Source of the DNA: Pseudoxanthomonas sp. J35
GTDB taxonomy: Bacteria > Pseudomonadota > Gammaproteobacteria > Xanthomonadales > Xanthomonadaceae
DNA length: 64,000 bases
Direction: 5' to 3'
Assembly (NCBI RefSeq): GCF_000513995.1
Contig: NZ_AZVB01000002.1
Coordinates: 134,201-198,200, forward strand
Below are positions 1 to 64,000 of this stretch, piece by piece (position 1 is the first letter of the stretch; the number at the start of each line of letters is the position of its first letter). The notes beneath the pieces are model-generated. The model did no database searches. It was given only the letters and a program-made list of their open reading frames with translations, and was not told the DNA's origin. Both the position numbers and the translations under genes were made by a program.

Positions 1-69
1 GCTTGCCCGACTCCCACGCCCGATGTCCTAGACCTTGTGAAAAGCAGCGGGGCGAGCTCCGCTCTACAA
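1..69. repeat. REP-like palindrome pair, left-truncated copy
   Basis: This is the right part of a dispersed element whose full form is two hairpins about 25 bp each, separated by 25-30 bp. One hairpin is built on TCGGGCTTGCCCGA and the other on GCGGGGCAAGCCCCGC, and the pair is flanked by GTAGAG and CTCTAC. The window edge cuts the left hairpin. Other copies lie at 119, 9854, 18559, 37190, 39990 and 43300. It lies downstream of a minus-strand gene and may act in 3'-end formation (inference). Confidence 0.8.
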
Positions 70-118
70 GAGCGCGCCGCAGCCAGCGCGCGGATGGAGC
101 GCTGGATTCCCCGCCCCC

Positions 119-195
119 GTAGAGTCGGGCTTGCCCGACTCCCACGCCCGATGGCCCAGGCCCCGAGAAAAGCAGCGGGGCAAGCCACGCTCTAC
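119..195. repeat. REP-like palindrome pair
   Basis: A second copy, complete, of the same two-hairpin element. It starts with GTAGAGTCGGGCTTGCCC and ends with CTCTAC; the right hairpin is slightly degenerate (CAAGCCACGC). With the copy at 1-69 it forms a tandem pair just after the stop codon of the minus-strand hydroxylase gene that ends at 233. Confidence 0.8.
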
Positions 196-232
196 GGGGC
201 ACGCCGCCTGCGGGACAGGGTGCGGGGCGGCG

Positions 233-1408
233 TCAGACGCCTGCGGCGTGCCGCCACAGGGCGCGCTGCAGCGGCGGCAGGCGCCCGGCCAGGCCCAGCA
301 GCGGGCCGCGCGCCAGCGTCGCCAGCGGATCGGCGTTGGAGAACAGGTGGTTGATACCTTCGAAGGCGTAGGCCGAGACGGTGTTGTCGCTGCGCCGGCG
401 GCGCGCCCAGCGTTGCAAGCGGTGTCCGGCAGTCCAGTCGGCGCGGCGTGCCTGCGCGTCGGCGATCTCCGCGGCCAGCGCGGCCACATCGCGCAGTCCC
501 AGGTTCACGCCCTGCCCCGCCAGCGGATGCACCACATGCGCGGCGTCGCCCAGCACCAGCACGCGCCCGGCGAGCTGTTGCCGTACCAGCTGGCGGCGAA
601 GCGGGAACGCGGCGCGCGCCGACACGGCGCGTGCCTTGCCCAGCCGCGCAGCCGAAGCGTCGGTGAGCTCGATCGCGAAGGCGTCCTCGTCCAGCGCCAG
701 CACCCGCGCCGCTTCGGCATCGGGCAGGGTCCAGACGATGGAACTGCGGCCGCCGGTGAACGGCAGCAGCGCCAGCGGCCCGGTCGGCAGGAAACGCTGC
801 CAGGCGGTGTCCTCGTGCGGGCGCCCGGTCTCGATGAAGCAGACCACGCCGCGCTGGCCGTAGTCGTGCGCATCGACGTCCAGCCCGGCCAGCGCGCGCA
901 GCTTCGAGGCGCCGCCGTCGGCGGCCACGGCGATCCGCGCTTCCAGGCGGCGGCCGTCGTCCAGGGTGAGGCGCACGCCGGCGCCGTCCTGCTCCATCGC
1001 CTCGACCCGCGCCGGGCAGTGCAGCTGCACGCCGGCGGAGGCCAGCGCCGCCCACAGGCGGTCGACCAGCAGGTCGTTCTCGACGATCCAGCCCAGCTCG
1101 TCGCGGGCCATCGCCGAGGCGTCGAAGGCCAGCTCGCCGCCGCCGGCCGCGTCCCACACGCGCATGCGCCGGTACGGCTGCGCGCGCGCGGCCAGCACCT
1201 GCGGCCACACCCCCAGCCGTTCCAGCAGCGCGGCGTTGTCCGGCGCCAGCGCGTACACGCGCAGGTCCGGCTGCGCCGCCGACCAGCGTGCCGCCGGGCG
1301 CGGTTCGACCAGGGCCACTTCCAGGCCGGCGCGGGCCAGGGCCAGCGCGCAGGCCGCGCCGACCACGCCACCGCCGGCGACCACGACATCCAGGCGCGCG
1401 CGGCTCAT
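233..1408 (-). CDS. UbiH/UbiF/VisC-family FAD-dependent hydroxylase
   Basis: A 391-residue flavoprotein monooxygenase, predicted to hydroxylate a ring position of the polyprenyl-benzene intermediates of ubiquinone synthesis. Visible are the N-terminal Rossmann FAD motif (GGGVVG, residues 12-17), an internal ADGG segment (VAADGGASKLR) and the C-terminal FAD-binding signature GDAAHVVHPLAGQGVNLG. The gene starts at ATG 1408, which overlaps the stop of the upstream ubiH by four bases (ATGA). A GTG two codons earlier is less likely. The motif GDAAH...LAGQGVNLG resembles UbiI/UbiF more than UbiH, but the exact ring position cannot be read from sequence, so no symbol is given. It forms a two-gene operon with ubiH. 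Confidence 0.9.
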   Translation of the reverse strand: MSRARLDVVVAGGGVVGAACALALARAGLEVALVEPRPAARWSAAQPDLRVYALAPDNAALLERLGVWPQVLAARAQPYRRMRVWDAAGGGELAFDASAMARDELGWIVENDLLVDRLWAALASAGVQLHCPARVEAMEQDGAGVRLTLDDGRRLEARIAVAADGGASKLRALAGLDVDAHDYGQRGVVCFIETGRPHEDTAWQRFLPTGPLALLPFTGGRSSIVWTLPDAEAARVLALDEDAFAIELTDASAARLGKARAVSARAAFPLRRQLVRQQLAGRVLVLGDAAHVVHPLAGQGVNLGLRDVAALAAEIADAQARRADWTAGHRLQRWARRRRSDNTVSAYAFEGINHLFSNADPLATLARGPLLGLAGRLPPLQRALWRHAAGV

Positions 1409-2604
1409 CGGCACAGCTCCGGCACGTCACCGCGGAAGCCCATCGCCCCGCCCACCAGCCAGGCCTGCAGCCAGCCGGCGCGGTCGGCGGCCAGCAGGCC
1501 GAGGCTGCGCAGCGGACGCAGCAACGGCGACGCGTTGCCGGTGATCCGTGCCAGCCCGTGGGAGAACGCCAAGGTGCGTTCGCGGTCCTCGCTGCGGCGC
1601 TCGGCGTGGCGCTGCAGCAACGCTGCATCGCCAGGATCGCCGGCATGGGCGCGCAGCAGCTCGGCCAGGGTCAGCGCGTCGCGCAGACCGAGGTTGAAGC
1701 CCTGCGCGCCGATCGGATGGATGGTCTGGGCGGCATTGCCCAGCAGCACCGCGCGCGGCGCGACCAGGTCGCCGGCGATCACCGAGGCGATCGGATAGGC
1801 GCTGCGTTCGCCGGAAGCGACGAAGCGGCCGGCGCGCCAGCCGAACACCTGCTGGATGCGTGCCAGCCAGCCGGCCTCGTCCAGCGCCGCCACTTCCGCG
1901 ACCTGCGCGCTGGGCACGCCGTGGACCACGCCCCAGGCGCGGTCGCCGCGCGGCAGCAGCGCGGTCGGGCCGCTGTCGGTGAAGCGCTCGAACGCGGTGC
2001 CGTCGGGCGCGCGCTCGCCGCGCACGCGGGCGACGAACAGGGTCTGGCCGTAATCGTGGGTGCGGGTGCCGATGCCCAGCGCCTCGCGCAGGCCGCTGCG
2101 GGTGCCGTCGGCGGCCACCACCAGGCGCGCGCGCAGCTGCAGCTCGCCGTCGCCGGTGGCCAGGCGGACGCCGCGCGCCTGGCCGTCGTCGCCGTCCAGC
2201 GCGACGAAACGCGCCGGACGGTAGCGGGTCAGGCGCGGCAGCTGCGCCAGGCGCGCCTCCAGCGCTTCGCCGAAATCCCGCGCCACCACCACCTGGCCGA
2301 AGGCCTCGCGCCCGTAGTCGGAGGCCTCCAGGCGCGCGCTGCCGAAATCGCCGGCGCGGCTGACGTGTATGCGACGGATCGGGCCGGCCGGCGCGCGCAG
2401 TTCGGCCATCACGCCCAGCGCACCGAGCGCGTTCACCGAGGCGGCGGCCAGGCTCAGGTTGCGCTGGTCGAACACCGCCGGCAGGTCGCCCGGCGGGGTG
2501 GCCTCGACCATCGCCACGTCCAGCGGCAGGCCGTCGAGGGCGATCGCCAGGCTGGCGCCGACCAGGCCGCCGCCGACGATGAGCACGTCATGGGTTCGGA
2601 TCAT
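1405..2604 (-). CDS. ubiH: 2-octaprenyl-6-methoxyphenol hydroxylase UbiH
   Basis: A 399-residue FAD monooxygenase of ubiquinone biosynthesis, acting at the inner face of the cytoplasmic membrane. It has the N-terminal dinucleotide motif GGGLVG (residues 11-16), a central VAADGTRSGLREAL segment and the C-terminal signature GNAAQTIHPIGAQGFNLG. The GNAAQT form of this motif is typical of UbiH, as against GDAAH in UbiF and UbiI. ATG 2604 is preferred over an in-frame GTG two codons upstream. It is the first gene of the pair and overlaps the second hydroxylase by four bases, suggesting translational coupling. Confidence 0.9.
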   Translation of the reverse strand: MIRTHDVLIVGGGLVGASLAIALDGLPLDVAMVEATPPGDLPAVFDQRNLSLAAASVNALGALGVMAELRAPAGPIRRIHVSRAGDFGSARLEASDYGREAFGQVVVARDFGEALEARLAQLPRLTRYRPARFVALDGDDGQARGVRLATGDGELQLRARLVVAADGTRSGLREALGIGTRTHDYGQTLFVARVRGERAPDGTAFERFTDSGPTALLPRGDRAWGVVHGVPSAQVAEVAALDEAGWLARIQQVFGWRAGRFVASGERSAYPIASVIAGDLVAPRAVLLGNAAQTIHPIGAQGFNLGLRDALTLAELLRAHAGDPGDAALLQRHAERRSEDRERTLAFSHGLARITGNASPLLRPLRSLGLLAADRAGWLQAWLVGGAMGFRGDVPELCR

Positions 2605-2700
2605 CCGCACATGATACGCGGCGGCGCATCCACGCCCGCTTCGCGCCGTGGCCGGCCGGCTCGGCTAGAATGCCGGCCGAGCCTTCACGAACCGCGCGCC

Positions 2701-3291
2701 ATGACCGCCAATACGTCCCGCCTCTTCATCCTGTTCGTCCTGGCCCTGCTGATGGCCGCCTCGCGCGCGCACGTGTTCGACCACTTCTCGCCGCCGGACG
2801 CGTCCTGGGCGGCGTTCTTCGTCGGCGGCTTCCTGCTGCGCGGCTGGGGCCGCTGGGTGTTCCCACTGATGATGGCGCTGGCGATGGGCATCGACTGGAT
2901 GGTGATCTCGCGCCATGCCGCCTCGTTCTGGGACCACTACTGCGTCTCGGCCGCCTACTGGGGCCTGATCCCCGCCTACGGCCTGCTGTGGGCCGGCGGC
3001 AGCTGGCTGCGCAGCCGCTACACCGGCGCCAGCCTGGCCCAGGCCGGCCGCCTGCTCGTCGCCTTCGTGGTCGCCGTGGTCGCCTGCCAGTTCGTGGCCC
3101 AGGGCACCTTCTACTGGTACAGCGGCGTGGTCGCCGAACCGACGGTGGCCGGCTGGTGGAAAAACTTCAACGACTGGCTGCCGGGCTACATGGGCACCGC
3201 CGCCGCCTACACCGCCATAGCCGCCGTGCTGCAGGTCGCCGCCGAGCGCATCGCCCCGCTGGTGCGCGGCGTCCGCGCCGCGCAGCGCTGA
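2701..3291 (+). CDS. btuM: BtuM-like predicted cobalamin transporter
   Basis: A 196-residue, strongly hydrophobic protein with about five or six membrane segments (for example residues 8-21, 36-66, 85-98 and 120-145). The gene lies 21 bp upstream of a cobalamin adenosyltransferase gene and is probably co-transcribed with it. BtuM proteins are solitary ECF S-component-like vitamin B12 transporters of Gram-negative bacteria, of about this size and often linked to adenosyltransferases. The family's decyanating cysteine is Cys80 in the Thiobacillus denitrificans protein. Here Cys81 sits in FWDHYCVSAAYW, almost the same position. Assignment rests on size, topology, the cysteine and the neighbour; I could not align it. 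No B12 riboswitch fits in the 96-bp upstream gap. Confidence 0.68.
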   Translation: MTANTSRLFILFVLALLMAASRAHVFDHFSPPDASWAAFFVGGFLLRGWGRWVFPLMMALAMGIDWMVISRHAASFWDHYCVSAAYWGLIPAYGLLWAGGSWLRSRYTGASLAQAGRLLVAFVVAVVACQFVAQGTFYWYSGVVAEPTVAGWWKNFNDWLPGYMGTAAAYTAIAAVLQVAAERIAPLVRGVRAAQR

Positions 3292-3312
3292 TCCGCGGCC
3301 GGTTGCGTCCGC

Positions 3313-3870
3313 ATGGGCAACCGCCTCTCGAAGATCTACACCCGCACCGGTGACGACGGCAGCACCGGGCTGGGCGATGGCAGCCGCACCGGCAAGGATT
3401 CGCTGCGGGTCGAGGCCTACGGCGCCGTCGACGAGGCCAACTCGGCCATCGGCGTGGTGCTGGCGGCGCCGGGCGTGCCCGACGCCGTCCGCGAGCTGCT
3501 GACCGCGGTCCAGCACCAGCTGTTCGACCTCGGCGGCGAGCTGTGCATCCCCGGCCACGCCGCCATCCACGGTGAGGACGTGGACGCGCTGGAGCGCCAC
3601 CTCGACCGCTGGAACGCCGACCTGCCGCCGTTGAAGGACTTCATCCTCCCGGCCGGCGGCGAGGCTGCGGCGCGCTGCCACCTGGCCCGCACCATCGTCC
3701 GCCGCGCCGAACGCGCCACCGTGGCCCTGTCGCGCGTGGAAACCGTGCGCGCCGAGGCGGTGCGCTACCTCAACCGCCTGTCGGACCTGCTGTTCGTGCT
3801 GGCCCGGGTGCTGGCCCGTGCCGATGGCCAGGGCGAGGTGCTCTGGCAGCACGCGCGCCGCCACACCTGA
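3313..3870 (+). CDS. pduO: PduO-type cob(I)alamin adenosyltransferase
   Basis: A 185-residue ATP:corrinoid adenosyltransferase of the PduO/MMAB family, which transfers the 5'-deoxyadenosyl group of ATP to reduced cobalamin to make adenosylcobalamin. The family's N-terminal ATP-binding stretch is plain (YTRTGDDGSTGLGDGSR, residues 9-25), as is the C-terminal helix region DFILPAGG...RTIVRRAER that contributes the active-site arginine. Length is normal for the family. It follows the BtuM-like gene by 21 bp, so uptake and activation of B12 appear to be coupled. The only other de novo or salvage cobalamin gene in the window is that neighbour. Confidence 0.93.
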   Translation: MGNRLSKIYTRTGDDGSTGLGDGSRTGKDSLRVEAYGAVDEANSAIGVVLAAPGVPDAVRELLTAVQHQLFDLGGELCIPGHAAIHGEDVDALERHLDRWNADLPPLKDFILPAGGEAAARCHLARTIVRRAERATVALSRVETVRAEAVRYLNRLSDLLFVLARVLARADGQGEVLWQHARRHT

Positions 3871-3976
3871 GCCTCCGGGCCGCGGCCCGTGTCCCGGGGA
3901 AGCCCCGATTCCCGCGGTTTTTCCTCCCACCAAAAGCGGATGGCGCCCTGCCTCGCCGCCGGGTTACGGTGGGCCA

Positions 3977-4888
3977 ATGCTCGTCTACACCCACCCGGCC
4001 TGCCTCGAACACGACACCGGTCCGGACCATCCCGAACGGCCGGCCCGCCTGCGCGCGGTGCTCGACGCCCTCGGCCGTGCCTGGCCCGCCCTGCAGTGGC
4101 GCGAGGCGCCGATGGCCCTGCGTGGCGACCTGCTGCGCGTGCATAGCGAGGCGCTGGTGGACCAGGTGCTGGCGCCGCTGGCCGAAGGCCTGCACCGGCT
4201 GGACCCGGACACCGTGGTCGGCCCCGGCTCCGGGCGCGCCGCGCTGTACGCCGCCGGCGCCGGGATCGCCGCGGTCGACGCGGTCATGGACGGCCGCGAG
4301 CGCACCGCCTTCTGCGCCGTGCGCCCGCCCGGCCACCACGCCACCGCCGACGCGGCGATGGGCTTCTGCCTGTTCAACAACGTGGCGGTGGCCGCGGCCC
4401 ATGCCCGCGACCGCCACGGCCTGGAGCGGGTGGCCATCGTCGATTTCGACGTGCACCACGGCAACGGCACCCAGGCCATCTTCCAGCGCGACCCGGCGGT
4501 GGCCTACTTCAGCACCCACCAGGCGGGCCTGTACCCGCACACCGGCAGCGTCTACGAACGCGGGGTGGGCAACATGCACAACGTGCTGCTGCCGCCGGGC
4601 AGCGACGGCTTCCGCTTCCGCAACACCTGGGCCGACACCCTGCTGCCGGGGCTGGACGCGTTCCGCCCGCAGCTGGTGCTGGTCTCGGCCGGGTTCGACG
4701 CCCACCTGGCCGATCCGCTGGCCGACCTGATGCTCGACGCCGACGACTTCGCCTGGCTCACGGCCGAGCTTCTGGGCATCGCACGGCGCCACTGCGACGG
4801 CCGCCTGGTGTCGACCCTGGAAGGCGGCTACAACATCGAAGCACTGGCCGAATGCGCCACCGCCCACGTCGGCGCCCTGCTCGCCTGA
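3977..4888 (+). CDS. Histone deacetylase family hydrolase (acetylpolyamine amidohydrolase-like)
   Basis: A 303-residue zinc-dependent amidohydrolase of the arginase/HDAC fold. Recognisable motifs are DHPERPARL (17-25), the active-site histidine pair in RPPGHHA (117-123), the zinc ligands Asp158 and His160 in DFDVHHGNGT, Asp241 in SAGFDAHLADPL, and LEGGYN near the C-terminus. Bacterial members deacetylate small acetylated amines or proteins; the substrate here is unknown. The start ATG at 3977 matches where family similarity begins (MLVYTHPACLEHDTGP), although the frame stays open further upstream. It lies between pduO and lptD on the same strand without obvious coupling. Confidence 0.9.
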   Translation: MLVYTHPACLEHDTGPDHPERPARLRAVLDALGRAWPALQWREAPMALRGDLLRVHSEALVDQVLAPLAEGLHRLDPDTVVGPGSGRAALYAAGAGIAAVDAVMDGRERTAFCAVRPPGHHATADAAMGFCLFNNVAVAAAHARDRHGLERVAIVDFDVHHGNGTQAIFQRDPAVAYFSTHQAGLYPHTGSVYERGVGNMHNVLLPPGSDGFRFRNTWADTLLPGLDAFRPQLVLVSAGFDAHLADPLADLMLDADDFAWLTAELLGIARRHCDGRLVSTLEGGYNIEALAECATAHVGALLA

Positions 4889-4954
4889 GGCCCCCGTCCA
4901 GGCCCTACCGGGGATGAACCCCGCCTGCGTGCCGCGACGCCTTTCATTGCCCGC

Positions 4955-7309
4955 ATGCACCCGCATCCGGCAAGCTACGGCGGTTTTCGGCCGGATGTCC
5001 CCGCCTTGCGATCCCCCCTGCGCCTGCTGCCGCTGTCGTTGAGCATCGCCGCCTGCCTGCCGGGCGTTGCCTTCGCCGCGGACGACAAACCCCTGAGCTG
5101 GGCCCTGTGCCCGGCCGGCGACATCATTCCCCCGTTCGAGGGCGCGCCGCCGCCGGCGCAGCCCGGCGACCCGGCGCGGGAACAGCAGCCGACGATCATC
5201 GAGGGCGACGAGCAGAGCGGCACCCGCGTGACCCCGCTGATCCAGGGCAACGTGGCGCTGGTCCGCGGCGACCAGTTCCTCGGCACCGACCGCATCGAGA
5301 TGGACACCGAGGCGGGCACCTACGTGGCCGAGGGTAACGTCCGCTACCAGGACACCGGCATCCGCATCGTCGCCGACCGCGCCGAGGGCAACCAGAACAC
5401 CGACACCCACACCATCACCAACATCCGCTACCAGCTGGTGGACCGCCGCGGCAATGGCGGCGCCGACTCGATCGAGCTGACCGGCCCGCTCGGAAAGATG
5501 CACCACTCCACCTACAGCACCTGCGATCCCGACCAGCGGATGTGGGAGCTGCGCGCGCAGCAGATCGACGTGGACAGCGACGACGGCTTCGGCGTGGCCC
5601 GCAACGCGGTGCTGCGCATGGGCAAGTTCCCGGTGCTGTACGTGCCGTGGTTCAAGTTCCCGGTGGACGACCGCCGCCAGACCGGCCTGCTCTACCCGTC
5701 GGTGAGCATGTCCGGGCGCAACGGCTTCGACTACCGCCAGCCGATCTACCTCAACCTGGCGCCGAACTACGACATGACCCTGCTGCCGCGCTGGATGAGC
5801 AAGCGCGGCCTGCTGCTGGACAGCGAGTTCCGCTACCTCTACGGCGGTGGCCGCGGCACGATCACCGCCGCGTACATGCCCGACGACGACCTGCGCGACC
5901 GCGACCGCGGCCGCTTCACGTTCAAGGGCTACCACAACCTCAACCGGCACTGGCAGGCCCGCGCCAACATCGGCTGGGTCAGCGACGAACGCTACGTGGA
6001 GGACTTCTCCAACCGTCTGGCCGGCATCTCCGCGTCCTACCTGCAGAGCACCGCCGGCGTGTTCGGCGTGGGCCAGCACTGGACCGCCGGGGCGATGGTC
6101 GAGCACTTCCAGCTCACCGACTACACCCTCAGCGACAACAACCTGCCGTACAGCCGCCTTCCGCGCGTGTACGCCAACTGGGAGCGGCCGCTAGGCCAGT
6201 GGCTGGACGCCGGCGTGTGGGCCGAGGCGGTCAACTTCCACCACAGCGAGCGCGCCGGCGGCAGCCGCCTCGACCTCAAGCCCTATGTCTCGGCGCGGCT
6301 GGCCGGCCCGGCCTGGTACGTGACCCCGACCCTGGCCTGGCGCTTCACCGGCTACCAGCTGGAACGCGAGCTGGCCGACCAGCACGGCGGCGACACCTCG
6401 CCGACCCGCAGCCTGCCGATCGCCTCGCTGGACGCGGGCGTGTACTTCGACCGCGACACCCGCATCGGCGGCGAGAACTACCTGCACACGCTGGAACCGC
6501 GGATCTTCTACCTCAACACGCCGTACCGCGAGCAGAGCGGGCTGCCGCTGTTCGACACCCGCCCGTTCACCTTCAGCTGGGGCCAGCTGTTCCGCGACAA
6601 CCGCTATTCCGGCGCCGACCGCCAGACCGACGCCAACCAGCTGACCGTCGCCCTGAGCACGCGCCTGATCCGCCAGGCCGACGGCCGCGAGAAACTGTCG
6701 GCCAGCATCGGCCAGATCCGCTACTTCGAGGACTCGCGCGTGCTCGCCCCGGGCGAGACACCGGTGGAGAAGGGCAAGTCGGCCTGGGTGGCCGACGCCA
6801 ACTACATGATCAACGACCGCTGGAACCTGGGCGCCTCCTACCAGTGGGACCCGAAGTTCCGCCGCGAGGACCTGGCCAGCATCCGCGCCCGCTACCTGTG
6901 GCCGGACGACGGCGTGGTCAACATCGGCTACCGCTACCGCCGCGACCTGCTCGAGCAGGCCGATTTCTCCTTCCTGTACCCGATCAACTCCACCTGGAGC
7001 GTGGTCGGCCGCTACTACCATTCGCTGCAGGACGACAAGCTGCTGGAGGCCATCGCCGGCGTGCAGTGGGACAGCTGCTGCTTCGCGGTGCGGGCCCTGG
7101 CCCGGCGCTACGTGCGCAACCGCGAGGGCGAACTGGACAATTCCATTCAGGTGGAATTCGTCCTGAAGGGCCTAGGTTCGGCCGGCCAGGACACGGAGCG
7201 TACCCTGCGCCGTGCTATTCTCGGCTACCACCGCGACGACCTGTACCTGGTCCCGCCCAGCAACACCACGCCCGATCCGGACGACTACGATCCGAACCTC
7301 ATTCCGTGA
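4955..7309 (+). CDS. lptD: LPS-assembly outer-membrane protein LptD
   Basis: A 784-residue outer-membrane beta-barrel that inserts lipopolysaccharide into the outer leaflet together with LptE. An N-terminal signal sequence ends near residue 41 (GVAFA before ADDKPL). It is followed by the OstA/LptD N-terminal jellyroll (about residues 85-200) and the LptD barrel domain to the C-terminus. Four cysteines that could form the disulfides controlling assembly are visible: one in WALCPAG, one in STCDPDQ and the adjacent pair in DSCCFAVRA. Start ATG 4955 gives a long signal peptide; a later start is possible. The next gene is surA, the chaperone that folds this barrel, four bases after the stop, as in many gammaproteobacteria. 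Confidence 0.95.
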   Translation: MHPHPASYGGFRPDVPALRSPLRLLPLSLSIAACLPGVAFAADDKPLSWALCPAGDIIPPFEGAPPPAQPGDPAREQQPTIIEGDEQSGTRVTPLIQGNVALVRGDQFLGTDRIEMDTEAGTYVAEGNVRYQDTGIRIVADRAEGNQNTDTHTITNIRYQLVDRRGNGGADSIELTGPLGKMHHSTYSTCDPDQRMWELRAQQIDVDSDDGFGVARNAVLRMGKFPVLYVPWFKFPVDDRRQTGLLYPSVSMSGRNGFDYRQPIYLNLAPNYDMTLLPRWMSKRGLLLDSEFRYLYGGGRGTITAAYMPDDDLRDRDRGRFTFKGYHNLNRHWQARANIGWVSDERYVEDFSNRLAGISASYLQSTAGVFGVGQHWTAGAMVEHFQLTDYTLSDNNLPYSRLPRVYANWERPLGQWLDAGVWAEAVNFHHSERAGGSRLDLKPYVSARLAGPAWYVTPTLAWRFTGYQLERELADQHGGDTSPTRSLPIASLDAGVYFDRDTRIGGENYLHTLEPRIFYLNTPYREQSGLPLFDTRPFTFSWGQLFRDNRYSGADRQTDANQLTVALSTRLIRQADGREKLSASIGQIRYFEDSRVLAPGETPVEKGKSAWVADANYMINDRWNLGASYQWDPKFRREDLASIRARYLWPDDGVVNIGYRYRRDLLEQADFSFLYPINSTWSVVGRYYHSLQDDKLLEAIAGVQWDSCCFAVRALARRYVRNREGELDNSIQVEFVLKGLGSAGQDTERTLRRAILGYHRDDLYLVPPSNTTPDPDDYDPNLIP

Positions 7310-7313
7310 GTCC

Positions 7314-8678
7314 ATGAGCCCTCGCCTTCTCGCGCTCTCCCTGGCCGCCGCCGCCCTGTGCTCCTTCACTTCCGCCGTCCCGGCGCAGCAGCTGCAGCCG
7401 ATCGAGCGGATCGCCGCGGTGGTCGACGAGGGCGTCATCCTGCAGAGCGAGCTGGACCTGGCGCTCCGCAACATCACCGCCCAGTATGCCGGCCGCGAGG
7501 ACCAGCTGCCGCCGCGCGCGGTGCTCGAGCGCCAGGTGCTGGAGCGCCTGGTCCTGACCCGCCTGCAGGTCGACCGCGCCCGCAGCCAGGGCATCCGCCT
7601 GGGCGACCAGGAGATCAACCAGGCCGTGGCCGCCATCGCCCAGCAGAACGGCATGACCGTCGATGCGCTGCGCCTGCGCCTGGCCGAGGACGGGATGTCG
7701 TTCGAGGATTTCCGCCGCTCGCTGGCCGACGAGATCATGGTCCAGCGCCTGCGCCAGAGCTTCGCCCAGAGCCGTATCAACGTCAGCGAGGCCGAAGTCG
7801 ACTCGGCCCTGGCGCAGCAGGCCGCCGGCGGCACCCAGTACCGCCTGGCCCACATCCTGGTCGCGCTGCCGGAAGGCGCCACCGCCGACCAGATCGCCAC
7901 CGGCCAGCGCAAGATCGAGGGCATCCGCAGCGTCATCGACCGCGGCGAACTGACCTTCCCGGCCGCGGCCGTGCGCTACTCCGACAGCCCCAACGCGCTG
8001 GAAGGCGGCGACCTGGGCTGGCGCACGCTGGACGAGATCCCGAGCGTGTTCTCCCGCGCCATCACCCAGATGACCCCCGGCCAGATCCTCGGCCCGATCC
8101 GCGGCCCCAGCGGCTTCCAGCTGCTGCAGCTGGTCGACGTGCGCGACGCGGCCGACGCCGGCCCGGCCCAGACGGTCACCGAGTACCACGTCCGCCACAT
8201 CCTGGTGCGGGTCAACGACCGCCAAGACGACGCGGCCGCGCGCGCCAAGATCGACACCCTCCGCGCGCGCATCGCCGGCGGCGCCGACTTCCAGGAAGTG
8301 GCGCGCGAATCCTCCGAGGACAACAACACCCGCGGCCAGGGCGGCGACCTGGGCTGGTTCCCGGCCGACGCCTACGGTCCGGACTTCGGTCGCCAGGTCA
8401 CCGCGATCGGGGACGGCGAGGTGTCGCAGCCGTTCCGCACCGACGCCGGCTGGCACGTGATCCAGCGCGTGGCCCAGCGCCAGACCGACGTGACCAACGA
8501 GAACCGCCGCGCCCAGGTCCGCGACACCATCGGCCGGCGCAAGCTGGAAGAGGAATACAACCGCTACCTGCAGGAACTGCGCGGCGAAGCCTACGTGGTG
8601 TTCCGCACCGGCGACCGCGCCGTCGAAGGCGCGGCCCCGGCGGCTTCCGAGCCGGCCGCGCCCCCGTCCGGCGGCTGA
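7314..8678 (+). CDS. surA: Periplasmic peptidyl-prolyl isomerase and chaperone SurA
   Basis: A 454-residue periplasmic chaperone for outer-membrane proteins. A signal peptide ends at about residue 24 (AVPA before QQLQ). The SurA N-terminal chaperone domain covers about 25-170, and two parvulin-type PPIase domains follow, the first from YRLAHILVALPEG (about 177-278) and the second from YHVRHILVRV (about 290-395). The C-terminal tail contains the short helix QVRDTIGRRKLEEEYNRYL, which packs against the N-domain in the family. ATG 7314 lies four bases after the lptD stop; pdxA begins one base after the surA stop, so the three genes form a tight operon. Confidence 0.95.
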   Translation: MSPRLLALSLAAAALCSFTSAVPAQQLQPIERIAAVVDEGVILQSELDLALRNITAQYAGREDQLPPRAVLERQVLERLVLTRLQVDRARSQGIRLGDQEINQAVAAIAQQNGMTVDALRLRLAEDGMSFEDFRRSLADEIMVQRLRQSFAQSRINVSEAEVDSALAQQAAGGTQYRLAHILVALPEGATADQIATGQRKIEGIRSVIDRGELTFPAAAVRYSDSPNALEGGDLGWRTLDEIPSVFSRAITQMTPGQILGPIRGPSGFQLLQLVDVRDAADAGPAQTVTEYHVRHILVRVNDRQDDAAARAKIDTLRARIAGGADFQEVARESSEDNNTRGQGGDLGWFPADAYGPDFGRQVTAIGDGEVSQPFRTDAGWHVIQRVAQRQTDVTNENRRAQVRDTIGRRKLEEEYNRYLQELRGEAYVVFRTGDRAVEGAAPAASEPAAPPSGG

Positions 8679-8679
8679 G

Positions 8680-9663
8680 ATGGCCCTGCCCCGGCTCGCG
8701 CTGGTTCCAGGCGAACCGGCCGGGGTCGGCCCAGAGCTCTGCGTGCGCCTGGCCCAGCGGCCACGCAGCGACTGCACGCTGGTCACCCTCGCCGACCCGG
8801 CGACGATGCGGGCCGCCGCCGAAGCGCTGGGCCTGCCGCTGAACCTGCTGCACGAGGACGACGTCGCCCGCGAGCCGGGCGACATGCCGTTGCGCATGTT
8901 CCCCAACACCAACGCGGTCGGGTTCGGCCATCCCGACCCGCGCAACGCCGGCGCGGTGGTCGGCGCCCTGCTCGATGCGGCCGAAGGCTGCGTGCGTGGC
9001 CGCTTCGCCGGCATGGTCACCGGCCCGGTGCAGAAGTCGACCATCAACGAAGGCGGCATCGCCTACACCGGCACCACCGAACTGCTGGCCGGCCACGCCG
9101 GCCGCGACGTGGTGATGATGCTGGCCAACGACCTGGTCCGGGTCGCGCTGGCGACCACCCACCTGCCGCTGCGCGAAGTGCCCGACGCGATCGACGCGGT
9201 CCTGCTGCGGCGGGTGCTGCGCATCACCCACGAAGCCCTGCGCCGGGACTTCGGCATCGCCGAACCGGTGATCGCCGTGCTCGGCCTCAACCCGCACGCG
9301 GGCGAACAGGGCCACCTCGGCCGCGAGGAGATCGACCTCATCATCCCGGTGCTGGAGCAGCTGCGCGCCGAAGGCATGCGCCTGCCCGGCCCGCTGCCGG
9401 CGGACACCGCGTTCCTGCCGCAGAAGCTGGCGGGGTTCGACGCGGTGCTGGCGATGTACCACGACCAGGGCCTGCCGGTGCTCAAGTACAGCGGCTTCGA
9501 GCGCGCGGTGAACCTGACCCTCGGCCTGCCCTATCCCCGCGTGGCCGTCGACCACGGCACCGCCCTGGACCTCGCCGGCCGCGGCCTGGCCGACCCGTCC
9601 AGCCTCGAAGCGGCCGTCGCCACCTGCGCCCGCATGGCCATCCAGCGCCTCCAGCACAGCTGA
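8680..9663 (+). CDS. pdxA: 4-hydroxythreonine-4-phosphate dehydrogenase PdxA
   Basis: A 327-residue NAD-dependent enzyme of pyridoxal 5'-phosphate synthesis. It oxidises and decarboxylates 4-phosphohydroxy-threonine to the aminoacetone phosphate used by PdxJ. Diagnostic segments are GEPAGVGPEL near the N-terminus, the metal and substrate-binding LNPHAGEQGHLGREE, and MYHDQGLPVLKY in the C-terminal third. The start is ATG 8680, directly after surA. In many relatives ksgA/rsmA follows pdxA; here the next 640 bp hold only repeats and then convergent ruvB, so the usual gene order is broken. Confidence 0.95.
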   Translation: MALPRLALVPGEPAGVGPELCVRLAQRPRSDCTLVTLADPATMRAAAEALGLPLNLLHEDDVAREPGDMPLRMFPNTNAVGFGHPDPRNAGAVVGALLDAAEGCVRGRFAGMVTGPVQKSTINEGGIAYTGTTELLAGHAGRDVVMMLANDLVRVALATTHLPLREVPDAIDAVLLRRVLRITHEALRRDFGIAEPVIAVLGLNPHAGEQGHLGREEIDLIIPVLEQLRAEGMRLPGPLPADTAFLPQKLAGFDAVLAMYHDQGLPVLKYSGFERAVNLTLGLPYPRVAVDHGTALDLAGRGLADPSSLEAAVATCARMAIQRLQHS

Positions 9664-9669
9664 CGCATG

Positions 9670-9689
9670 CCCTCTCCCGAAGGAGAGGG
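9670..9689 (+). terminator. Hairpin after pdxA, possible terminator
   Basis: A perfect 8-bp inverted repeat (CCCTCTCC, loop CGAA, GGAGAGGG) begins six bases after the pdxA stop. There is no T-run after it, so intrinsic termination is uncertain; it could also be a REP-type hairpin. A related CCCTCTCC...GGGAGAG motif recurs inside the composite repeat near 18510. Confidence 0.45.
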
Positions 9690-9700
9690 CTCCAGTATTC

Positions 9701-9804
9701 GTAGCCCGGATAAGGCCGCAGGCCGCATCCGGGGAGACGTCCCTGCCCATGCCCGAAGGCACGTCGCATCCTGTTCCCCGGATGCGCTTCGCTTATCCGG
9801 GCTA
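9701..9804. repeat. Long imperfect palindrome (GTAGCCCGGATAAG family)
   Basis: GTAGCCCGGATAAG at 9701 is matched by its exact reverse complement CTTATCCGGGCTAC ending at 9804. Inner arms CGCATCCGGGG and CCCCGGATGCG also pair. The whole thing is a roughly 104-bp structure that differs from the GTAGAGTCGGG family next to it. I see one copy in this window. Confidence 0.75.
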
Positions 9805-9853
9805 CGCGGCGGGTTGTCGCATTGGTTGGATCGGTGGTGCCGCGGAGCCCCTT

Positions 9854-9933
9854 GTAGAGTCGGGCTTGCCCGACTCCCACGCCTGATGTCCGAGGCGCCC
9901 ATTGAAAGCAGCGGGGCAAGCCCCGCTCTACAA
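9854..9933. repeat. REP-like palindrome pair
   Basis: A complete copy of the two-hairpin element. It starts GTAGAGTCGGGCTTGCCC, has a 25-bp spacer and ends GCGGGGCAAGCCCCGCTCTAC. It belongs to a 644-bp gene-free gap (9664-10307) between convergent pdxA and ruvB and is the left end of a larger composite repeat that continues to about 10250. Confidence 0.85.
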
Positions 9934-9984
9934 CAGCGTGCCGTCGCCCGGCCGGGGACCGATGAACCTGTCCCGCCGGGAGCC

Positions 9985-10190
9985 GGGAGCAAAGAACGAA
10001 GCCACGGCCTCGAAGCGCCCGAAGACGCGGTAGCGCGGGGTAGCCAGAAGCGTCTTGCCGAGTGATGCGGATGGAAAGCTGGCGCGTGGCGACGCGCCAG
10101 ACGGCGCCAGCGCCCACGTTCAGTCCCTGCGCGGACGCGGAACCGCGCGATGCGGCATACCCCGTGCTGCCGCGGCTCCGTCCGAAGCCG
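9985..10190. repeat. Composite dispersed repeat, core copy A
   Basis: A block of about 200 bp that recurs as an inverted, diverged copy at about 18297-18520 and partially at 18808-18925 and 26013-26110. Shared stretches include AGCAAAGAACGAAGCCACGG, GACGCGGTAGCGCGGGGTA, GGCGACGCGCCAGAC and GCGGACGCGGAACCGCGCGA. It joins a REP pair on its left and a hexamer-rich stretch on its right. No convincing reading frame covers it. Confidence 0.75.
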
Positions 10191-10196
10191 CCCCAC

Positions 10197-10252
10197 TCCG
10201 ACGCCGTTGCCGTTGCCGTTGCGGTGCCGTGCGGCTGCGGCTGCGGTGGCCG
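10197..10252. repeat. Short degenerate hexanucleotide array
   Basis: Imperfect tandem hexamers (CCGTTG repeated, then GCGGCT-type units) directly after the composite repeat core. The arrays next to the core copies at 18 kb are longer and purer, so this looks like a decayed or collapsed version. Confidence 0.55.
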
Positions 10253-10307
10253 TCGCTGGCATGCCCCCCCCGCTCGGCCCTGCGTCAACGCCCAGCCGGC
10301 CGCCGGC

Positions 10308-11336
10308 TCAGAACAGCTCGCCCGTCTCCCGCGGCGCGGCCGGCGGCTTCAGGCCGAGGTGGCGGTAGGCCTTCGAGGTGGCCATGCGCCCCCGCGCCGT
10401 GCGGACCAGGAAGCCCTGCTGGATCAGGAACGGCTCGATCACGTCTTCCAGCGTGCCGCGCTCCTCCGACAGCGACGCCGCCAACGACTCCACCCCCACC
10501 GGCCCCCCATCGAAGTGCTCGACGATGGTGCGCAGCAGGCGGCGGTCGAGGTCGTCGAACCCCTCCGGATCGACCTTCAGCATGCCCATTGCCGCCTGCG
10601 CCACCGCCGCGTCGATGCGCCCGCCCGCCTTCACCTGGGCGTAGTCGCGCACCCGTCGCAGCAGGCGGTTGGCGATGCGCGGTGTGCCGCGCGAACGCCG
10701 CGCGATCTCGCCCGCCCCCTCGGCCTCGCACTCGATCCCCAGGATCTTCGCCGAACGCCGCACGATCCTCGTCAGCTCCTCCGGCGTGTAGAACTCCAGG
10801 CGCTGGACGATGCCGAAGCGGTCGCGCAGCGGCGCGGTCAGCAGGCCGGCGCGGGTGGTGGCACCGATCAGGGTGAACGGCGGCAGGTCCAGCTTGATCG
10901 AACGTGCCGCCGGGCCCTCGCCGATCATGATGTCGATCTGGAAGTCCTCCATCGCCGGATAGAGCACCTCCTCGACCACCGGCGACATGCGGTGGATCTC
11001 GTCGATGAACAGCACGTCGTGCGGCTGCAGGTTGGTCAGCAACGCGGCCAGGTCGCCGGCCTTCTCGATCACCGGGCCGGAAGTGACCCGCAGGTTCACC
11101 CCCAGCTCGTTGGCGATCACGTGGCTCAGCGTGGTCTTGCCCAGGCCCGGCGGGCCGAAGATCAGCACGTGGTCCAGCGCCTCGCCGCGGGCGCGGGCGG
11201 CCTGGATGTAGATGTCCAGCTGCTCGCGGACCGGCTGCTGGCCGAGGTATTCGTCCAGGCGCCTGGGCCGGATCGAGGCCTCGATGGCCTCGTCCTCGCG
11301 GGTGGCGCCGGCGGTGATGATGCGGTCTTCGCTCAT
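10308..11336 (-). CDS. ruvB: Holliday junction branch migration ATPase RuvB
   Basis: A 342-residue AAA+ motor that drives branch migration of Holliday junctions with RuvA. The Walker A motif GPPGLGKTT is at residues 61-69 and Walker B IDEIH at 111-115, with the sensor segment [10 protein letters not shown] and the C-terminal winged helix ([11 protein letters not shown] onward, ending in the conserved [12 protein letters not shown]). Length is normal. It is the last gene of the minus-strand yebC-ruvC-ruvA-kup-ruvB group, 66 bp after kup. Confidence 0.97.
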
Positions 11337-11402
11337 GCCGCGATTATGGACGCTGCGGCGGCGTTGCGCCCGCCCCGGCGACCACGGACCCGGCCGGGCC
11401 GG

Positions 11403-13328
11403 TCAGATCTCGACCTGCGAGCCCAGTTCGACCAGGCGGTTGCCCGGGATGCGGAAGAACCCGGTCGCCGGCGCCGCGTTGCGGTGCATGAAGGCGAACA
11501 GCTTGTCGCGCCAGATCGGCATGCCGCGGCGGGCGCTGGCGACGATGGTCTCGCGGCTGGCGAAGAAGGTCGTGTCCATCGGGTCGAAGCCCATGCCGGT
11601 GGCGTCGCTGGCGCGCATCAGCGCCAGCGGCACGTCCGGCGTTTCCATGAAGCCGAAGCGCACCACCATCCGGTAGAAGTCGTCGCCGATCTGCTCCACC
11701 TTCAGCTGCCGCTCCGGCGGCGCGTGCGGCACCGGCAGCGTCTCCACCGTGAGGAACACGTTGCGCTCGTGCAGCACCTTGTTGTGCTTGAGATTGTGCA
11801 GCAGCGCGTGCGGTACCACGCTGCCGTCGGCGGTCAGGAACACCGCCGTACCCGGCACCCGCACCGGCGGCGCCAGCATCAGCCCGGGCAGGAAGGTGTC
11901 GACGCGGATGCCGTCCTTGCGGATCTCCTCGTGCAGCAGCTCGCGGCCGCGCCGCCAGGTGCGCATCAGGGTGAACAGGACGATGCCCAGCACCACCGGG
12001 AACCACGCGCCCTGCAGGATCTTGGCGCCGTTGGCGACGACGAAGCCCACGTCGATCACGAAGAACACCACGCACAACGGCAGCACCCAGTTGCGCCAGC
12101 GCGGCCACAGCGCGCGCGCCACCAGTGCCAGCAGCAGGGTGTCGATCAGCATCGTCGCCGAGACCGAGATGCCGTAGGCCACGGCCAGGTTGCTGGAACT
12201 GCGGAACGCCAGCACCAGGCCGATCACCATCACCATCAGCATCCAGTTGATGCCCGGCACGTAGATCTGGCCGATGGCGTCGTGCGAGGTGTGCTTGATC
12301 CGCATCCGTGGGATGTAGCCCAGCTGCATGGCCTGCCGGGAGATCGAGTAGGCGCCGGTGATCACCGCCTGCGAGGCGATCACCGCCGCCAGCGTGGCCA
12401 GCACGATCATCGGGTACAGCGCCCACGACGGCACCGACTCGTAGAACGGGTTCTTGACCAGCTCCGGGTGCTCCAGCACCAGCGCGCCCTGCCCCAGGTA
12501 GTTGAGCAGCAGGCAGGGCAGGACGAAGAAATACCAGCCATGCCGGATCGGGCGGGCGCCGAAGTGGCCCATGTCCGCGTAGAGCGCCTCGCCGCCGGTG
12601 ACCGCCAGCACCACCGCGCCGAGGATGAACACCCCGTGCCAGCCGTGCTCCATGAAGAACCGCGCACCCCACCAGGGGTTGAACGCCTTCAGCACCTCCG
12701 GCGCCTCGATGATGTTCCAGGCACCGACCGCGCCGATGGCCACGAACCACAGCATGGTGATCGGGCCGAACACCTTGCCGACCTTCTCGGTGCCGAAGCG
12801 CTGGGCGAAGAACAGCACCACCAGCACCGCGATCGTCAACGGCACGATGAAGTGGTGCAGCCCGGGCGCGGCGACCTCCAGGCCCTCGATCGCGCCCAGC
12901 ACCGAAATCGCCGGGGTGATCACGCCGTCGCCGAAGAACAGCGAGGCGCCGAAGATGCCGAGGATGCCCACGACATACGCCGAGCGCGAGCCGTTCCTCA
13001 GCGTGCGCTGGGCCAGCGCCATCAGCGCCATGATGCCGCCCTCGCCCTCGTTGTCGGCGCGCATGATGATGGTCACGTACTTGAGCGTGACGACCACCAT
13101 CAGCGCCCAGAACGCGAGCGACAGCACGCCCAGCACCGTGTCGTGGTCGCTGTCCAGGCCGTAGTGCGGCGAGAACGCTTCCTTGAGCGTGTACAGCGGG
13201 CTGGTGCCGATGTCGCCGAAGACGACGCCGATGGCGCCGACGACCAGTGCCAGGTGGCTGGCGCCGACGCCGTGCGATGCGGCGCCGTGCTGTCCGTGGC
13301 CAGGCGTGGGGGTGTGCGCTGCGGTCAT
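11403..13328 (-). CDS. kup: Kup-family low-affinity potassium transporter
   Basis: A 641-residue K+ uptake permease, probably K+/H+ symport, of the inner membrane. The family signature [13 protein letters not shown] is in the first membrane region. About twelve membrane segments extend to about residue 450, followed by a hydrophilic cytoplasmic C-terminal domain that ends at [20 protein letters not shown]. The N-terminus carries a His/Gly-rich stretch before the first helix. It sits between ruvA and ruvB, 45 bp after ruvA, an arrangement also known from other xanthomonads as I recall; there is no functional link to recombination. Confidence 0.95.
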
Positions 13329-13373
13329 GGCGGCCCTAGGTTAGCTCGGTTGCGATCGCATCGGCGCACGGCG

Positions 13374-13961
13374 TCAGCGCAGGGCCGACTGCAGCGCCTT
13401 GCGGATGATGGTGGAGGCCTCGTCGCCCGCGGCGGCCGCGTCGCGGGCCATGCGCGCGGCCTCGGCCGGCTTGTAGCCCAGCTGCACCAGCGCGGTGACC
13501 GCATCGGCCATCGGGTCGCCGGCCGCGGCCGGCAGGCCGGCCGGGCCGGCGCCGGCGAGGTCGGCGGCGCGGTCGCGCAGCTCCACCACGATGCGCTCGG
13601 CGGTCTTCTTGCCGATGCCGGGGATGCGGGTCAGCGCGGTGACGTCGCCGGCCTGCACCAGTCGCGCGAACTCGTCCACGCTCACCCCGGACAGCACCGC
13701 CAGGGCGATCTTCGCGCCGATGCCGCTGACCTTCTGCACGTCGCGGAACAGGCGCCGCTCCGACTCGCGCAGGAAGCCGTACAGCGACACGCTGTCCTCC
13801 TTCTGCGCGTAGTGGGTGAACAGCGAGACCTCGCGCCCCAGTTCGGGCAGGTCGTAGAAGGTGCTCATCGGCGCCTCCAGCTCGTAGCCGACGCCATTGA
13901 CGTCGATCACCAGCCAGGGCGGCTGCTTGAGGGCGAGGATGCCGCGCAGGCGACCAATCAT
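13374..13961 (-). CDS. ruvA: Holliday junction binding protein RuvA
   Basis: A 195-residue protein that binds four-way junctions as a tetramer and loads RuvB. The N-terminal OB-fold begins [28 protein letters not shown]; the helix-hairpin-helix part has [15 protein letters not shown] and [18 protein letters not shown]; the C-terminal UBA-like domain III ([18 protein letters not shown]) binds RuvB. The frame opens 16 codons earlier, but similarity begins at ATG 13961, so that start was chosen. It lies 52 bp after ruvC. Confidence 0.96.
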
Positions 13962-14013
13962 TTGAGGCTCCTTCGGAGCGGGACTGGGGAATCCCGAATC
14001 ACTGATCACGGAT

Positions 14014-14553
14014 CTACTTCCTCCACGCCAGCCTGGTACTCACGCCCAGCAGCTGCGCGGTGGCGCGCACGTGGGCGTGGGTCAGGGCGATGGCCAGGGC
14101 GTCGGCGGCGTCGGCCTGGATCTTCCCGCTCAGGCCCAGCATGGCCGCGACCATGTGCTGGATCTGCGCCTTGTCCGCCGCGCCGGTGCCGACCACCGCC
14201 AGCTTCACCTCGCGCGCGGCATACTCGCTGACCGGCAGGTCGCGCAGCACCACCGCGCTGATCGCCGCGCCGCGGGCCTGGCCGAGCTTGAGCGCCGAGT
14301 CGGCGCTGCGGCCAACGAACACCTGCTCGATCGCCACTTCCTGCGGCCGGTATTCCTCGATCAGCGCCGACAGACCATGCAGCAGCCGCTTCAGCCGCGC
14401 CGCGAAGTCGCCCTCGCCCAGCAGCAGCAGCGGCTGGTGGTGGACGTGGCGCACGCGCCCGCCCGGCTCCACGTCGATGATGCCGATGCCGGTGCGCTGC
14501 GACCCCGGGTCGATGCCGAGGATGCGCACGCGCGCCGCGGCGGCCACGGGCAT
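14014..14553 (-). CDS. ruvC: Holliday junction resolvase RuvC
   Basis: A 179-residue RNase H-fold endonuclease that cuts Holliday junctions symmetrically. The catalytic acidic residues are visible: Asp15 in [13 protein letters not shown], a glutamate in [13 protein letters not shown], and the aspartates in [19 protein letters not shown] 14553 is chosen because the family starts a few residues before the first catalytic Asp; the 24 codons upstream are low-complexity. It follows yebC by about 75 bp and precedes ruvA. Confidence 0.95.
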
Positions 14554-14629
14554 GGCGTTCACCGGACTGCCTCCGGGGATGCGATCCGGGCCGCTGCCGC
14601 CACCGCTTCGCCCCCGTGCGGGCACATCG

Positions 14630-15352
14630 TCAGCCGGCGTCGCCCAGATCGGCGTTGGAGTAGACGTTCTGCACGTCGTCCAGGTCCTCGAGCATGTGCA
14701 GCAGCTTCTGCACCTGCTGCGCGGTCTCGCCGGACACGGCCACGTCGTTGTCGGCGCGGAAGGTTACCTCGGCGTAGCCCGGGGCCAGACCGGCGGCTTC
14801 CATCGCCTGCTTCACCGCCTCGAAGTTCTCCGGCGCGGTGATCACGTCGATCGCGCCGTCCTCCGGGTACACGACCACGTCGTCGGCGCCGGCCTCGATC
14901 GCCGCCTCGGTCACCTTCTCCTCGTCGGCGCCCTCGTAGCTGAGCACGCCCAGGCGCTTGAACATGAAGGCCACCGAGCCTTCGGTGCCCATGTTGCCGC
15001 CGCACTTGGAGAAGGCGTGGCGCACGTCGGCCACGGTGCGCACGCGGTTGTCGGTCAGGCAGTCGACGATCACCGCCACGCCGCCGGGGGCGTAGCCCTC
15101 GTAGCGCACTTCCTCGTACTCGACCCCTTCCAGCTCGCCGGTGGCCTTCTTGATCGCGCGCTCGATCACGTCCTTGGACATGTTCGAGTCCAGCGCCTTG
15201 TCCACCGCCGCGCGCAGGCGCGGGTTGTTGGCCGGATCGCCGCCGCCGGAGCGGGCAGCGACGCTGATCTCGCGGATCAGCTTGGTGAAGATCTTGCCGC
15301 GGCGGGCGTCGCTGGCGTTCTTGCGGGCTTCGATCGAGGGACCACGACCCAT
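14630..15352 (-). CDS. yebC: YebC/PmpR-family protein
   Basis: A 240-residue member of the YebC/TACO1 family, with the standard N-terminus ([20 protein letters not shown]) and the acidic middle and C-terminal domains. Proteins of this family have been described as transcriptional regulators and, more recently, as ribosome-associated factors that help translate proline-rich sequences; which role applies here is not visible. It is the first gene of the ruv group, the usual position in gammaproteobacteria. Confidence 0.95.
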
Positions 15353-15418
15353 GGGGGCTTCCGTATAGCGTTTGCGAAGCGGCGATTATAACGGGCGCCC
15401 GCGCCGGCCAAGCCGGCG

Positions 15419-16102
15419 TCAGCCTTCCGCGTCCGCGACGAAGGCGCCGGTGCGCAGGAAGCTGGCGACCTGGCGCGCCGCCGCGGCGGAGAACACCAGT
15501 CCGGTATGGCTGGCATGCACCTGGCAGTACGCGGCCAGCCCGGGCAGGCGGGTCTCGGCCAGCGCCACGGTGCCGTCGGAGGCCTCGTCCACCGCCGACA
15601 GGAAGCGGCCGATCCCGCGCGCCACGTCACCGGCCACCATCCCGACGGACACCGGCCCGTTCCACGGCGCGCAGCCCTGGCACAGCAGCGTGCCGCTGCG
15701 CCCCAGCGCCCAGGCCAGGCGCGGGCGCCCGGCGAGGAAGCGCGCGGTTCCGCTGCCGCGCAGCGGCGAGCCCAGGCATACCGCGCGCGCCACCGGCAGG
15801 TCCGGCGCGCGGCGCAGCGCTTCCAGCACCAGCAGCCCGCCCAGGCTGTGCCCGACCAGGTGCACCGGCGCGCCACCCCGCAGCCGCGCGACCAGCGCCT
15901 CGATGGCCGGTTCCGGGCCGCCGACGATGCTGGGATACCCGAAGATCCGCACGCGGAAGCCGTGCCGGCGCAGGCGCCAGGCCAGCGGCGCCAGCCACCA
16001 GGCCGAGTTCCACAGGCCGTGCACCAGCAGCACGCGGTCGCAGGCTCCGGCCTGCCCCTCCCTGCGCCATGAGCCGGCAGGCTCGGCCTCGCCCTCGCTC
16101 AC
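15419..16102 (-). CDS. Alpha/beta hydrolase, lipase-like
   Basis: A 227-residue alpha/beta-fold hydrolase. The oxyanion region [12 protein letters not shown] is at residues 25-36 and the nucleophile elbow GHSLGG places Ser86. A histidine in [10 protein letters not shown] near the C-terminus is the likely catalytic base. No signal peptide is seen. The start is a GTG at 16102 that overlaps the stop of the upstream AraC gene as GTGA, so the two are translationally coupled; similarity to the family starts soon after. The substrate is unknown; esterase or lipase activity on a small lipid is likely. Confidence 0.8.
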
Positions 16103-16926
16103 GCCGCCACCGCCTGCCGCTTCCAGTCGCGCGGCGACAGCCCGCTGTGTGCCTTGAACACGCGCGACAGCGCCGCCTCGCTGCCGTAGCCGACCTCGCT
16201 GGCCACCACCTTCAGCGGCCGGCCGCGGCGCAGCGCCTGTTGCGCCAGCGCCACCCGCCAGCCCTGCAGGTACTGGCCCGGGGTGATGCCGAGCACGTTG
16301 CGGAAGGTCGTCGCGAACACGCTGCGCGACATTCCGGCCGCCGCGGCCAGGTCCTCCAGGCTCCAGTCCTTCGCCGGCGCGCCGTGCATGGCGACGATCG
16401 CGTGGCGCAGGCGCGGATGGCCCAGCCCGGCGAGCATGCCGCTGCCCAGTTCGCCGCGCTCCATCAGCTGGCGCAGCACCTGGATCATCACCACCTCGAA
16501 CAGGCGGTCGACCATCGCCTGGCGCCCGCAGCGCTGTTCGAAGGCTTCCTCGAACAGCAGCTCCAGCACCGGTCCGGCGCCGTGCAGCGACTGCAGCGGC
16601 AGGCACACGAAGGACGGCAGCGCCGCGACCAGCGGATTGCCGGTGCCGCCTTCGAAGCGCAGGTTGGCGCACGCCATGTCGGCGCCGCGCTGCGGGTCGC
16701 TGGAGAAGCGGTGCGCCATCGGCCGCGGGTACAGCAGCAGGCTGGGCTCGGTGACCTGCACGGTGCTGCCGGCGTGGCCGACTTCCAGCGGCCCACGCCG
16801 GACCAGGTGCAGCTGGCCCATGCCGTCGAAGGCTTCGAGGGAGTTGATCCCGCACAGCGCGCCGGCGTGGAAGACCTGCGCACTGACCGGGAAGCGCTCC
16901 AGCAGGACGGCGAGTCGATCGGCCAT
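16099..16926 (-). CDS. AraC-family transcriptional regulator
   Basis: A 275-residue regulator with an N-terminal cupin-like sensing domain (about residues 10-150, of the type with GPLEVGHAG and [14 protein letters not shown]) and a C-terminal double helix-turn-helix (about 185-275: [20 protein letters not shown] and [18 protein letters not shown]). It is transcribed divergently from the secreted hydrolase gene at 17038 across a 111-bp gap and overlaps the hydrolase gene that follows. The likely targets are therefore the divergent hydrolase and its own operon (inference). Confidence 0.9.
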
Positions 16927-17037
16927 CTCGTACTCCCAGTCAACTTTTCCGGACTTTCCGTGCTGGAGCCTAGCAGCCAGGGCCGCAGATTACGCCTGCC
17001 GCGACGGCAACCATCCAACACCACGAGGAGAACGACC

Positions 17038-17985
17038 ATGAATGCCATTACCCGCCCGATCGCCGCCGGCCTGCTGGCCGTCGCCGCCCAGGCCGCGCTC
17101 CCGGCGCAGGCCGCCACCCCCGCCACGGTGCCCGCGCCCCGGGCCACCGTCGAGGGCAGCCACGTCGTCACCGCCGACGGCGTGCGCCTGTACTTCAAGG
17201 ACTGGGGCCCGAAGGACGGCCCGGTCGTCACCTTCAGCCACGGCTGGCCGCTGAACTCCGACAGCTGGGAGGCGCAGATGCTGTTCCTGGCCGACCACGG
17301 CTACCGCGTCATCGCCCACGACCGCCGCGGCCACGGCCGCTCCAGCCAGCCGTGGGACGGCAACGACATGGACCACTACGCCGACGACCTGGCCGCGGTG
17401 ATCGACGCGCTGGACCTGAAGGACGTCACCCTGGTGGGCTTCTCCACCGGCGGCGGCGAGGTGGCGCGCTACATCGGCCGCCATGGCACCTCGCGGGTGA
17501 AGAAGGCGGTGCTGGTCAGCGCGGTGACGCCGTTCATGCTGAAGACGCCCGACAACCCGGACGGCATTCCGCTGGAAGTGTTCGACGGCTTCCGCGCGGC
17601 GGCCGAGGCCAACCGCTCGCAGCAGTACCTGGACATCGCCTCCGGCCCGTTCTTCGGCTTCAACCGCCCGGGCGCGAAGACCAGCCAGGGCCTGGTCCAG
17701 TCGTTCTGGAGCGCCGGCATGCAGGCCGGCCACAAGAACACCTACGACTCGATCGCGGCGTTCTCGGCCAGCGACTTCCGCGCCGACCTGGCGAAGTTCG
17801 ACGTGCCGACGCTGGTGATCCACGGCGACGACGACCAGATCGTGCCGGTGGAGATTTCCGCCAAGGCGGTGCCGAAGTATGCGAAGCACGCACGGGTGAT
17901 CCTGTACCCGGGCGCACCGCACGGCATCACCGACACGCACAAGGACCGTCTCAACCAGGACCTGCTGGACTTCCTGCGCGAGTGA
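17038..17985 (+). CDS. Exported alpha/beta hydrolase, non-heme chloroperoxidase-like
   Basis: A 315-residue alpha/beta hydrolase with an N-terminal signal peptide (residues 1-26, ending PAQAA before TPATV). The core resembles cofactor-free haloperoxidases and esterases: [12 protein letters not shown] (67-78), [10 protein letters not shown], the nucleophile Ser136 in GFSTGGGE, an acid in [10 protein letters not shown] and the catalytic His in [11 protein letters not shown] good ribosome site (GAGGAG) lies 7 bases before ATG 17038. It is probably controlled by the divergent AraC protein. Homologues are often annotated as chloroperoxidase, but the natural activity is usually esterase or perhydrolase. 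Confidence 0.88.
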
Positions 17986-18005
17986 ACGTGGCGGGTGCAG
18001 GTAGC

Positions 18006-18045
18006 GGAAACGGCCGCGGCTTCGCGGCCGTTTCCGTGTGTGCGG
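18006..18045 (+). terminator. Strong hairpin after the exported hydrolase gene
   Basis: A 13-bp perfect stem (GGAAACGGCCGCG, loop GCTT, CGCGGCCGTTTCC) begins 20 bases after the stop codon. The following GTGTGTG is only partly T-rich, so it is a probable but not textbook intrinsic terminator. Confidence 0.6.
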
Positions 18046-18113
18046 TCAGGCAACGCGCCTGCCGGGAGCCTCGGTCAGTTGGCGGAGGCTGGAATGGCGC
18101 GGCAAGCGGAGCC

Positions 18114-18288
<175 letters not shown>

Positions 18289-18296
18289 TTCGAGAA

Positions 18297-18535
18297 TGTG
18301 GGCTTCGGCGGGAGCCGCGGCAACGCAGGCGTATGGCGCATCGCGCGGTGCCGCGTCCGCGCCGGGAATGCATCAGGGCGCTGGTGATGTCCGGCGCGTC
18401 GCCACGCGCCAGCTTTCCAACCGCATCACCCAGCAACACGCTTCTAGCTACCCCGCGCTACCGCGTCTTTCGGCGCTTTGAGGCCGTGGCTTCGTTCTTT
18501 GCATCCCTCTCCCGGTGGGAGAGCGGCCATCGCTC
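18297..18535. repeat. Composite dispersed repeat, core copy B (inverted)
   Basis: The inverted counterpart of the block at 9985-10190. Read on the minus strand it shares GGTAGCGCGGGGTAGC, GCGTGGCGACGCGCC, TTCCCGGCGCGGACGCGG and TATGCC-like ends. It is bounded by the hexamer array on one side and by a REP pair (18559) on the other, the same order of parts as copy A. It also holds a CCCTCTCCCGGTGGGAGAG hairpin at about 18506. Confidence 0.75.
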
Positions 18536-18558
18536 CCTGGCCGGGCAACGGCACGCTG

Positions 18559-18638
18559 TTGTAGAGCGGGGCTTGCCCCGCTGCTCTTTCACGCGGGCAG
18601 GCACATCCGGCGTGGGAGTCGGGCAAGCCCGACTCTAC
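18559..18638. repeat. REP-like palindrome pair (inverted orientation)
   Basis: A complete two-hairpin element, starting TTGTAGAGCGGGGCTTGCCC and ending GTCGGGCAAGCCCGACTCTAC. It is the outer end of composite repeat copy B. Confidence 0.85.
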
Positions 18639-18739
18639 AGGGGCTGCAGGCCCTCTCCCAACCCGTTCCGTCGTGAGACGGGGTGAGCTTTGCGCGCGTC
18701 GATAGAAGCTCCGGCCCGGACGTGTCGAAGGACGTCGTC

Positions 18740-18957
18740 CCAAGGGGGGTATGGCGCAAGCAGGCCATGGATGGCCTGCGCTCGCGTGCGCTGTGCGAGC
18801 GGTGAGGCAGCAGGCGCGGGGCGACGCGCCAGACAGTGCCAGCGCCCACGCTCATTCCCGGCGCGGACGCGGAACCGCGCGATGCGCCATACCCCCTTGG
18901 GGCGGCGGCCCCGTCCGGAGCCCGCAAGCTCAAGGCTTTGGCTTTGGCTTTGGCTTG
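18740..18957. repeat. Composite dispersed repeat, partial copy C with GGCTTT units
   Basis: This contains GGGGCGACGCGCCAGACAGT, CAGCGCCCACGCTCATTCCC and GCGGACGCGGAACCGCGCGA in the same orientation as copy A. Four GGCTTT-type units follow (about 18931-18957). Its left part carries the palindrome AGGCCATGGATGGCCT. Copies B and C therefore face each other in this intergenic block. Confidence 0.7.
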
Positions 18958-19022
18958 GATTCACCGCGCCGATCTGCGTGGCCATCGCTACCGCAGGAAG
19001 CGCCAGCGTCTACGCAGGCACC

Positions 19023-19535
19023 TCAGCCCGCCGGGCGGCGCAGGATGAACTCGAGGTCGCGGACGCGGCCGACGGGGAATTCGTAGGTACCGACGCGTTC
19101 GAAGCCGCGTCGTGCATAGAAACGCTGCGCGCCGAAGTTCTCCGACCACACGCCGATCCATAGCGTGCGCGCGCCGTCGCGCAGCAGCCAGCGCTCGGCT
19201 TCGTCGAACAGGTGGCCGCCCCAGCCGCCGCCCTGGTGCGAAGCGAGCACGTAGAGCCGTTTCAGTTCGCCGTCGCCCGGGGCGACGTCCGGGTGCGGCA
19301 GGCCACAGGGGCCGGCGGCGGCGTGGCCGACGGCGACGCCGTCGTCCTCCAGCAGCCACACCGCATAGTCCGGATGGGCGAGGATCGTCGCCTGCTTTTC
19401 CACCGCATAGGCATCGCGCAGGAAGAAGTCGAGGTCCTCCGGCGGATAGAGGTGGCCGAAGGTCTCGGTGAAGGTGCGCGCCGCCAGCGACGACAGCGTC
19501 GCGGCGTCATCGACGGTGGCCCGCCGGATGCGCAT
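19023..19535 (-). CDS. GNAT-family N-acetyltransferase
   Basis: A 170-residue acetyl-CoA-dependent transferase. The start MRIRRATVDDAATLSSLAAR is typical of GNAT enzymes. Motif A with the pyrophosphate-binding loop is LKRLYVLASHQGGGWGGHLF (about residues 93-112), and motif B is WIGVWSENFGAQRFYARRGF. The substrate is unknown. ATG 19535 is used; the frame stays open far upstream through the acidic gene but without similarity. It follows the small acidic-protein gene by two bases and is probably cotranscribed with it. Confidence 0.85.
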   Translation of the reverse strand: MRIRRATVDDAATLSSLAARTFTETFGHLYPPEDLDFFLRDAYAVEKQATILAHPDYAVWLLEDDGVAVGHAAAGPCGLPHPDVAPGDGELKRLYVLASHQGGGWGGHLFDEAERWLLRDGARTLWIGVWSENFGAQRFYARRGFERVGTYEFPVGRVRDLEFILRRPAG

Positions 19536-19537
19536 CC

Positions 19538-19822
<285 letters not shown>

Positions 19823-19937
19823 CGAACAACTCTCCGTGGGGTAGCACCCCTTGAGGCAAGGGGACGCGGCGACCGCCGCGCAAATTCGCGGGAAGGCGAC
19901 AGGCGGGCCGGCGACCCGCGAGGGCGGCAGCGCGGGT

Positions 19938-19959
19938 GCTCGCCGCCACCGCGGCGAGC
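19938..19959 (-). terminator. Hairpin downstream of aspS
   Basis: A 9-bp stem (GCTCGCCGC, loop CACC, GCGGCGAGC) lies 12 bases after the aspS stop, in the 148-bp gap before the acidic-protein gene. No T-run follows on the minus strand, so termination strength is uncertain. Confidence 0.4.
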
Positions 19960-19970
19960 GCCCGGACCGC

Positions 19971-21725
19971 TTACTTCAGCGACTCTTCCCGCACCTTCAC
20001 ATGCACTTCCGCCAGCTGCTCGGCCGGGATCGGCGAGGGCGCGCCGGTCATCAGGCACTGCGCGGTGGTGGTCTTCGGGAACGGGATCACGTCGCGGATC
20101 GACTCGGTGCCGGCCATCAGCGCGGCGATGCGGTCGATGCCGAAGGCGATGCCGCCGTGCGGCGGGGCGCCGTACTTCAGCGCGTCGAGCAGGAAGCCGA
20201 ACTTGGCCTCGGCCTCCTCGGCACCGATGCCCAGCAGCTCGAACACCGCGCTCTGCATCTCCGGCCGGTGGATGCGGATCGAACCGCCGCCGATCTCGTT
20301 GCCGTTGAGGACCATGTCGTAACCGCGCGACACCGCGGTCTTCGCGTTCGCGCGCAGCTCGGCGATGTCGTCCACCGCCGGCGCGGTGAAGGGATGGTGC
20401 AGGGCCACGTAGCGCTGCTCCTCCTCGTCCCACTCGAACATCGGGAAGTCGGTGACCCACAGCGGACGCCAGCCGTCGGCGACCAGGCCGAAGTCCTTGC
20501 CGGCCTTCAGGCGCAGCGCGCCCATGAAGTCGGAAACCTTGTTGTAGCCACCGGCGCCGAAGAACACGATGTCGCCGTTGCCGGCGCCGACGTGCTTGAG
20601 CAGCGCGGCGAAGGCGTCCTCGGCGAAGAACTTCTGGATCGGCGAGGAGATCGCGCCAGCCTCGTCGATCTTGATGTAGGCCAGGCCCTTGGCGCCGAAC
20701 CTGGCGGCGTGGGCGGCGTACTCGTCGATCTGCTTGCGCGACAGCGTGGCGCCGCCGGGGATGCGCAGCGCGGCGACGCGGCCGTCCGGGTCGTTGGCGG
20801 CGCTGCTGAACACCGCGAACTGGCTGTCCTTGACCAGCTCGGCCACGTCCACCAGTTCGAGGTCGATGCGCAGGTCCGGCTTGTCCGAGCCGTAGCGGCG
20901 CATCGCCTCGGCCCAGGTCATGCGCGGGAACGGATCGGCCAGATCGACGCCGCGCACCTCCTTGAACACGGCGCGGATCATGCCCTCGACGAAGTCCTGC
21001 ACGTCGCGCTCGCGGACGAAGGCGAACTCCATGTCCAGCTGGGTGAACTCCAGCTGGCGGTCGGCGCGCAGGGCCTCGTCGCGGAAGCAGCGCGCGATCT
21101 GGTAGTAGCGGTCGAAGCCGGCGATCATCAGGATCTGCTTGAACAGCTGCGGGCTCTGCGGCAGCGCGTAGAACTCGCCCGGGTGCATGCGCGCCGGGAC
21201 CAGGAAGTCGCGCGCGCCTTCCGGGGTGGCCTTGGTCAGGATCGGGGTCTCGATGTCCTGGAAACCGGCCTCGTCCAGGTACCGGCGCAGGGCCTGCACC
21301 AGCCTGATGCGGGTGCGCTGCATGCGCTGCATCTCCGGACGGCGCAGGTCCAGGTAGCGGTAGCGCAGGCGGGTTTCCTCGGACGGGTTCTCGTGCGCGT
21401 GGAACGGCAGCGGCGCGGCCTTGTTGAGGATGGTGATCCTCGTGGCGATCACCTCCACCTTGCCGGAGCGGATCTTCGAGTTGACCGCCTCGCGCGCGCG
21501 GACCACGCCCTCGACCTGGATCACGTCCTCGTAGCCGAGCGAGGCGGCCACGGCGAAGACTTCGGCGTTGGACGGTTCGACCGTGACCTGGACGATGCCT
21601 TCGTGGTCGCGCAGGTCGATGAAGCAGACGCCGCCGAGGTTACGGGCCACGTCGGTCCAGCCGGCGAGGGTGAGGGTCTGGCCGATCAGGGTCTCGTCGA
21701 CCAGGCCGCAGTAATGGGTACGCAT
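19971..21725 (-). CDS. aspS: Aspartyl-tRNA synthetase
   Basis: A 584-residue class IIb synthetase that charges tRNA-Asp. An N-terminal OB-fold anticodon-binding domain ([20 protein letters not shown] onward) precedes the catalytic core with motif 2 ([19 protein letters not shown]) and motif 3 ([17 protein letters not shown]). A bacterial GAD insertion lies between motifs 2 and 3, so it is the long bacterial type. Whether it is discriminating or also acts on tRNA-Asn cannot be judged. The gene is on the minus strand, divergent from the DUF3011 gene. Confidence 0.97.
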
Positions 21726-21930
21726 GGAAACTCCGCAGGGGATGCCGGGCGCCGGGGCGCCGGAGAACGCGATATTTTGGGGCCCGGGCGCGGCCTGGGC
21801 AAACCGGGGCCGCGCCCCGCCCCCCGGCCGGGTCCACGGCGGCCGGCACCACGCTCGGCCAGCATTAAGCCGTTCCGGACTACACCCGCATCATCCGCCG
21901 CGGTCGATGGCGCAGTCCAAGGAGAAGGTC

Positions 21931-22887
21931 ATGTTCCGTTCCCTGTCCGCCGCATTGCTGGCCCTGGGCCTGGCCGGAGCGGCCGCCACCGTGCCGGCCC
22001 CGGCCGCCGCCCAGGCCGCGGCCCGCGCCTACGCGCCGGAGAACCTGCGCCAGCTGTCCGTGGTGGACCGGGTCCGGGTGATCGAGCGCGAGTATGCCGA
22101 CCAGTCCCGCGGCCACCAGATCCCCGACGACCAGCTCGAGTTCTACCTCGACCAGATCAATGCCGGCTGGGGCTTCAGCCGGATCAAGCAAGACATCGCC
22201 ACCTCCCTGCGCGGCAACCACGGCGGCCGCCCGGGCGCCGGCTGGGGCGGCTGGAACGGCTCCAGCTGGACCGGGCAGACGCTGACCTGCTCCAGCAACG
22301 ACCGTCGCCGCCGCGAATGCCGCACCCCGTTCAACGGCCGCCCGGTGCTGATCGAGAACATCTCCGGCACCCGCTGCGTGGAGGGCGTCAACTTCGGCGG
22401 CGGCGGCGGGGTCATGTGGGTCGACCAGGGCTGCCGCGGGCGCTTCGCCGAAGGCCGCGGCGGCTGGGGCGGCGGCAACGCCGGCAGTGGCCAGACCCTC
22501 CGCTGTGAGAGCAGGAACAAGCGCGAGACCGTCTGCGGCACGAACTTCCGCGGCCGCGCGGTGCTGGTGCGGCAGCTGTCGGACACCCGCTGCGTCGAGG
22601 GCCGCAACTGGGGCCAGCGCGGGTCCTCGATCTGGGTCAGCGACGGCTGCCGGGGCGAGTTCGCCCAGGGTGGCGGCGGCTGGGGCGGTTCCAACTCCGG
22701 CTACACGGTCACCTGCAGCAGTGAGAGCAACCGCCGCCGCACCTGCGCCTGGGACCGCCGCCAGGGCCGCCCGGTGGTGGTCGAGAACATCTCCAGCACG
22801 CGCTGCCAGGAAGGCTCCAACTGGGGCTGGGACGGCAACTCGATCTGGGTCGACCGCGGCTGCCGCGCCCGCTTCGGCGCGCGCTGA
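21931..22887 (+). CDS. Secreted DUF3011-repeat protein
   Basis: A 318-residue exported protein of unknown function. A signal peptide covers residues 1-29 (ends APAAAQA). After a helical segment (NLRQLSVVDRVRVIEREY) come three copies of a cysteine-containing beta-repeat of about 65-70 residues. Each has the order TCSS/RCES - C - RPV-LIENIS-TRC - EG-NWG - IWVD-GCRG-F, which is the DUF3011 pattern. The repeats are separated by Gly/Trp-rich linkers (GRGGWGGGNAGS). The start at ATG 21931 is supported by AAGGAG 7 bases upstream; an earlier ATG at 21907 is less likely. It probably sits in the periplasm or on the cell surface. Confidence 0.85.
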   Translation: MFRSLSAALLALGLAGAAATVPAPAAAQAAARAYAPENLRQLSVVDRVRVIEREYADQSRGHQIPDDQLEFYLDQINAGWGFSRIKQDIATSLRGNHGGRPGAGWGGWNGSSWTGQTLTCSSNDRRRRECRTPFNGRPVLIENISGTRCVEGVNFGGGGGVMWVDQGCRGRFAEGRGGWGGGNAGSGQTLRCESRNKRETVCGTNFRGRAVLVRQLSDTRCVEGRNWGQRGSSIWVSDGCRGEFAQGGGGWGGSNSGYTVTCSSESNRRRTCAWDRRQGRPVVVENISSTRCQEGSNWGWDGNSIWVDRGCRARFGAR

Positions 22888-22944
22888 GCCCGCGCTGGAA
22901 CCGCACCGGCTGCGCCCCCCCCTCGCGGGGGCCGCACCCGGGCC

Positions 22945-23601
22945 TCAGGCTTCCGGCCCGTCGCCCCACGGCGGAGGCGGCGCCTCCACCGGGACGGTGA
23001 GGTCGAACTCGACCCGGAACAGGCGCCCGTCCGGCCGCGACAGTTCGTAGACGAACCGCCGTCCCGGGTCGATTTCCATCGCCCAGGTGTTGCGCAGCGA
23101 GGCCTTCAGGCCCTCGCGCCCGAACATCTCCACCGATTCCGCATCCACCGGGAATTCCTGCCGCGAAGCGGTGCCGGCATCGACGGTATCGCCGCCGTAC
23201 ATCGTCACCGCGTCGGGGCTGCCATCGGCATGGCGGTGGTCGTGCTTCAGCCGCAGGCCGCTGGCGGTGCGGGCCAGCACCCAGGTCCGCGAGCGGTCCT
23301 CGCCGACATGGAACGGGATGCGCAGCTCGCGCTGCGGCGCCTCGCAACCACGCACGTGCATGACCAGCGCCTGGTTCTCGAAGGGGTCGGGGGCGGATGT
23401 CGCCGGCAGGTTGGCCACCACCCGGCCCGCGAAGGCCTGGCCGCAGTGCGCGGCGATCGCGGCGAGAAAGCGGTCGGCCGGCGCCGCCGGCGCATCGGCC
23501 ACGGCAGGCGAAGGCGGCACCACGGCCGATGCGCACGCCGCGACGCTGCCCGCCGCGCAGGCGGCGAGCAGCAGGGAGAAGGAGAACGCTGGGAGGTTCA
23601 T
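22945..23601 (-). CDS. Secreted or lipoprotein hypothetical protein
   Basis: A 218-residue protein with a hydrophobic N-terminus (MNLPAFSFSLLLAACAAGSV). It contains two possible lipobox cysteines (LAAC at 15, VAAC at 23), although the first lacks the usual positive charge before it. The mature part shows no family I recognise; it begins DRFLAAIAAHCGQAFAGRVV and contains ESVEMFGREGLKASLRNTWA and RRFVYELSRPDGRLFRVEFDL, which look like a small beta-rich domain. It is convergent with the DUF3011 gene and follows the zinc-ribbon gene on the same strand by 52 bases. Confidence 0.72.
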   Translation of the reverse strand: MNLPAFSFSLLLAACAAGSVAACASAVVPPSPAVADAPAAPADRFLAAIAAHCGQAFAGRVVANLPATSAPDPFENQALVMHVRGCEAPQRELRIPFHVGEDRSRTWVLARTASGLRLKHDHRHADGSPDAVTMYGGDTVDAGTASRQEFPVDAESVEMFGREGLKASLRNTWAMEIDPGRRFVYELSRPDGRLFRVEFDLTVPVEAPPPPWGDGPEA

Positions 23602-23653
23602 GCCCGCACCCTAGCCGGTGCGGGACAGGCCGGGCAAACCCGGCGCGACCGGG

Positions 23654-23953
23654 TCAGTCGCTGGAAGCGGCCGCCGCGGCGGGCTTGGCCTCGGACTTGG
23701 CGCTGCCCGAATCGGTGCCCGAAGATCCGCTGTTGCCGCCGTCGGCCAGGTTGCGCTTCTTGTCGCCGGCGCCCTTGAAGTCGGTCTCGTACCAGCCGCC
23801 GCCGGCCAGGCGGAACGAAGGCGCGGTCACCTGGCGGCGGACGCTGCCCTTGGTCTCGCAGGACGGACAGGTCTCGGGATCGGCATCGGAGAGCTTCTGC
23901 AGACGGTCGAAACTGTGGCCGCACTCGGCGCACTGGAAGGCATAGATCGGCAT
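23654..23953 (-). CDS. FmdB-type zinc-ribbon protein
   Basis: A 99-residue protein of the FmdB/CxxC_CxxC_SSSS family. Two CxxC pairs (Cys8/Cys11 and Cys29/Cys32) form a zinc ribbon at residues 1-45, in the usual context MPIYAFQCAECGHSFDRLQK. A low-complexity tail rich in Ser, Ala and Lys follows. Members are called putative regulatory proteins; their function is not established. In many proteobacteria the gene is near aspS, and here it is about 2 kb away on the same strand. Confidence 0.88.
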   Translation of the reverse strand: MPIYAFQCAECGHSFDRLQKLSDADPETCPSCETKGSVRRQVTAPSFRLAGGGWYETDFKGAGDKKRNLADGGNSGSSGTDSGSAKSEAKPAAAAASSD

Positions 23954-24032
23954 GGCGGGACAGGAATCCGGGAAATCTTGAGGCCGGCGGCGGACGCCGG
24001 TACCCGCCGTACTGGGGGCGCCGCGGCCGATT

Positions 24033-24956
24033 TCAAGGCCCCCGGCCGATCATCGCCTCGGCCAGGCGCGCGGCCCGGGCCAGCACCGCGTCGCGGGCAT
24101 CGCTGTCCACGGTCGCGCCCTGCAGGTAGGCGGCCAGCACCCACGGCCTGCCGCCATCCAGCGGCCACAGCACCGCCACGTCGTTGCGGGTATCCACGCC
24201 GTTGCTGCCGGTCTTGTCGCCGACCCGCCAGCGCGGGCCCAGGCCGGCGCGCAGGCAGGCGTCGCCGGTGCCGTTGTCGATCAGCCAGTCGGCCAGCTGC
24301 TGGCGCGAGGCCGGGGCGAGGACATCGCCCACGGCGAAGCGGGCCATGCTGGCGGCCATGGCCCCGGGGCTGGTGGTGTCGCGCGGGTCGTCCGGGGCGA
24401 AGCCGTTCATCACCGGCTCCAGGCGGTCGTTGCGGGTGACCGCATCGCCGTGCGCGCGCAGGAAGGCGGTCAGCGCCGCGGGGCCGCCGATGAGGCCAGA
24501 CAGCAGGTTCGCCGCGGCGTTGTCGCTGGTGGTCATGGTGGCGCGGCACAGGTCGCGCACGGTGAGGTCCTTGCCGACGTGGCGGCGGGTCACCGGCGAA
24601 TGCGGGACCAGGTCGCCCTCGCCCACCGGCAGGCGCCGGTCCAGCGACCACTGGCCGCGGTCGGCGCCGGCCAGCACCGCCGCCGACAGCAGCGCCTTGA
24701 AGGTGCTGCACATCGGGAAGCGCTCGTCCTGGCGATGGCCGCGCGCCTGGCCGGTCGCGGTGTCCAGCAGGCTTACCCCGAGGCGCCCGCCACTGGCGGC
24801 TTCCAGCGCGGCGAAATCGGCGGCGGTGGCGATGCCGTCGGCGCGGCCCGCGGCCGGGGCCGCGCCAGCCGGCGTCGCGGGCGCCAGCAGCGGCAGGGCC
24901 AGCGCGGAAGCGGCCGAGGTGGCACCGAGTTGCAGGAAGCGGCGACGGGCGAGCAT
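24033..24956 (-). CDS. Class A beta-lactamase (L2-like), probable Tat export
   Basis: A 307-residue serine beta-lactamase. The active-site motifs are complete: S84-x-x-K87 in MCSTFKALL, SDN at 144-146, the general base Glu180 with Asn184 in RLEPVMN, and KTG at 248-250. The cysteine before Ser84 has no partner after KTG (KTGSNG), so the Cys69-Cys238 disulfide of class A carbapenemases is absent. The N-terminus MLARRRFLQLGATSAASALA has a twin-arginine motif, suggesting export of a folded protein. The nearest family by context is the L2/BlaXCA group of xanthomonads. A LysR gene is divergent across 165 bp, as for inducible enzymes of this group. Confidence 0.93.
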   Translation of the reverse strand: MLARRRFLQLGATSAASALALPLLAPATPAGAAPAAGRADGIATAADFAALEAASGGRLGVSLLDTATGQARGHRQDERFPMCSTFKALLSAAVLAGADRGQWSLDRRLPVGEGDLVPHSPVTRRHVGKDLTVRDLCRATMTTSDNAAANLLSGLIGGPAALTAFLRAHGDAVTRNDRLEPVMNGFAPDDPRDTTSPGAMAASMARFAVGDVLAPASRQQLADWLIDNGTGDACLRAGLGPRWRVGDKTGSNGVDTRNDVAVLWPLDGGRPWVLAAYLQGATVDSDARDAVLARAARLAEAMIGRGP

Positions 24957-25121
24957 GGGCGGTCCTCGTGGATGGGAGCCCCGAGTATTCGAGCGGCGGC
25001 GCCCGCCCACCAGCGCAAGTTTTCAGGAAGAGCCATGAGCTTGATGAGTGGCTCGGGGCGCCGCGGCGGGGATCCAGGCCAGCGGTTAGCATTCGGCCAT
25101 CAGTCCCGCTCACGCCTGGCC

Positions 25122-26012
25122 ATGTCCCGCCCACCGCTGCCACTCAATGCACTGCGCGCCTTCGAGGCCGCGGCGCGGCACCAGAACTTCACCCGCGCGG
25201 CGCTGGAGCTGTACGTCAGCCAGGCCGCGCTGAGCCACCAGATCCGCAGCCTCGAGGAGCGGCTGGGCGTGCGCCTGTTCCATCGCCTGCCACGCGGGGT
25301 GGCGCTGACCGAGGAAGGCGCGGCGTTGTATCCGGTGCTCAACGAGGCCTTCGACCGGATCGCGCTGGGCATGGCGCGCTTCGTCGGCGGCGAGGGGCGC
25401 GAGGTCCTCACCGTGGGCGTGGTCGGCACCTTCGCCGCCGGCTGGCTCTTGCCGCGGCTGCCGGACTTCGAGGCCGCGCACCCGGACATCGAGCTGCGCC
25501 TGCAGACCCACAACAACCGCATCGACCTGGCCGGCGAAGGCCTGGACCTGGCGATCCGCTTCGGCGACGGCGACTGGCAGGGCCAGGCGTGCACGCCGGT
25601 CCTCGAGGCGCCGTTCGCGCCGCTGTGCGCGCCGGCGCTGGCCCGGCGCCTGCAGGAACCGCGCGACCTCGCACGGGTGACGCTGCTGCGTTCCTACCGC
25701 GTGGACGAGTGGCCGCGCTGGCTGCAGGCCGCCGGGGTGGCGGGCGTGGAAGCGCGCGGGCCGGTGTGCGATTCCTCGCTGACCCTCGCCGCCGCGGCGG
25801 CGGCCGGCGCCGGCGTGGCGCTGCTGCCGTTGCCGATGTTCGAGCAGGAGCTGGCCGAAGGCCGGCTGCTGCAGCCGTTCCCGGTCACCGTGTCGCTGGG
25901 ACGCTACTGGCTGACGCGGCTGCGCTCGCGCGCGGAACGCGAGCCGGCGCGGCGCTTCCGCCGCTGGCTGCAGGCGCGGGGCGAGGCCGAGAGCGCGCGC
26001 AGCGTCGGGTAG
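25122..26012 (+). CDS. ampR: LysR-family regulator, AmpR-like
   Basis: A 296-residue LysR regulator. Its N-terminal winged helix (residues 7-66) reads NALRAFEAAARHQNFTRAA and YVSQAALSHQIRSLEERLGV, and a substrate-binding-like domain follows. Opening with PPLPLNALRAFEAAARH and being divergent from a class A beta-lactamase are typical of AmpR, which senses muropeptides and induces beta-lactamase. The start is ATG 25122. The shared intergenic region (24957-25121) must hold both promoters and the operator, but I could not identify a convincing operator by eye. The AmpR name is a context-based inference. Confidence 0.85.
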   Translation: MSRPPLPLNALRAFEAAARHQNFTRAALELYVSQAALSHQIRSLEERLGVRLFHRLPRGVALTEEGAALYPVLNEAFDRIALGMARFVGGEGREVLTVGVVGTFAAGWLLPRLPDFEAAHPDIELRLQTHNNRIDLAGEGLDLAIRFGDGDWQGQACTPVLEAPFAPLCAPALARRLQEPRDLARVTLLRSYRVDEWPRWLQAAGVAGVEARGPVCDSSLTLAAAAAAGAGVALLPLPMFEQELAEGRLLQPFPVTVSLGRYWLTRLRSRAEREPARRFRRWLQARGEAESARSVG

Positions 26013-26115
26013 CGCGGCCATGGCCTGCTTGCGCCATACCCCCGCGCTACCGCGTCTTTCGGCACGTCCGGGTCGCGGCTTCGTTCTTGGAACCCTCTGC
26101 CGGTGGGAGAGGGGC
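26013..26115. repeat. Composite dispersed repeat, partial copy D
   Basis: A fragment sharing CGCGCTACCGCGTCTTTCGG, GGCTTCGTTCTT and CCGGTGGGAGAG with copy B (18457-18530), and GCGCCATACCCCC with copy C. It fills the gap between the convergent regulator and yheS genes and begins immediately after the regulator's stop codon. Confidence 0.7.
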
Positions 26116-26141
26116 TTGAAGACGCTGGCCAGCGCCCAGGC

Positions 26142-28007
<1,866 letters not shown>

Positions 28008-28031
28008 CCGCGGATTCTACCGGAAGCGGCC

Positions 28032-28088
28032 GGCCCGCCCGGAGGCCATGCATGGCCTTGCGGCCCGTCCCGCAAGGCCTGGCGGGCC
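28032..28088. repeat. Nested inverted repeats able to form a cloverleaf
   Basis: An outer 8-bp stem (GGCCCGCC at 28032, GGCGGGCC ending 28088) encloses a perfect palindrome GGCCATGCATGGCC (28044-28057) and a 10-bp hairpin (GGCCTTGCGG 28054-28063 with CCGCAAGGCC 28070-28079). It lies between the divergent yheS and receptor genes, in a 375-bp gap. The rest of the gap has no gene I can support. Confidence 0.65.
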
Positions 28089-28211
28089 GGGGCACGCCGC
28101 CATGCACCGGCGATGCGGCCCGCCCGACCCGCCCTTCCATGGCCGGGACGACCATCGCGCCGTGCCCCGCCAGATGGGTCCGGGAAGTGCCGTGGTCCCG
28201 GGAAACGTTCA

Positions 28212-28239
28212 TTTCCTTAGAATCAACGGTTCTTATAAC
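28212..28239 (+). promoter_or_regulatory. Candidate sigma-70 promoter of the TonB-dependent receptor gene
   Basis: An unusually AT-rich patch in the GC-rich gap contains TATAAC (28234-28239) as a -10 and TTTCCT (28212-28217) as a weak -35, separated by 16 bp. It is about 145 bp upstream of the receptor start. This is a by-eye call with a poor -35; no clear Fur box was found. Confidence 0.3.
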
Positions 28240-28382
28240 CAGACCGCGGGTCGCTGAGAATTGGGTCCGACAGGAAGCGGCCATCGATCCATAGGTCCAG
28301 CGTCCTGGCCGATACGATCGTCATCGCCGGAGCTCCCTCCCCGCCGGCGTTTTCCTGCAACCGCAAACCGGAGCACGTCAGC

Positions 28383-30767
<2,385 letters not shown>

Positions 30768-30776
30768 GCGCCGTCC

Positions 30777-30808
30777 AACGCCTGCCCGGCGCATGCCGGG
30801 CAGGCGTT
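30777..30808 (+). terminator. Perfect 14-bp stem hairpin after the receptor gene
   Basis: AACGCCTGCCCGGC and its exact reverse complement are separated by GCAT, ten bases after the receptor stop. The stem is very stable, but no T-run follows, so it may be a Rho-independent terminator of atypical type or an mRNA-stabilising hairpin. Confidence 0.6.
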
Positions 30809-30932
30809 GCCGGACGCCGGTGCGTTGCATGGGGCACCGGCGGGTTCCCTTCGAAGGGTTCCGGAGCCGGTTACGCCCCGGGATACGGAGGCCGACTACA
30901 CTGCGCCTGCCTCCGCGCATCGGGCCCCGTCC

Positions 30933-31982
30933 GTGCTCGACAGACTCGACATCCCGCTTCCGATCATCCAGGCCCCGATGGCCGGCGTCTCGACGCCGGC
31001 GCTGGCCGCTGCGGTTTCCAACGCCGGAGGCCTGGGCTCCATCGCGATCGGGTCCGGCACGCTGGCGCAGGCCCGTGAGGCGATCGAGGCGACCCGCGCG
31101 CTGACCGCGCGGCCGTTCCAGGTCAACGTCTTCTGCCATGCGCCGGCGCGCCGCGATGCGGCGATCGAGGCCGTCTGGATCCGGCACATGGCGCCGCTGT
31201 TCGCCGGGTTCGGGGCGAGCCCGCCCGCGGAGCTGCGCGAGATCTACCCCAGCTTCATCGCCGACGAGGCGATGCTGCGGCTGCTGCTGGAGACCCGGCC
31301 GGCAGTCGTGAGCTTCCACTTCGGCCTGCCGCCGCGCGAATGGATCGCCGCGCTGCGCGATGCCGGCATCGCCACCCTGGCGACCGCGACCCATGTCGAC
31401 GAAGCCCTGGCGATCGAAGCGGCCGGCGTCGACGGGATCGTCGCGCAGGGCATCGAGGCCGGCGGCCACCGCGGCCTGTTCGACCCGCAGCGGCACGACG
31501 AAAGCCTGCCGATGTCGGTCCTGGTCAGGCGCCTGTGCGCGAACACGCGGCTGCCGGTGATCGCCGCCGGCGGCATCATGGACGGGCACGGCATCCGTGC
31601 CGCCCTCGACCTGGGCGCGGTCGCCGCCCAGCTGGGCACGGCCTTCGTGCCTTGCCCGGAATCGGCGGCCAGCCCGGCGCACCGCGAAGCGTTGCTGGAC
31701 GCACGCGGCGGCCGCACCCGCCTCACCCCCGTGCTGTCGGGCCGCCCGGCGCGCGGCATCCCCAACCGCTACGTCGCGCACGGGGAGGCGCCGGGCAGTC
31801 CGCCGCCGCCGGCCTATCCGGTCGCCTATGACCTGGCCCGGCAACTCGCCGCGATCGCGAGCCGGCAGGGCCATCCGGAGTTCGCGGCCCATTGGGCGGG
31901 GCAAGGCGCCCCGCTGGCGCGCCCATTGCCGGCGGCGGAGCTGGTCGACCTGCTCGCCCGCGAACTGCGCGCGGAGACCTGA
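30933..31982 (+). CDS. Nitronate monooxygenase (2-nitropropane dioxygenase family)
   Basis: A 349-residue FMN-dependent TIM-barrel enzyme that oxidises alkyl nitronates. The N-terminal [20 protein letters not shown], the central [13 protein letters not shown] with the conserved histidine, and the phosphate-binding [19 protein letters not shown] are characteristic of class I enzymes. The GTG at 30933 ([13 protein letters not shown]) is chosen because similarity begins there; the frame is open further upstream. It lies 165 bp after the receptor gene on the same strand, past a strong hairpin, so it is probably a separate transcription unit. Confidence 0.88.
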
Positions 31983-32223
31983 GCCGCTCCGCGCGGACTA
32001 CGCCGCCTGTTCCGGGGCGGCCGGGCCGCCTTCGCCCTGCAACAATCTGCGGACCGGCCAGTCGCCGTAGCCTGCGCGGGTCATTCCGCGGATCGCCCTG
32101 TGGCGGGTTTTCCCGCTTGCAATGGCCCGACGACGATCCACGTTTATTTACGCGACACGCCCCCATCAGCGAAACTCGGGACGGCGGCGCACCGCCGTCC
32201 TCACACAGGCCCCCCTCTCCCCG

Positions 32224-33927
32224 ATGCACCACGACACCAGCCTGATCGACATCGTCGCGGTCGGCCTCGGCCTGGCCTTCGTGCTGGGCGCCATCGCCAA
32301 CAAGCTGCGGCTCTCGCCGCTGGTCGGCTACCTGCTGGCCGGCGTCGCCGTCGGCCCGTTCACCCCCGGCTTCGTCGCCGACCAGGAAATCGCCAACCAG
32401 CTGTCCGAGATCGGCGTGATGCTGCTGATGTTCGGCGTCGGCCTGCACTTCTCGCTGGAGGACCTGCTGGAGGTGAAGTGGATCGCCCTGCCCGGCGCGC
32501 TGGCGCAGATCGCGGCGGCGACCCTGCTCGGCTGGGGCGTGGCCTGGCTGATGGGCTGGTCGCACCTGCACGGCGTGGTGTTCGGGTTCTCCCTGGCCAC
32601 CGCCTCGACCGTTGTGCTGCTGCGGGCGATGGAGGAACGCCGCCTGCTGGAGACCATACGCGGCAAGATCGCGGTGGGCTGGCTGATCGTCGAGGACATG
32701 GCCTGCGTCCTGGCGCTGGTCATGATGCCGGTGATCGCCGGCCTGTTCGGGCCGGAAGCCTCCGGCGAGAAGCATTCGGCGGGCCAGGTGCTGGCCAGCA
32801 TCGGCTGGACCTTCGTCCAGCTGGGCCTGTTCGTGGCGGTGATGCTGCTGGTCGGACGGCGGGTGATCCCGTGGGTGCTGGAGAAGATCGCCGGCACCGG
32901 CTCGCGCGAGCTGTTCACCCTGTCGGTGCTGGCCATCGCCCTGGGCGTGGCCTTCGGCGCGGCGGCGCTGTTCGGTGTGTCGTTCGCGCTGGGCGCGTTC
33001 TTCGCCGGCATGATGCTCAACGAGTCCGAGCTCAGCCACAAGGCGGCCAACGACTCGCTGCCGCTGCGCGACGCGTTCGCGGTGCTGTTCTTCGTCTCGG
33101 TGGGCATGCTGTTCAACCCGGCGATCCTGCTCGAGCACCCGTGGCAGGTGCTGGGCACGGTGGCGATCATCATGCTCGGCAAGTCGGCGGCGGCGTTCCT
33201 GATCGTGCGCGCCTTCGGCCACCCGAAGATGACCGCGCTGACCATCTCCGCCTCGCTGGCGCAGATCGGCGAATTCGCCTTCATCATCGCCGGCCTGGGC
33301 GTGTCCTTGCAGATCCTGCCGCCGACCGGGCAGGCGCTGGTGCTGGCCGGCGCGCTGGTCTCGATCATGCTCAACCCGCTGATCTTCATGCTGCTGGACC
33401 GCTGGGAGGCCGCGCACCGCGAGGCCGCGCCGGTGCAGCCGCTGCCGGAACCGGCGCCGGGCCCGCCGCTGCAGGCCGGCAACCACGCCATCGTGATCGG
33501 CTACGGCCGGGTCGGCAGCGAGCTGGCCCACGTGCTGCGCGAACGCGGTGTGCCGCTTGTGGTGATCGACGACAACCCGCTGCACGTGGAGCGCGCGCAC
33601 GCCACCGGCATCCCCGCCATCCGCGGCCACGCCGCCTCCGACCGGGTGCTGGCCGAGGCCCATCCGGAATCGGCGGCCATCGCCATCCTCGCGATCCCGC
33701 AGCCGCTCGAGGCCGGCGAGGCGATCACCAAGCTGCGCGTGCTCAATCCCGGCCTGCCGGTGCTGGCCCGCGCGCACAGCGACGCCGAGGTGCGGCACCT
33801 GCTGTCGCACGGCGCCGACGGCGCGGTCATGGCCGAGCGCGAGCTGGCCTACTCGCTGGCGGAGATGGTCATGTCCACCCCGCCGTTCCGCTACGCCGGC
33901 CAGGCCACGGCGGTGCCGCCGGTCTGA
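32224..33927 (+). CDS. ybaL: CPA2-family cation:proton antiporter, YbaL-like
   Basis: A 567-residue inner-membrane protein. An N-terminal Na+/H+ exchanger domain with about 12 membrane segments runs from LIDIVAVGLGLAFVLGAIAN to about residue 390. A cytoplasmic RCK/TrkA-N nucleotide-binding domain starts at about 418 (HAIVIGYGRVGSELAHVL, with GYGRVG). The size and layout match E. coli YbaL and the Kef family. It probably exchanges K+ or Na+ for protons; ligand control by NAD(H) through the RCK domain is inferred. The ATG at 32224 starts the conserved part, although no clear ribosome site precedes it. Confidence 0.9.
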   Translation: MHHDTSLIDIVAVGLGLAFVLGAIANKLRLSPLVGYLLAGVAVGPFTPGFVADQEIANQLSEIGVMLLMFGVGLHFSLEDLLEVKWIALPGALAQIAAATLLGWGVAWLMGWSHLHGVVFGFSLATASTVVLLRAMEERRLLETIRGKIAVGWLIVEDMACVLALVMMPVIAGLFGPEASGEKHSAGQVLASIGWTFVQLGLFVAVMLLVGRRVIPWVLEKIAGTGSRELFTLSVLAIALGVAFGAAALFGVSFALGAFFAGMMLNESELSHKAANDSLPLRDAFAVLFFVSVGMLFNPAILLEHPWQVLGTVAIIMLGKSAAAFLIVRAFGHPKMTALTISASLAQIGEFAFIIAGLGVSLQILPPTGQALVLAGALVSIMLNPLIFMLLDRWEAAHREAAPVQPLPEPAPGPPLQAGNHAIVIGYGRVGSELAHVLRERGVPLVVIDDNPLHVERAHATGIPAIRGHAASDRVLAEAHPESAAIAILAIPQPLEAGEAITKLRVLNPGLPVLARAHSDAEVRHLLSHGADGAVMAERELAYSLAEMVMSTPPFRYAGQATAVPPV

Positions 33928-33979
33928 CCGGCGCGTGGCTTCACGGGATCGTGCGCGCCGGCCGGTTTGACTGCCGGCC

Positions 33980-35188
33980 ATGGACCTGAAAAGCGGCTAT
34001 CCCTTCTGGGCCATTCGCAATGGCCTCGCTGCTCCCCTCCCGCCACTGCAGGCGGACCTCGACTGCGACGTGGCTGTCGTCGGCGGCGGCATCACCGGCG
34101 CGCTCATCGCCGACGAACTGGCCGCGCACGGCCACTCGGTGGCGGTGCTCGAACGCCGCGACCTCGGCTGGGGCAGCACCTCGGCCAGCACCGCGCTGCT
34201 GCAATACGAGATCGACACCCACCTGGTCGACCTGGCCCGCCAGCACGGCGAGGCGGACGCGGCGCTGGCCTACAGGGCCTGCGTGGACGCGATCGACTGG
34301 CTGCGCGAGCGCGCCTCCCGCCTCGGCGGGGTGTGCTTCACCCGGTCGCGGAGCCTGTACTACGCCAGCCGCCGCCGCGACGTGCGCGGCATGCGCGAGG
34401 AACTGGAAGCGCGCCAGCGCCACGGCATCGACGTGGAATGGTACGACGCCGGCGACATCAAGGCGGACTTCGGCTTCGACGCGCCGGCGGCGCTGCTGAG
34501 CCACCAGGCCGCGCAGGTCGATCCCTACCTGATGGCCAAGCGGCTGCTGCGCCGCCTGCATCGCACCGGCACGCCGGTGCACGACCACGAGGACGTGGTC
34601 GACATGCAGGCCGGCTCGCGGCGGGTGGAACTGCGCACCGCGTCGGGCTTCCGTGTCCGTGCCGGCCACGTGGTGCTGGCCTGCGGCTACGAGAGCCAGC
34701 GCTGGTTGCGCAAGCCGGTGGCGCGCAACCGCAGCAGCTACGCCCTGGTCACCGATCCGCTGCCGGGCCAGCTCGGCGCGCTCGTCGGCATGATGCTGTG
34801 GGAAACCGCACGGCCCTACCTCTACCTGCGCACGACGCCGGACCAGCGCCTGCTGGTCGGCGGCGAGGACGACAAGGTGGACGTGCCGGCGCGCCGCGAC
34901 GCGCGGGTGAAGGGCAAGGCCGACAGGCTGCTGGAGAAGGCGCGCAAGCTGTTCCCGTGGCTGCCGCTGCGGCCGGCGTTCGCCTGGGCCGGGACCTTCG
35001 CCGAGACCGCCGACGGGCTGCCGTGGTTCGGTGCGCATCCGCAGTGGGGACCGCGCGTGCTGTTCGCGATGGCCTACGGCGGCAACGGCATCACCTACTC
35101 GGCGCTGGGTGCGCAGCTGCTGCGGGCGACGTTGGAGCGGCGGAAGCATCCGCTGGCGGCGCTGTTCTCGTTCCAGCGCAAGGCCTGA
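33980..35188 (+). CDS. FAD-dependent oxidoreductase of the DAO family
   Basis: A 402-residue flavoprotein with the GGGITG FAD motif at residues 35-40 ([20 protein letters not shown]). The DAO-type sequence extends throughout, with [13 protein letters not shown] and a C-terminal [17 protein letters not shown] that closes the FAD site. Relatives include gamma-glutamylputrescine oxidoreductase and other amine or amino-acid oxidases, but the substrate cannot be inferred. It lies 52 bp after ybaL and 125 bp before recQ, on the same strand. Confidence 0.85.
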
Positions 35189-35313
35189 GGCGGCTGCCCA
35201 TCCGCGTCCCGCACGCGGCGCGGCTGTTTCCTACCGCGGATCGCCGCGGATTCCCACCGCTCCGCGCGCGCCGGTTCAGCGTCGTCGCTTGTCGCGCCCG
35301 GTATCCTGAGCGC

Positions 35314-37170
35314 ATGACGTCCCTGTTCCAGACCTCCGCCCCGCGCATCGCCGACATCCCCGCCTCCGGCGACGCGCTGGACGTGCTGCGCCAGGTATTC
35401 GGTTACGACGCCTTCCGCGGCCGGCAGCAGGAGATCATCAAGCACGTCGCCGCCGGCAACGATGCCCTGGTGCTGATGCCCACCGGTGGCGGCAAGTCGC
35501 TGTGCTACCAGGTGCCGGCGCTGCTGCGCCCGGGCACGGCGCTGGTGGTGTCGCCGCTGATCGCGCTGATGCAGGACCAGGTCGAGGCGCTGCACCAGCT
35601 CGGCGTGCGCGCGGCCTATCTCAACTCCACCCTCGACGCCGCGCAGGCGCGGCAGGTCGAGCAGGACCTGCTGGACGGCAGCCTGGACCTGCTCTACGTG
35701 GCGCCGGAGCGGCTGCTGACCCAGCGCTTCCTCTCGCTGCTGGAACGCAGCCGCATCGCCCTGTTCGCGATCGACGAGGCGCACTGCGTCTCGCAGTGGG
35801 GCCACGACTTCCGTCCCGAGTACCGCGAACTGACCGTGCTGCACGAACGCTGGCCGGAGGTGCCGCGGATCGCGCTCACCGCCACCGCCGACCCGCCGAC
35901 CCAGCGCGAGATCGCCGAGCGGCTGGGCCTGCAGGACGCGCGCCGCTTCGTCAGTTCCTTCGACCGGCCGAACATCCGCTACTCGGTCGCGCACAAGGAC
36001 AACCCGCGACGGCAGCTGCTCGACTTCCTGGCCGGCCATGCCGGCGAGTCCGGCATCGTCTACTGCCTGTCGCGGCGCAAGGTCGAGGAAACCGCGGAAT
36101 TCCTCGCCGGCCACGGCATCACCGCCCTGCCCTACCACGCCGGCCTGCCGGCCGAGGTGCGCGCGCAGAACCAGCGCCGCTTCCTGCGCGAGGACGGGGT
36201 GGTGGTGTGCGCGACGATCGCCTTCGGCATGGGCATCGACAAGCCGGACGTCCGCTTCGTCGCCCACCTCGACCTGCCCAAGTCGATCGAGGGCTACTAC
36301 CAGGAGACCGGTCGCGCCGGCCGCGATGGCGAACCGGCCGAGGCCTGGATGGGCTATGGCCTGGGCGACGTGGTCCTGCTGCGGCAGATGATCGAGCAGG
36401 GCGAGGCCAGCGAGGAACGCAAGGCGCTGGAGCGGCGCAAGCTGGACCAGCTGCTGGGCTACTGCGAATCGGCGATGTGCCGGCGCCAGGCGCTGCTGGC
36501 CGCCTTCGGCGAGACCTATCCGCAGCCCTGCGGCAACTGCGACAACTGCCTGCAGCCGGTGCGCACCTGGGACGCGACCGAGGCCGCGCGCAAGGCGCTG
36601 AGCTGCGTCTACCGCACCGGCCAGCGCTTCGGCGCCGCGCACCTGATCGACGTGCTGCGCGGCGCCGACACCGAGAAGGTGCGCCAGTTCCGCCACCACG
36701 AACAGTCGACCTACGGCATCGGCTCCGACCTGGACGCCGGCACCTGGCGCAGCGTGTTCCGCCAGCTGGTGGTGAACGGGTTGCTGGAAGTCGATGCCGA
36801 GGGCCACGGCAGCCTGCGCCTGGGCGCGGCCGCGCGCCCGGTGCTGCGCGGCGAACAACCCGTGCACCTGCGCGAGGAACCGGCGCGCAAGCGCGGGCGT
36901 GGCGACGGCGGCGCATCCCGCAGCGGCAGTACGCTGCACGTGGACGCCGGCGACCGCGCCCTGTTCGACGCGCTGCGCGCCTGGCGCGCGCAGGCCGCGC
37001 GCGAGCAGAACGTGCCGGCCTACGTGATCTTCCATGACCGCACCCTGCGCGACATCGCCCAGCTGCGCCCGGCCTCGATCTCGGAACTGGCGCGGGTCGG
37101 CGGCATCGGCGGCGGCAAGCTCGGCCGCTACGGCGAGGCGGTGCTGGAGATCATCCGCGAGGAAGGCTGA
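35314..37170 (+). CDS. recQ: ATP-dependent DNA helicase RecQ
   Basis: A 618-residue superfamily 2, 3'-5' DNA helicase. Walker A is [12 protein letters not shown] (55-66), the DEAH box is at 154-157 in [19 protein letters not shown], motif VI is [10 protein letters not shown], the zinc-binding cysteines lie in CESAMCRRQ and CGNCDNC, and a C-terminal HRDC domain (about 540-618) includes [20 protein letters not shown]. The order helicase, zinc, winged helix, HRDC is standard. ATG 35314 is used; the frame is open far upstream only as an overlap with the preceding gene. It is convergent with lhr across a REP pair. Confidence 0.96.
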
Positions 37171-37189
37171 GCACGCGCCGCCACGCACC

Positions 37190-37268
37190 GTAGAGCCGGG
37201 CTTGCCCGGCTCCCACGTCTCCGGAGGCGGCATCGCGGAACAGCAGCGGGGCAAGCCCCGCTCTACAG
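37190..37268. repeat. REP-like palindrome pair between recQ and lhr
   Basis: A complete two-hairpin element (GTAGAGCCGGGCTTGCCC at the left, GCGGGGCAAGCCCCGCTCTAC at the right) that fills most of the gap between two convergent genes and could end both transcripts. Its last bases contain the lhr stop codon: the CTA at 37263-37265 of CTCTAC reads TAG on the minus strand. Confidence 0.85.
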
Positions 37269-40200
37269 GGGCGTGGAGACCTGGAGCTGGGCGAGGAAGG
37301 CGTCCAGGCCGGAGGCCGGTTCGCGCAGCAGGGCCTTGCGCACGGCCGCCTGCCCCTCCGGATCCAGCGCCTCCATCGGCGCCATCGGCCGCACCTCGCC
37401 GGCGACCAGGGCGGCGACCGGCACGCCGTCGCGATAGGCCAGCCGTGCGCCGGCGATGCGCGGCACCTTGTCGCCGGCGACCACGGTGCCGGAGAGGTTC
37501 AGCGGATCCAGCGCGCTGACGCAGACCAGGCTGCCGTCGTCGCGCTTCTGCCGCGCCTTGCGCAGCAGACCGATGGCTTCCGGCAGGGCGAACTGCTCGC
37601 CGGACAGGCCGGTGATGAAGCGGCCGCCGCGCACCTCGCCGCGCGCTTCCAGGCGGTGGTAGACACGCAGCAGCTCGCGCCACGGCGGCAGCCAGGCGGC
37701 CTCACGTTCCAGCACGCGCCAGCAGACCACGCCGTAGCGGCGCAGCAGCACGCGGGCGACGTGCTCCAGCGCCTCCGGGTCCGGGCGCGGGGGACGCGCG
37801 GATGCGGTGCCCGCCGCGGCCTTGGCTTCACCGGCATCGGCGCCATCGACCGGCAGCACGCGCCGGACCAGGGTCCAGCGCCCGGCATCCTCGATGCCCA
37901 GCGTCATCGCCCGGCGCCGGCCCTGTCCGGTCGCCGGCCGCTTCGAGGCCGGCACCAGCAGCGCGCGCAGGCCGGCGAAGCTGTCGCAGTGGGCGCGGCC
38001 GCGCGCGACCAGTTCGGCCAGCGCGTCCTCCAGCTCGGTCTGCAACAGGCGCGTGCCGGCCAGCATCTCGTCGAAGAACGAGGCGCCTTGCATGGCGAGG
38101 AAGTCGGCCACCTTCTGCGCGCGCGAGGACAGCCCGGCTTCCTCCTGCGGCGCCGGCGCCAGCCCGGTCCAGTGCGGCACGCTGCGCCGCGGCAGCAGCA
38201 GCACCGGGGTGCCGCGCAGCGAACCGGTACCGCGCGACGGCGCGCCGGAATCGGGTTCGGCCGAGGGACGCAGCCGCGTCCACATCATGCGGCCGGCGGT
38301 GCACAGGTCGTCGAGCCAGGCGATCGAGTAGTCGCGCACGCGCGCCGGCAGCAGCTCGCCTTCCCAGGCTGCCGCAGGCGCCTCGAAACCTTCAAGCTGC
38401 GCCAGCACGCCGGCCAGCGCCTCCGGGCCGCTGACCTGCGCATCCTTCGACACGCGCTGCCAGTCGAACAGGAAGCGCATGAAGTCGCGCGGCGCCACCG
38501 GCTGGATCTCGCGGCGCAGGCGCTTGAGCGTGTAGCGGTGGATGCGCGCCAGCAGGTGGCGCTCGCACCATTCCTCCCCGGCCACGCCGGGGGTGAAGCG
38601 ACCCTGCATGGCATAACCCTGCGACTGCAGCTTCAGCAGGGCCATGTCGGTGGCCAACGGCGGCAGCGCCAGGCTGTCGGCCAGCGCCGCGGCGGTGACC
38701 GGGCCCAGGCCGGTGAGTCGGGAACGCAGCAGCGCCACCGCCGCGTCCTCGGCCGTCCACTCGACCGCTGCGTATTCCGGCGGCACGGTGATGCCCGGCT
38801 GCTGCAGCGCCGATGGATGCAGCGCCAGCAGCTGCGGCAGGCGCTCTGCAGCGACCCACCACTGCCGCCCGGCGGCGGTGACGCAGGTGGCACGGCCGTC
38901 GCGCACCAGCGCGCGGAGCAGCGGTTCCCACGCCGGCTCCACTTCCGACGCGGCGAGGAAACCCAGGCCCGTCAGCGCCTCGTGCATCTCGTCGGCATTG
39001 CGGGCGCGCGGCCACGCCTCCTCGCGCACCTGCTCGACCGCCGCGCCATCGAGCCGACCCAGGTCGGTGGCCGACTGCGGATCGGCGAACCGGCGCGTCT
39101 GCACGGCCTGGGTGCGGCGTTCCTCCAGCGGCGCGTCGTCGAGGAAGGCGTAGGGGCGTGCATTGAGCGCCTCGGCCGCCAGCGGCGAGGGCGCGGTCAC
39201 GTCGCAGGCCAGCACCTCGATGTCGCCGGCCTCCATCCCGCGCAGCACCTGCAACCAGCCCTCGGTATCCATCGCCTCGTGCAGGCAGTCGTGCAGGGTC
39301 TGCGCGACCAGCGGATGGTCCGGCACTTCGCGCTCGCCGACGATGTTCTCCAGGCAGGCGACCTGGTCGGGGAACACGGTGGCCAGCAGGTCCTCGGATT
39401 TCATCCGCTGCAGCTGCGGCGGCACCTTCCTGCCGCCGATGAAGCGCGGCAGCGCCAGCGCGGTGGTCGCGTTCCAGCGCCAGCGCACCGGGAACAGCGG
39501 CGCGTCCAGCAGCGCCTGCACCAGCACGTCCTGCGCCGAGGACGAATGCAGGTACTTCGACACCTCGATCAGCGGGAAGCTGTGGCTGGTCGACAGCGAC
39601 AGCACGATCGAATCCTCGGTCGCCGCGGCCTGCAGTTCGAAGTTGAACTGGCGGCAGAACCGCTTGCGCAGGGCCAGGCCCCAGGCGCGGTTGAGCCGGC
39701 TGCCGTAGGGGCTGTGGATCACCAGGTGGGTCGAGCCGGTCTCGTCGAAGAAGCGCTCCAGCACGATCCGCTTCTGCGTCGGCATCGCGCCCAGGGCGAT
39801 CGCCGCCGAACCCAGGTAGTCGACCAGCTGGCGCGCGGCCGGTTCGCCCAGGCCGACCTCGTCGCACAGCCAGGCGATGGCGTCCTCGGTGCCGGCGAGC
39901 TGGAAGGTGGGGGATGCGGGGATAGCGGATGCAGGATCGATGGCATCGCCGTCGGCATCCCCGGGTGTCGTCGGATCGCCTGGGTGGAAGCGGGGCAAGC
40001 CCCGCTCTACAACGGAGGGATCGGCATCGCCGGCGGGAACCGCCATCGGGACCGTGGTCCCTTCCCCGTCCAGGCGCGCACCGTAGAGCGGGGCTTGCCC
40101 CGCTCCCCCGTCACCGAAGCTCGCGCCCTCGGGGCCGCCCGCCGGCGCTGGGACCTGCACCACCCGCACGTCGCGCATGCGTTCGGCCAGGGCCTCGCGC

Positions 40201-42032
40201 AGGCGCGATACGCCGGAGGACAGCTCGTCGGTGCGCCCGGGCGCCTCGCCCAGCCAGAACGGGATGCTCGGCGGCATGCCCTGCGCATCCTCCACCCGCA
40301 CCCGGCCCGGCTCGACGCGCAGGATCCGGTAGCTGGCGTTGCCCAGCTGGAAGATGTCGCCGGCCATGCTCTCGATGGCGAAGTCCTCGTTGACCGTGCC
40401 GATGAAGGTCGAGGCCGGTTCGAGGACCACGGCGTAGTCACCCGTGTCGGGGATGGTGCCGCCGGACATGGTCGCGACCATGCGCGCGCCCTGGCGCCCG
40501 CGCAGGCGGCGATTGACCGCGTCGCGGTGCAGCCAGCCGGCGCGCGGACCGCGGCGGTCGCTGAAGCCGTCGGCGAGCATCTTCACCAGTTCGTCGAACT
40601 TCGCCCGCTCCAGCCGCGCGTACGGCCAGGCGCGGCGGAACCAGTCGTACAGCGCGTCCTCGTCCCATTCGGCCGCGGCGACCTCGGCCACGATCTGCTG
40701 GGCCAGCACGTCCAGCGGCGCCGGCGGGATGCGCAGCGCGTCCAGTTCGCCGCGGCGCACGCAGTCCAGCAGCGCGGCGCACTCGACCAGCTCGTCGCGG
40801 GTCTGCGGGAACAGCCGCGCCTTCGGCACGCCGCCGACGTGGTGGCCGGCGCGGCCTGCGCGCTGCAGGAAGGCGGCGATCGAGCGCGGCGAGCCGAGCT
40901 GGCAGACCAGGTCGACATCGCCGATGTCCAGGCCCAGTTCCAGCGAGGCGGTGGCCACCAGCACCTGCAGCTCGCCGCGCTTGAGCTTCTGCTCGGCCTC
41001 CAGACGCAGCTCCTTGGAGAGGCTGCCGTGGTGGGTGGCGACCTGGTCGCGGCCCAGCCGTTCGCCCAGGTTGAAGGCCGCGCGCTCGGCCATGCGCCGG
41101 GTGTTCACGAACACCAGCGTGGTGCGGTGCGCGCGCACCAGCTCGACCAGGCGCTCGTAGACCTGTTCCCACTGCTCGTTGGACATCACCGCCGACAGCG
41201 GCGTCGGTGGCACTTCCAGGGCGAGATCGCGCTGCCTGGCGTAGCCGATGTCCACGATCGCGCAGTCCGGCACGTCGGTGGTGGCCTTGCCGCCGAGCAC
41301 CGCGTCGCTGCCGGCCAGCGGATCGGGGCCGTGCCAGCCGGGCAGCCCGGCGCGGGTCGGATAGACGTTGGCGGCGCCCACCAGGAAGCGTGCCACCTCC
41401 TCCACCGGCTTCTGCGTGGCCGACAGGCCGATGCGCACCAGCGGGCGACCGCATAGCGCTTCCAGCCGCTCCAGCGACAGCGCCAGGTGGCTGCCGCGCT
41501 TGTCGTCGGCCAGCGCGTGGATCTCGTCGACGATCACGCTGCGCACGCTGCCGAGCATGGCCCGGCCCGAGGCCGAGCCGAGCAGCACGTACAGCGATTC
41601 GGGCGTCGTCACCAGGATGTGCGGCGGCTTTTTCCGCACCTGCGCACGCTCGGCCTGGGGGGTATCGCCGGTGCGCACCGCGGCGCGGATCTCCACGTCG
41701 GGCAGGCCCAGTTCCGCGAGCGCGTCGCGGATGCCGGCCAGCGGCGCCTCCAGGTTCAGGCGGATGTCGTTGGACAGCGCCTTCAGCGGCGAGACGTAGA
41801 TGACGTGGGTGCGCTCGGCCAGCTCGCCACCGTTGTCCAGGCCCTCGCGGACCAGGGCGTCGATCGCGGCCAGGAACGCCGTCAGGGTCTTGCCAGAACC
41901 GGTGGGCGCCGCGACCAGGGTGTTGCGCCCGGCCATGATCGCCGGCCACGCCGCGACCTGGGCCGGTGTCGGCCCGGGAAAGGCGCCCTCGAACCAGCGG
42001 GCGACGGCGGGATGGAAAGCCTGGAGGGGCAT
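37263..42032 (-). CDS. lhr: Lhr-type large DEAD/DEAH-box DNA helicase
   Basis: A 1589-residue superfamily 2 helicase. The helicase core occupies residues 1 to about 590, with Walker [13 protein letters not shown] (42-53), [15 protein letters not shown] (motif II, DEIH) and QRAGRAGH (motif VI). Then come a winged helix and the long Lhr C-terminal domain (LhrC-type, up to about 1580) implicated in DNA repair and RNA binding. Residues of about 641-681 (GAGQAPLYG...VVERGLPRF) are translated from two REP hairpins and the 70 bp between them, an in-frame insertion in a linker. The stop codon is supplied by another REP element. ATG 42032 begins the conserved sequence ([20 protein letters not shown]). 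Confidence 0.93.
39990..40110. repeat. REP hairpins inside the lhr coding sequence
   Basis: GCGGGGCAAGCCCCGCTCTAC (39990-40010) and GTAGAGCGGGGCTTGCCC (from 40083) are separated by 72 bp. Both lie in the lhr frame and are read through without a stop. They add about 40 residues that have no counterpart in the conserved helicase domains. Confidence 0.85.
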
Positions 42033-42305
42033 GGGCAGGCAGGGCCGGGGAGATCGCAGCCTGGCGCGGCCGCGTCTCACGGGATGAGACGGGGCGCGGT
42101 GCGTACCGGCGGGCGGGAGGAGCCTCGAATATGCGTCCGGGCCCGCGGGCGATCAACCGCGCCGGCCAGCCCGGACCTTGCCCGTTCAGGTCCGACCGGC
42201 AACCGACCCACGGCCCGATTTCAGATTCGCCTGATGGACGCCCCGCCAGCGCCAGCGCTGGACTGGAACGCGCGCGGCAGCGCGCACCTGCCAGGGGACC
42301 GAGCG

Positions 42306-42518
42306 ATGGACACAACCGACACCGGTCCGCGGGATACCCGCGGCGCCAGCCGTTTCCGCGACTTCATGAAGGCCTACCGCAAGGCCAGGCAATGGCGTTG
42401 CAAGTGGGTGCCCGCGACGATCGTCGCCACCCGTTTCGCCCTGACCGGCGACACCGGCCTGTTCACCGCCTGGGACGGCTGGGGCTACTCGCGGATCTAC
42501 CGCAGCGCGCGGTGCTGA
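42306..42518 (+). CDS. Possible small protein, 70 residues
   Basis: An open frame starting at ATG 42306 (MDTTDTGPRDTRGASRFRD) with a mostly basic middle (KAYRKARQWRCKWVP) and ending YSRIYRSARC. It lies between the lhr start and the convergent zinc-ribbon membrane gene, in a gap of about 490 bp. Codon positions look plausible for this genome, but I recognise no family and no strong ribosome site, so it may be noise or a remnant. Confidence 0.3.
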   Translation: MDTTDTGPRDTRGASRFRDFMKAYRKARQWRCKWVPATIVATRFALTGDTGLFTAWDGWGYSRIYRSARC

Positions 42519-42524
42519 GCGGGC

Positions 42525-43031
42525 TCAGCGTCGGTAGATGTCGTCGCTGACCTTGTTGGTGGTGACAGTGCGGACCGAGTGCTTCTGGCGCATGTCGCCA
42601 CAGGCGCTGCAGGTGCGGGTGACCACCACCTGGTAGCGCTCCTCGGTCCAGCTCTCCTTGCGCACCAGGGTCTTGCCCTCGTTCGGGCCGGAGATCGACT
42701 TGCCCACCACCGACTCGCGCCGGCGCGGCGTGGCCGACAGGAAGGTCTCCTGCTTGTCGGTCTCGGAGACGGCGTAGTCGGCGCCGCAGGCCGCACAGCG
42801 CGCGCTCGCGGCCAGCCAGGTCGCCGTGGGCCACTGCCCGAGCAGGTACGCCGTTGGCAGCGCCGCGACGATGAACACGTAGCGCATGACCGGGTAATCG
42901 GCGGCCAGCCAGAACCAGAGCACCGCGCCGGCCGCCAGCGCCACCAGCACGCCCACGACCGTGGCGAAGGCGTGGATTCCGTTCCTGCGGGAAACCTGTT
43001 CCGGGCTGAGCTGCGCGTCTTCTGCGCTCAT
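42525..43031 (-). CDS. Membrane protein with two CxxC zinc-ribbon pairs
   Basis: A 168-residue protein of unknown function. Two membrane segments (about 20-42 and 49-66) are followed by a cytoplasmic or periplasmic tail with Cys79/Cys82 (RCAACGAD) and Cys141/Cys144 (RTCSACGD). The two pairs probably chelate one zinc ion. The start ATG 43031 has a better position than an earlier ATG in the same frame. It lies downstream of tRNA-Lys and its terminator on the same strand, so it must have its own promoter. The family is not recognised. Confidence 0.72.
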   Translation of the reverse strand: MSAEDAQLSPEQVSRRNGIHAFATVVGVLVALAAGAVLWFWLAADYPVMRYVFIVAALPTAYLLGQWPTATWLAASARCAACGADYAVSETDKQETFLSATPRRRESVVGKSISGPNEGKTLVRKESWTEERYQVVVTRTCSACGDMRQKHSVRTVTTNKVSDDIYRR

Positions 43032-43071
43032 GGCGTCCTTGCGATGTTGCGGTTCGCCGGCATCCGGCGAC

Positions 43072-43098
43072 AAAAAACCCCGTGCGCGACGGGGTTCT
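43072..43098 (-). terminator. Rho-independent terminator of tRNA-Lys
   Basis: On the minus strand a 7-bp GC-rich stem (AACCCCGT, loop CGCGC, ACGGGGTT) is followed by six T residues (43077-43072). It ends 40 bases downstream of the tRNA CCA end, the classical layout. Confidence 0.85.
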
Positions 43099-43137
43099 GT
43101 GCAGGCCCGGATGCCTCGCGGGTCCGGGCCGGGATGA

Positions 43138-43213
43138 TGGTGGGCCGTGTTGGAATCGAACCAACGACCAGCGGATTAAAAGTCCGATGCTCTACCGACT
43201 GAGCTAACGGCCC
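43138..43213 (-). tRNA. tRNA-Lys (anticodon TTT)
   Basis: A 73-base cloverleaf plus encoded CCA (43138-43140). It starts GGGCCGTTAGCTCAG; the anticodon loop CTTTTAA carries TTT; the T-arm GGTTCGATTCC is intact; and the acceptor ends ACGGCCCACCA. The seven acceptor pairs all match. It reads lysine AAA/AAG codons. Confidence 0.97.
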
Positions 43214-43299
43214 ACGTGTGCCGGCGCGCGGCCGGGCGGGCATTTTACCCGATCATGCCGCGCGCGCGGTGCCGTAGGTAGACCTGGATCACTACGCTC

Positions 43300-43326
43300 G
43301 TAGAGCGGGGCTTGCCCCGCTCTACA
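43300..43326. repeat. Single REP hairpin
   Basis: GTAGAGCGGGGCTTGCCC, followed by CGCTCTACA: one symmetric hairpin of the family found elsewhere as pairs. It stands in the 319-bp gap between the tRNA-Lys and queC genes, followed directly by the tandem repeats at 43332. Confidence 0.8.
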
Positions 43327-43331
43327 AAAGA

Positions 43332-43505
43332 GCGCGGGCCACGTTGAGCCGGACACGAAGCGGACGCGATGAGCCGGCCACGTTCAGCCGCCACGAAGCG
43401 CGGGCCAACGATGAGCCGGACACGGAGCGCCGGACGCGATATGAACCCGCCACGTTGAGCCGGCCACGGAGCGCGGGTCACGATCAGCCGGCCGCGCTGC
43501 CTGCA
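43332..43505. repeat. Imperfect minisatellite, about 67-72 bp period
   Basis: GCGCGGGCC/GCGCGGGTC markers recur at 43332, 43399 and 43471. Between them units such as GAGCCGGACACGAAGCG, GAGCCGGCCACGTTCAGCCG and GAGCCGGCCACGGAGCG are repeated with changes. It ends about 28 bases before the queC stop codon. No gene is apparent. Confidence 0.75.
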
Positions 43506-43532
43506 GGCCACGATGCGGCCGGCGCCGGGCGT

Positions 43533-44201
43533 TCAGCCCACGTAGCGCGTCGGATCGGCGACGCCGGCGGCCTCGAACCCGGCCGCGCGCAGGCGGCAGG
43601 CGTCGCAGTGGCCGCAGGCGCGGCCTTCGGCGTCGGCGCGGTAGCAGGACACCGTCTGCGAAAAATCCACGCCCAGGCGCAGGCCCTCGCGGACGATGTC
43701 GTCCTTGCCCATGCGCATCAGCGGCGCGTGGATGCGGATGCCCGCCCCCTCCACGCCGGCCCTGGTGGCCAGGTTGGCCAGGCGCTCGAAGGCCTCGATG
43801 AACTCGGGGCGGCAGTCCGGATAGCCGGAATAGTCCACCGCGTTGACGCCGCAGAAGATGTCCGCCGCGCCCAGCACCTCGGCCCAGCCCAGCGCCACCG
43901 ACAGCATGATCGTGTTGCGCGCCGGCACGTAGGTGACCGGGATGCCCTCGCCGCCGGCCTCCGGGACCTCGATGTCGTCAGTCAGCGCAGAACCACCGAT
44001 GCTGCGCAGGTCGACCTCGACGGTCTTGTGTGCCACCGCGCCCAGCGCGCGGGCGACGCGGTCGGCCGCGTCCAGCTCGGAGGTGTGGCGCTGGCCGTAG
44101 CGCACGCTCAGCGCGTGCACGGCGAAGCCCTGTTCGCGGGCGATGGCCAGGACCACGGCCGAATCCATGCCTCCGGAAACGAGGACGACGGCGTTCTTCA
44201 T
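43533..44201 (-). CDS. queC: 7-cyano-7-deazaguanine synthase QueC
   Basis: A 222-residue ATP-dependent PP-loop enzyme that turns 7-carboxy-7-deazaguanine into preQ0, a precursor of queuosine in tRNA. The PP-loop is [12 protein letters not shown] (residues 6-17) and the zinc-binding cysteines cluster in [20 protein letters not shown] near the C-terminus. ATG 44201 is preferred; another ATG 11 codons upstream is possible. It is on the same strand as queE, 110 bp downstream, and the two enzymes catalyse successive steps. Confidence 0.95.
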
Positions 44202-44311
44202 GCGGGGAATGCGGTGGGGTGTGGGGGCACTCATTGTAAGGCGGCCCCGGGGCGCGGCACCGGCAGGCGTGCGCGGCACAGGACGCGCGGCGAAACGCCA
44301 GGCCACCGGGC

Positions 44312-44971
44312 TCAGCGTCCCGGCTCGTCGTTCCAGAGGATCTTGTGCAGCTGCAGCTGGAAACGCACCGGCAGGCGGTCGGCGACGATCCAGTCGGCCA
44401 GCTCGCGCGGGTCCAGTTCGCTCTTGCTCGGCGAGAACAGCACGTCGCAGCGCTCGGCCAGGCGATGCTCGGCGACCATGCCGCGCGCCCATTCGTAGTC
44501 GGCGCGGCCGCACAGGACGAACTTGACCTGGTCGCGCGCGGTCAGCAGCGGGATGTTCTCCAGCCGGTTGCGCGCCATCTCGGCCGAGCCGGGCGTCTTG
44601 AGGTCGACCACCCGCGACACGCGCGGGTCGACGCCGGCGATGTCCAGCGCCCCGGAAGTCTCCAGCGAGACGTCGTAGCCGGCATCGCACAGGCGCCGCA
44701 GCAGGTCCAGGCAGCGCTTCTGCGCCAGCGGCTCGCCGCCGGTCACGCAGACGTGGCGCACGCCGTGGCGGGCGACCTCGGCAAGGATGTCGTCGATGTC
44801 CCACCACTGCCCGCCATGGAAGGCGTAGGCGGTGTCGCAGTACTGGCAGCGCAGCGGGCAGCCGGTCAGGCGCACGAACACGGTCGGCCAACCAGCGGTG
44901 TTGGCCTCGCCCTGCAGCGACAGGAAGATCTCGGTCAGCCGCAGCCGGTTCTGCGGGGCGTGCGTGTCCAT
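44312..44971 (-). CDS. queE: 7-carboxy-7-deazaguanine synthase QueE
   Basis: A 219-residue radical SAM enzyme that contracts the ring of carboxytetrahydropterin to 7-carboxy-7-deazaguanine. The iron-sulfur cluster motif is Cys38, Cys42 and Cys45 in [16 protein letters not shown]. The N-terminal [16 protein letters not shown] and the later [17 protein letters not shown] are typical of the family. It starts at ATG 44971, 16 bp after the cpoB stop, and probably belongs to the tol-pal transcription unit. Confidence 0.95.
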
Positions 44972-44987
44972 GATCGGGGCCCGCGCC

Positions 44988-45791
44988 TCAGCGCAGCTGG
45001 CCGATCTGGATCGAGTGCAGTCGGTCGCCGGCGATGCGCGCGGCGTCGGTGCCCGGATACCGGCTGATGACCTGCTGCAGCGTGGACTCGGCCTCGGCCA
45101 CGCGGCGATCGCCGAACTGCGACAGGCCGGCCTTCAGCAGTGCGCCGGCGGCCTTGTCGTGGGTCGGGTAGCGGCCCACCAGGGCCTGGAACTGCTCTTC
45201 GGCCAGGCGGTAGTTGCCGGTGGCGTAGTAGCTCTCGCCCAGCCAGTACAGCGCGTTGGCGGCATAGATGCCGGCGGGGAAGGCTTCGAGGAAGGCCTGG
45301 AACAGCTGCGCGGACTCGTCGTAGCGCGCGGCCTTCAGGGCTTCGAATGCGGTGTTGTAGGCGGCACGTTCGTCGCCGAACTGGGCCAGCGAGCCCGGAT
45401 CGCCATAGACGCGCGGCGCGGTATCGACGGGCGCGGCCGGGGCCGCGGGAGCGGACGCGGCGGCATCGGTGCCGGCGGTGGCAGGCGGGGCCGGCAGGGC
45501 GCCACCCTCCAGCCGGTTGAGACGGCCGTCCAGGTCCAGGTACTGGTCGCGGCTGCGTTGCTGCAGCTGCTGGTTCTCGTGCTGCAGCTGCTCCACCGCC
45601 TCGCGCAGCGCCTGCACTTCGGTGCGCAGCTGGTCGAGCTGGTTGAGCAGGTCCTGGTTGGCCTGGGTGTTGTTGGCCTGCAGCTCGAGCCGGGCGACCC
45701 GGTCGGCCAGGCTCAGCTTCTGCGCATGGGCGGGCGTGGCGGCCACGAGGGCCGCCACGACCAGCATCAGCGTCGGACGCTTGGACGCCAT
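44988..45791 (-). CDS. cpoB: Cell division coordinator CpoB (YbgF)
   Basis: A 267-residue periplasmic protein that links the Tol-Pal system to peptidoglycan synthesis during division. A signal peptide covers residues 1-23 (ends TPAHA). The trimerising coiled coil is visible at about 28-98 (LADRVARLELQANNTQ, LDQLRTEVQALREAVEQLQ). An Ala/Pro linker precedes tetratricopeptide repeats at about 145-260 (AAYNTAFEALKAARYDESAQ, NALYWLGESYYATGNYRLA). It follows pal by three bases. Confidence 0.93.
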   Translation of the reverse strand: MASKRPTLMLVVAALVAATPAHAQKLSLADRVARLELQANNTQANQDLLNQLDQLRTEVQALREAVEQLQHENQQLQQRSRDQYLDLDGRLNRLEGGALPAPPATAGTDAAASAPAAPAAPVDTAPRVYGDPGSLAQFGDERAAYNTAFEALKAARYDESAQLFQAFLEAFPAGIYAANALYWLGESYYATGNYRLAEEQFQALVGRYPTHDKAAGALLKAGLSQFGDRRVAEAESTLQQVISRYPGTDAARIAGDRLHSIQIGQLR

Positions 45792-45794
45792 GGA

Positions 45795-46307
45795 TCAGCG
45801 CGCGGTGTACACGATTTCGACGCGACGGTTCTGCGCCCAGCAGGACTCGTTCGACTCGGTGCACAGCGGGCGCTCTTCGCCGTAGCTGACCACGGTCAGC
45901 TGGCTGGCGGAGGCACCGGCGGCCTGCAGGGCCGAAGCCACGGCATTGGCGCGGCGCTCGCCCAGGCCCATGTTGTACTCGCGGCTGCCGCGCTCGTCGG
46001 TGTGGCCTTCCAGGGTCTGGCGGGCGGACGGGCGGTCACGCAGGTACTTGGCGTGGCAGGCGATGATGGCCTGGTACTCCGGCTTGATCGTGTACTGGTC
46101 GAAGTCGAAGTGGATCACGCGCTGGCGCAGGCAGGCGTCGGTGTCCAGGTCTTCCGGACCGTAGGCGCCGGTGCCGGTCTGGGCCGGGGCGGTCGGGGTG
46201 GTCGGGGTGGTATCGGCGACCGGAGCTTCCTTGACCTTCTTGGAGCAGCCGGCCAGGGCAGCCACGGAAAGCAGGGAAACCAGAAGCACTCGGGTGGAGG
46301 TGTTCAT
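45795..46307 (-). CDS. pal: Peptidoglycan-associated lipoprotein Pal
   Basis: A 170-residue outer-membrane lipoprotein that binds peptidoglycan and TolB. The lipobox is SVAALAGC with lipidated Cys21, followed by SKK. The linker is Pro/Thr-rich. The OmpA-like domain (about 65-170) contains FDFDQYTIKPEYQ and the peptidoglycan-binding EGHTDERGSREYNMGLGERR. AAGGA lies just upstream of ATG 46307. It follows tolB by 76 bp. Confidence 0.96.
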   Translation of the reverse strand: MNTSTRVLLVSLLSVAALAGCSKKVKEAPVADTTPTTPTAPAQTGTGAYGPEDLDTDACLRQRVIHFDFDQYTIKPEYQAIIACHAKYLRDRPSARQTLEGHTDERGSREYNMGLGERRANAVASALQAAGASASQLTVVSYGEERPLCTESNESCWAQNRRVEIVYTAR

Positions 46308-46383
46308 GATCTGTCCTTGAGGGTGTTACTGCGAATGAAAGGTTGGGGGGTGTGACGCAGCCCCGCTATGGTACAACGAAATC

Positions 46384-47700
46384 TTAACGCGCAACCCGGT
46401 ACGGCGACCATGCCGGCTCGCGCACATCGCCGTCGGCCAGGACCAGGCGCTGGCGCACCCGGCCGTCGGCGGAGACGGCATACAGCACCCCGCGCCCGCC
46501 CTCGCGCGCCGCGTACAGCAGCATGCTGGCGTTGGGGGCGAAGCTGGGGGATTCGTCCAGGGGCCCGGTGGATACGGTACTCCAGCGCGGCGAGCCCAGG
46601 CTGGTATCCATGATCGCGATCCGGTAGGTGTTGCCGGCGCCCTGCGCCACCGCGATCTTCTTGTCGTCGTAGGACACCGACGCGGTGGCGTTGTAGTTGC
46701 CCTGGAAGGTCACCCGCGCCGGGGTGCCGCCGCTGGCCGGCACCTGGTAGATCTGCGGGCGGCCGCCGCGGTCGGAGGTGAAGTAGATCCGGCTGCCGTC
46801 GGCGCTCCAGGTCGGCTCGGTGTCGATGCCGAAATGGTTGGTCAGCTGGGTCAGCTGCTTGCTGCCCAGGTCCATGATGTAGATCTCCGGATTGCCGCTG
46901 CGCGACAGCGACATGGCCAGCCTGCGGCCGTCGGGCGAGAACGCCGGCGCGCCGTTGATGCCGCGGAAGCTGCTGACCAGCTCGCGGGCGCCGGTGGCGA
47001 TGTCCTGCACGTAGATGGCCGAGTTGCCGCGCTCGAAGCTGACGTAGGCCAGCTTGCGGCCGTCCGGGCTCCACGCCGGCGACAGCAGCGGCTCGGCCGA
47101 GCGCACCACCACCTGCGGGTTCCAGCCGTCGGCGTCGGCCACGTTCAGCGCGTAGCGCATGTCCTTGCCGGTGCCGCTGGCGGTGACGTAGGCGATGCGG
47201 GTCCAGAACGCGCCGCGCACGCCGGTGATCTTCTCGTAGATCGCGTCGGCGATCTGGTGGGCGGCGTCGCGGGTGGCGTTCGGGCGGGCGGTGATGGCCA
47301 GGCCCAGCAGGCGCTCGGCCTTGGCCACGTCGAACAGCTCGTACTCGATGCGGTAGCCGCCGTCGCCGGCGTCGAGGATGCGGCCGACGACGATGTAGTC
47401 CTGGCGCAGCTGCTTCCAGGTCGGGTAGTTGATCTCGCCGCCGCGGGTCGGGCGCTCGACGATCTGCTCGTCAGGCAGCGGGCGGAACACGCCCGAGCGC
47501 GCCAGGTCGTCTCGCACCACCTTGGACACGTCGGTCTGCGGCGGGGCGCCACTGCCCTGGTACGGCATCGGCACGATGGTGATCGGCAGGGCCGAGGCGT
47601 TGCCGCCGACGATGTCGATCTCGAGTCCCTGCTGCGCCGAGGCGGCAAAGGGCAGCAGGAGGGACAGGAGGATTGCGAACCAGCGCAGCGGGGTCTTCAT
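46384..47700 (-). CDS. tolB: Tol-Pal system periplasmic beta-propeller TolB
   Basis: A 438-residue periplasmic protein. The signal peptide ends at about residue 22 (LLPFAASA before QQGLE), and the mature N-terminus carries the TolA-binding box. An N-terminal alpha/beta domain (to about 165) precedes a six-bladed WD40-like propeller with the repeated SPDGRKLAYVS, SPDGRRLAMSLSRSGNPEI and SADGSRIYFTSDRGG units. It binds Pal and links the inner and outer membranes. ATG 47700 is used; the frame opens nine codons earlier. It lies 179 bp after tolA. Confidence 0.96.
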   Translation of the reverse strand: MKTPLRWFAILLSLLLPFAASAQQGLEIDIVGGNASALPITIVPMPYQGSGAPPQTDVSKVVRDDLARSGVFRPLPDEQIVERPTRGGEINYPTWKQLRQDYIVVGRILDAGDGGYRIEYELFDVAKAERLLGLAITARPNATRDAAHQIADAIYEKITGVRGAFWTRIAYVTASGTGKDMRYALNVADADGWNPQVVVRSAEPLLSPAWSPDGRKLAYVSFERGNSAIYVQDIATGARELVSSFRGINGAPAFSPDGRRLAMSLSRSGNPEIYIMDLGSKQLTQLTNHFGIDTEPTWSADGSRIYFTSDRGGRPQIYQVPASGGTPARVTFQGNYNATASVSYDDKKIAVAQGAGNTYRIAIMDTSLGSPRWSTVSTGPLDESPSFAPNASMLLYAAREGGRGVLYAVSADGRVRQRLVLADGDVREPAWSPYRVAR

Positions 47701-47743
47701 GGGCAGGTCGTCGGGGATCCGGTCCAACAGGGGATGGGAAGGG

Positions 47744-47773
47744 ATAACAGCGTAAGCGTGAACATTTTCGCAA
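47744..47773 (-). promoter_or_regulatory. Candidate internal promoter of tolB
   Basis: On the minus strand TTGCGA (47773-47768) and TGTTAT (47749-47744) match a sigma-70 -35 and -10 at four of six positions each, with an 18-bp spacer, 44 bp before the tolB start. The tolA-tolB gap is 179 bp, unusually long within this tight operon, and a separate tolB promoter is known in E. coli. Confidence 0.35.
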
Positions 47774-47879
47774 TCATGAACGAAAACGGCGTGAACGCAG
47801 CGGGGAGCCGATTACCGGCCCACCATGCGGAGTGACCGGCGGAAGGCGCCACCCGCGGGCGGCTGCACGGGCCAGGTCG

Positions 47880-48875
47880 TCAGCGATCGCGGGCCTCGAA
47901 GTTGAGGATCAGGTTGCGCTGGAACACCTGCTCGAAGCCCCGGTAGGGCAGCGGCTGGGCGCGCAGCACCGCCGCCTCCAGGGAACGGCGCCCGGCTTCG
48001 TCGTAAGGGCAGCCCGGTTCGACCTTGACGTCGATGACCTCGCCGCCGGGCAGCTGGCGGATCGAGACGCGGCAGCGCTGGCCCAGCGGCACGGTGTCCG
48101 GGCGGATCCACTGGTTGGTCACCGCCTGCTGGATCGCGGCGGCGTACTTGGCGGTCAGGTCCTCGCTGGTGCCGCCCTGCCCCGGCGTGCCTTGGGCGGG
48201 CGGCGCGGGGGTCTGGGCCTGGCGCTTCTGCGCCTGTTCCAGCTGGCGCAGCTTCTGCTCGGCCAGCTCGGCCTGGCGCGCGGCCTGCTCGCGCTGTTTG
48301 CGGATCTCGGCCAGCTTCTTCTGGCGCTCCTCCTCGGCCTGGGCGGCGAGGCGGCGCTGGTTCTCGGCGGCCTTCTGCTTCTCGCGCTCCTCGGTCAGGT
48401 CGATCTGCTCCTGGCGGCGGCGTTCCTCCTGCTCGCGCTCGGCCTTCTCCCGGGCGATGGCGTCGCGGCGGGCGGCGTCCTGGTCGACCGTGTCGGGGAC
48501 CGGGATGAAGTCCTGCGCCTTCTGCTGCGGGGCGACCTGCGCATCCTGCGGGCGCGGGGTGGGCAGCGGCTGCGGCGGCGGCACGGTTTCCTCCGGCGCC
48601 ACTTCCTGCAGGGTCGGCGGCAGCGGTTCGGGCTCCGGCTTGGGCGCTTCCTCGGCGCGGCGCCGGGCGGCGGCCAGGTCCGACGGCGAGGTCACCAGCG
48701 AGGCCTCGATCACCGGCGAACCGGCGGCCGGCTCCACCTGCCGCTGCGGCGACCACCACCACGCCACCCAGAACAGCAGCGCCACCAGCACATGCAGGGC
48801 CACGGCCAGCGCGAACGGGCCGGCCAGCCCGCCTTCGCGGTCGTCGGGGTTGCGGTAGAAGGCGTCAGCGTGCAT
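47880..48875 (-). CDS. tolA: Tol-Pal system protein TolA
   Basis: A 331-residue protein that spans from the inner membrane to the outer membrane. One membrane helix is at about 18-40 (AGPFALAVALHVLVALLFWV). A long Lys/Ala/Glu/Gln-rich helical domain II covers about 60-225 (REKAEREQEERRRQEQIDL, KKLAEIRKQREQAARQAEL). The globular TolA C-terminal domain III (about 235-331) ends FEQVFQRNLILNFEARDR. It is energised by TolQR to act in outer-membrane constriction. It lies three bases after tolR. Confidence 0.94.
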   Translation of the reverse strand: MHADAFYRNPDDREGGLAGPFALAVALHVLVALLFWVAWWWSPQRQVEPAAGSPVIEASLVTSPSDLAAARRRAEEAPKPEPEPLPPTLQEVAPEETVPPPQPLPTPRPQDAQVAPQQKAQDFIPVPDTVDQDAARRDAIAREKAEREQEERRRQEQIDLTEEREKQKAAENQRRLAAQAEEERQKKLAEIRKQREQAARQAELAEQKLRQLEQAQKRQAQTPAPPAQGTPGQGGTSEDLTAKYAAAIQQAVTNQWIRPDTVPLGQRCRVSIRQLPGGEVIDVKVEPGCPYDEAGRRSLEAAVLRAQPLPYRGFEQVFQRNLILNFEARDR

Positions 48876-48878
48876 CGA

Positions 48879-49316
<438 letters not shown>

Positions 49317-49347
49317 GGCGTGCTCCCGGCGGTCAGGCGGACGGGGT

Positions 49348-50124
49348 TCATTCGTCCCCGCCGGCCTGGCGCTGCAGGATCGAGCTGAACTCGTCGGCGA
49401 AGCTCTCGTAGCGCTGCGAGAGGCGGTCCACGCGGCTGGTATAGCGGTTGTAGGCCCATACCGCCGGGATCGCCACGAACAGGCCGATGGCGGTGGCGAA
49501 CAGCGCCTCGGAGATGCCCGGGGCGACCGAGGCGATGCCGACCTGCTGGCCCTGGCTGACCATGTCGTGCATGGTCACCATGATGCCGAACACGGTGCCG
49601 ACCAGGCCCACGTACGGGGCGGTGGAGCCGATGTTGGCCAGCAGCTCGAGGTTGCGCTCCAGCGCGCCGACCTCGCGGGTATAAGCCACCCGCATCGCCC
49701 GCTGCGCGCCTTCCAGCTGCGCGCGGGGATCGTGGCGGCGCTTGTCGCGCAGGCGGGTGAACTCGCGGAACCCGGCCTCGAAGATCGCCTCCAGCCCGCC
49801 GACCACGCGGTTGCGGTCGGTGGCCGCGGCGTACAGCTTGCCCAGCTCGGCGCCGGACCAGAAGCGGTTCTCGAAGTCGTCGGCCTCCTGGTCGGCGGCC
49901 TTGAAGGTGCGCAGCTTGCGGAAAATGATCACCCAGCTGATCAGCGAGCCGGCCAGCAGCAGCAGCACGATCAGCTTCACCGGCAGGCTGGCCCGCAGCA
50001 TCAGGTCCAGGTAGTTGATGCCGCCATGGGCCACGCTGGAGGCCGCCTGGCTCGCGGCGGCTGCCGCGTCCTCCGGCAGTGCTTCCACCACGGTGGCCAC
50101 CAGGGCCAGGATCGATCCGGTCAT
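49348..50124 (-). CDS. tolQ: Tol-Pal system motor protein TolQ
   Basis: A 258-residue MotA/TolQ/ExbB channel protein with three membrane segments (about 33-53, 155-178 and 190-212) around a large cytoplasmic loop. The core signature is IGSTAPYVGLVGTVFGIM followed by GISEALFATAIGLFVAIPAV. ATG 50124 is chosen because AGAGG and AAGG precede it; 48 codons upstream are open but not conserved. It is 80 bp after ybgC. Confidence 0.95.
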   Translation of the reverse strand: MTGSILALVATVVEALPEDAAAAASQAASSVAHGGINYLDLMLRASLPVKLIVLLLLAGSLISWVIIFRKLRTFKAADQEADDFENRFWSGAELGKLYAAATDRNRVVGGLEAIFEAGFREFTRLRDKRRHDPRAQLEGAQRAMRVAYTREVGALERNLELLANIGSTAPYVGLVGTVFGIMVTMHDMVSQGQQVGIASVAPGISEALFATAIGLFVAIPAVWAYNRYTSRVDRLSQRYESFADEFSSILQRQAGGDE

Positions 50125-50204
50125 CCTTATTCCTCTGCGTTGTTCGTATGCCCCAGTGTCCGGCCCGGCCGGTCCGTCCGCTGTCAATAACGGACGGGAC
50201 CGCG

Positions 50205-50615
50205 TCAGGGGGTCGGACCGGCCTGGAGGCGTTGGAGTTCCTGGTAAAGCGTTTCCTCGATGGGGCACGGGCGGAAGTCCGCAGCGCGCAACGACGCGAC
50301 CTTCACCTCCGCCGCCAGCAGGACCTCGTCCCCGCGCAGGATGCGCTGGGAGAAGACCACGCTGGCCCGGCCGACCCGGCTGATCTCCGCGGTGACCTCG
50401 AGCAGGTCGTCCAGCCGCGCAGGGCGCAGGAAGTCCAGCCGCATCGAATGCACCGCGAACACCAGCCCGGCCTGCTGCAGGGCCTGCTGGCCCCGGCCCA
50501 TCGCGCGCAAGGCATCGCTGCGCGCGCGTTCCAGGAAAGCCACGTAGCGCGCGTGGTAGACCACGCCGCCAGCGTCGGTATCTTCCCAGTAGACGCGTAT
50601 CGGAATGCTGAACAT
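50205..50615 (-). CDS. ybgC: Acyl-CoA thioesterase YbgC
   Basis: A 136-residue hotdog-fold thioesterase. The family motif YWEDTDAGGVVYHARYVAFLERARS (residues 9-33) contains the catalytic aspartate. It hydrolyses short or acyl-carrier-bound thioesters and precedes tolQ, as in most gammaproteobacteria, where it is often the first gene of the tol-pal operon. ATG 50615 is the conserved start; the frame is open much further upstream. A 180-bp gap separates it from pilB, whose gene ends upstream. Confidence 0.93.
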   Translation of the reverse strand: MFSIPIRVYWEDTDAGGVVYHARYVAFLERARSDALRAMGRGQQALQQAGLVFAVHSMRLDFLRPARLDDLLEVTAEISRVGRASVVFSQRILRGDEVLLAAEVKVASLRAADFRPCPIEETLYQELQRLQAGPTP

Positions 50616-50795
50616 CGGGGAACCGGTAGCCAGGGAGCGCACAAGGATGCCCGTCGGGGCGTGTGCCGGCCAGCCCCGGTTGGCCCGGGGCTGCAGGATC
50701 GGTTGGCGGTCACGGTTTGGCGGGCGGAGGTACGGGGCGCCCTGGAAGAGTGACCGGCACGGCGATGGCCGGCCAGGCCACCGCCACCACCGCAC

Positions 50796-52526
50796 TCAAT
50801 CCTTGGTGACGCGGTTGATCTCGGCCAAACTGGTGATGCCGTCGCGGACCTTCTTCAGCGCCGACTGGCGCAGGTCCTTGATCCCCGCCTGCTGCGCGAC
50901 CTCGGCGATCTGCATGGCGTTGCCACCGGCCAGGACGATGGCCTGGATCTCCTCGCTCATCGGCATGACCTGGTAGATACCGGTACGGCCCTTGTAACCC
51001 TCGGTGCACTCGTCGCAGCCCACCGGCTCGTAGACGGTGAAGCCCTCGTCGATCTCTTCCTGGGTGAAGCCCTCGGCCAGCAGCGCATGCTCCGGCAGGT
51101 TCACCGCCCGTCGGCACTTGGGGCACAGCCGGCGCGCCAGACGCTGGGCGATCACCAGGGTCACCGACGAGGTGATGTTGTAGGGCGCGATGCCCATGTT
51201 CATCAGTCGGGCGATGGTCTGCGGCGCGTCGTTGGTGTGCAGGGTCGACAGCACCATGTGGCCGGTCTGCGCCGCCTTGATCGCGATCTCGGCCGTTTCC
51301 AGGTCGCGGATTTCGCCGACCATGATCACGTCCGGGTCCTGGCGCAGGAAGCTGCGGAGGGCGGCGGCGAAGGTCATGCCGCGCTTGTTGTTCTGCTGGA
51401 CCTGGTTGACGCCCGGCAGGCGGATTTCGACCGGGTCCTCGGCGGTGGAGATGTTGCGGGTCTCGTCGTTGAGGATGCCCAGCGCCGTGTACAGCGACAC
51501 CGTCTTGCCCGAGCCGGTCGGACCGGTGACCAGGACCATGCCGTAGGGCTTGTGGATCGCGTCCAGGAACAGCTTCTGCTGCTCCGCCTCATAGCCGAGC
51601 TTCTCGATGCCCAGCTTGGCCGCGCTGCCGTCGAGGATACGCAGCACCACCTTCTCGCCGAACAGGGTCGGCAGGGTGCTGACGCGGAAGTCGATCTGCT
51701 TGGTCTTGGACAGGTTGAGCTTGATGCGGCCGTCCTGCGGCACGCGCTTCTCGGCGATGTCCAGCTGGGCCATGACCTTCAGGCGCGCGGCGATGCGCTG
51801 GTTGAGCTTGACCGGGGCCTTGGCCACGGTCTTGAGCAGGCCGTCGATGCGCATGCGCACCCGGTAGTCGGTCTCGTACGGCTCGAAATGGATGTCCGAG
51901 GCGCCGCGGCGGATCGCGTCGACCAGCACCTTGTTGACGAACTTGACCACCGGGGTGTCGTCGCCCTTGGCGTCGACGCCGGACTCGGAGCCACCCTCCT
52001 CGTCGGTGGACCCGACCTCCAGGTCTTCCAGGCCCTCCTCGTCGTCGCCGAGGGCGCCATCCAGCTGGCCGCCCACGTTCTGCCACTGCTCCAGCGTGCG
52101 CCGGATCTGGTCCTCGTCGACCAGGATCGGCTCCACGACCAGGTTGGTATGGAACTGGATCTCGGCCAGGGCGCCGGTCTGGGTGGGGTTGCTGGTGCCG
52201 ACGAACAGCTTGTTGCCGCGCTTGAACAGCGGCAGCACGTTGTGCTTCTGGACCAGCTCCTCGCTGACCAGCTTCATGGCGTTCTGGGCCGGGTCGAAAG
52301 CCGACGCGTCCAGCAGCGGCATGCCGAACTCGACGGCGTTGGCGGCCGCCAGCTGCGCCGGGCCGACCAGCTTCTTGTCGGAGATCCACTGCGCCAGCGG
52401 AACCTTGGCCTCGGCGGCCTGGGCCATGGCGGCACGGGCGGCCGCCTCGTCCAGCGCCCCATCCAGGACCAGCCGCCGGGCAATACCGGTGATCCCGACC
52501 AGGTTGGCAGTGGCCGCTACATTCAT
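50796..52526 (-). CDS. pilB: Type IV pilus extension ATPase PilB
   Basis: A 576-residue hexameric ATPase that powers pilus assembly. The N-terminal GSPII_E regulatory domain (about 20-150, LVGITGIARRL onward) has the usual acidic linker (DDEEGLEDLEVGSTDEE). The core contains ASDIHFEPYETDYRVRMR, Walker A GPTGSGKT (residues 334-341), the Asp-box AEDPVEI, Walker B MVGEIRD, the His-box STLHTNDAP and the tetracysteine zinc site CPKC...CDEC. ATG 52526 is the best start; the frame is open far upstream without similarity. It is divergent from the glycosyltransferase gene, and pilC is 11 kb away at the window's end. Confidence 0.96.
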   Translation of the reverse strand: MNVAATANLVGITGIARRLVLDGALDEAAARAAMAQAAEAKVPLAQWISDKKLVGPAQLAAANAVEFGMPLLDASAFDPAQNAMKLVSEELVQKHNVLPLFKRGNKLFVGTSNPTQTGALAEIQFHTNLVVEPILVDEDQIRRTLEQWQNVGGQLDGALGDDEEGLEDLEVGSTDEEGGSESGVDAKGDDTPVVKFVNKVLVDAIRRGASDIHFEPYETDYRVRMRIDGLLKTVAKAPVKLNQRIAARLKVMAQLDIAEKRVPQDGRIKLNLSKTKQIDFRVSTLPTLFGEKVVLRILDGSAAKLGIEKLGYEAEQQKLFLDAIHKPYGMVLVTGPTGSGKTVSLYTALGILNDETRNISTAEDPVEIRLPGVNQVQQNNKRGMTFAAALRSFLRQDPDVIMVGEIRDLETAEIAIKAAQTGHMVLSTLHTNDAPQTIARLMNMGIAPYNITSSVTLVIAQRLARRLCPKCRRAVNLPEHALLAEGFTQEEIDEGFTVYEPVGCDECTEGYKGRTGIYQVMPMSEEIQAIVLAGGNAMQIAEVAQQAGIKDLRQSALKKVRDGITSLAEINRVTKD

Positions 52527-52728
52527 ATCGTTGGTCCCCGGAACCCTAATGGGGCGAAAAGATAGCGCAAAGTGCCGCCCGTGGACGGCCCCGGGGCAAT
52601 CCGCCCTCCCGTTCGCCGGCACATCGCGGCCGATGGGCGGAACATTGGCGGCGGTCACGCCTGCCCGCCGCCGACGCCCCGCCGGGTGGGGTAATCTTCC
52701 CGGCGCAGCAAAGCTCCCGGGGGACCTT

Positions 52729-53604
52729 CTGGACATTTCCGTCATCCTGCCTGCCAAGAACGAGGCGGCCGGCCTGCGCCGGGTGCTGCCCGCGCTGCGG
52801 GCCCTGCTCCCCCAGGCGGAGGTCATCGTGGTCGACGACGGCTCCACCGACGACACGGCCGAAGTGGCCCGCTCGCTGGGCGCCACCGTCCTGTCCACCC
52901 CCTACTCCATGGGCAATGGCGCCTCGATCAAGCGCGGGGCCCGCCATGCCAACGGCGGGACCCTGGTGTTCATGGATGCCGACGGCCAGCACGACCCTGC
53001 CTGCATCCCCCAGCTGCTGGACAAGCTGGCCGAGGGCTACGACATGGTGGTCGGCGCCCGCGACGACAGTGGCCAGGCCAACCTGCATCGCGGGCTGGCC
53101 AACCGCTTCTACAACTGGCTGGCGAGCCGCATGACCGGGCACCAGGTCGCCGACCTGACCTCCGGCTTCCGTGCCGCCCGGGCGGCGAAGTTCCGCGAGT
53201 TCCTGCACCTGCTGCCCAACGGCTTCAGCTACCCGACTACCAGCACCATGGCCTTCTTCCGCAGCGCCTACCCGGTGGCCTACGTGCCGATCCCGGTGGC
53301 GAAGCGCGTCGGCAACGGCAGCCACATCCGGCCGATCAAGGACGGGGTGCGCTTCCTGCTGATCATCTTCAAGATCGCGACGCTTTATTCGCCGTTGAAG
53401 CTGTTTGCGCCGTTGGCTGCAGCTTTCTTCGCCACAGGTCTGGCCTATTACGGCTTCACCTACGCTACCATGCACCGCTTCACCAATATGAGCATGCTGC
53501 TCTTCAGCGCCTCGGTGATCATCTTTCTTATCGGACTTGTTTCCGAACAGATTACGAGCCTGACCTATCTGGCTGCACGCCACGACACCCGCCGTGACGA
53601 ATGA
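52729..53604 (+). CDS. GT2 glycosyltransferase, polyprenol-phosphate sugar synthase-like
   Basis: A roughly 291-residue GT-A transferase. The N-terminal DISVILPAKNEAAGLRRVL, VVDDGSTDDTAEVA and the metal-binding MDADGQHD are typical of dolichol/polyprenol-phosphate sugar synthases. Two C-terminal membrane helices (LFAPLAAAFFATGLAYYGF and the MSMLLFSASVIIFLIGLVS region) resemble GtrB or ArnC. It would make a lipid-linked sugar. No ATG precedes the conserved start: CTG 52729 with GGGGGA upstream is a candidate, the nearest in-frame ATG is 52633 (ACATTG-containing leader), so the start is uncertain. Base composition changes to lower GC near its end (about 53370). The GT4 gene that follows overlaps its stop by 11 bases. 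Confidence 0.85.
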   Translation: MDISVILPAKNEAAGLRRVLPALRALLPQAEVIVVDDGSTDDTAEVARSLGATVLSTPYSMGNGASIKRGARHANGGTLVFMDADGQHDPACIPQLLDKLAEGYDMVVGARDDSGQANLHRGLANRFYNWLASRMTGHQVADLTSGFRAARAAKFREFLHLLPNGFSYPTTSTMAFFRSAYPVAYVPIPVAKRVGNGSHIRPIKDGVRFLLIIFKIATLYSPLKLFAPLAAAFFATGLAYYGFTYATMHRFTNMSMLLFSASVIIFLIGLVSEQITSLTYLAARHDTRRDE

Positions 53605-54763
53605 ATCAACCAGAGCTTGCCCCCCGCGAGCCATCCTCGTCACCCGCAACCTGCCGCCATTACGTGGCGGCATGGAGCGACTGAATTACCGCGTCGCCCT
53701 TGCGCTGTCACGGCACTTCCGGTTGGTAGTAGTTGGGCCGGAGGGTTGCACGGCGAGCCTTCCTCCAGAGGTCGAAGTCCATCAGGTACCAACAGGTAGC
53801 CTCGCGCGATTTCTGCTTGGAGCCACAAGAGCCACATGGTCCGCCGCATCGCAACCCGCTACCGTCGTTCTTGCCGGGAGTGGCCTGACTGCACCCATCG
53901 CGTTTATGGCTTCCCTTCGATGCGGAGCACGCAGCGCGGCGTATGTGCATGGCTTGGACCTCGTCACCCGCCACCCCATCTATCGACTCCTCTGGTTACC
54001 GTTCCTGCGTCGTCTCGCATTAGCTATTACAAACAGCGCCAACACCGCAACAATTGCGCGTCGGCTCGGCGTTGCAGGCGGAAACATCCAGATAGTGCAC
54101 CCTGGGACCAACCTCCCCGGATGCGACAACATCGACGGAGGACGACGATTCCGACTGGAGTTTGGTTTAGGCCAGGATCCAGTTTTGTTGAGCGTCGGAC
54201 GGCTTACGGAGCGCAAGGGACTCGTGGAGTTCGTCCAGCGTTGCCTTCCTGCCATTTCCAAGACCCACCCTCGTGTGCGTCTCGTAATCATTGGGGACAA
54301 CGCACCAAACGCGCTTACTCGCTCGTCAATGGATCTTCAAGCCAGGTTACAGGAGGCGATCTGCCAAGCCGGTGTTAGAAACAACGTAGTGATACTGGGT
54401 TCATGTAGTGACGAGATTCTCTCTTTAGCTTATGCCGCGGCAGACCTACATATCTTTCCAGTGCGCGAGCTGCCGGGAGACGTTGAAGGATTTGGAATGG
54501 TTGCTGTCGAGGCCGCGGCTCACGGTTTGCCAACGATCGCCTTTGCAACCGGAGGGGTCCCGGATGCTGTCGCTGATGGAGTGAGCGGACGGTTAGTCCC
54601 GGCGGGCGACTACGACACCTTCACCCGCCTCATAACTGAACTGCTAGCTCAGGATCGTGACTCACTAAGCACATCTTCGAGGCAGTTCGCCTCACAGTTC
54701 TCTTGGGATCGCTTTTACGACCAGCTGCGGACAACATTAGATCCGCATTCACCGCACTCGTGA
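53594..54763 (+). CDS. Glycosyltransferase family 4 protein
   Basis: A 389-residue GT-B glycosyltransferase. The N-terminal domain begins ILVTRNLPPLRGGMERLNYRVA with a GGMERL loop. The C-terminal nucleotide-sugar domain has VLLSVGRLTERKGL and the E-x7-E type motif in PGDVEGFGMVAVEAAAHGLPTI. It is predicted to add a hexose or similar to a lipid-linked glycan in the cytoplasm. The start is GTG 53594, overlapping the GT2 gene end. Codon use is less GC-rich than the flanking chromosome. Confidence 0.88.
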   Translation: MTNESTRACPPRAILVTRNLPPLRGGMERLNYRVALALSRHFRLVVVGPEGCTASLPPEVEVHQVPTGSLARFLLGATRATWSAASQPATVVLAGSGLTAPIAFMASLRCGARSAAYVHGLDLVTRHPIYRLLWLPFLRRLALAITNSANTATIARRLGVAGGNIQIVHPGTNLPGCDNIDGGRRFRLEFGLGQDPVLLSVGRLTERKGLVEFVQRCLPAISKTHPRVRLVIIGDNAPNALTRSSMDLQARLQEAICQAGVRNNVVILGSCSDEILSLAYAAADLHIFPVRELPGDVEGFGMVAVEAAAHGLPTIAFATGGVPDAVADGVSGRLVPAGDYDTFTRLITELLAQDRDSLSTSSRQFASQFSWDRFYDQLRTTLDPHSPHS

Positions 54764-54966
54764 CTGCTTAGCGAGTTAACGGAAGAGCCAACAGCCCCAG
54801 CACCACAGGAGCTACCATCGGCGGGGTCATGATAGGAGAACCCTCTAGACCTGAAAGGGTGAGGCGCGACTCCTGCGATGCCGTTTGCCGCGGAAGCGGA
54901 AGGATTGGCAGAGCGAGTCCGCCACCCGGAGGCCAAGAAGCGCTTGAATCTTCAGGACCGCAGGAA

Positions 54967-56013
54967 ATGACCGCTGCAGCCAAGAATGAACCTGGCATTT
55001 GGTTTCCTACTATCCGGGCTGGAACCGGAACTGACATATTCACCGAACGCTTAGCCGAAGACCTGGAAGCGGCCGGGATCAGGACGGCCATCGACTGGCT
55101 ACCGCTTCGGGCAGAGTATGCGCCGTGGACTGTGCGAACACCCGCCCCTCCTCGCTGGGCCACCATATGCCACGTAAACACGTGGCTACACCCACGATTC
55201 ATTCCCTGCCATCTACCTGTTGTCGCAACGCTGCATCATGCAGTTCACGCCCCCTCTTTACGCCGATACAAAGGCTGGACTCGCGCGGCATACCATCGTT
55301 TCTGGATCGCCCCGATTGAGAGGCGCGTATTAAATCGGGCCGACCGCGTGGTGGCCGTTAGCAGGTATGCCGCAGATCAAGCTCATCGGACCCTTTGCAA
55401 CGTTCCAATCCAGGTAATACGTAATGGCATCGACATCGACGCCTTCCAACCAGGGCAGCGAGCACGCCAGCCCCATGAACCGTTCCGCCTGCTCTACGTG
55501 GGCACCTGGATCCGACGCAAGGGCATTGATCTCCTTGCACCCATCATGCGGGAGTTAGGTGACGGCTTCGAGTTGCACTACACCGGAGGACCTGCGGCGG
55601 AGAGAGACAAGTCCAGAATGTCGCCAAATATGCACGACGTTGGGCACTTATCAACATCTCAGGTGATATCTGCCATGCAGCATGCGGATGCGTTCCTATT
55701 CCCGTCTCGCAGCGAAGGTTTCGGATTGGCAGTCGCGGAGGCAATGGCCTGCGGGCTACCGGTTATTGCATCCGCAGATACGGCGGTTGCAGAGCTTGTG
55801 GAAGACTCTTTGACTGGATTCCTATGCTCCGGCAGTCTCGCATCATTCGTCACAGCCATCCGGTGCTTGGCCCAGGACCCGGATTTACATCAGTCGATGA
55901 AGGCGGCCGCCCGGAAGCAAGCACTACAATTTAGCGCAACCCAAGTGTCAAATTCGTACTTACGAGTGTACGCCAGCCTGGCCCACCCCTGGCGGGAATC
56001 CAGTAATACATAA
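54967..56013 (+). CDS. Glycosyltransferase family 4 protein
   Basis: A 348-residue GT-B glycosyltransferase (NEPGIWFPTIRAGTGTDIFT at the start; VSRYAADQAHRTL; LLYVGTWIRRKGIDLL; SRSEGFGLAVAEAMACGLPV with the E-x7-E motif near the end). ATG 54967 has AGGA two bases upstream; the open frame extends 46 codons earlier but with lower coding quality. It lies 203 bp after the preceding GT4 gene and is convergent, 20 bp away, with the next gene. Confidence 0.85.
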   Translation: MTAAAKNEPGIWFPTIRAGTGTDIFTERLAEDLEAAGIRTAIDWLPLRAEYAPWTVRTPAPPRWATICHVNTWLHPRFIPCHLPVVATLHHAVHAPSLRRYKGWTRAAYHRFWIAPIERRVLNRADRVVAVSRYAADQAHRTLCNVPIQVIRNGIDIDAFQPGQRARQPHEPFRLLYVGTWIRRKGIDLLAPIMRELGDGFELHYTGGPAAERDKSRMSPNMHDVGHLSTSQVISAMQHADAFLFPSRSEGFGLAVAEAMACGLPVIASADTAVAELVEDSLTGFLCSGSLASFVTAIRCLAQDPDLHQSMKAAARKQALQFSATQVSNSYLRVYASLAHPWRESSNT

Positions 56014-56033
56014 GCGCTAGCACCGAATGACAT

Positions 56034-57233
56034 TCAACTCTCAAGGCACTCTTGTAGCGACCTGAGCTGGCCGGAGCGCCACGCTTGGGCAGCCTCGTGG
56101 CAAGCGGCACCCATCTCCGATCTCAGCCTTTCATCAGAACATAGACGGATGACTGCATCCGCGAAGCTGACGCAGTCTTCGTCTTCGACGACGATATTTC
56201 CAACCTGGTAGCAAGAAGGAAATCCACGAGCCCCGGTCTGCGTCGTTACGCTCGGCACCCCATGGCTCATCGCTTCAAGGAGTTTGATTGCAATGCCAGT
56301 ACCCGTGAGCATGGGGTTGATGGAAAGCGGCGCCTCACGGTAAACCTCCCCGGCGTCATCAACGAATCCCAAGCACTCAACGTCGTCGAAAGATCTTGCG
56401 AAGTCACTGATCCTACCGGCGACTAGAAGCCGGAACCCAGGAATCTTCATGCGGATCAGCGGCAAGATGTTCAGGGTGAAATTAACAAGGGCCTGCCTGT
56501 TCGCGGGATTGTCAGATCCGACGAATACCGCAACATCGTTCTTGGAATAGTCACAGATTCGGTTTTTTATGGAAGGAAAATGGCTGATCACAATTACATC
56601 TGGCTTTCTCTCACTATGCGCGAGCTGTTCGCGAAATAGTGTAGCCTCACTCTCTTGAATCGCCATGACACGATCAGCACGGAGGAGCCCCCGGGCCTCC
56701 TCCTCCGCACGCAAGGAAATCCAGTATCCATTACGGAGACCCTTCTTGGCATAGGTGAGGTGGCGCTCCGCAAACGCATCGTGCGTATCCAGCACCCGCA
56801 AGACGCCAGGAAGAAATCCTTCGAATGCGCGCGTGTTGAACACATACTCGACGATTGCAACGTCTGCATCCTTCACAAGGCGACGTATTTGTATGCTCCA
56901 CCCAGGATTGTATGAGCCATCGAGAGTGGAGTAGTACCAACCACGCAGGCCAAGATACTGCTGAAGTGCGTTCCTCAGCTTGCTGCGTAACTCGCCCCGA
57001 AGCCACTGGCAGATAGAACCCAGCACTCCTCCATTGTGGAGGTGGTTGAAATTGTCGCCCCCGAAGAATTGCTCATGGGCCTCCAGATCAATGTGCTGCC
57101 GCCTTAGTGGCAAGTATATGAACTGAATCTCGTGCCCCAGCTCCCTCATGGCCTTACTGAACTCAAGAATTCTGGCGCGGTTACCCCCGATAACAGGAAA
57201 CACGGGGACGCTGCTCACGATCGTGACCTTCAT
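56034..57233 (-). CDS. Glycosyltransferase (GT4-like)
   Basis: A 399-residue glycosyltransferase starting MKVTIVSSVPVFPVIGGNRA, with the GGNRARI loop of GT-B enzymes. The second half has AVFVGSDNPANRQAL, VAGRISDFARSF and the nucleotide-sugar site GTGIAIKLLEAMSHGVPSV. It differs from the two plus-strand GT4 proteins and probably adds another sugar. It is the last gene of a minus-strand set, flippase, methyltransferase and glycosyltransferase, 137 bp after the methyltransferase. Confidence 0.8.
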   Translation of the reverse strand: MKVTIVSSVPVFPVIGGNRARILEFSKAMRELGHEIQFIYLPLRRQHIDLEAHEQFFGGDNFNHLHNGGVLGSICQWLRGELRSKLRNALQQYLGLRGWYYSTLDGSYNPGWSIQIRRLVKDADVAIVEYVFNTRAFEGFLPGVLRVLDTHDAFAERHLTYAKKGLRNGYWISLRAEEEARGLLRADRVMAIQESEATLFREQLAHSERKPDVIVISHFPSIKNRICDYSKNDVAVFVGSDNPANRQALVNFTLNILPLIRMKIPGFRLLVAGRISDFARSFDDVECLGFVDDAGEVYREAPLSINPMLTGTGIAIKLLEAMSHGVPSVTTQTGARGFPSCYQVGNIVVEDEDCVSFADAVIRLCSDERLRSEMGAACHEAAQAWRSGQLRSLQECLES

Positions 57234-57370
57234 CGCGTTGACCCTTGCGTTAGACAGCATAGAGCCGTCGTCGCAATCTACAGGGAACGACCGCACGCAG
57301 CTTCTCGTGGACGGTCAGTGCCGAACCAGCGTTCTCGGTGAAGTAAAGTACCGCCACTTTGCCGGAAGCA

Positions 57371-58234
57371 TCATGGCAGGGCCAAGATGTCAGTCCATTG
57401 ATCATGGTCCAATTTAGTCCTGAGCCTTTGGGCGATCTTATCGAGGGTAACCACTCCAACAGCAGGCATCTCGAGATCGTATAACCGGCGACCCGCTAGT
57501 GCACTCTCGAACAACGCCAGGCCACCCGACCGCTTCAGGAACGTTGGATTGAACTCTGAAACGACAGGCGTCCCTTGAGCCAGCAGGCGTGCTCCACCCG
57601 TTAGCGCATGCCCCTCATAGCCTTCTATATCCATCCAGAGTAAACAACCTTCTGGAAAATCGATATCGTCGAGACGCAGGGACCGCACAGCGATTCCCAT
57701 CGACCCAATGGAATGATTGCCGCTGCTATCGGCAGATTCCTCAAGCATCAAGCTGACCCCAGCCTGAGATCCCACCGCATGCGGCAATACTCGAACCTTG
57801 TCCACCATCCCGTTCAAAGCGATGTTAGCGTGCAAAAGCTTCAAGTTATCTGGGTGCGGTTCGATTGCTGTGGCTGATTTTACCAGCCCCCGATTGATAG
57901 CCGGGATCGCAATCGTGCCGATATTGGCGCCGACGTCTATTAGATGGCACGGCGTCTTATGGCCCTCAGATCTCAGCACTTGAAACGCCGTGACAAGCTT
58001 ATGGAAGTCAAACTCACCGTACAGGAAGACCTCCCTGCCGATAACCTTGTCCTTCGTGGACACGACGAAATGTTCCGCATGGCTGGCAATAGCATAGGGC
58101 CCCGGCATAGCATCATACAGCGCGCGCCGAAGCACCCTTGGACCTCCCTGCATCTGATCCAGTACCAGACGAGCAAGCCCCAGCAGGGGCTTGCGCAACA
58201 TCCTAGAGTTGCGTAGCGAATCAAACAGGGACAT
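57371..58234 (-). CDS. FkbM-family SAM methyltransferase
   Basis: A 287-residue protein with the FkbM methyltransferase motifs: motif I HLIDVGANIGTIAIPA, motif II AIEPHPDNLKLLHANI, and LLWMDIEGYEGHALTGG near the C-terminal third. Such enzymes O-methylate sugars or other small acceptors, so this one probably modifies the glycan made by the cluster. It starts 12 bp after the flippase stop codon. The function of the N-terminal 60 residues is unknown. Confidence 0.85.
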   Translation of the reverse strand: MSLFDSLRNSRMLRKPLLGLARLVLDQMQGGPRVLRRALYDAMPGPYAIASHAEHFVVSTKDKVIGREVFLYGEFDFHKLVTAFQVLRSEGHKTPCHLIDVGANIGTIAIPAINRGLVKSATAIEPHPDNLKLLHANIALNGMVDKVRVLPHAVGSQAGVSLMLEESADSSGNHSIGSMGIAVRSLRLDDIDFPEGCLLWMDIEGYEGHALTGGARLLAQGTPVVSEFNPTFLKRSGGLALFESALAGRRLYDLEMPAVGVVTLDKIAQRLRTKLDHDQWTDILALP

Positions 58235-58246
58235 CAGCTCTCCGAG

Positions 58247-59464
58247 TCACGCCTTGGCAAACTTCATGCCGCCAACCAATAGAACAGTCATCATAACTTC
58301 GCTGGCATACGCGGCCACCACTGCGCCAGCCAAACCATTTACGGGAACCAGAGTCGCAACAATGAGGACACTGGTAACTGCTCCTCCGGCATAGGTCCAT
58401 CCAATCCAGCGCATACGTCCAAAATGGATGGCGTGGAAGTTGAGCAGCGAGCGTAATGTCTGGAGCGTCGGCAACCAGGCCAACATCCTGAGTGTATCCA
58501 TTGCGGACGTATAGTCCTGCCCTAATAGCCAGGGCAAGAAGGGAGCTGCCAGCCAAAGCACGACAGAACAGGCCAGCGACATAAAAAGCAGCCATGCGCC
58601 CGTGCGTAACCAGGATTCCAAGGGGCTCGCGTGCGCATGCAGGCGGGGCCACAACGCCTCCTGTAACGCTAGTAGTGGCATGCTGGCTAATTCCACAAAG
58701 CGCTGTGCAACGTTGTAACTGCCAGCTAAGGAAAACGCCGAATGCGCGAGGATTGGCTTATTGAACTCCGACTGCAGCCTTACGGAGACGATAGCTACCG
58801 TGAATGGTAAGCCACTACTGCCCGACATGGCCTCTCCGCCCCGCCCCCGGTGTGGAAGTGCCCGCAAGGGCCTTAACAGTATCAGCAGGTATGTCACGCT
58901 GCTGACGGTGTATACCCACAGCACAAGCTCAATGGTCGCGCTCGGGACTATGAAGAACAACAGACCTAACATGGGGAAGCGCAACAACGGAAGCCCGGCA
59001 TTGATTACACCCGAGGCACCAATTCGGCGCTCTGCCTGACAGTGGCGCGCCCGCAGGTCTCCTAATGAACTGGCGGCGACTTCGGCACCCACTGCCGTCG
59101 CGCCCGCGAGCAGCGGGGCGCCATCCGGGAACAACCACAGCAACATTGACATTGCCAAAGCGAGGCCGGGCAACAAGGTCCATGCCCACCAATGGGTCGC
59201 AATACCCAGGTACAACGGGAGATTGCCCGGATCCTTAGCTCCATTGCGGAGCACGACGTTGCTAAGCCCCAGGCCAACCAGTGGTGTAACCAACGTTGCG
59301 AGGGAGATAACAACTACAAGCCGACCGTACTCGCTTGCGCCCAAAGTCTTGGCGAGCAAAAGCAACGTGATGAACTGCGCCGCGGCACGCGCGAGCATCC
59401 ATGCCAGCAATGTTCCACCACTACGTAACCAGGCGCCTGGGCGATAGCGTAGCAAGCCGATCAT
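58247..59464 (-). CDS. Wzx-like polysaccharide flippase
   Basis: A 405-residue MATE/MOP-superfamily membrane protein with about 12 membrane helices, from ARAAAQFITLLLLAKTLGAS to the final YASEVMMTVLLVGGMKF. It would flip lipid-linked oligosaccharide across the inner membrane. No Wzy polymerase and no initiating phosphosugar transferase appear in the window, so an oligosaccharide acceptor path is more likely than a long polymer. It is the first gene of the minus-strand set; its promoter should lie in 59465-59731. Confidence 0.82.
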   Translation of the reverse strand: MIGLLRYRPGAWLRSGGTLLAWMLARAAAQFITLLLLAKTLGASEYGRLVVVISLATLVTPLVGLGLSNVVLRNGAKDPGNLPLYLGIATHWWAWTLLPGLALAMSMLLWLFPDGAPLLAGATAVGAEVAASSLGDLRARHCQAERRIGASGVINAGLPLLRFPMLGLLFFIVPSATIELVLWVYTVSSVTYLLILLRPLRALPHRGRGGEAMSGSSGLPFTVAIVSVRLQSEFNKPILAHSAFSLAGSYNVAQRFVELASMPLLALQEALWPRLHAHASPLESWLRTGAWLLFMSLACSVVLWLAAPFLPWLLGQDYTSAMDTLRMLAWLPTLQTLRSLLNFHAIHFGRMRWIGWTYAGGAVTSVLIVATLVPVNGLAGAVVAAYASEVMMTVLLVGGMKFAKA

Positions 59465-59731
59465 CGCGTTAAGCTCAGCGCGCTATTACTGACAGGCGAT
59501 GTACGCCCAATAGCGCACCACCAAACGGGACCCATTATCGCCATTAGGACCAGCACACACGCCTCCGCTGCACGTCAGGGCTCTATAGAGTGCAAAGACC
59601 TATTGATGTTCATCGTGCGCCCGGGCTGAAGAAGACCCAAACGCCGCGCGGATAGCGGGGACTCCGGAACGCCCCCCAACGGAACACCGGCAGAAACAGA
59701 ACCCTAGTCAGCTCACCGCTCAACAGAGCCC

Positions 59732-60157
59732 TCAGCGACACACTGTTGCCCGATACTTAGGATCCAACGTTCCTCCCGCGCAGCTCCAGTTAATGGAGCC
59801 CGCGTTGGCACCCGTGTAGGGGGAAAGGACAAGGGTCTGGCCCGCGATGGCGGCGTTTGCAGCATTACCAAAGGCTACCTCGATCCCTGTAGGCCCCACA
59901 GTAATGCGCTCGACGTACTTGCTCTTTATGTCAGCAGGATCAGGCAAGCCCGCTGCAGCGTTATTAGCCGGCATGCCGCCCGTGTTGGACGTGTACTCCC
60001 AAACGGCGTTCTTCGCCCCCATAGCCAAACTTAGTCCATCCGACACCTGCGTTCGCACCAAATAATCCTGATAGGCCGGCAGGGCGATCGCAGCCAAGAT
60101 GGCAATGATGGCCACGACGATCATCAGTTCAATCAGAGTGAATCCATTCTGCTTCAT
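59732..60157 (-). CDS. pilA1: Type IV major pilin, first copy
   Basis: A 141-residue prepilin with a 5-residue leader MKQNG, cleaved before [20 protein letters not shown] by PilD; Glu5 of the mature protein is present. The C-terminal D-region disulfide is Cys126-Cys140 and the protein ends CR. ATG 60157 has GGGGAAGG six bases upstream; a GTG two codons before is less likely. It differs from the second pilin in the variable body ([20 protein letters not shown]) and has no C-terminal serine. Its own sigma-54 promoter lies at 60202-60216. Confidence 0.93.
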
Positions 60158-60201
60158 GGTCACCTTCCCCCGCCGGCTTTAGATCCTCTGCCGGAGACCA
60201 A

Positions 60202-60216
60202 GCAAAAAGCGGGCCA
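60202..60216 (-). promoter_or_regulatory. Sigma-54 promoter of the first pilin gene
   Basis: On the minus strand TGGCCCGCTTTTTGC matches the sigma-54 consensus TGGCAC-N5-TTGC at all key positions, with GG and GC ten bases apart. It lies 45-59 bases upstream of ATG 60157, giving a roughly 33-base leader. PilR-dependent sigma-54 promoters drive pilA in other gammaproteobacteria. Confidence 0.75.
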
Positions 60217-60238
60217 CGAAGGAGCATTTTGAGCCAGA

Positions 60239-62248
60239 CTAATCGGCCGAGAACGCCCTTTCCGCCTCTAACTGTGACCGCAGTCTTGGAAACTCCTTCT
60301 CCCAGTAGCCATCACTCTCAAGGAGGCGTTCATGAATTCCTGCCATATCCCGGATTGCGGGAGGTGCCCGTCGCACGCTGAGCTGTTCGTACCGATCAAG
60401 ATGCTGTAAGCCTGCCTCCGGCGCCCCCGCCCCCCCCAGCATTGCTGCTTGGGCCAAGGCTACTCCGGGTCTCGGCTGGACCTCTAGCGCCTTGTCGAAG
60501 GCTTCCAAGGCCGCCTCGAAGTCACCTTTCGCCAAGGCGATGCGCCCTTCAAGGTTGAAAATGTCCTGCACACGTCCAGGGATTTGACTTGCGTACGGAT
60601 TTTCCCGGGCTGCCTGAAGTAACTGATGCAAGGCATTGAGGTCCATGCCCTTGCAACCCCCTCTCGCGGCCGAGTCGATGCTGCGCACAAACCAGTCATA
60701 ACCCATCCGCTCGAAACTGCGCGTAGTCCGCAGCGCATGGCCCGCGAGCTCCAAGTCTCGCTCTCTCAGGGTTCCAGCATGGCATTTCGCACCGACCAAA
60801 TTCAGGCTTGCATGGATATCGGCCCCTAACCGGGAGCGCAGTTTTTCCAACCGATCGATCGCACCACCAAGGTCCCCTCGTGCCAGTTGTAGCTGCGCAG
60901 CATAGGCCTGCGCACGCGGCGAATCAGGGTTGCGCAACGCCCATACGGCGGCTTGGTCATCCGTGTTACCCCAGAGGTCGGCACGCATCCAGGTCAAGCC
61001 AGCCAGAGTCAGCGGCAGGACTCCCGCGAGTAGGACTCGAACCCCAAGGAAAGTACTGACAGGCTGGGGAACCCCGTCCCTGCCGAACGAGATCCCGACC
61101 AACCAGAGCGCCAAGGGCCAAAACATAAGGAAAGCCGGAACGTAGTTGCGGTGCTCGTAGTACAGCTCCAGAGCCACCACAGAGGACTCCATCAGATGGG
61201 CGACAAAGAAGAACGACACCGCAGCCGCCCAGGCTGGCCAGCGCCTGCGAAGCAGCCAAGCCGAGATGCCCAACCCGATCAGAAACGAGACCGAGAAGAA
61301 AGTTGTAATTGGCTGGAACAACCCATTCGAAATCACTACGGCATCATTGAAGAGGCCGGTAGTGTAGGGCCGTGGCGACCACAGTAGCCCCAAATACTGG
61401 GTCACGACGCGCGCCTCTGTCATCAGGCGCTCTCCCAACGTCCAAGGGCGGTGCGGAGGCATACCGTACAAGAAGCCATTCCAGCCGACCTTGGCCAGAT
61501 AGATCAGCACGATCAGGGCCGGCAAGACTATGCATACCCTCCGCATCCATACGAATCCGGCTCTCACACGGGGTGGCATTGGGGGCCGCCCCCTCCCCAA
61601 AAGCACTACATCAAGCAACCAAGCTAAGACTGGAAGCAGTGCCCCATTGCCCTTGCTCAGGACGCCAAGCACCGTGCAGACAAGAAGGGAGCCGCCAGCC
61701 AGAAATACGCCGAACCATTGACCCCTCCGAGCACGTTCACGGCCGGCGAAGTAGCCGGTCAAGCCGAGCAGAATGAAGGTTCCCGGCAGCATGGTCTCGC
61801 GCTGCACGATGTACAGGGTGGTCGAGACGAATAGGGGGTGCAGGAGCCAGAGTCCCGCCCCAAGGATCGCCGCTGCGACCGCACGCCCACCATCAACCCC
61901 AACTTCCTTCGTCAGGCGCGCGAGCAGAAACCCAAGCAAGATGCCGTTGATCAGATGCAGGGTTAGATTTGTCTGTTTGAAAGTACGGGGGTTAGCAGGC
62001 CAGTCGTTTGCGTCAATAAGAAACGTAAGAAGCGATAGGGGGCGACCTATGGGGTCAGCCGTACCCGAGGTTATATAGCGCCAGAACGTCGTCCAGCTCT
62101 CGACAGCACCATACCGCCCTAAGGCCGGCAAGTTGGCAAAGTCATCAAACAGGAACCCACCAGATAATCCAGGTAGATATACAAATATCGCGAGGCCCAG
62201 AATAATGAAGGCGACCAGCCAGAGCCAAATATTCCCCGGACGCTGCAT
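60239..62248 (-). CDS. GT-C membrane glycosyltransferase with C-terminal TPR-like domain
   Basis: A 669-residue inner-membrane protein located between two pilin genes. About eleven membrane helices (residues 8-25 to about 410) follow the GT-C pattern, with the catalytic-type FDD motif at residues 34-36 in the first periplasmic loop (GGFLFDDFANL). The soluble C-terminal third (about 430-669) has paired helices of TPR type (AYAAQLQLARGDLGGAIDRL, EGRIALAKGDFEAALEAF). The layout resembles TMTC protein O-glycosyltransferases of eukaryotes and, in the GT-C part, pilin transferases such as TfpW. The working hypothesis is O-glycosylation of the adjacent pilins. ATG 62248 was chosen over a longer frame. 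Family name is not certain. Confidence 0.72.
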   Translation of the reverse strand: MQRPGNIWLWLVAFIILGLAIFVYLPGLSGGFLFDDFANLPALGRYGAVESWTTFWRYITSGTADPIGRPLSLLTFLIDANDWPANPRTFKQTNLTLHLINGILLGFLLARLTKEVGVDGGRAVAAAILGAGLWLLHPLFVSTTLYIVQRETMLPGTFILLGLTGYFAGRERARRGQWFGVFLAGGSLLVCTVLGVLSKGNGALLPVLAWLLDVVLLGRGRPPMPPRVRAGFVWMRRVCIVLPALIVLIYLAKVGWNGFLYGMPPHRPWTLGERLMTEARVVTQYLGLLWSPRPYTTGLFNDAVVISNGLFQPITTFFSVSFLIGLGISAWLLRRRWPAWAAAVSFFFVAHLMESSVVALELYYEHRNYVPAFLMFWPLALWLVGISFGRDGVPQPVSTFLGVRVLLAGVLPLTLAGLTWMRADLWGNTDDQAAVWALRNPDSPRAQAYAAQLQLARGDLGGAIDRLEKLRSRLGADIHASLNLVGAKCHAGTLRERDLELAGHALRTTRSFERMGYDWFVRSIDSAARGGCKGMDLNALHQLLQAARENPYASQIPGRVQDIFNLEGRIALAKGDFEAALEAFDKALEVQPRPGVALAQAAMLGGAGAPEAGLQHLDRYEQLSVRRAPPAIRDMAGIHERLLESDGYWEKEFPRLRSQLEAERAFSAD

Positions 62249-62280
62249 GGAGTTGTTCCGGTCTTGGAGAGCAATCGGGC

Positions 62281-62310
62281 AAAAAAGAAGGGCCGCTTGC
62301 GCGGCCCTTC
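62281..62310 (-). terminator. Rho-independent terminator of the second pilin gene
   Basis: On the minus strand the stem AAGGGCCGC, loop GCAA, GCGGCCCTT is followed by CTTTTTT (62287-62281), 17 bases after the pilA stop. It separates the second pilin from the GT-C gene, which must have its own promoter or receive read-through. Confidence 0.9.
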
Positions 62311-62326
62311 CAGTGTCGTACACCAG

Positions 62327-62758
62327 TTAGCTGCGGCAATTGGAAGGCAGATACTTGCCGTTGACCGTACTCGGGGTGCAGCTCCACTCGATGCTACCCA
62401 CGTTGCTGATCGCCGAGAACACGAGCGTCTGCCCGGAAATCGCAGAGTTCGCGTCGTTACCGAACGTCACTGCAATCTGGCCAGCGGTAGAGACATCCAC
62501 GCCGGTAACGTACTTGCCGGTGATTTCAGTCGAAGCAGCAAGACCGGCTGCCCCGTTGTCCGCAGGCCAAGAACCGGTATTGGCCTTGTACTCAGCCAAA
62601 GCAGTCTTGGCACCCGCAGCCAAGCTGGCACCCTCAGACACCTGCGAACGGATCAGATAGTCCTGGTAAGCCGGCAGCGCGATGGCCGCGAGGATGGCGA
62701 TGATCGCCACGACGATCATCAGTTCGATCAGGGTGAAGCCCTGCATGTTCTTTTTCAT
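62327..62758 (-). CDS. pilA2: Type IV major pilin, second copy
   Basis: A 143-residue prepilin, leader MKKNMQG, cleaved before [20 protein letters not shown]. The variable body ([20 protein letters not shown]...WPADNG) differs clearly from the first copy. The C-terminal disulfide loop is Cys127-Cys141 and the protein ends CRS: a C-terminal serine beside the loop, the residue glycosylated by TfpO in one Pseudomonas aeruginosa pilin group. Transcription is from a sigma-54 site at 62869-62883, and a strong terminator follows. It is the pilin nearest to pilC. Confidence 0.95.
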
Positions 62759-62868
62759 CGATTTTCCCCTAGAGCGGTAGTTTGGTTAGGACACTTGCCG
62801 TAACTAGACCCGTGTCCTCTCCGGAACGCGGGCATCGCGCGGCGGGTTCGCCACGTGCCAGAAGGCAC

Positions 62869-62883
62869 GCATGTTATATGCCA
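62869..62883 (-). promoter_or_regulatory. Sigma-54 promoter of the second pilin gene
   Basis: On the minus strand TGGCATATAACATGC has GG and GC at the exact -24/-12 spacing, with only the TT before GC partly changed (AT). It lies 111-125 bases upstream of ATG 62758, leaving a long leader. The rest of the 491-bp gap (62759-63249) should hold PilR sites and the pilC promoter, which I could not place. It also contains a small hairpin CGTGCC-TTCT-GGCACG at 62853-62868. Confidence 0.7.
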
Positions 62884-63249
62884 ACTCGGCCTCCCCGGCC
62901 GCGCCCATTCATCGTAGCAGTACCCGCCGGGGAACGCCCGGTGACCCGGCACATTCCTCCTGTGATCCAGTGCGCAGGAGACGATGTGACCCTACAAGTC
63001 AAAAAGTGACGCAAATTGTCCATCCAGCACCTTCGGGATGGCGAGCCGCTCCCCGGCCGGCTCCGACTGTGAAGACCCATCACCCATGGCGGTACGGGGG
63101 AATGCCTTGGGCACCGGGGCGCGGCACGCCAACCGGCCGGGCCGCCGGCACACTGGCCGAAGCGTGATCGGGGTGGCTGTCAGCGACGGTTTTACCCGCT
63201 ACCATGCGGCCATCATGCCGGCGAGGGGATGCCGGCGGGGAGAACGAGC

Positions 63250-64000
63250 ATGTCCGCGTCCCGCAGTGCCGTGAGGAAGCCGCCCGCACCTGTCGATCGG
63301 GCTACCAGCCAGCTCGTGCCCTTCGTCTGGGAGGGTACCGACAAGCGCGGCGTAAAAATCAAGGGAGAGCAACCCGCCAAGAACGCCAATCTGCTGCGGG
63401 CGGAGTTGCGCCGACAGGGCATCACACCGACCGTCGTCAAGCCGAAGCCCAAGCCCCTGTTCGGCTCGGCCGGCAAGACGATCGCCCCCAAGGACATCGC
63501 CTTCTTCAGCCGGCAGATGGCCACCATGATGAAATCGGGTGTGCCCATCGTGTCGTCCCTGGAAATCATCGCCGGCGGGCACAAGAACCCGCGCATGAAG
63601 GCGATGGTCGACCAGATCCGCACCGACATCGAGGGCGGCTCTTCGCTGTACGAAGCTATCAGCAAGCACCCGGTGCAGTTTGATGAGCTCTATCGAAACC
63701 TGGTGCGGGCCGGCGAAGGCGCTGGCGTGCTGGAGACAGTGCTCGACACCATCGCCAGCTACAAGGAGAACGTCGAGGCCCTCAAGGGCAAGATCAAGAA
63801 GGCGCTGTTCTATCCGATCATGACCATCGCCGTGGCGATTATCGTCAGCGCTATCCTGCTGATCTTCGTGGTGCCGCAGTTCGAGACCACGTTCAAAAGC
63901 TTTGGCGCGGATCTGCCAGCATTCACCAAGATGATCGTAGCGGCATCCGACTTCATGGTGTCTTACTGGTGGATGTTCCTGATCGTGATGGCCGCCGGGA
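63250..64000 (+). CDS. pilC: Type IV pilus inner-membrane platform protein PilC (partial)
   Basis: The first 250 codons of a GspF/PilC-family platform protein, cut by the window end. The N-terminal cytoplasmic part has FVWEGTDKRGVKIKGEQPAK, then the first GspF domain (APKDIAFFSRQMATMMKSG, GAGVLETVLDTIASYKENVE) and membrane segments YPIMTIAVAIIVSAILLIFV and WWMFLIVMAAG. ATG 63250 is preceded by GGGGAG. It is transcribed away from the two pilin genes. It works with PilB, 11 kb upstream on the other strand. Confidence 0.95.
   Translation, partial: MSASRSAVRKPPAPVDRATSQLVPFVWEGTDKRGVKIKGEQPAKNANLLRAELRRQGITPTVVKPKPKPLFGSAGKTIAPKDIAFFSRQMATMMKSGVPIVSSLEIIAGGHKNPRMKAMVDQIRTDIEGGSSLYEAISKHPVQFDELYRNLVRAGEGAGVLETVLDTIASYKENVEALKGKIKKALFYPIMTIAVAIIVSAILLIFVVPQFETTFKSFGADLPAFTKMIVAASDFMVSYWWMFLIVMAAG

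Follow-up and report, generated by a model that had tools for sequence, protein, structure and literature searches.

A candidate pilin glycosyltransferase with a GT-C core and a TPR-like domain, encoded between two major pilin genes in Pseudoxanthomonas

Results

In the window, the whole stretch of 64,000 nucleotides of Pseudoxanthomonas sp. J35 DNA that was analysed, a gene for a large membrane enzyme lies between two genes for major pilins. Taking together its predicted fold, homology, neighbourhood, co-occurrence and co-divergence, we consider it quite probable that the product of this gene is a GT-C glycosyltransferase dedicated to pilin, facing the periplasm and of a distinct TfpW-like clade, which acts as follows. 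In the cytoplasm, a GT2 enzyme would link a sugar to polyprenyl phosphate; a flippase would then turn the product over, and the membrane core of the GT-C enzyme would take the sugar via residues that its family conserves (DD, RP, Lys and Arg). The TPR-like domain would present or help hold the neighbouring pilin, and Ser/Thr residues of PilA1, PilA2 or both would be modified before or during pilus assembly. Sugar transfer itself, the donor, the acceptor, the role of the TPR-like domain and the flippase are what we infer from these lines of evidence. To our knowledge, few designs of pilin-dedicated glycosyltransferase have been described; pilin sugars bear on how pili assemble, on attack by phages and on recognition.

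The cassette lies in a lower-GC island between pilB and pilC

GC content falls along the window, from 0.69-0.76 before 50 kb to 0.66-0.68 at 50-54 kb and 0.55-0.61 from 54 kb, and the lower-GC end sits between genes that we named pilB and pilC from reading. The minus strand of the island carries, in order, PilA1, the GT-C enzyme, PilA2, a flippase-like gene, an FkbM methyltransferase and a GT4, and the plus strand the GT2 and two more glycosyltransferase ORFs:

50796..52529, minus: PilB pilus ATPase, island border (part of a larger ORF; named from reading)
~52729-53604, plus: GT2 of the polyprenyl-phosphate-sugar synthase type, start uncertain (PF00535, 109.3 bits)
53594..54763, plus: glycosyltransferase ORF, GT4 type (named from reading; homologues in related loci)
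54829..56013, plus: GT4-type cytoplasmic glycosyltransferase (PF00534, 88.4 bits)
56034..57296, minus: GT4-type cytoplasmic glycosyltransferase (PF13692, 71.1 bits)
57371..58234, minus: FkbM-family methyltransferase (PF05050, 52.1 bits, and TIGR01444, 73.5 bits, both above cut-off)
58247..59464, minus: Wzx-like polysaccharide flippase, 405 aa (PF01943, 21.0 bits, below the cut-off of 28.2)
59732..60163, minus: PilA2, second major pilin (PF00114, 79.8 bits; N_methyl above cut-off)
60239..62248, minus: GT-C/TPR-like membrane enzyme, 669 aa (structural model, PDB fold matches, invariant residues)
62286..62311, minus: terminator-like hairpin in the pilin/enzyme gap (11-bp stem, 4-nt loop, T run)
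62327..62758, minus: PilA1, major pilin upstream of the enzyme, 143 aa (PF00114, 96.4 bits; N_methyl, 38.6 bits)
63229..63999, plus: PilC, other island border, cut by the window end (named from reading)

These coordinates bore out the original prediction of a 669-residue enzyme between two pilins, with an FDD motif, and of a GT2 in the same island, found 6.6 kb away on the opposite strand. PilB homologues adjoin the cassette in many related loci, and in the window's family the enzyme-pilin linkage is kept in every locus while homologues of the remaining island genes come and go. The Wzx-like protein is possibly a lipid-sugar flippase, a candidate that shows a weak Polysacc_synt match (PF01943) and no tie to the donor. 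As promoter prediction over the cassette region gave a single weak match, fewer than in shuffled sequence, we claim no promoter. A phage origin was considered and found no match in the phage records searched, and a role in defence was likewise set aside, PADLOC matching neither the enzyme nor the GT2 or flippase and giving just 16.3 bits for the FkbM protein. ARAGORN called a tRNA-Ala (agc) at 57667-57763 (minus strand), inside the FkbM gene; the call is probably false, since Rfam at gathering thresholds had no match in 52000-64000.

The enzyme is predicted to combine a GT-C core with a helical-repeat domain

We placed the start of the enzyme at ATG 62248; starting from the in-frame GTG at 62323, it would have 694 aa. 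The FDD motif occupies residues 34-36, past the first hydrophobic helix (residues 7-25), and proved conserved, with its DD invariant in 65/65 homologues and F34 present in 58/65. The family also conserves RP, Lys and Arg residues, and its catalytic-type residues are invariant in 65/65. The AlphaFold model of the enzyme (pLDDT 95.3) and its PDB matches delimit a GT-C core (~1-450) and a helical-repeat domain (~450-665), and the fold search against the PDB agrees with the GT-C core proposed earlier. The TPR-like C-terminus that had also been proposed stood as to structure, the region being modelled as helical hairpins and giving, on its own, a PDB structural match of middling Z, but the match by sequence was faint (TPR_2, 25.6 bits, below the 27-bit cut-off).

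Pfam and NCBIfam scans returned no name for the core, and the PDB sequence search with the enzyme yielded TPR stretches and weak unrelated matches, nothing else. In the Pfam scan the enzyme had no Wzy_C or O-antigen-ligase-related domain, Wzy_C_2 appearing at E 0.45 only, within the C-terminal repeat region, and no DUF1736 (which we take to be PF08409) up to E 10. The earlier claim that the layout differs from that of TfpO/PglL held: there is no Wzy_C-type match, and the fold is GT-C instead.

The enzyme gene follows a pilin gene across genomes

A homologue at E ≤ 1e-10 was found in 74/149 genomes of the window's family, and all 74 loci were taken, with up to 20 kb per locus. In 74/74 of them the first enzyme copy has a pilin gene no more than 1.5 kb upstream and in the same orientation. 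This holds for just 5/720 of the other ORFs that reach 400 aa in these loci (mechanically called ORFs, not all genes), so the order goes beyond chance. In 27/74 family loci the enzyme occurs in tandem copies. At class level the profile matched (E ≤ 1e-10) in 117/369 genomes; among 40 loci chosen by hand from the better matches, mostly with flanks, 32 had a pilin upstream, and of the 8 others 2 reach a contig edge and 6 have no pilin. Within the Pseudomonadaceae the profile matched in 21/198 genomes, with a pilin upstream in 18/19 loci and the remaining locus at a contig edge. Our genome_contigs set, the best 80 of at least 590 confirmed matches, had a pilin upstream in 65/80; of its 15 other loci, 6 have less than 0.9 kb upstream and 9 have enough room, yet no pilin within 1.5 kb. 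The sets overlap slightly (7 loci between family and genome_contigs, 1 between genome_contigs and class, 1 between genome_contigs and Pseudomonadaceae). Homologues therefore adjoin pilins in nearly all loci examined, as the original prediction would have it, and the linkage is strong, not absolute, since some homologues are without an adjacent pilin. Three of the 9 roomy loci are from Woeseiaceae (L207, L212, L214) and have pilB, pilC and pilins a few kb off on the other strand; in another (L202) a pilin lies 3.6 kb upstream. A phylum-level search, counting profile matches alone, matched 34/249 genomes, 23 of the 34 outside the class.

The gap between PilA1 and the enzyme holds a GC-rich 11-bp stem followed by a T run. 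A terminator-like hairpin recurs at the same place in 46/74, 58/65, 8/10 and 23/32 loci of four sets with the pilin upstream, where mononucleotide shuffling gives 1.5, 1.6, 0.9 and 0.3. Terminator-like sites over the region as a whole were not enriched (6, against 7.0 in shuffles), and the case for a terminator thus stands on this single strong hairpin, seen again in the other loci. Pilin accessory cassettes commonly have a terminator after the pilin gene (PMC11841053, in excerpt).

A probable GT2 donor synthase tracks the enzyme, and the enzyme tracks its pilin

The GT2 scored 121.1 bits against the AglJ model, below its cut-off of 325, and its solved kin in the PDB include ArnC, DPMS and sll0501, the last of which we take to be GtrB; on this kinship it is the probable, predicted maker of a polyprenyl-phosphate sugar donor. 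Among the 149 family genomes, 70 had both enzyme and GT2 (the latter at E ≤ 1e-60), 4 the enzyme only, 2 the GT2 only and 73 neither (Fisher p 7.7e-35, counting genomes regardless of phylogeny); in the window's genus, 2 of the 6 genomes listed had both and 4 neither. Enzyme and GT2 share a contig in 69/70 pairs, 2.0-21.1 kb apart, and are adjacent in 0/74 loci of the family. Outside the family the GT2 comes right after the enzyme in 30/40 class-level and 11/19 Pseudomonadaceae loci; in the genome_contigs set (best 80 of at least 590), made up mostly of Xanthomonadales-type tandem loci, it does so in 10/80. The Pseudomonadaceae have a GT2 beside the enzyme in 11/11 loci of the window's enzyme type, and a GT2 above 200 bits in 0/8 loci of the TfpW type or another type. 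The enzyme and GT2 ORFs of Pseudomonas viridiflava overlap at the end of the enzyme; compared with the window, the GT2s are 67% and the enzymes 36% identical. The set of donor, transferase and acceptor drawn in the original prediction gains from this, as the GT2 tracks the enzyme in both presence and position.

We then compared distances over 54 loci of the pooled sets having enzyme, upstream pilin and PilB. With PilB controlled for, enzyme and pilin distances had a partial correlation of 0.455 (0/2000 permutations as high); the values were -0.10 for GT2 and pilin and 0.03 for GT2 and enzyme (n 51). These values fit matching between enzyme and pilin, the donor maker being shared and conserved; joint transfer of neighbouring genes would equally produce the enzyme-pilin correlation.

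The same data bear on whether the target of the enzyme is instead a lipid, a periplasmic protein other than pilin or a GT4-made exopolysaccharide, its place beside the pilins being positional. The island does hold GT4s, a flippase-like gene and an FkbM methyltransferase, and certain homologues lack a pilin neighbour, but the pilin linkage in 74/74 family loci amid otherwise variable island genes, and co-divergence with the pilin that the GT2 does not share, make this reading unlikely.

The enzyme belongs to a TfpW-like group

TfpW is the pilin D-arabinofuranosyltransferase of Pseudomonas aeruginosa/paraeruginosa group IV strains; our reference was a PA7 protein identified as TfpW by inference. 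The enzyme family profile matched the first part of this protein at E 1.2e-16, hhalign gave E 2.8e-23 over 435 columns with 19% aligned identity, and reciprocally a TfpW-clade profile matched the window enzyme at E 7.5e-11. The enzyme gene, like that of TfpW, stands directly behind pilA with a terminator after the pilin, and a modelled TfpW-clade relative is likewise GT-C plus TPR; the claim that the layout differs from TfpW therefore fell. TfpW has VWDD where the window's clade has FDD, and in a quick tree, to be read with a long-branch warning, TfpW and its kin form their own clade (SH-aLRT 100) with the window enzyme elsewhere. Unlike TfpW, the window's separate clade is paired with the GT2 and commonly has tandem copies. 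By sequence comparison, then, the enzyme represents a TfpW-like clade of its own and does not add a third design unrelated to the known ones.

Could it nevertheless be a functional TfpW orthologue, adding arabinofuranose from polyprenyl-phosphate-arabinose while the GT2 serves another pathway? The homology, shared gene order and pilin terminator would fit, but the separate clade and the 11/11 against 0/8 distribution of the GT2 speak against it, as does the route to polyprenyl-phosphate-Araf by a phosphoribosyl transferase and epimerases (PMC11127046, in excerpt), for which a GT2 would presumably not be needed; we regard orthology of function as improbable. A role without catalysis, in pilin chaperoning or assembly, comparable to that of the TfpX/Y/Z accessories that do not modify pilin, is less probable still: genes in this slot may have no known modifying activity (PMC11841053, in excerpt) and the C-terminus bears a weak likeness to PilF (2ho1), but the catalytic-type residues are invariant and the tie to a donor-lipid synthase type is tight.

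The proposed pilin glycosyltransferase also resembles systems further afield. TMTC1-4 (GT105) are eukaryotic protein O-mannosyltransferases, and they too join a GT-C core to a C-terminal TPR domain. Both have a DD in the first lumenal (here periplasmic) loop, an RP and a conserved Lys, as well as an Arg with Glu and Tyr close by, the motifs given for TMTCs in PMC7801869 (in excerpt); unlike them, the enzyme is bacterial and pilin-linked, lacks DUF1736 and has EHRNY in place of ERxxY. Three-component periplasmic glycosylation combines a GtrB GT2, a GtrA flippase and a Gtr GT-C, with GT136 in its pentofuranose version (PMC11127046, in excerpt). The cassette would share with it a predicted polyprenyl-phosphate sugar donor, a GT-C transferase and, by sequence kinship and co-occurrence only, a GT2 synthase partner, but its presumed acceptor is pilin where theirs is O antigen. 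The O-OTases TfpO/PilO, TfpM, PglS and PglL carry an O-antigen-ligase-related/WaaL-like domain, and tfpO, tfpM and pglS often lie near their pilin targets (PMC12645811, in excerpt); the enzyme differs in its GT-C fold and lack of a WaaL-like Pfam match.

The neighbouring pilins

The prediction of two divergent major pilins stood as to class, both matching PF00114 and N_methyl above cut-off, but not as to extent, since PilA1 and PilA2 are 62% identical and hence just moderately divergent. PilA2 starts at GTG 60163 (143 aa) or ATG 60157. TfpO and TfpM modify a C-terminal Ser/Thr of the pilin (PMC12645811, in excerpt). PilA1 ends in Ser and PilA2 in Arg, and among 175 pilins adjoining the enzyme (pooled sets) 11 end in Ser and 7 in Thr (18/175), so such an acceptor fails there as a general rule; nor do these 175 have any one conserved exposed Ser/Thr besides fold positions. 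PF00114 also matched proteins with 'WYYA..GQ..GP' segments (GYF-like, named from reading) at L304 and L305, loci that also contain an ORF reading like topoisomerase I.

Wider distribution and related enzymes

The cassette is real and well linked, and its spread is wider than the literature searched indicates; that literature yielded no description of the window's clade, although TfpW papers could still list homologues. As a whole, the following broader reading is tentative, somewhat short of an even chance. The cassette may represent a general pilin O-glycosylation system, unnamed in the literature searched, of Gammaproteobacteria including Burkholderiales and of other classes of the phylum, in which pilA is joined by a TMTC-like bacterial transferase of the GT-C/TPR kind, fitted to that pilin, and by one conserved GT2 donor synthase. 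One donor lipid might serve several rapidly diverging transferases, with clades A and B in tandem and at times a TfpW-clade copy beside them; the TPR domain might read the folded pilin, and pilin and transferase might be exchanged together, as a cassette that changes the coat.

If the enzyme is indeed a pilin glycosyltransferase, a group far larger than the designs described so far (74/149 family and 117/369 class-level genomes) decorates pili from a simple polyprenyl-phosphate sugar, and the compact acceptor-transferase-donor set would be useful for glycoengineering and as a bacterial counterpart in which to study TMTCs and other TPR-bearing protein O-glycosyltransferases.

Loci from Dyella, Rhodanobacter and others (L136, L138, L139, L142, L146, L161, L168, L182, L183, L199) have an extra TfpW-clade enzyme (VWDD) upstream of the pilins besides the window's type, and related enzymes of two or three clades can share one pilin locus. 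Four Pseudomonadaceae loci (L248, L249, L253, L255) hold a fourth pilin-linked GT-C/TPR clade, distantly homologous and without the GT2, whose TPRs are clear in the two members scanned (TPR_1, 44 and 57 bits).
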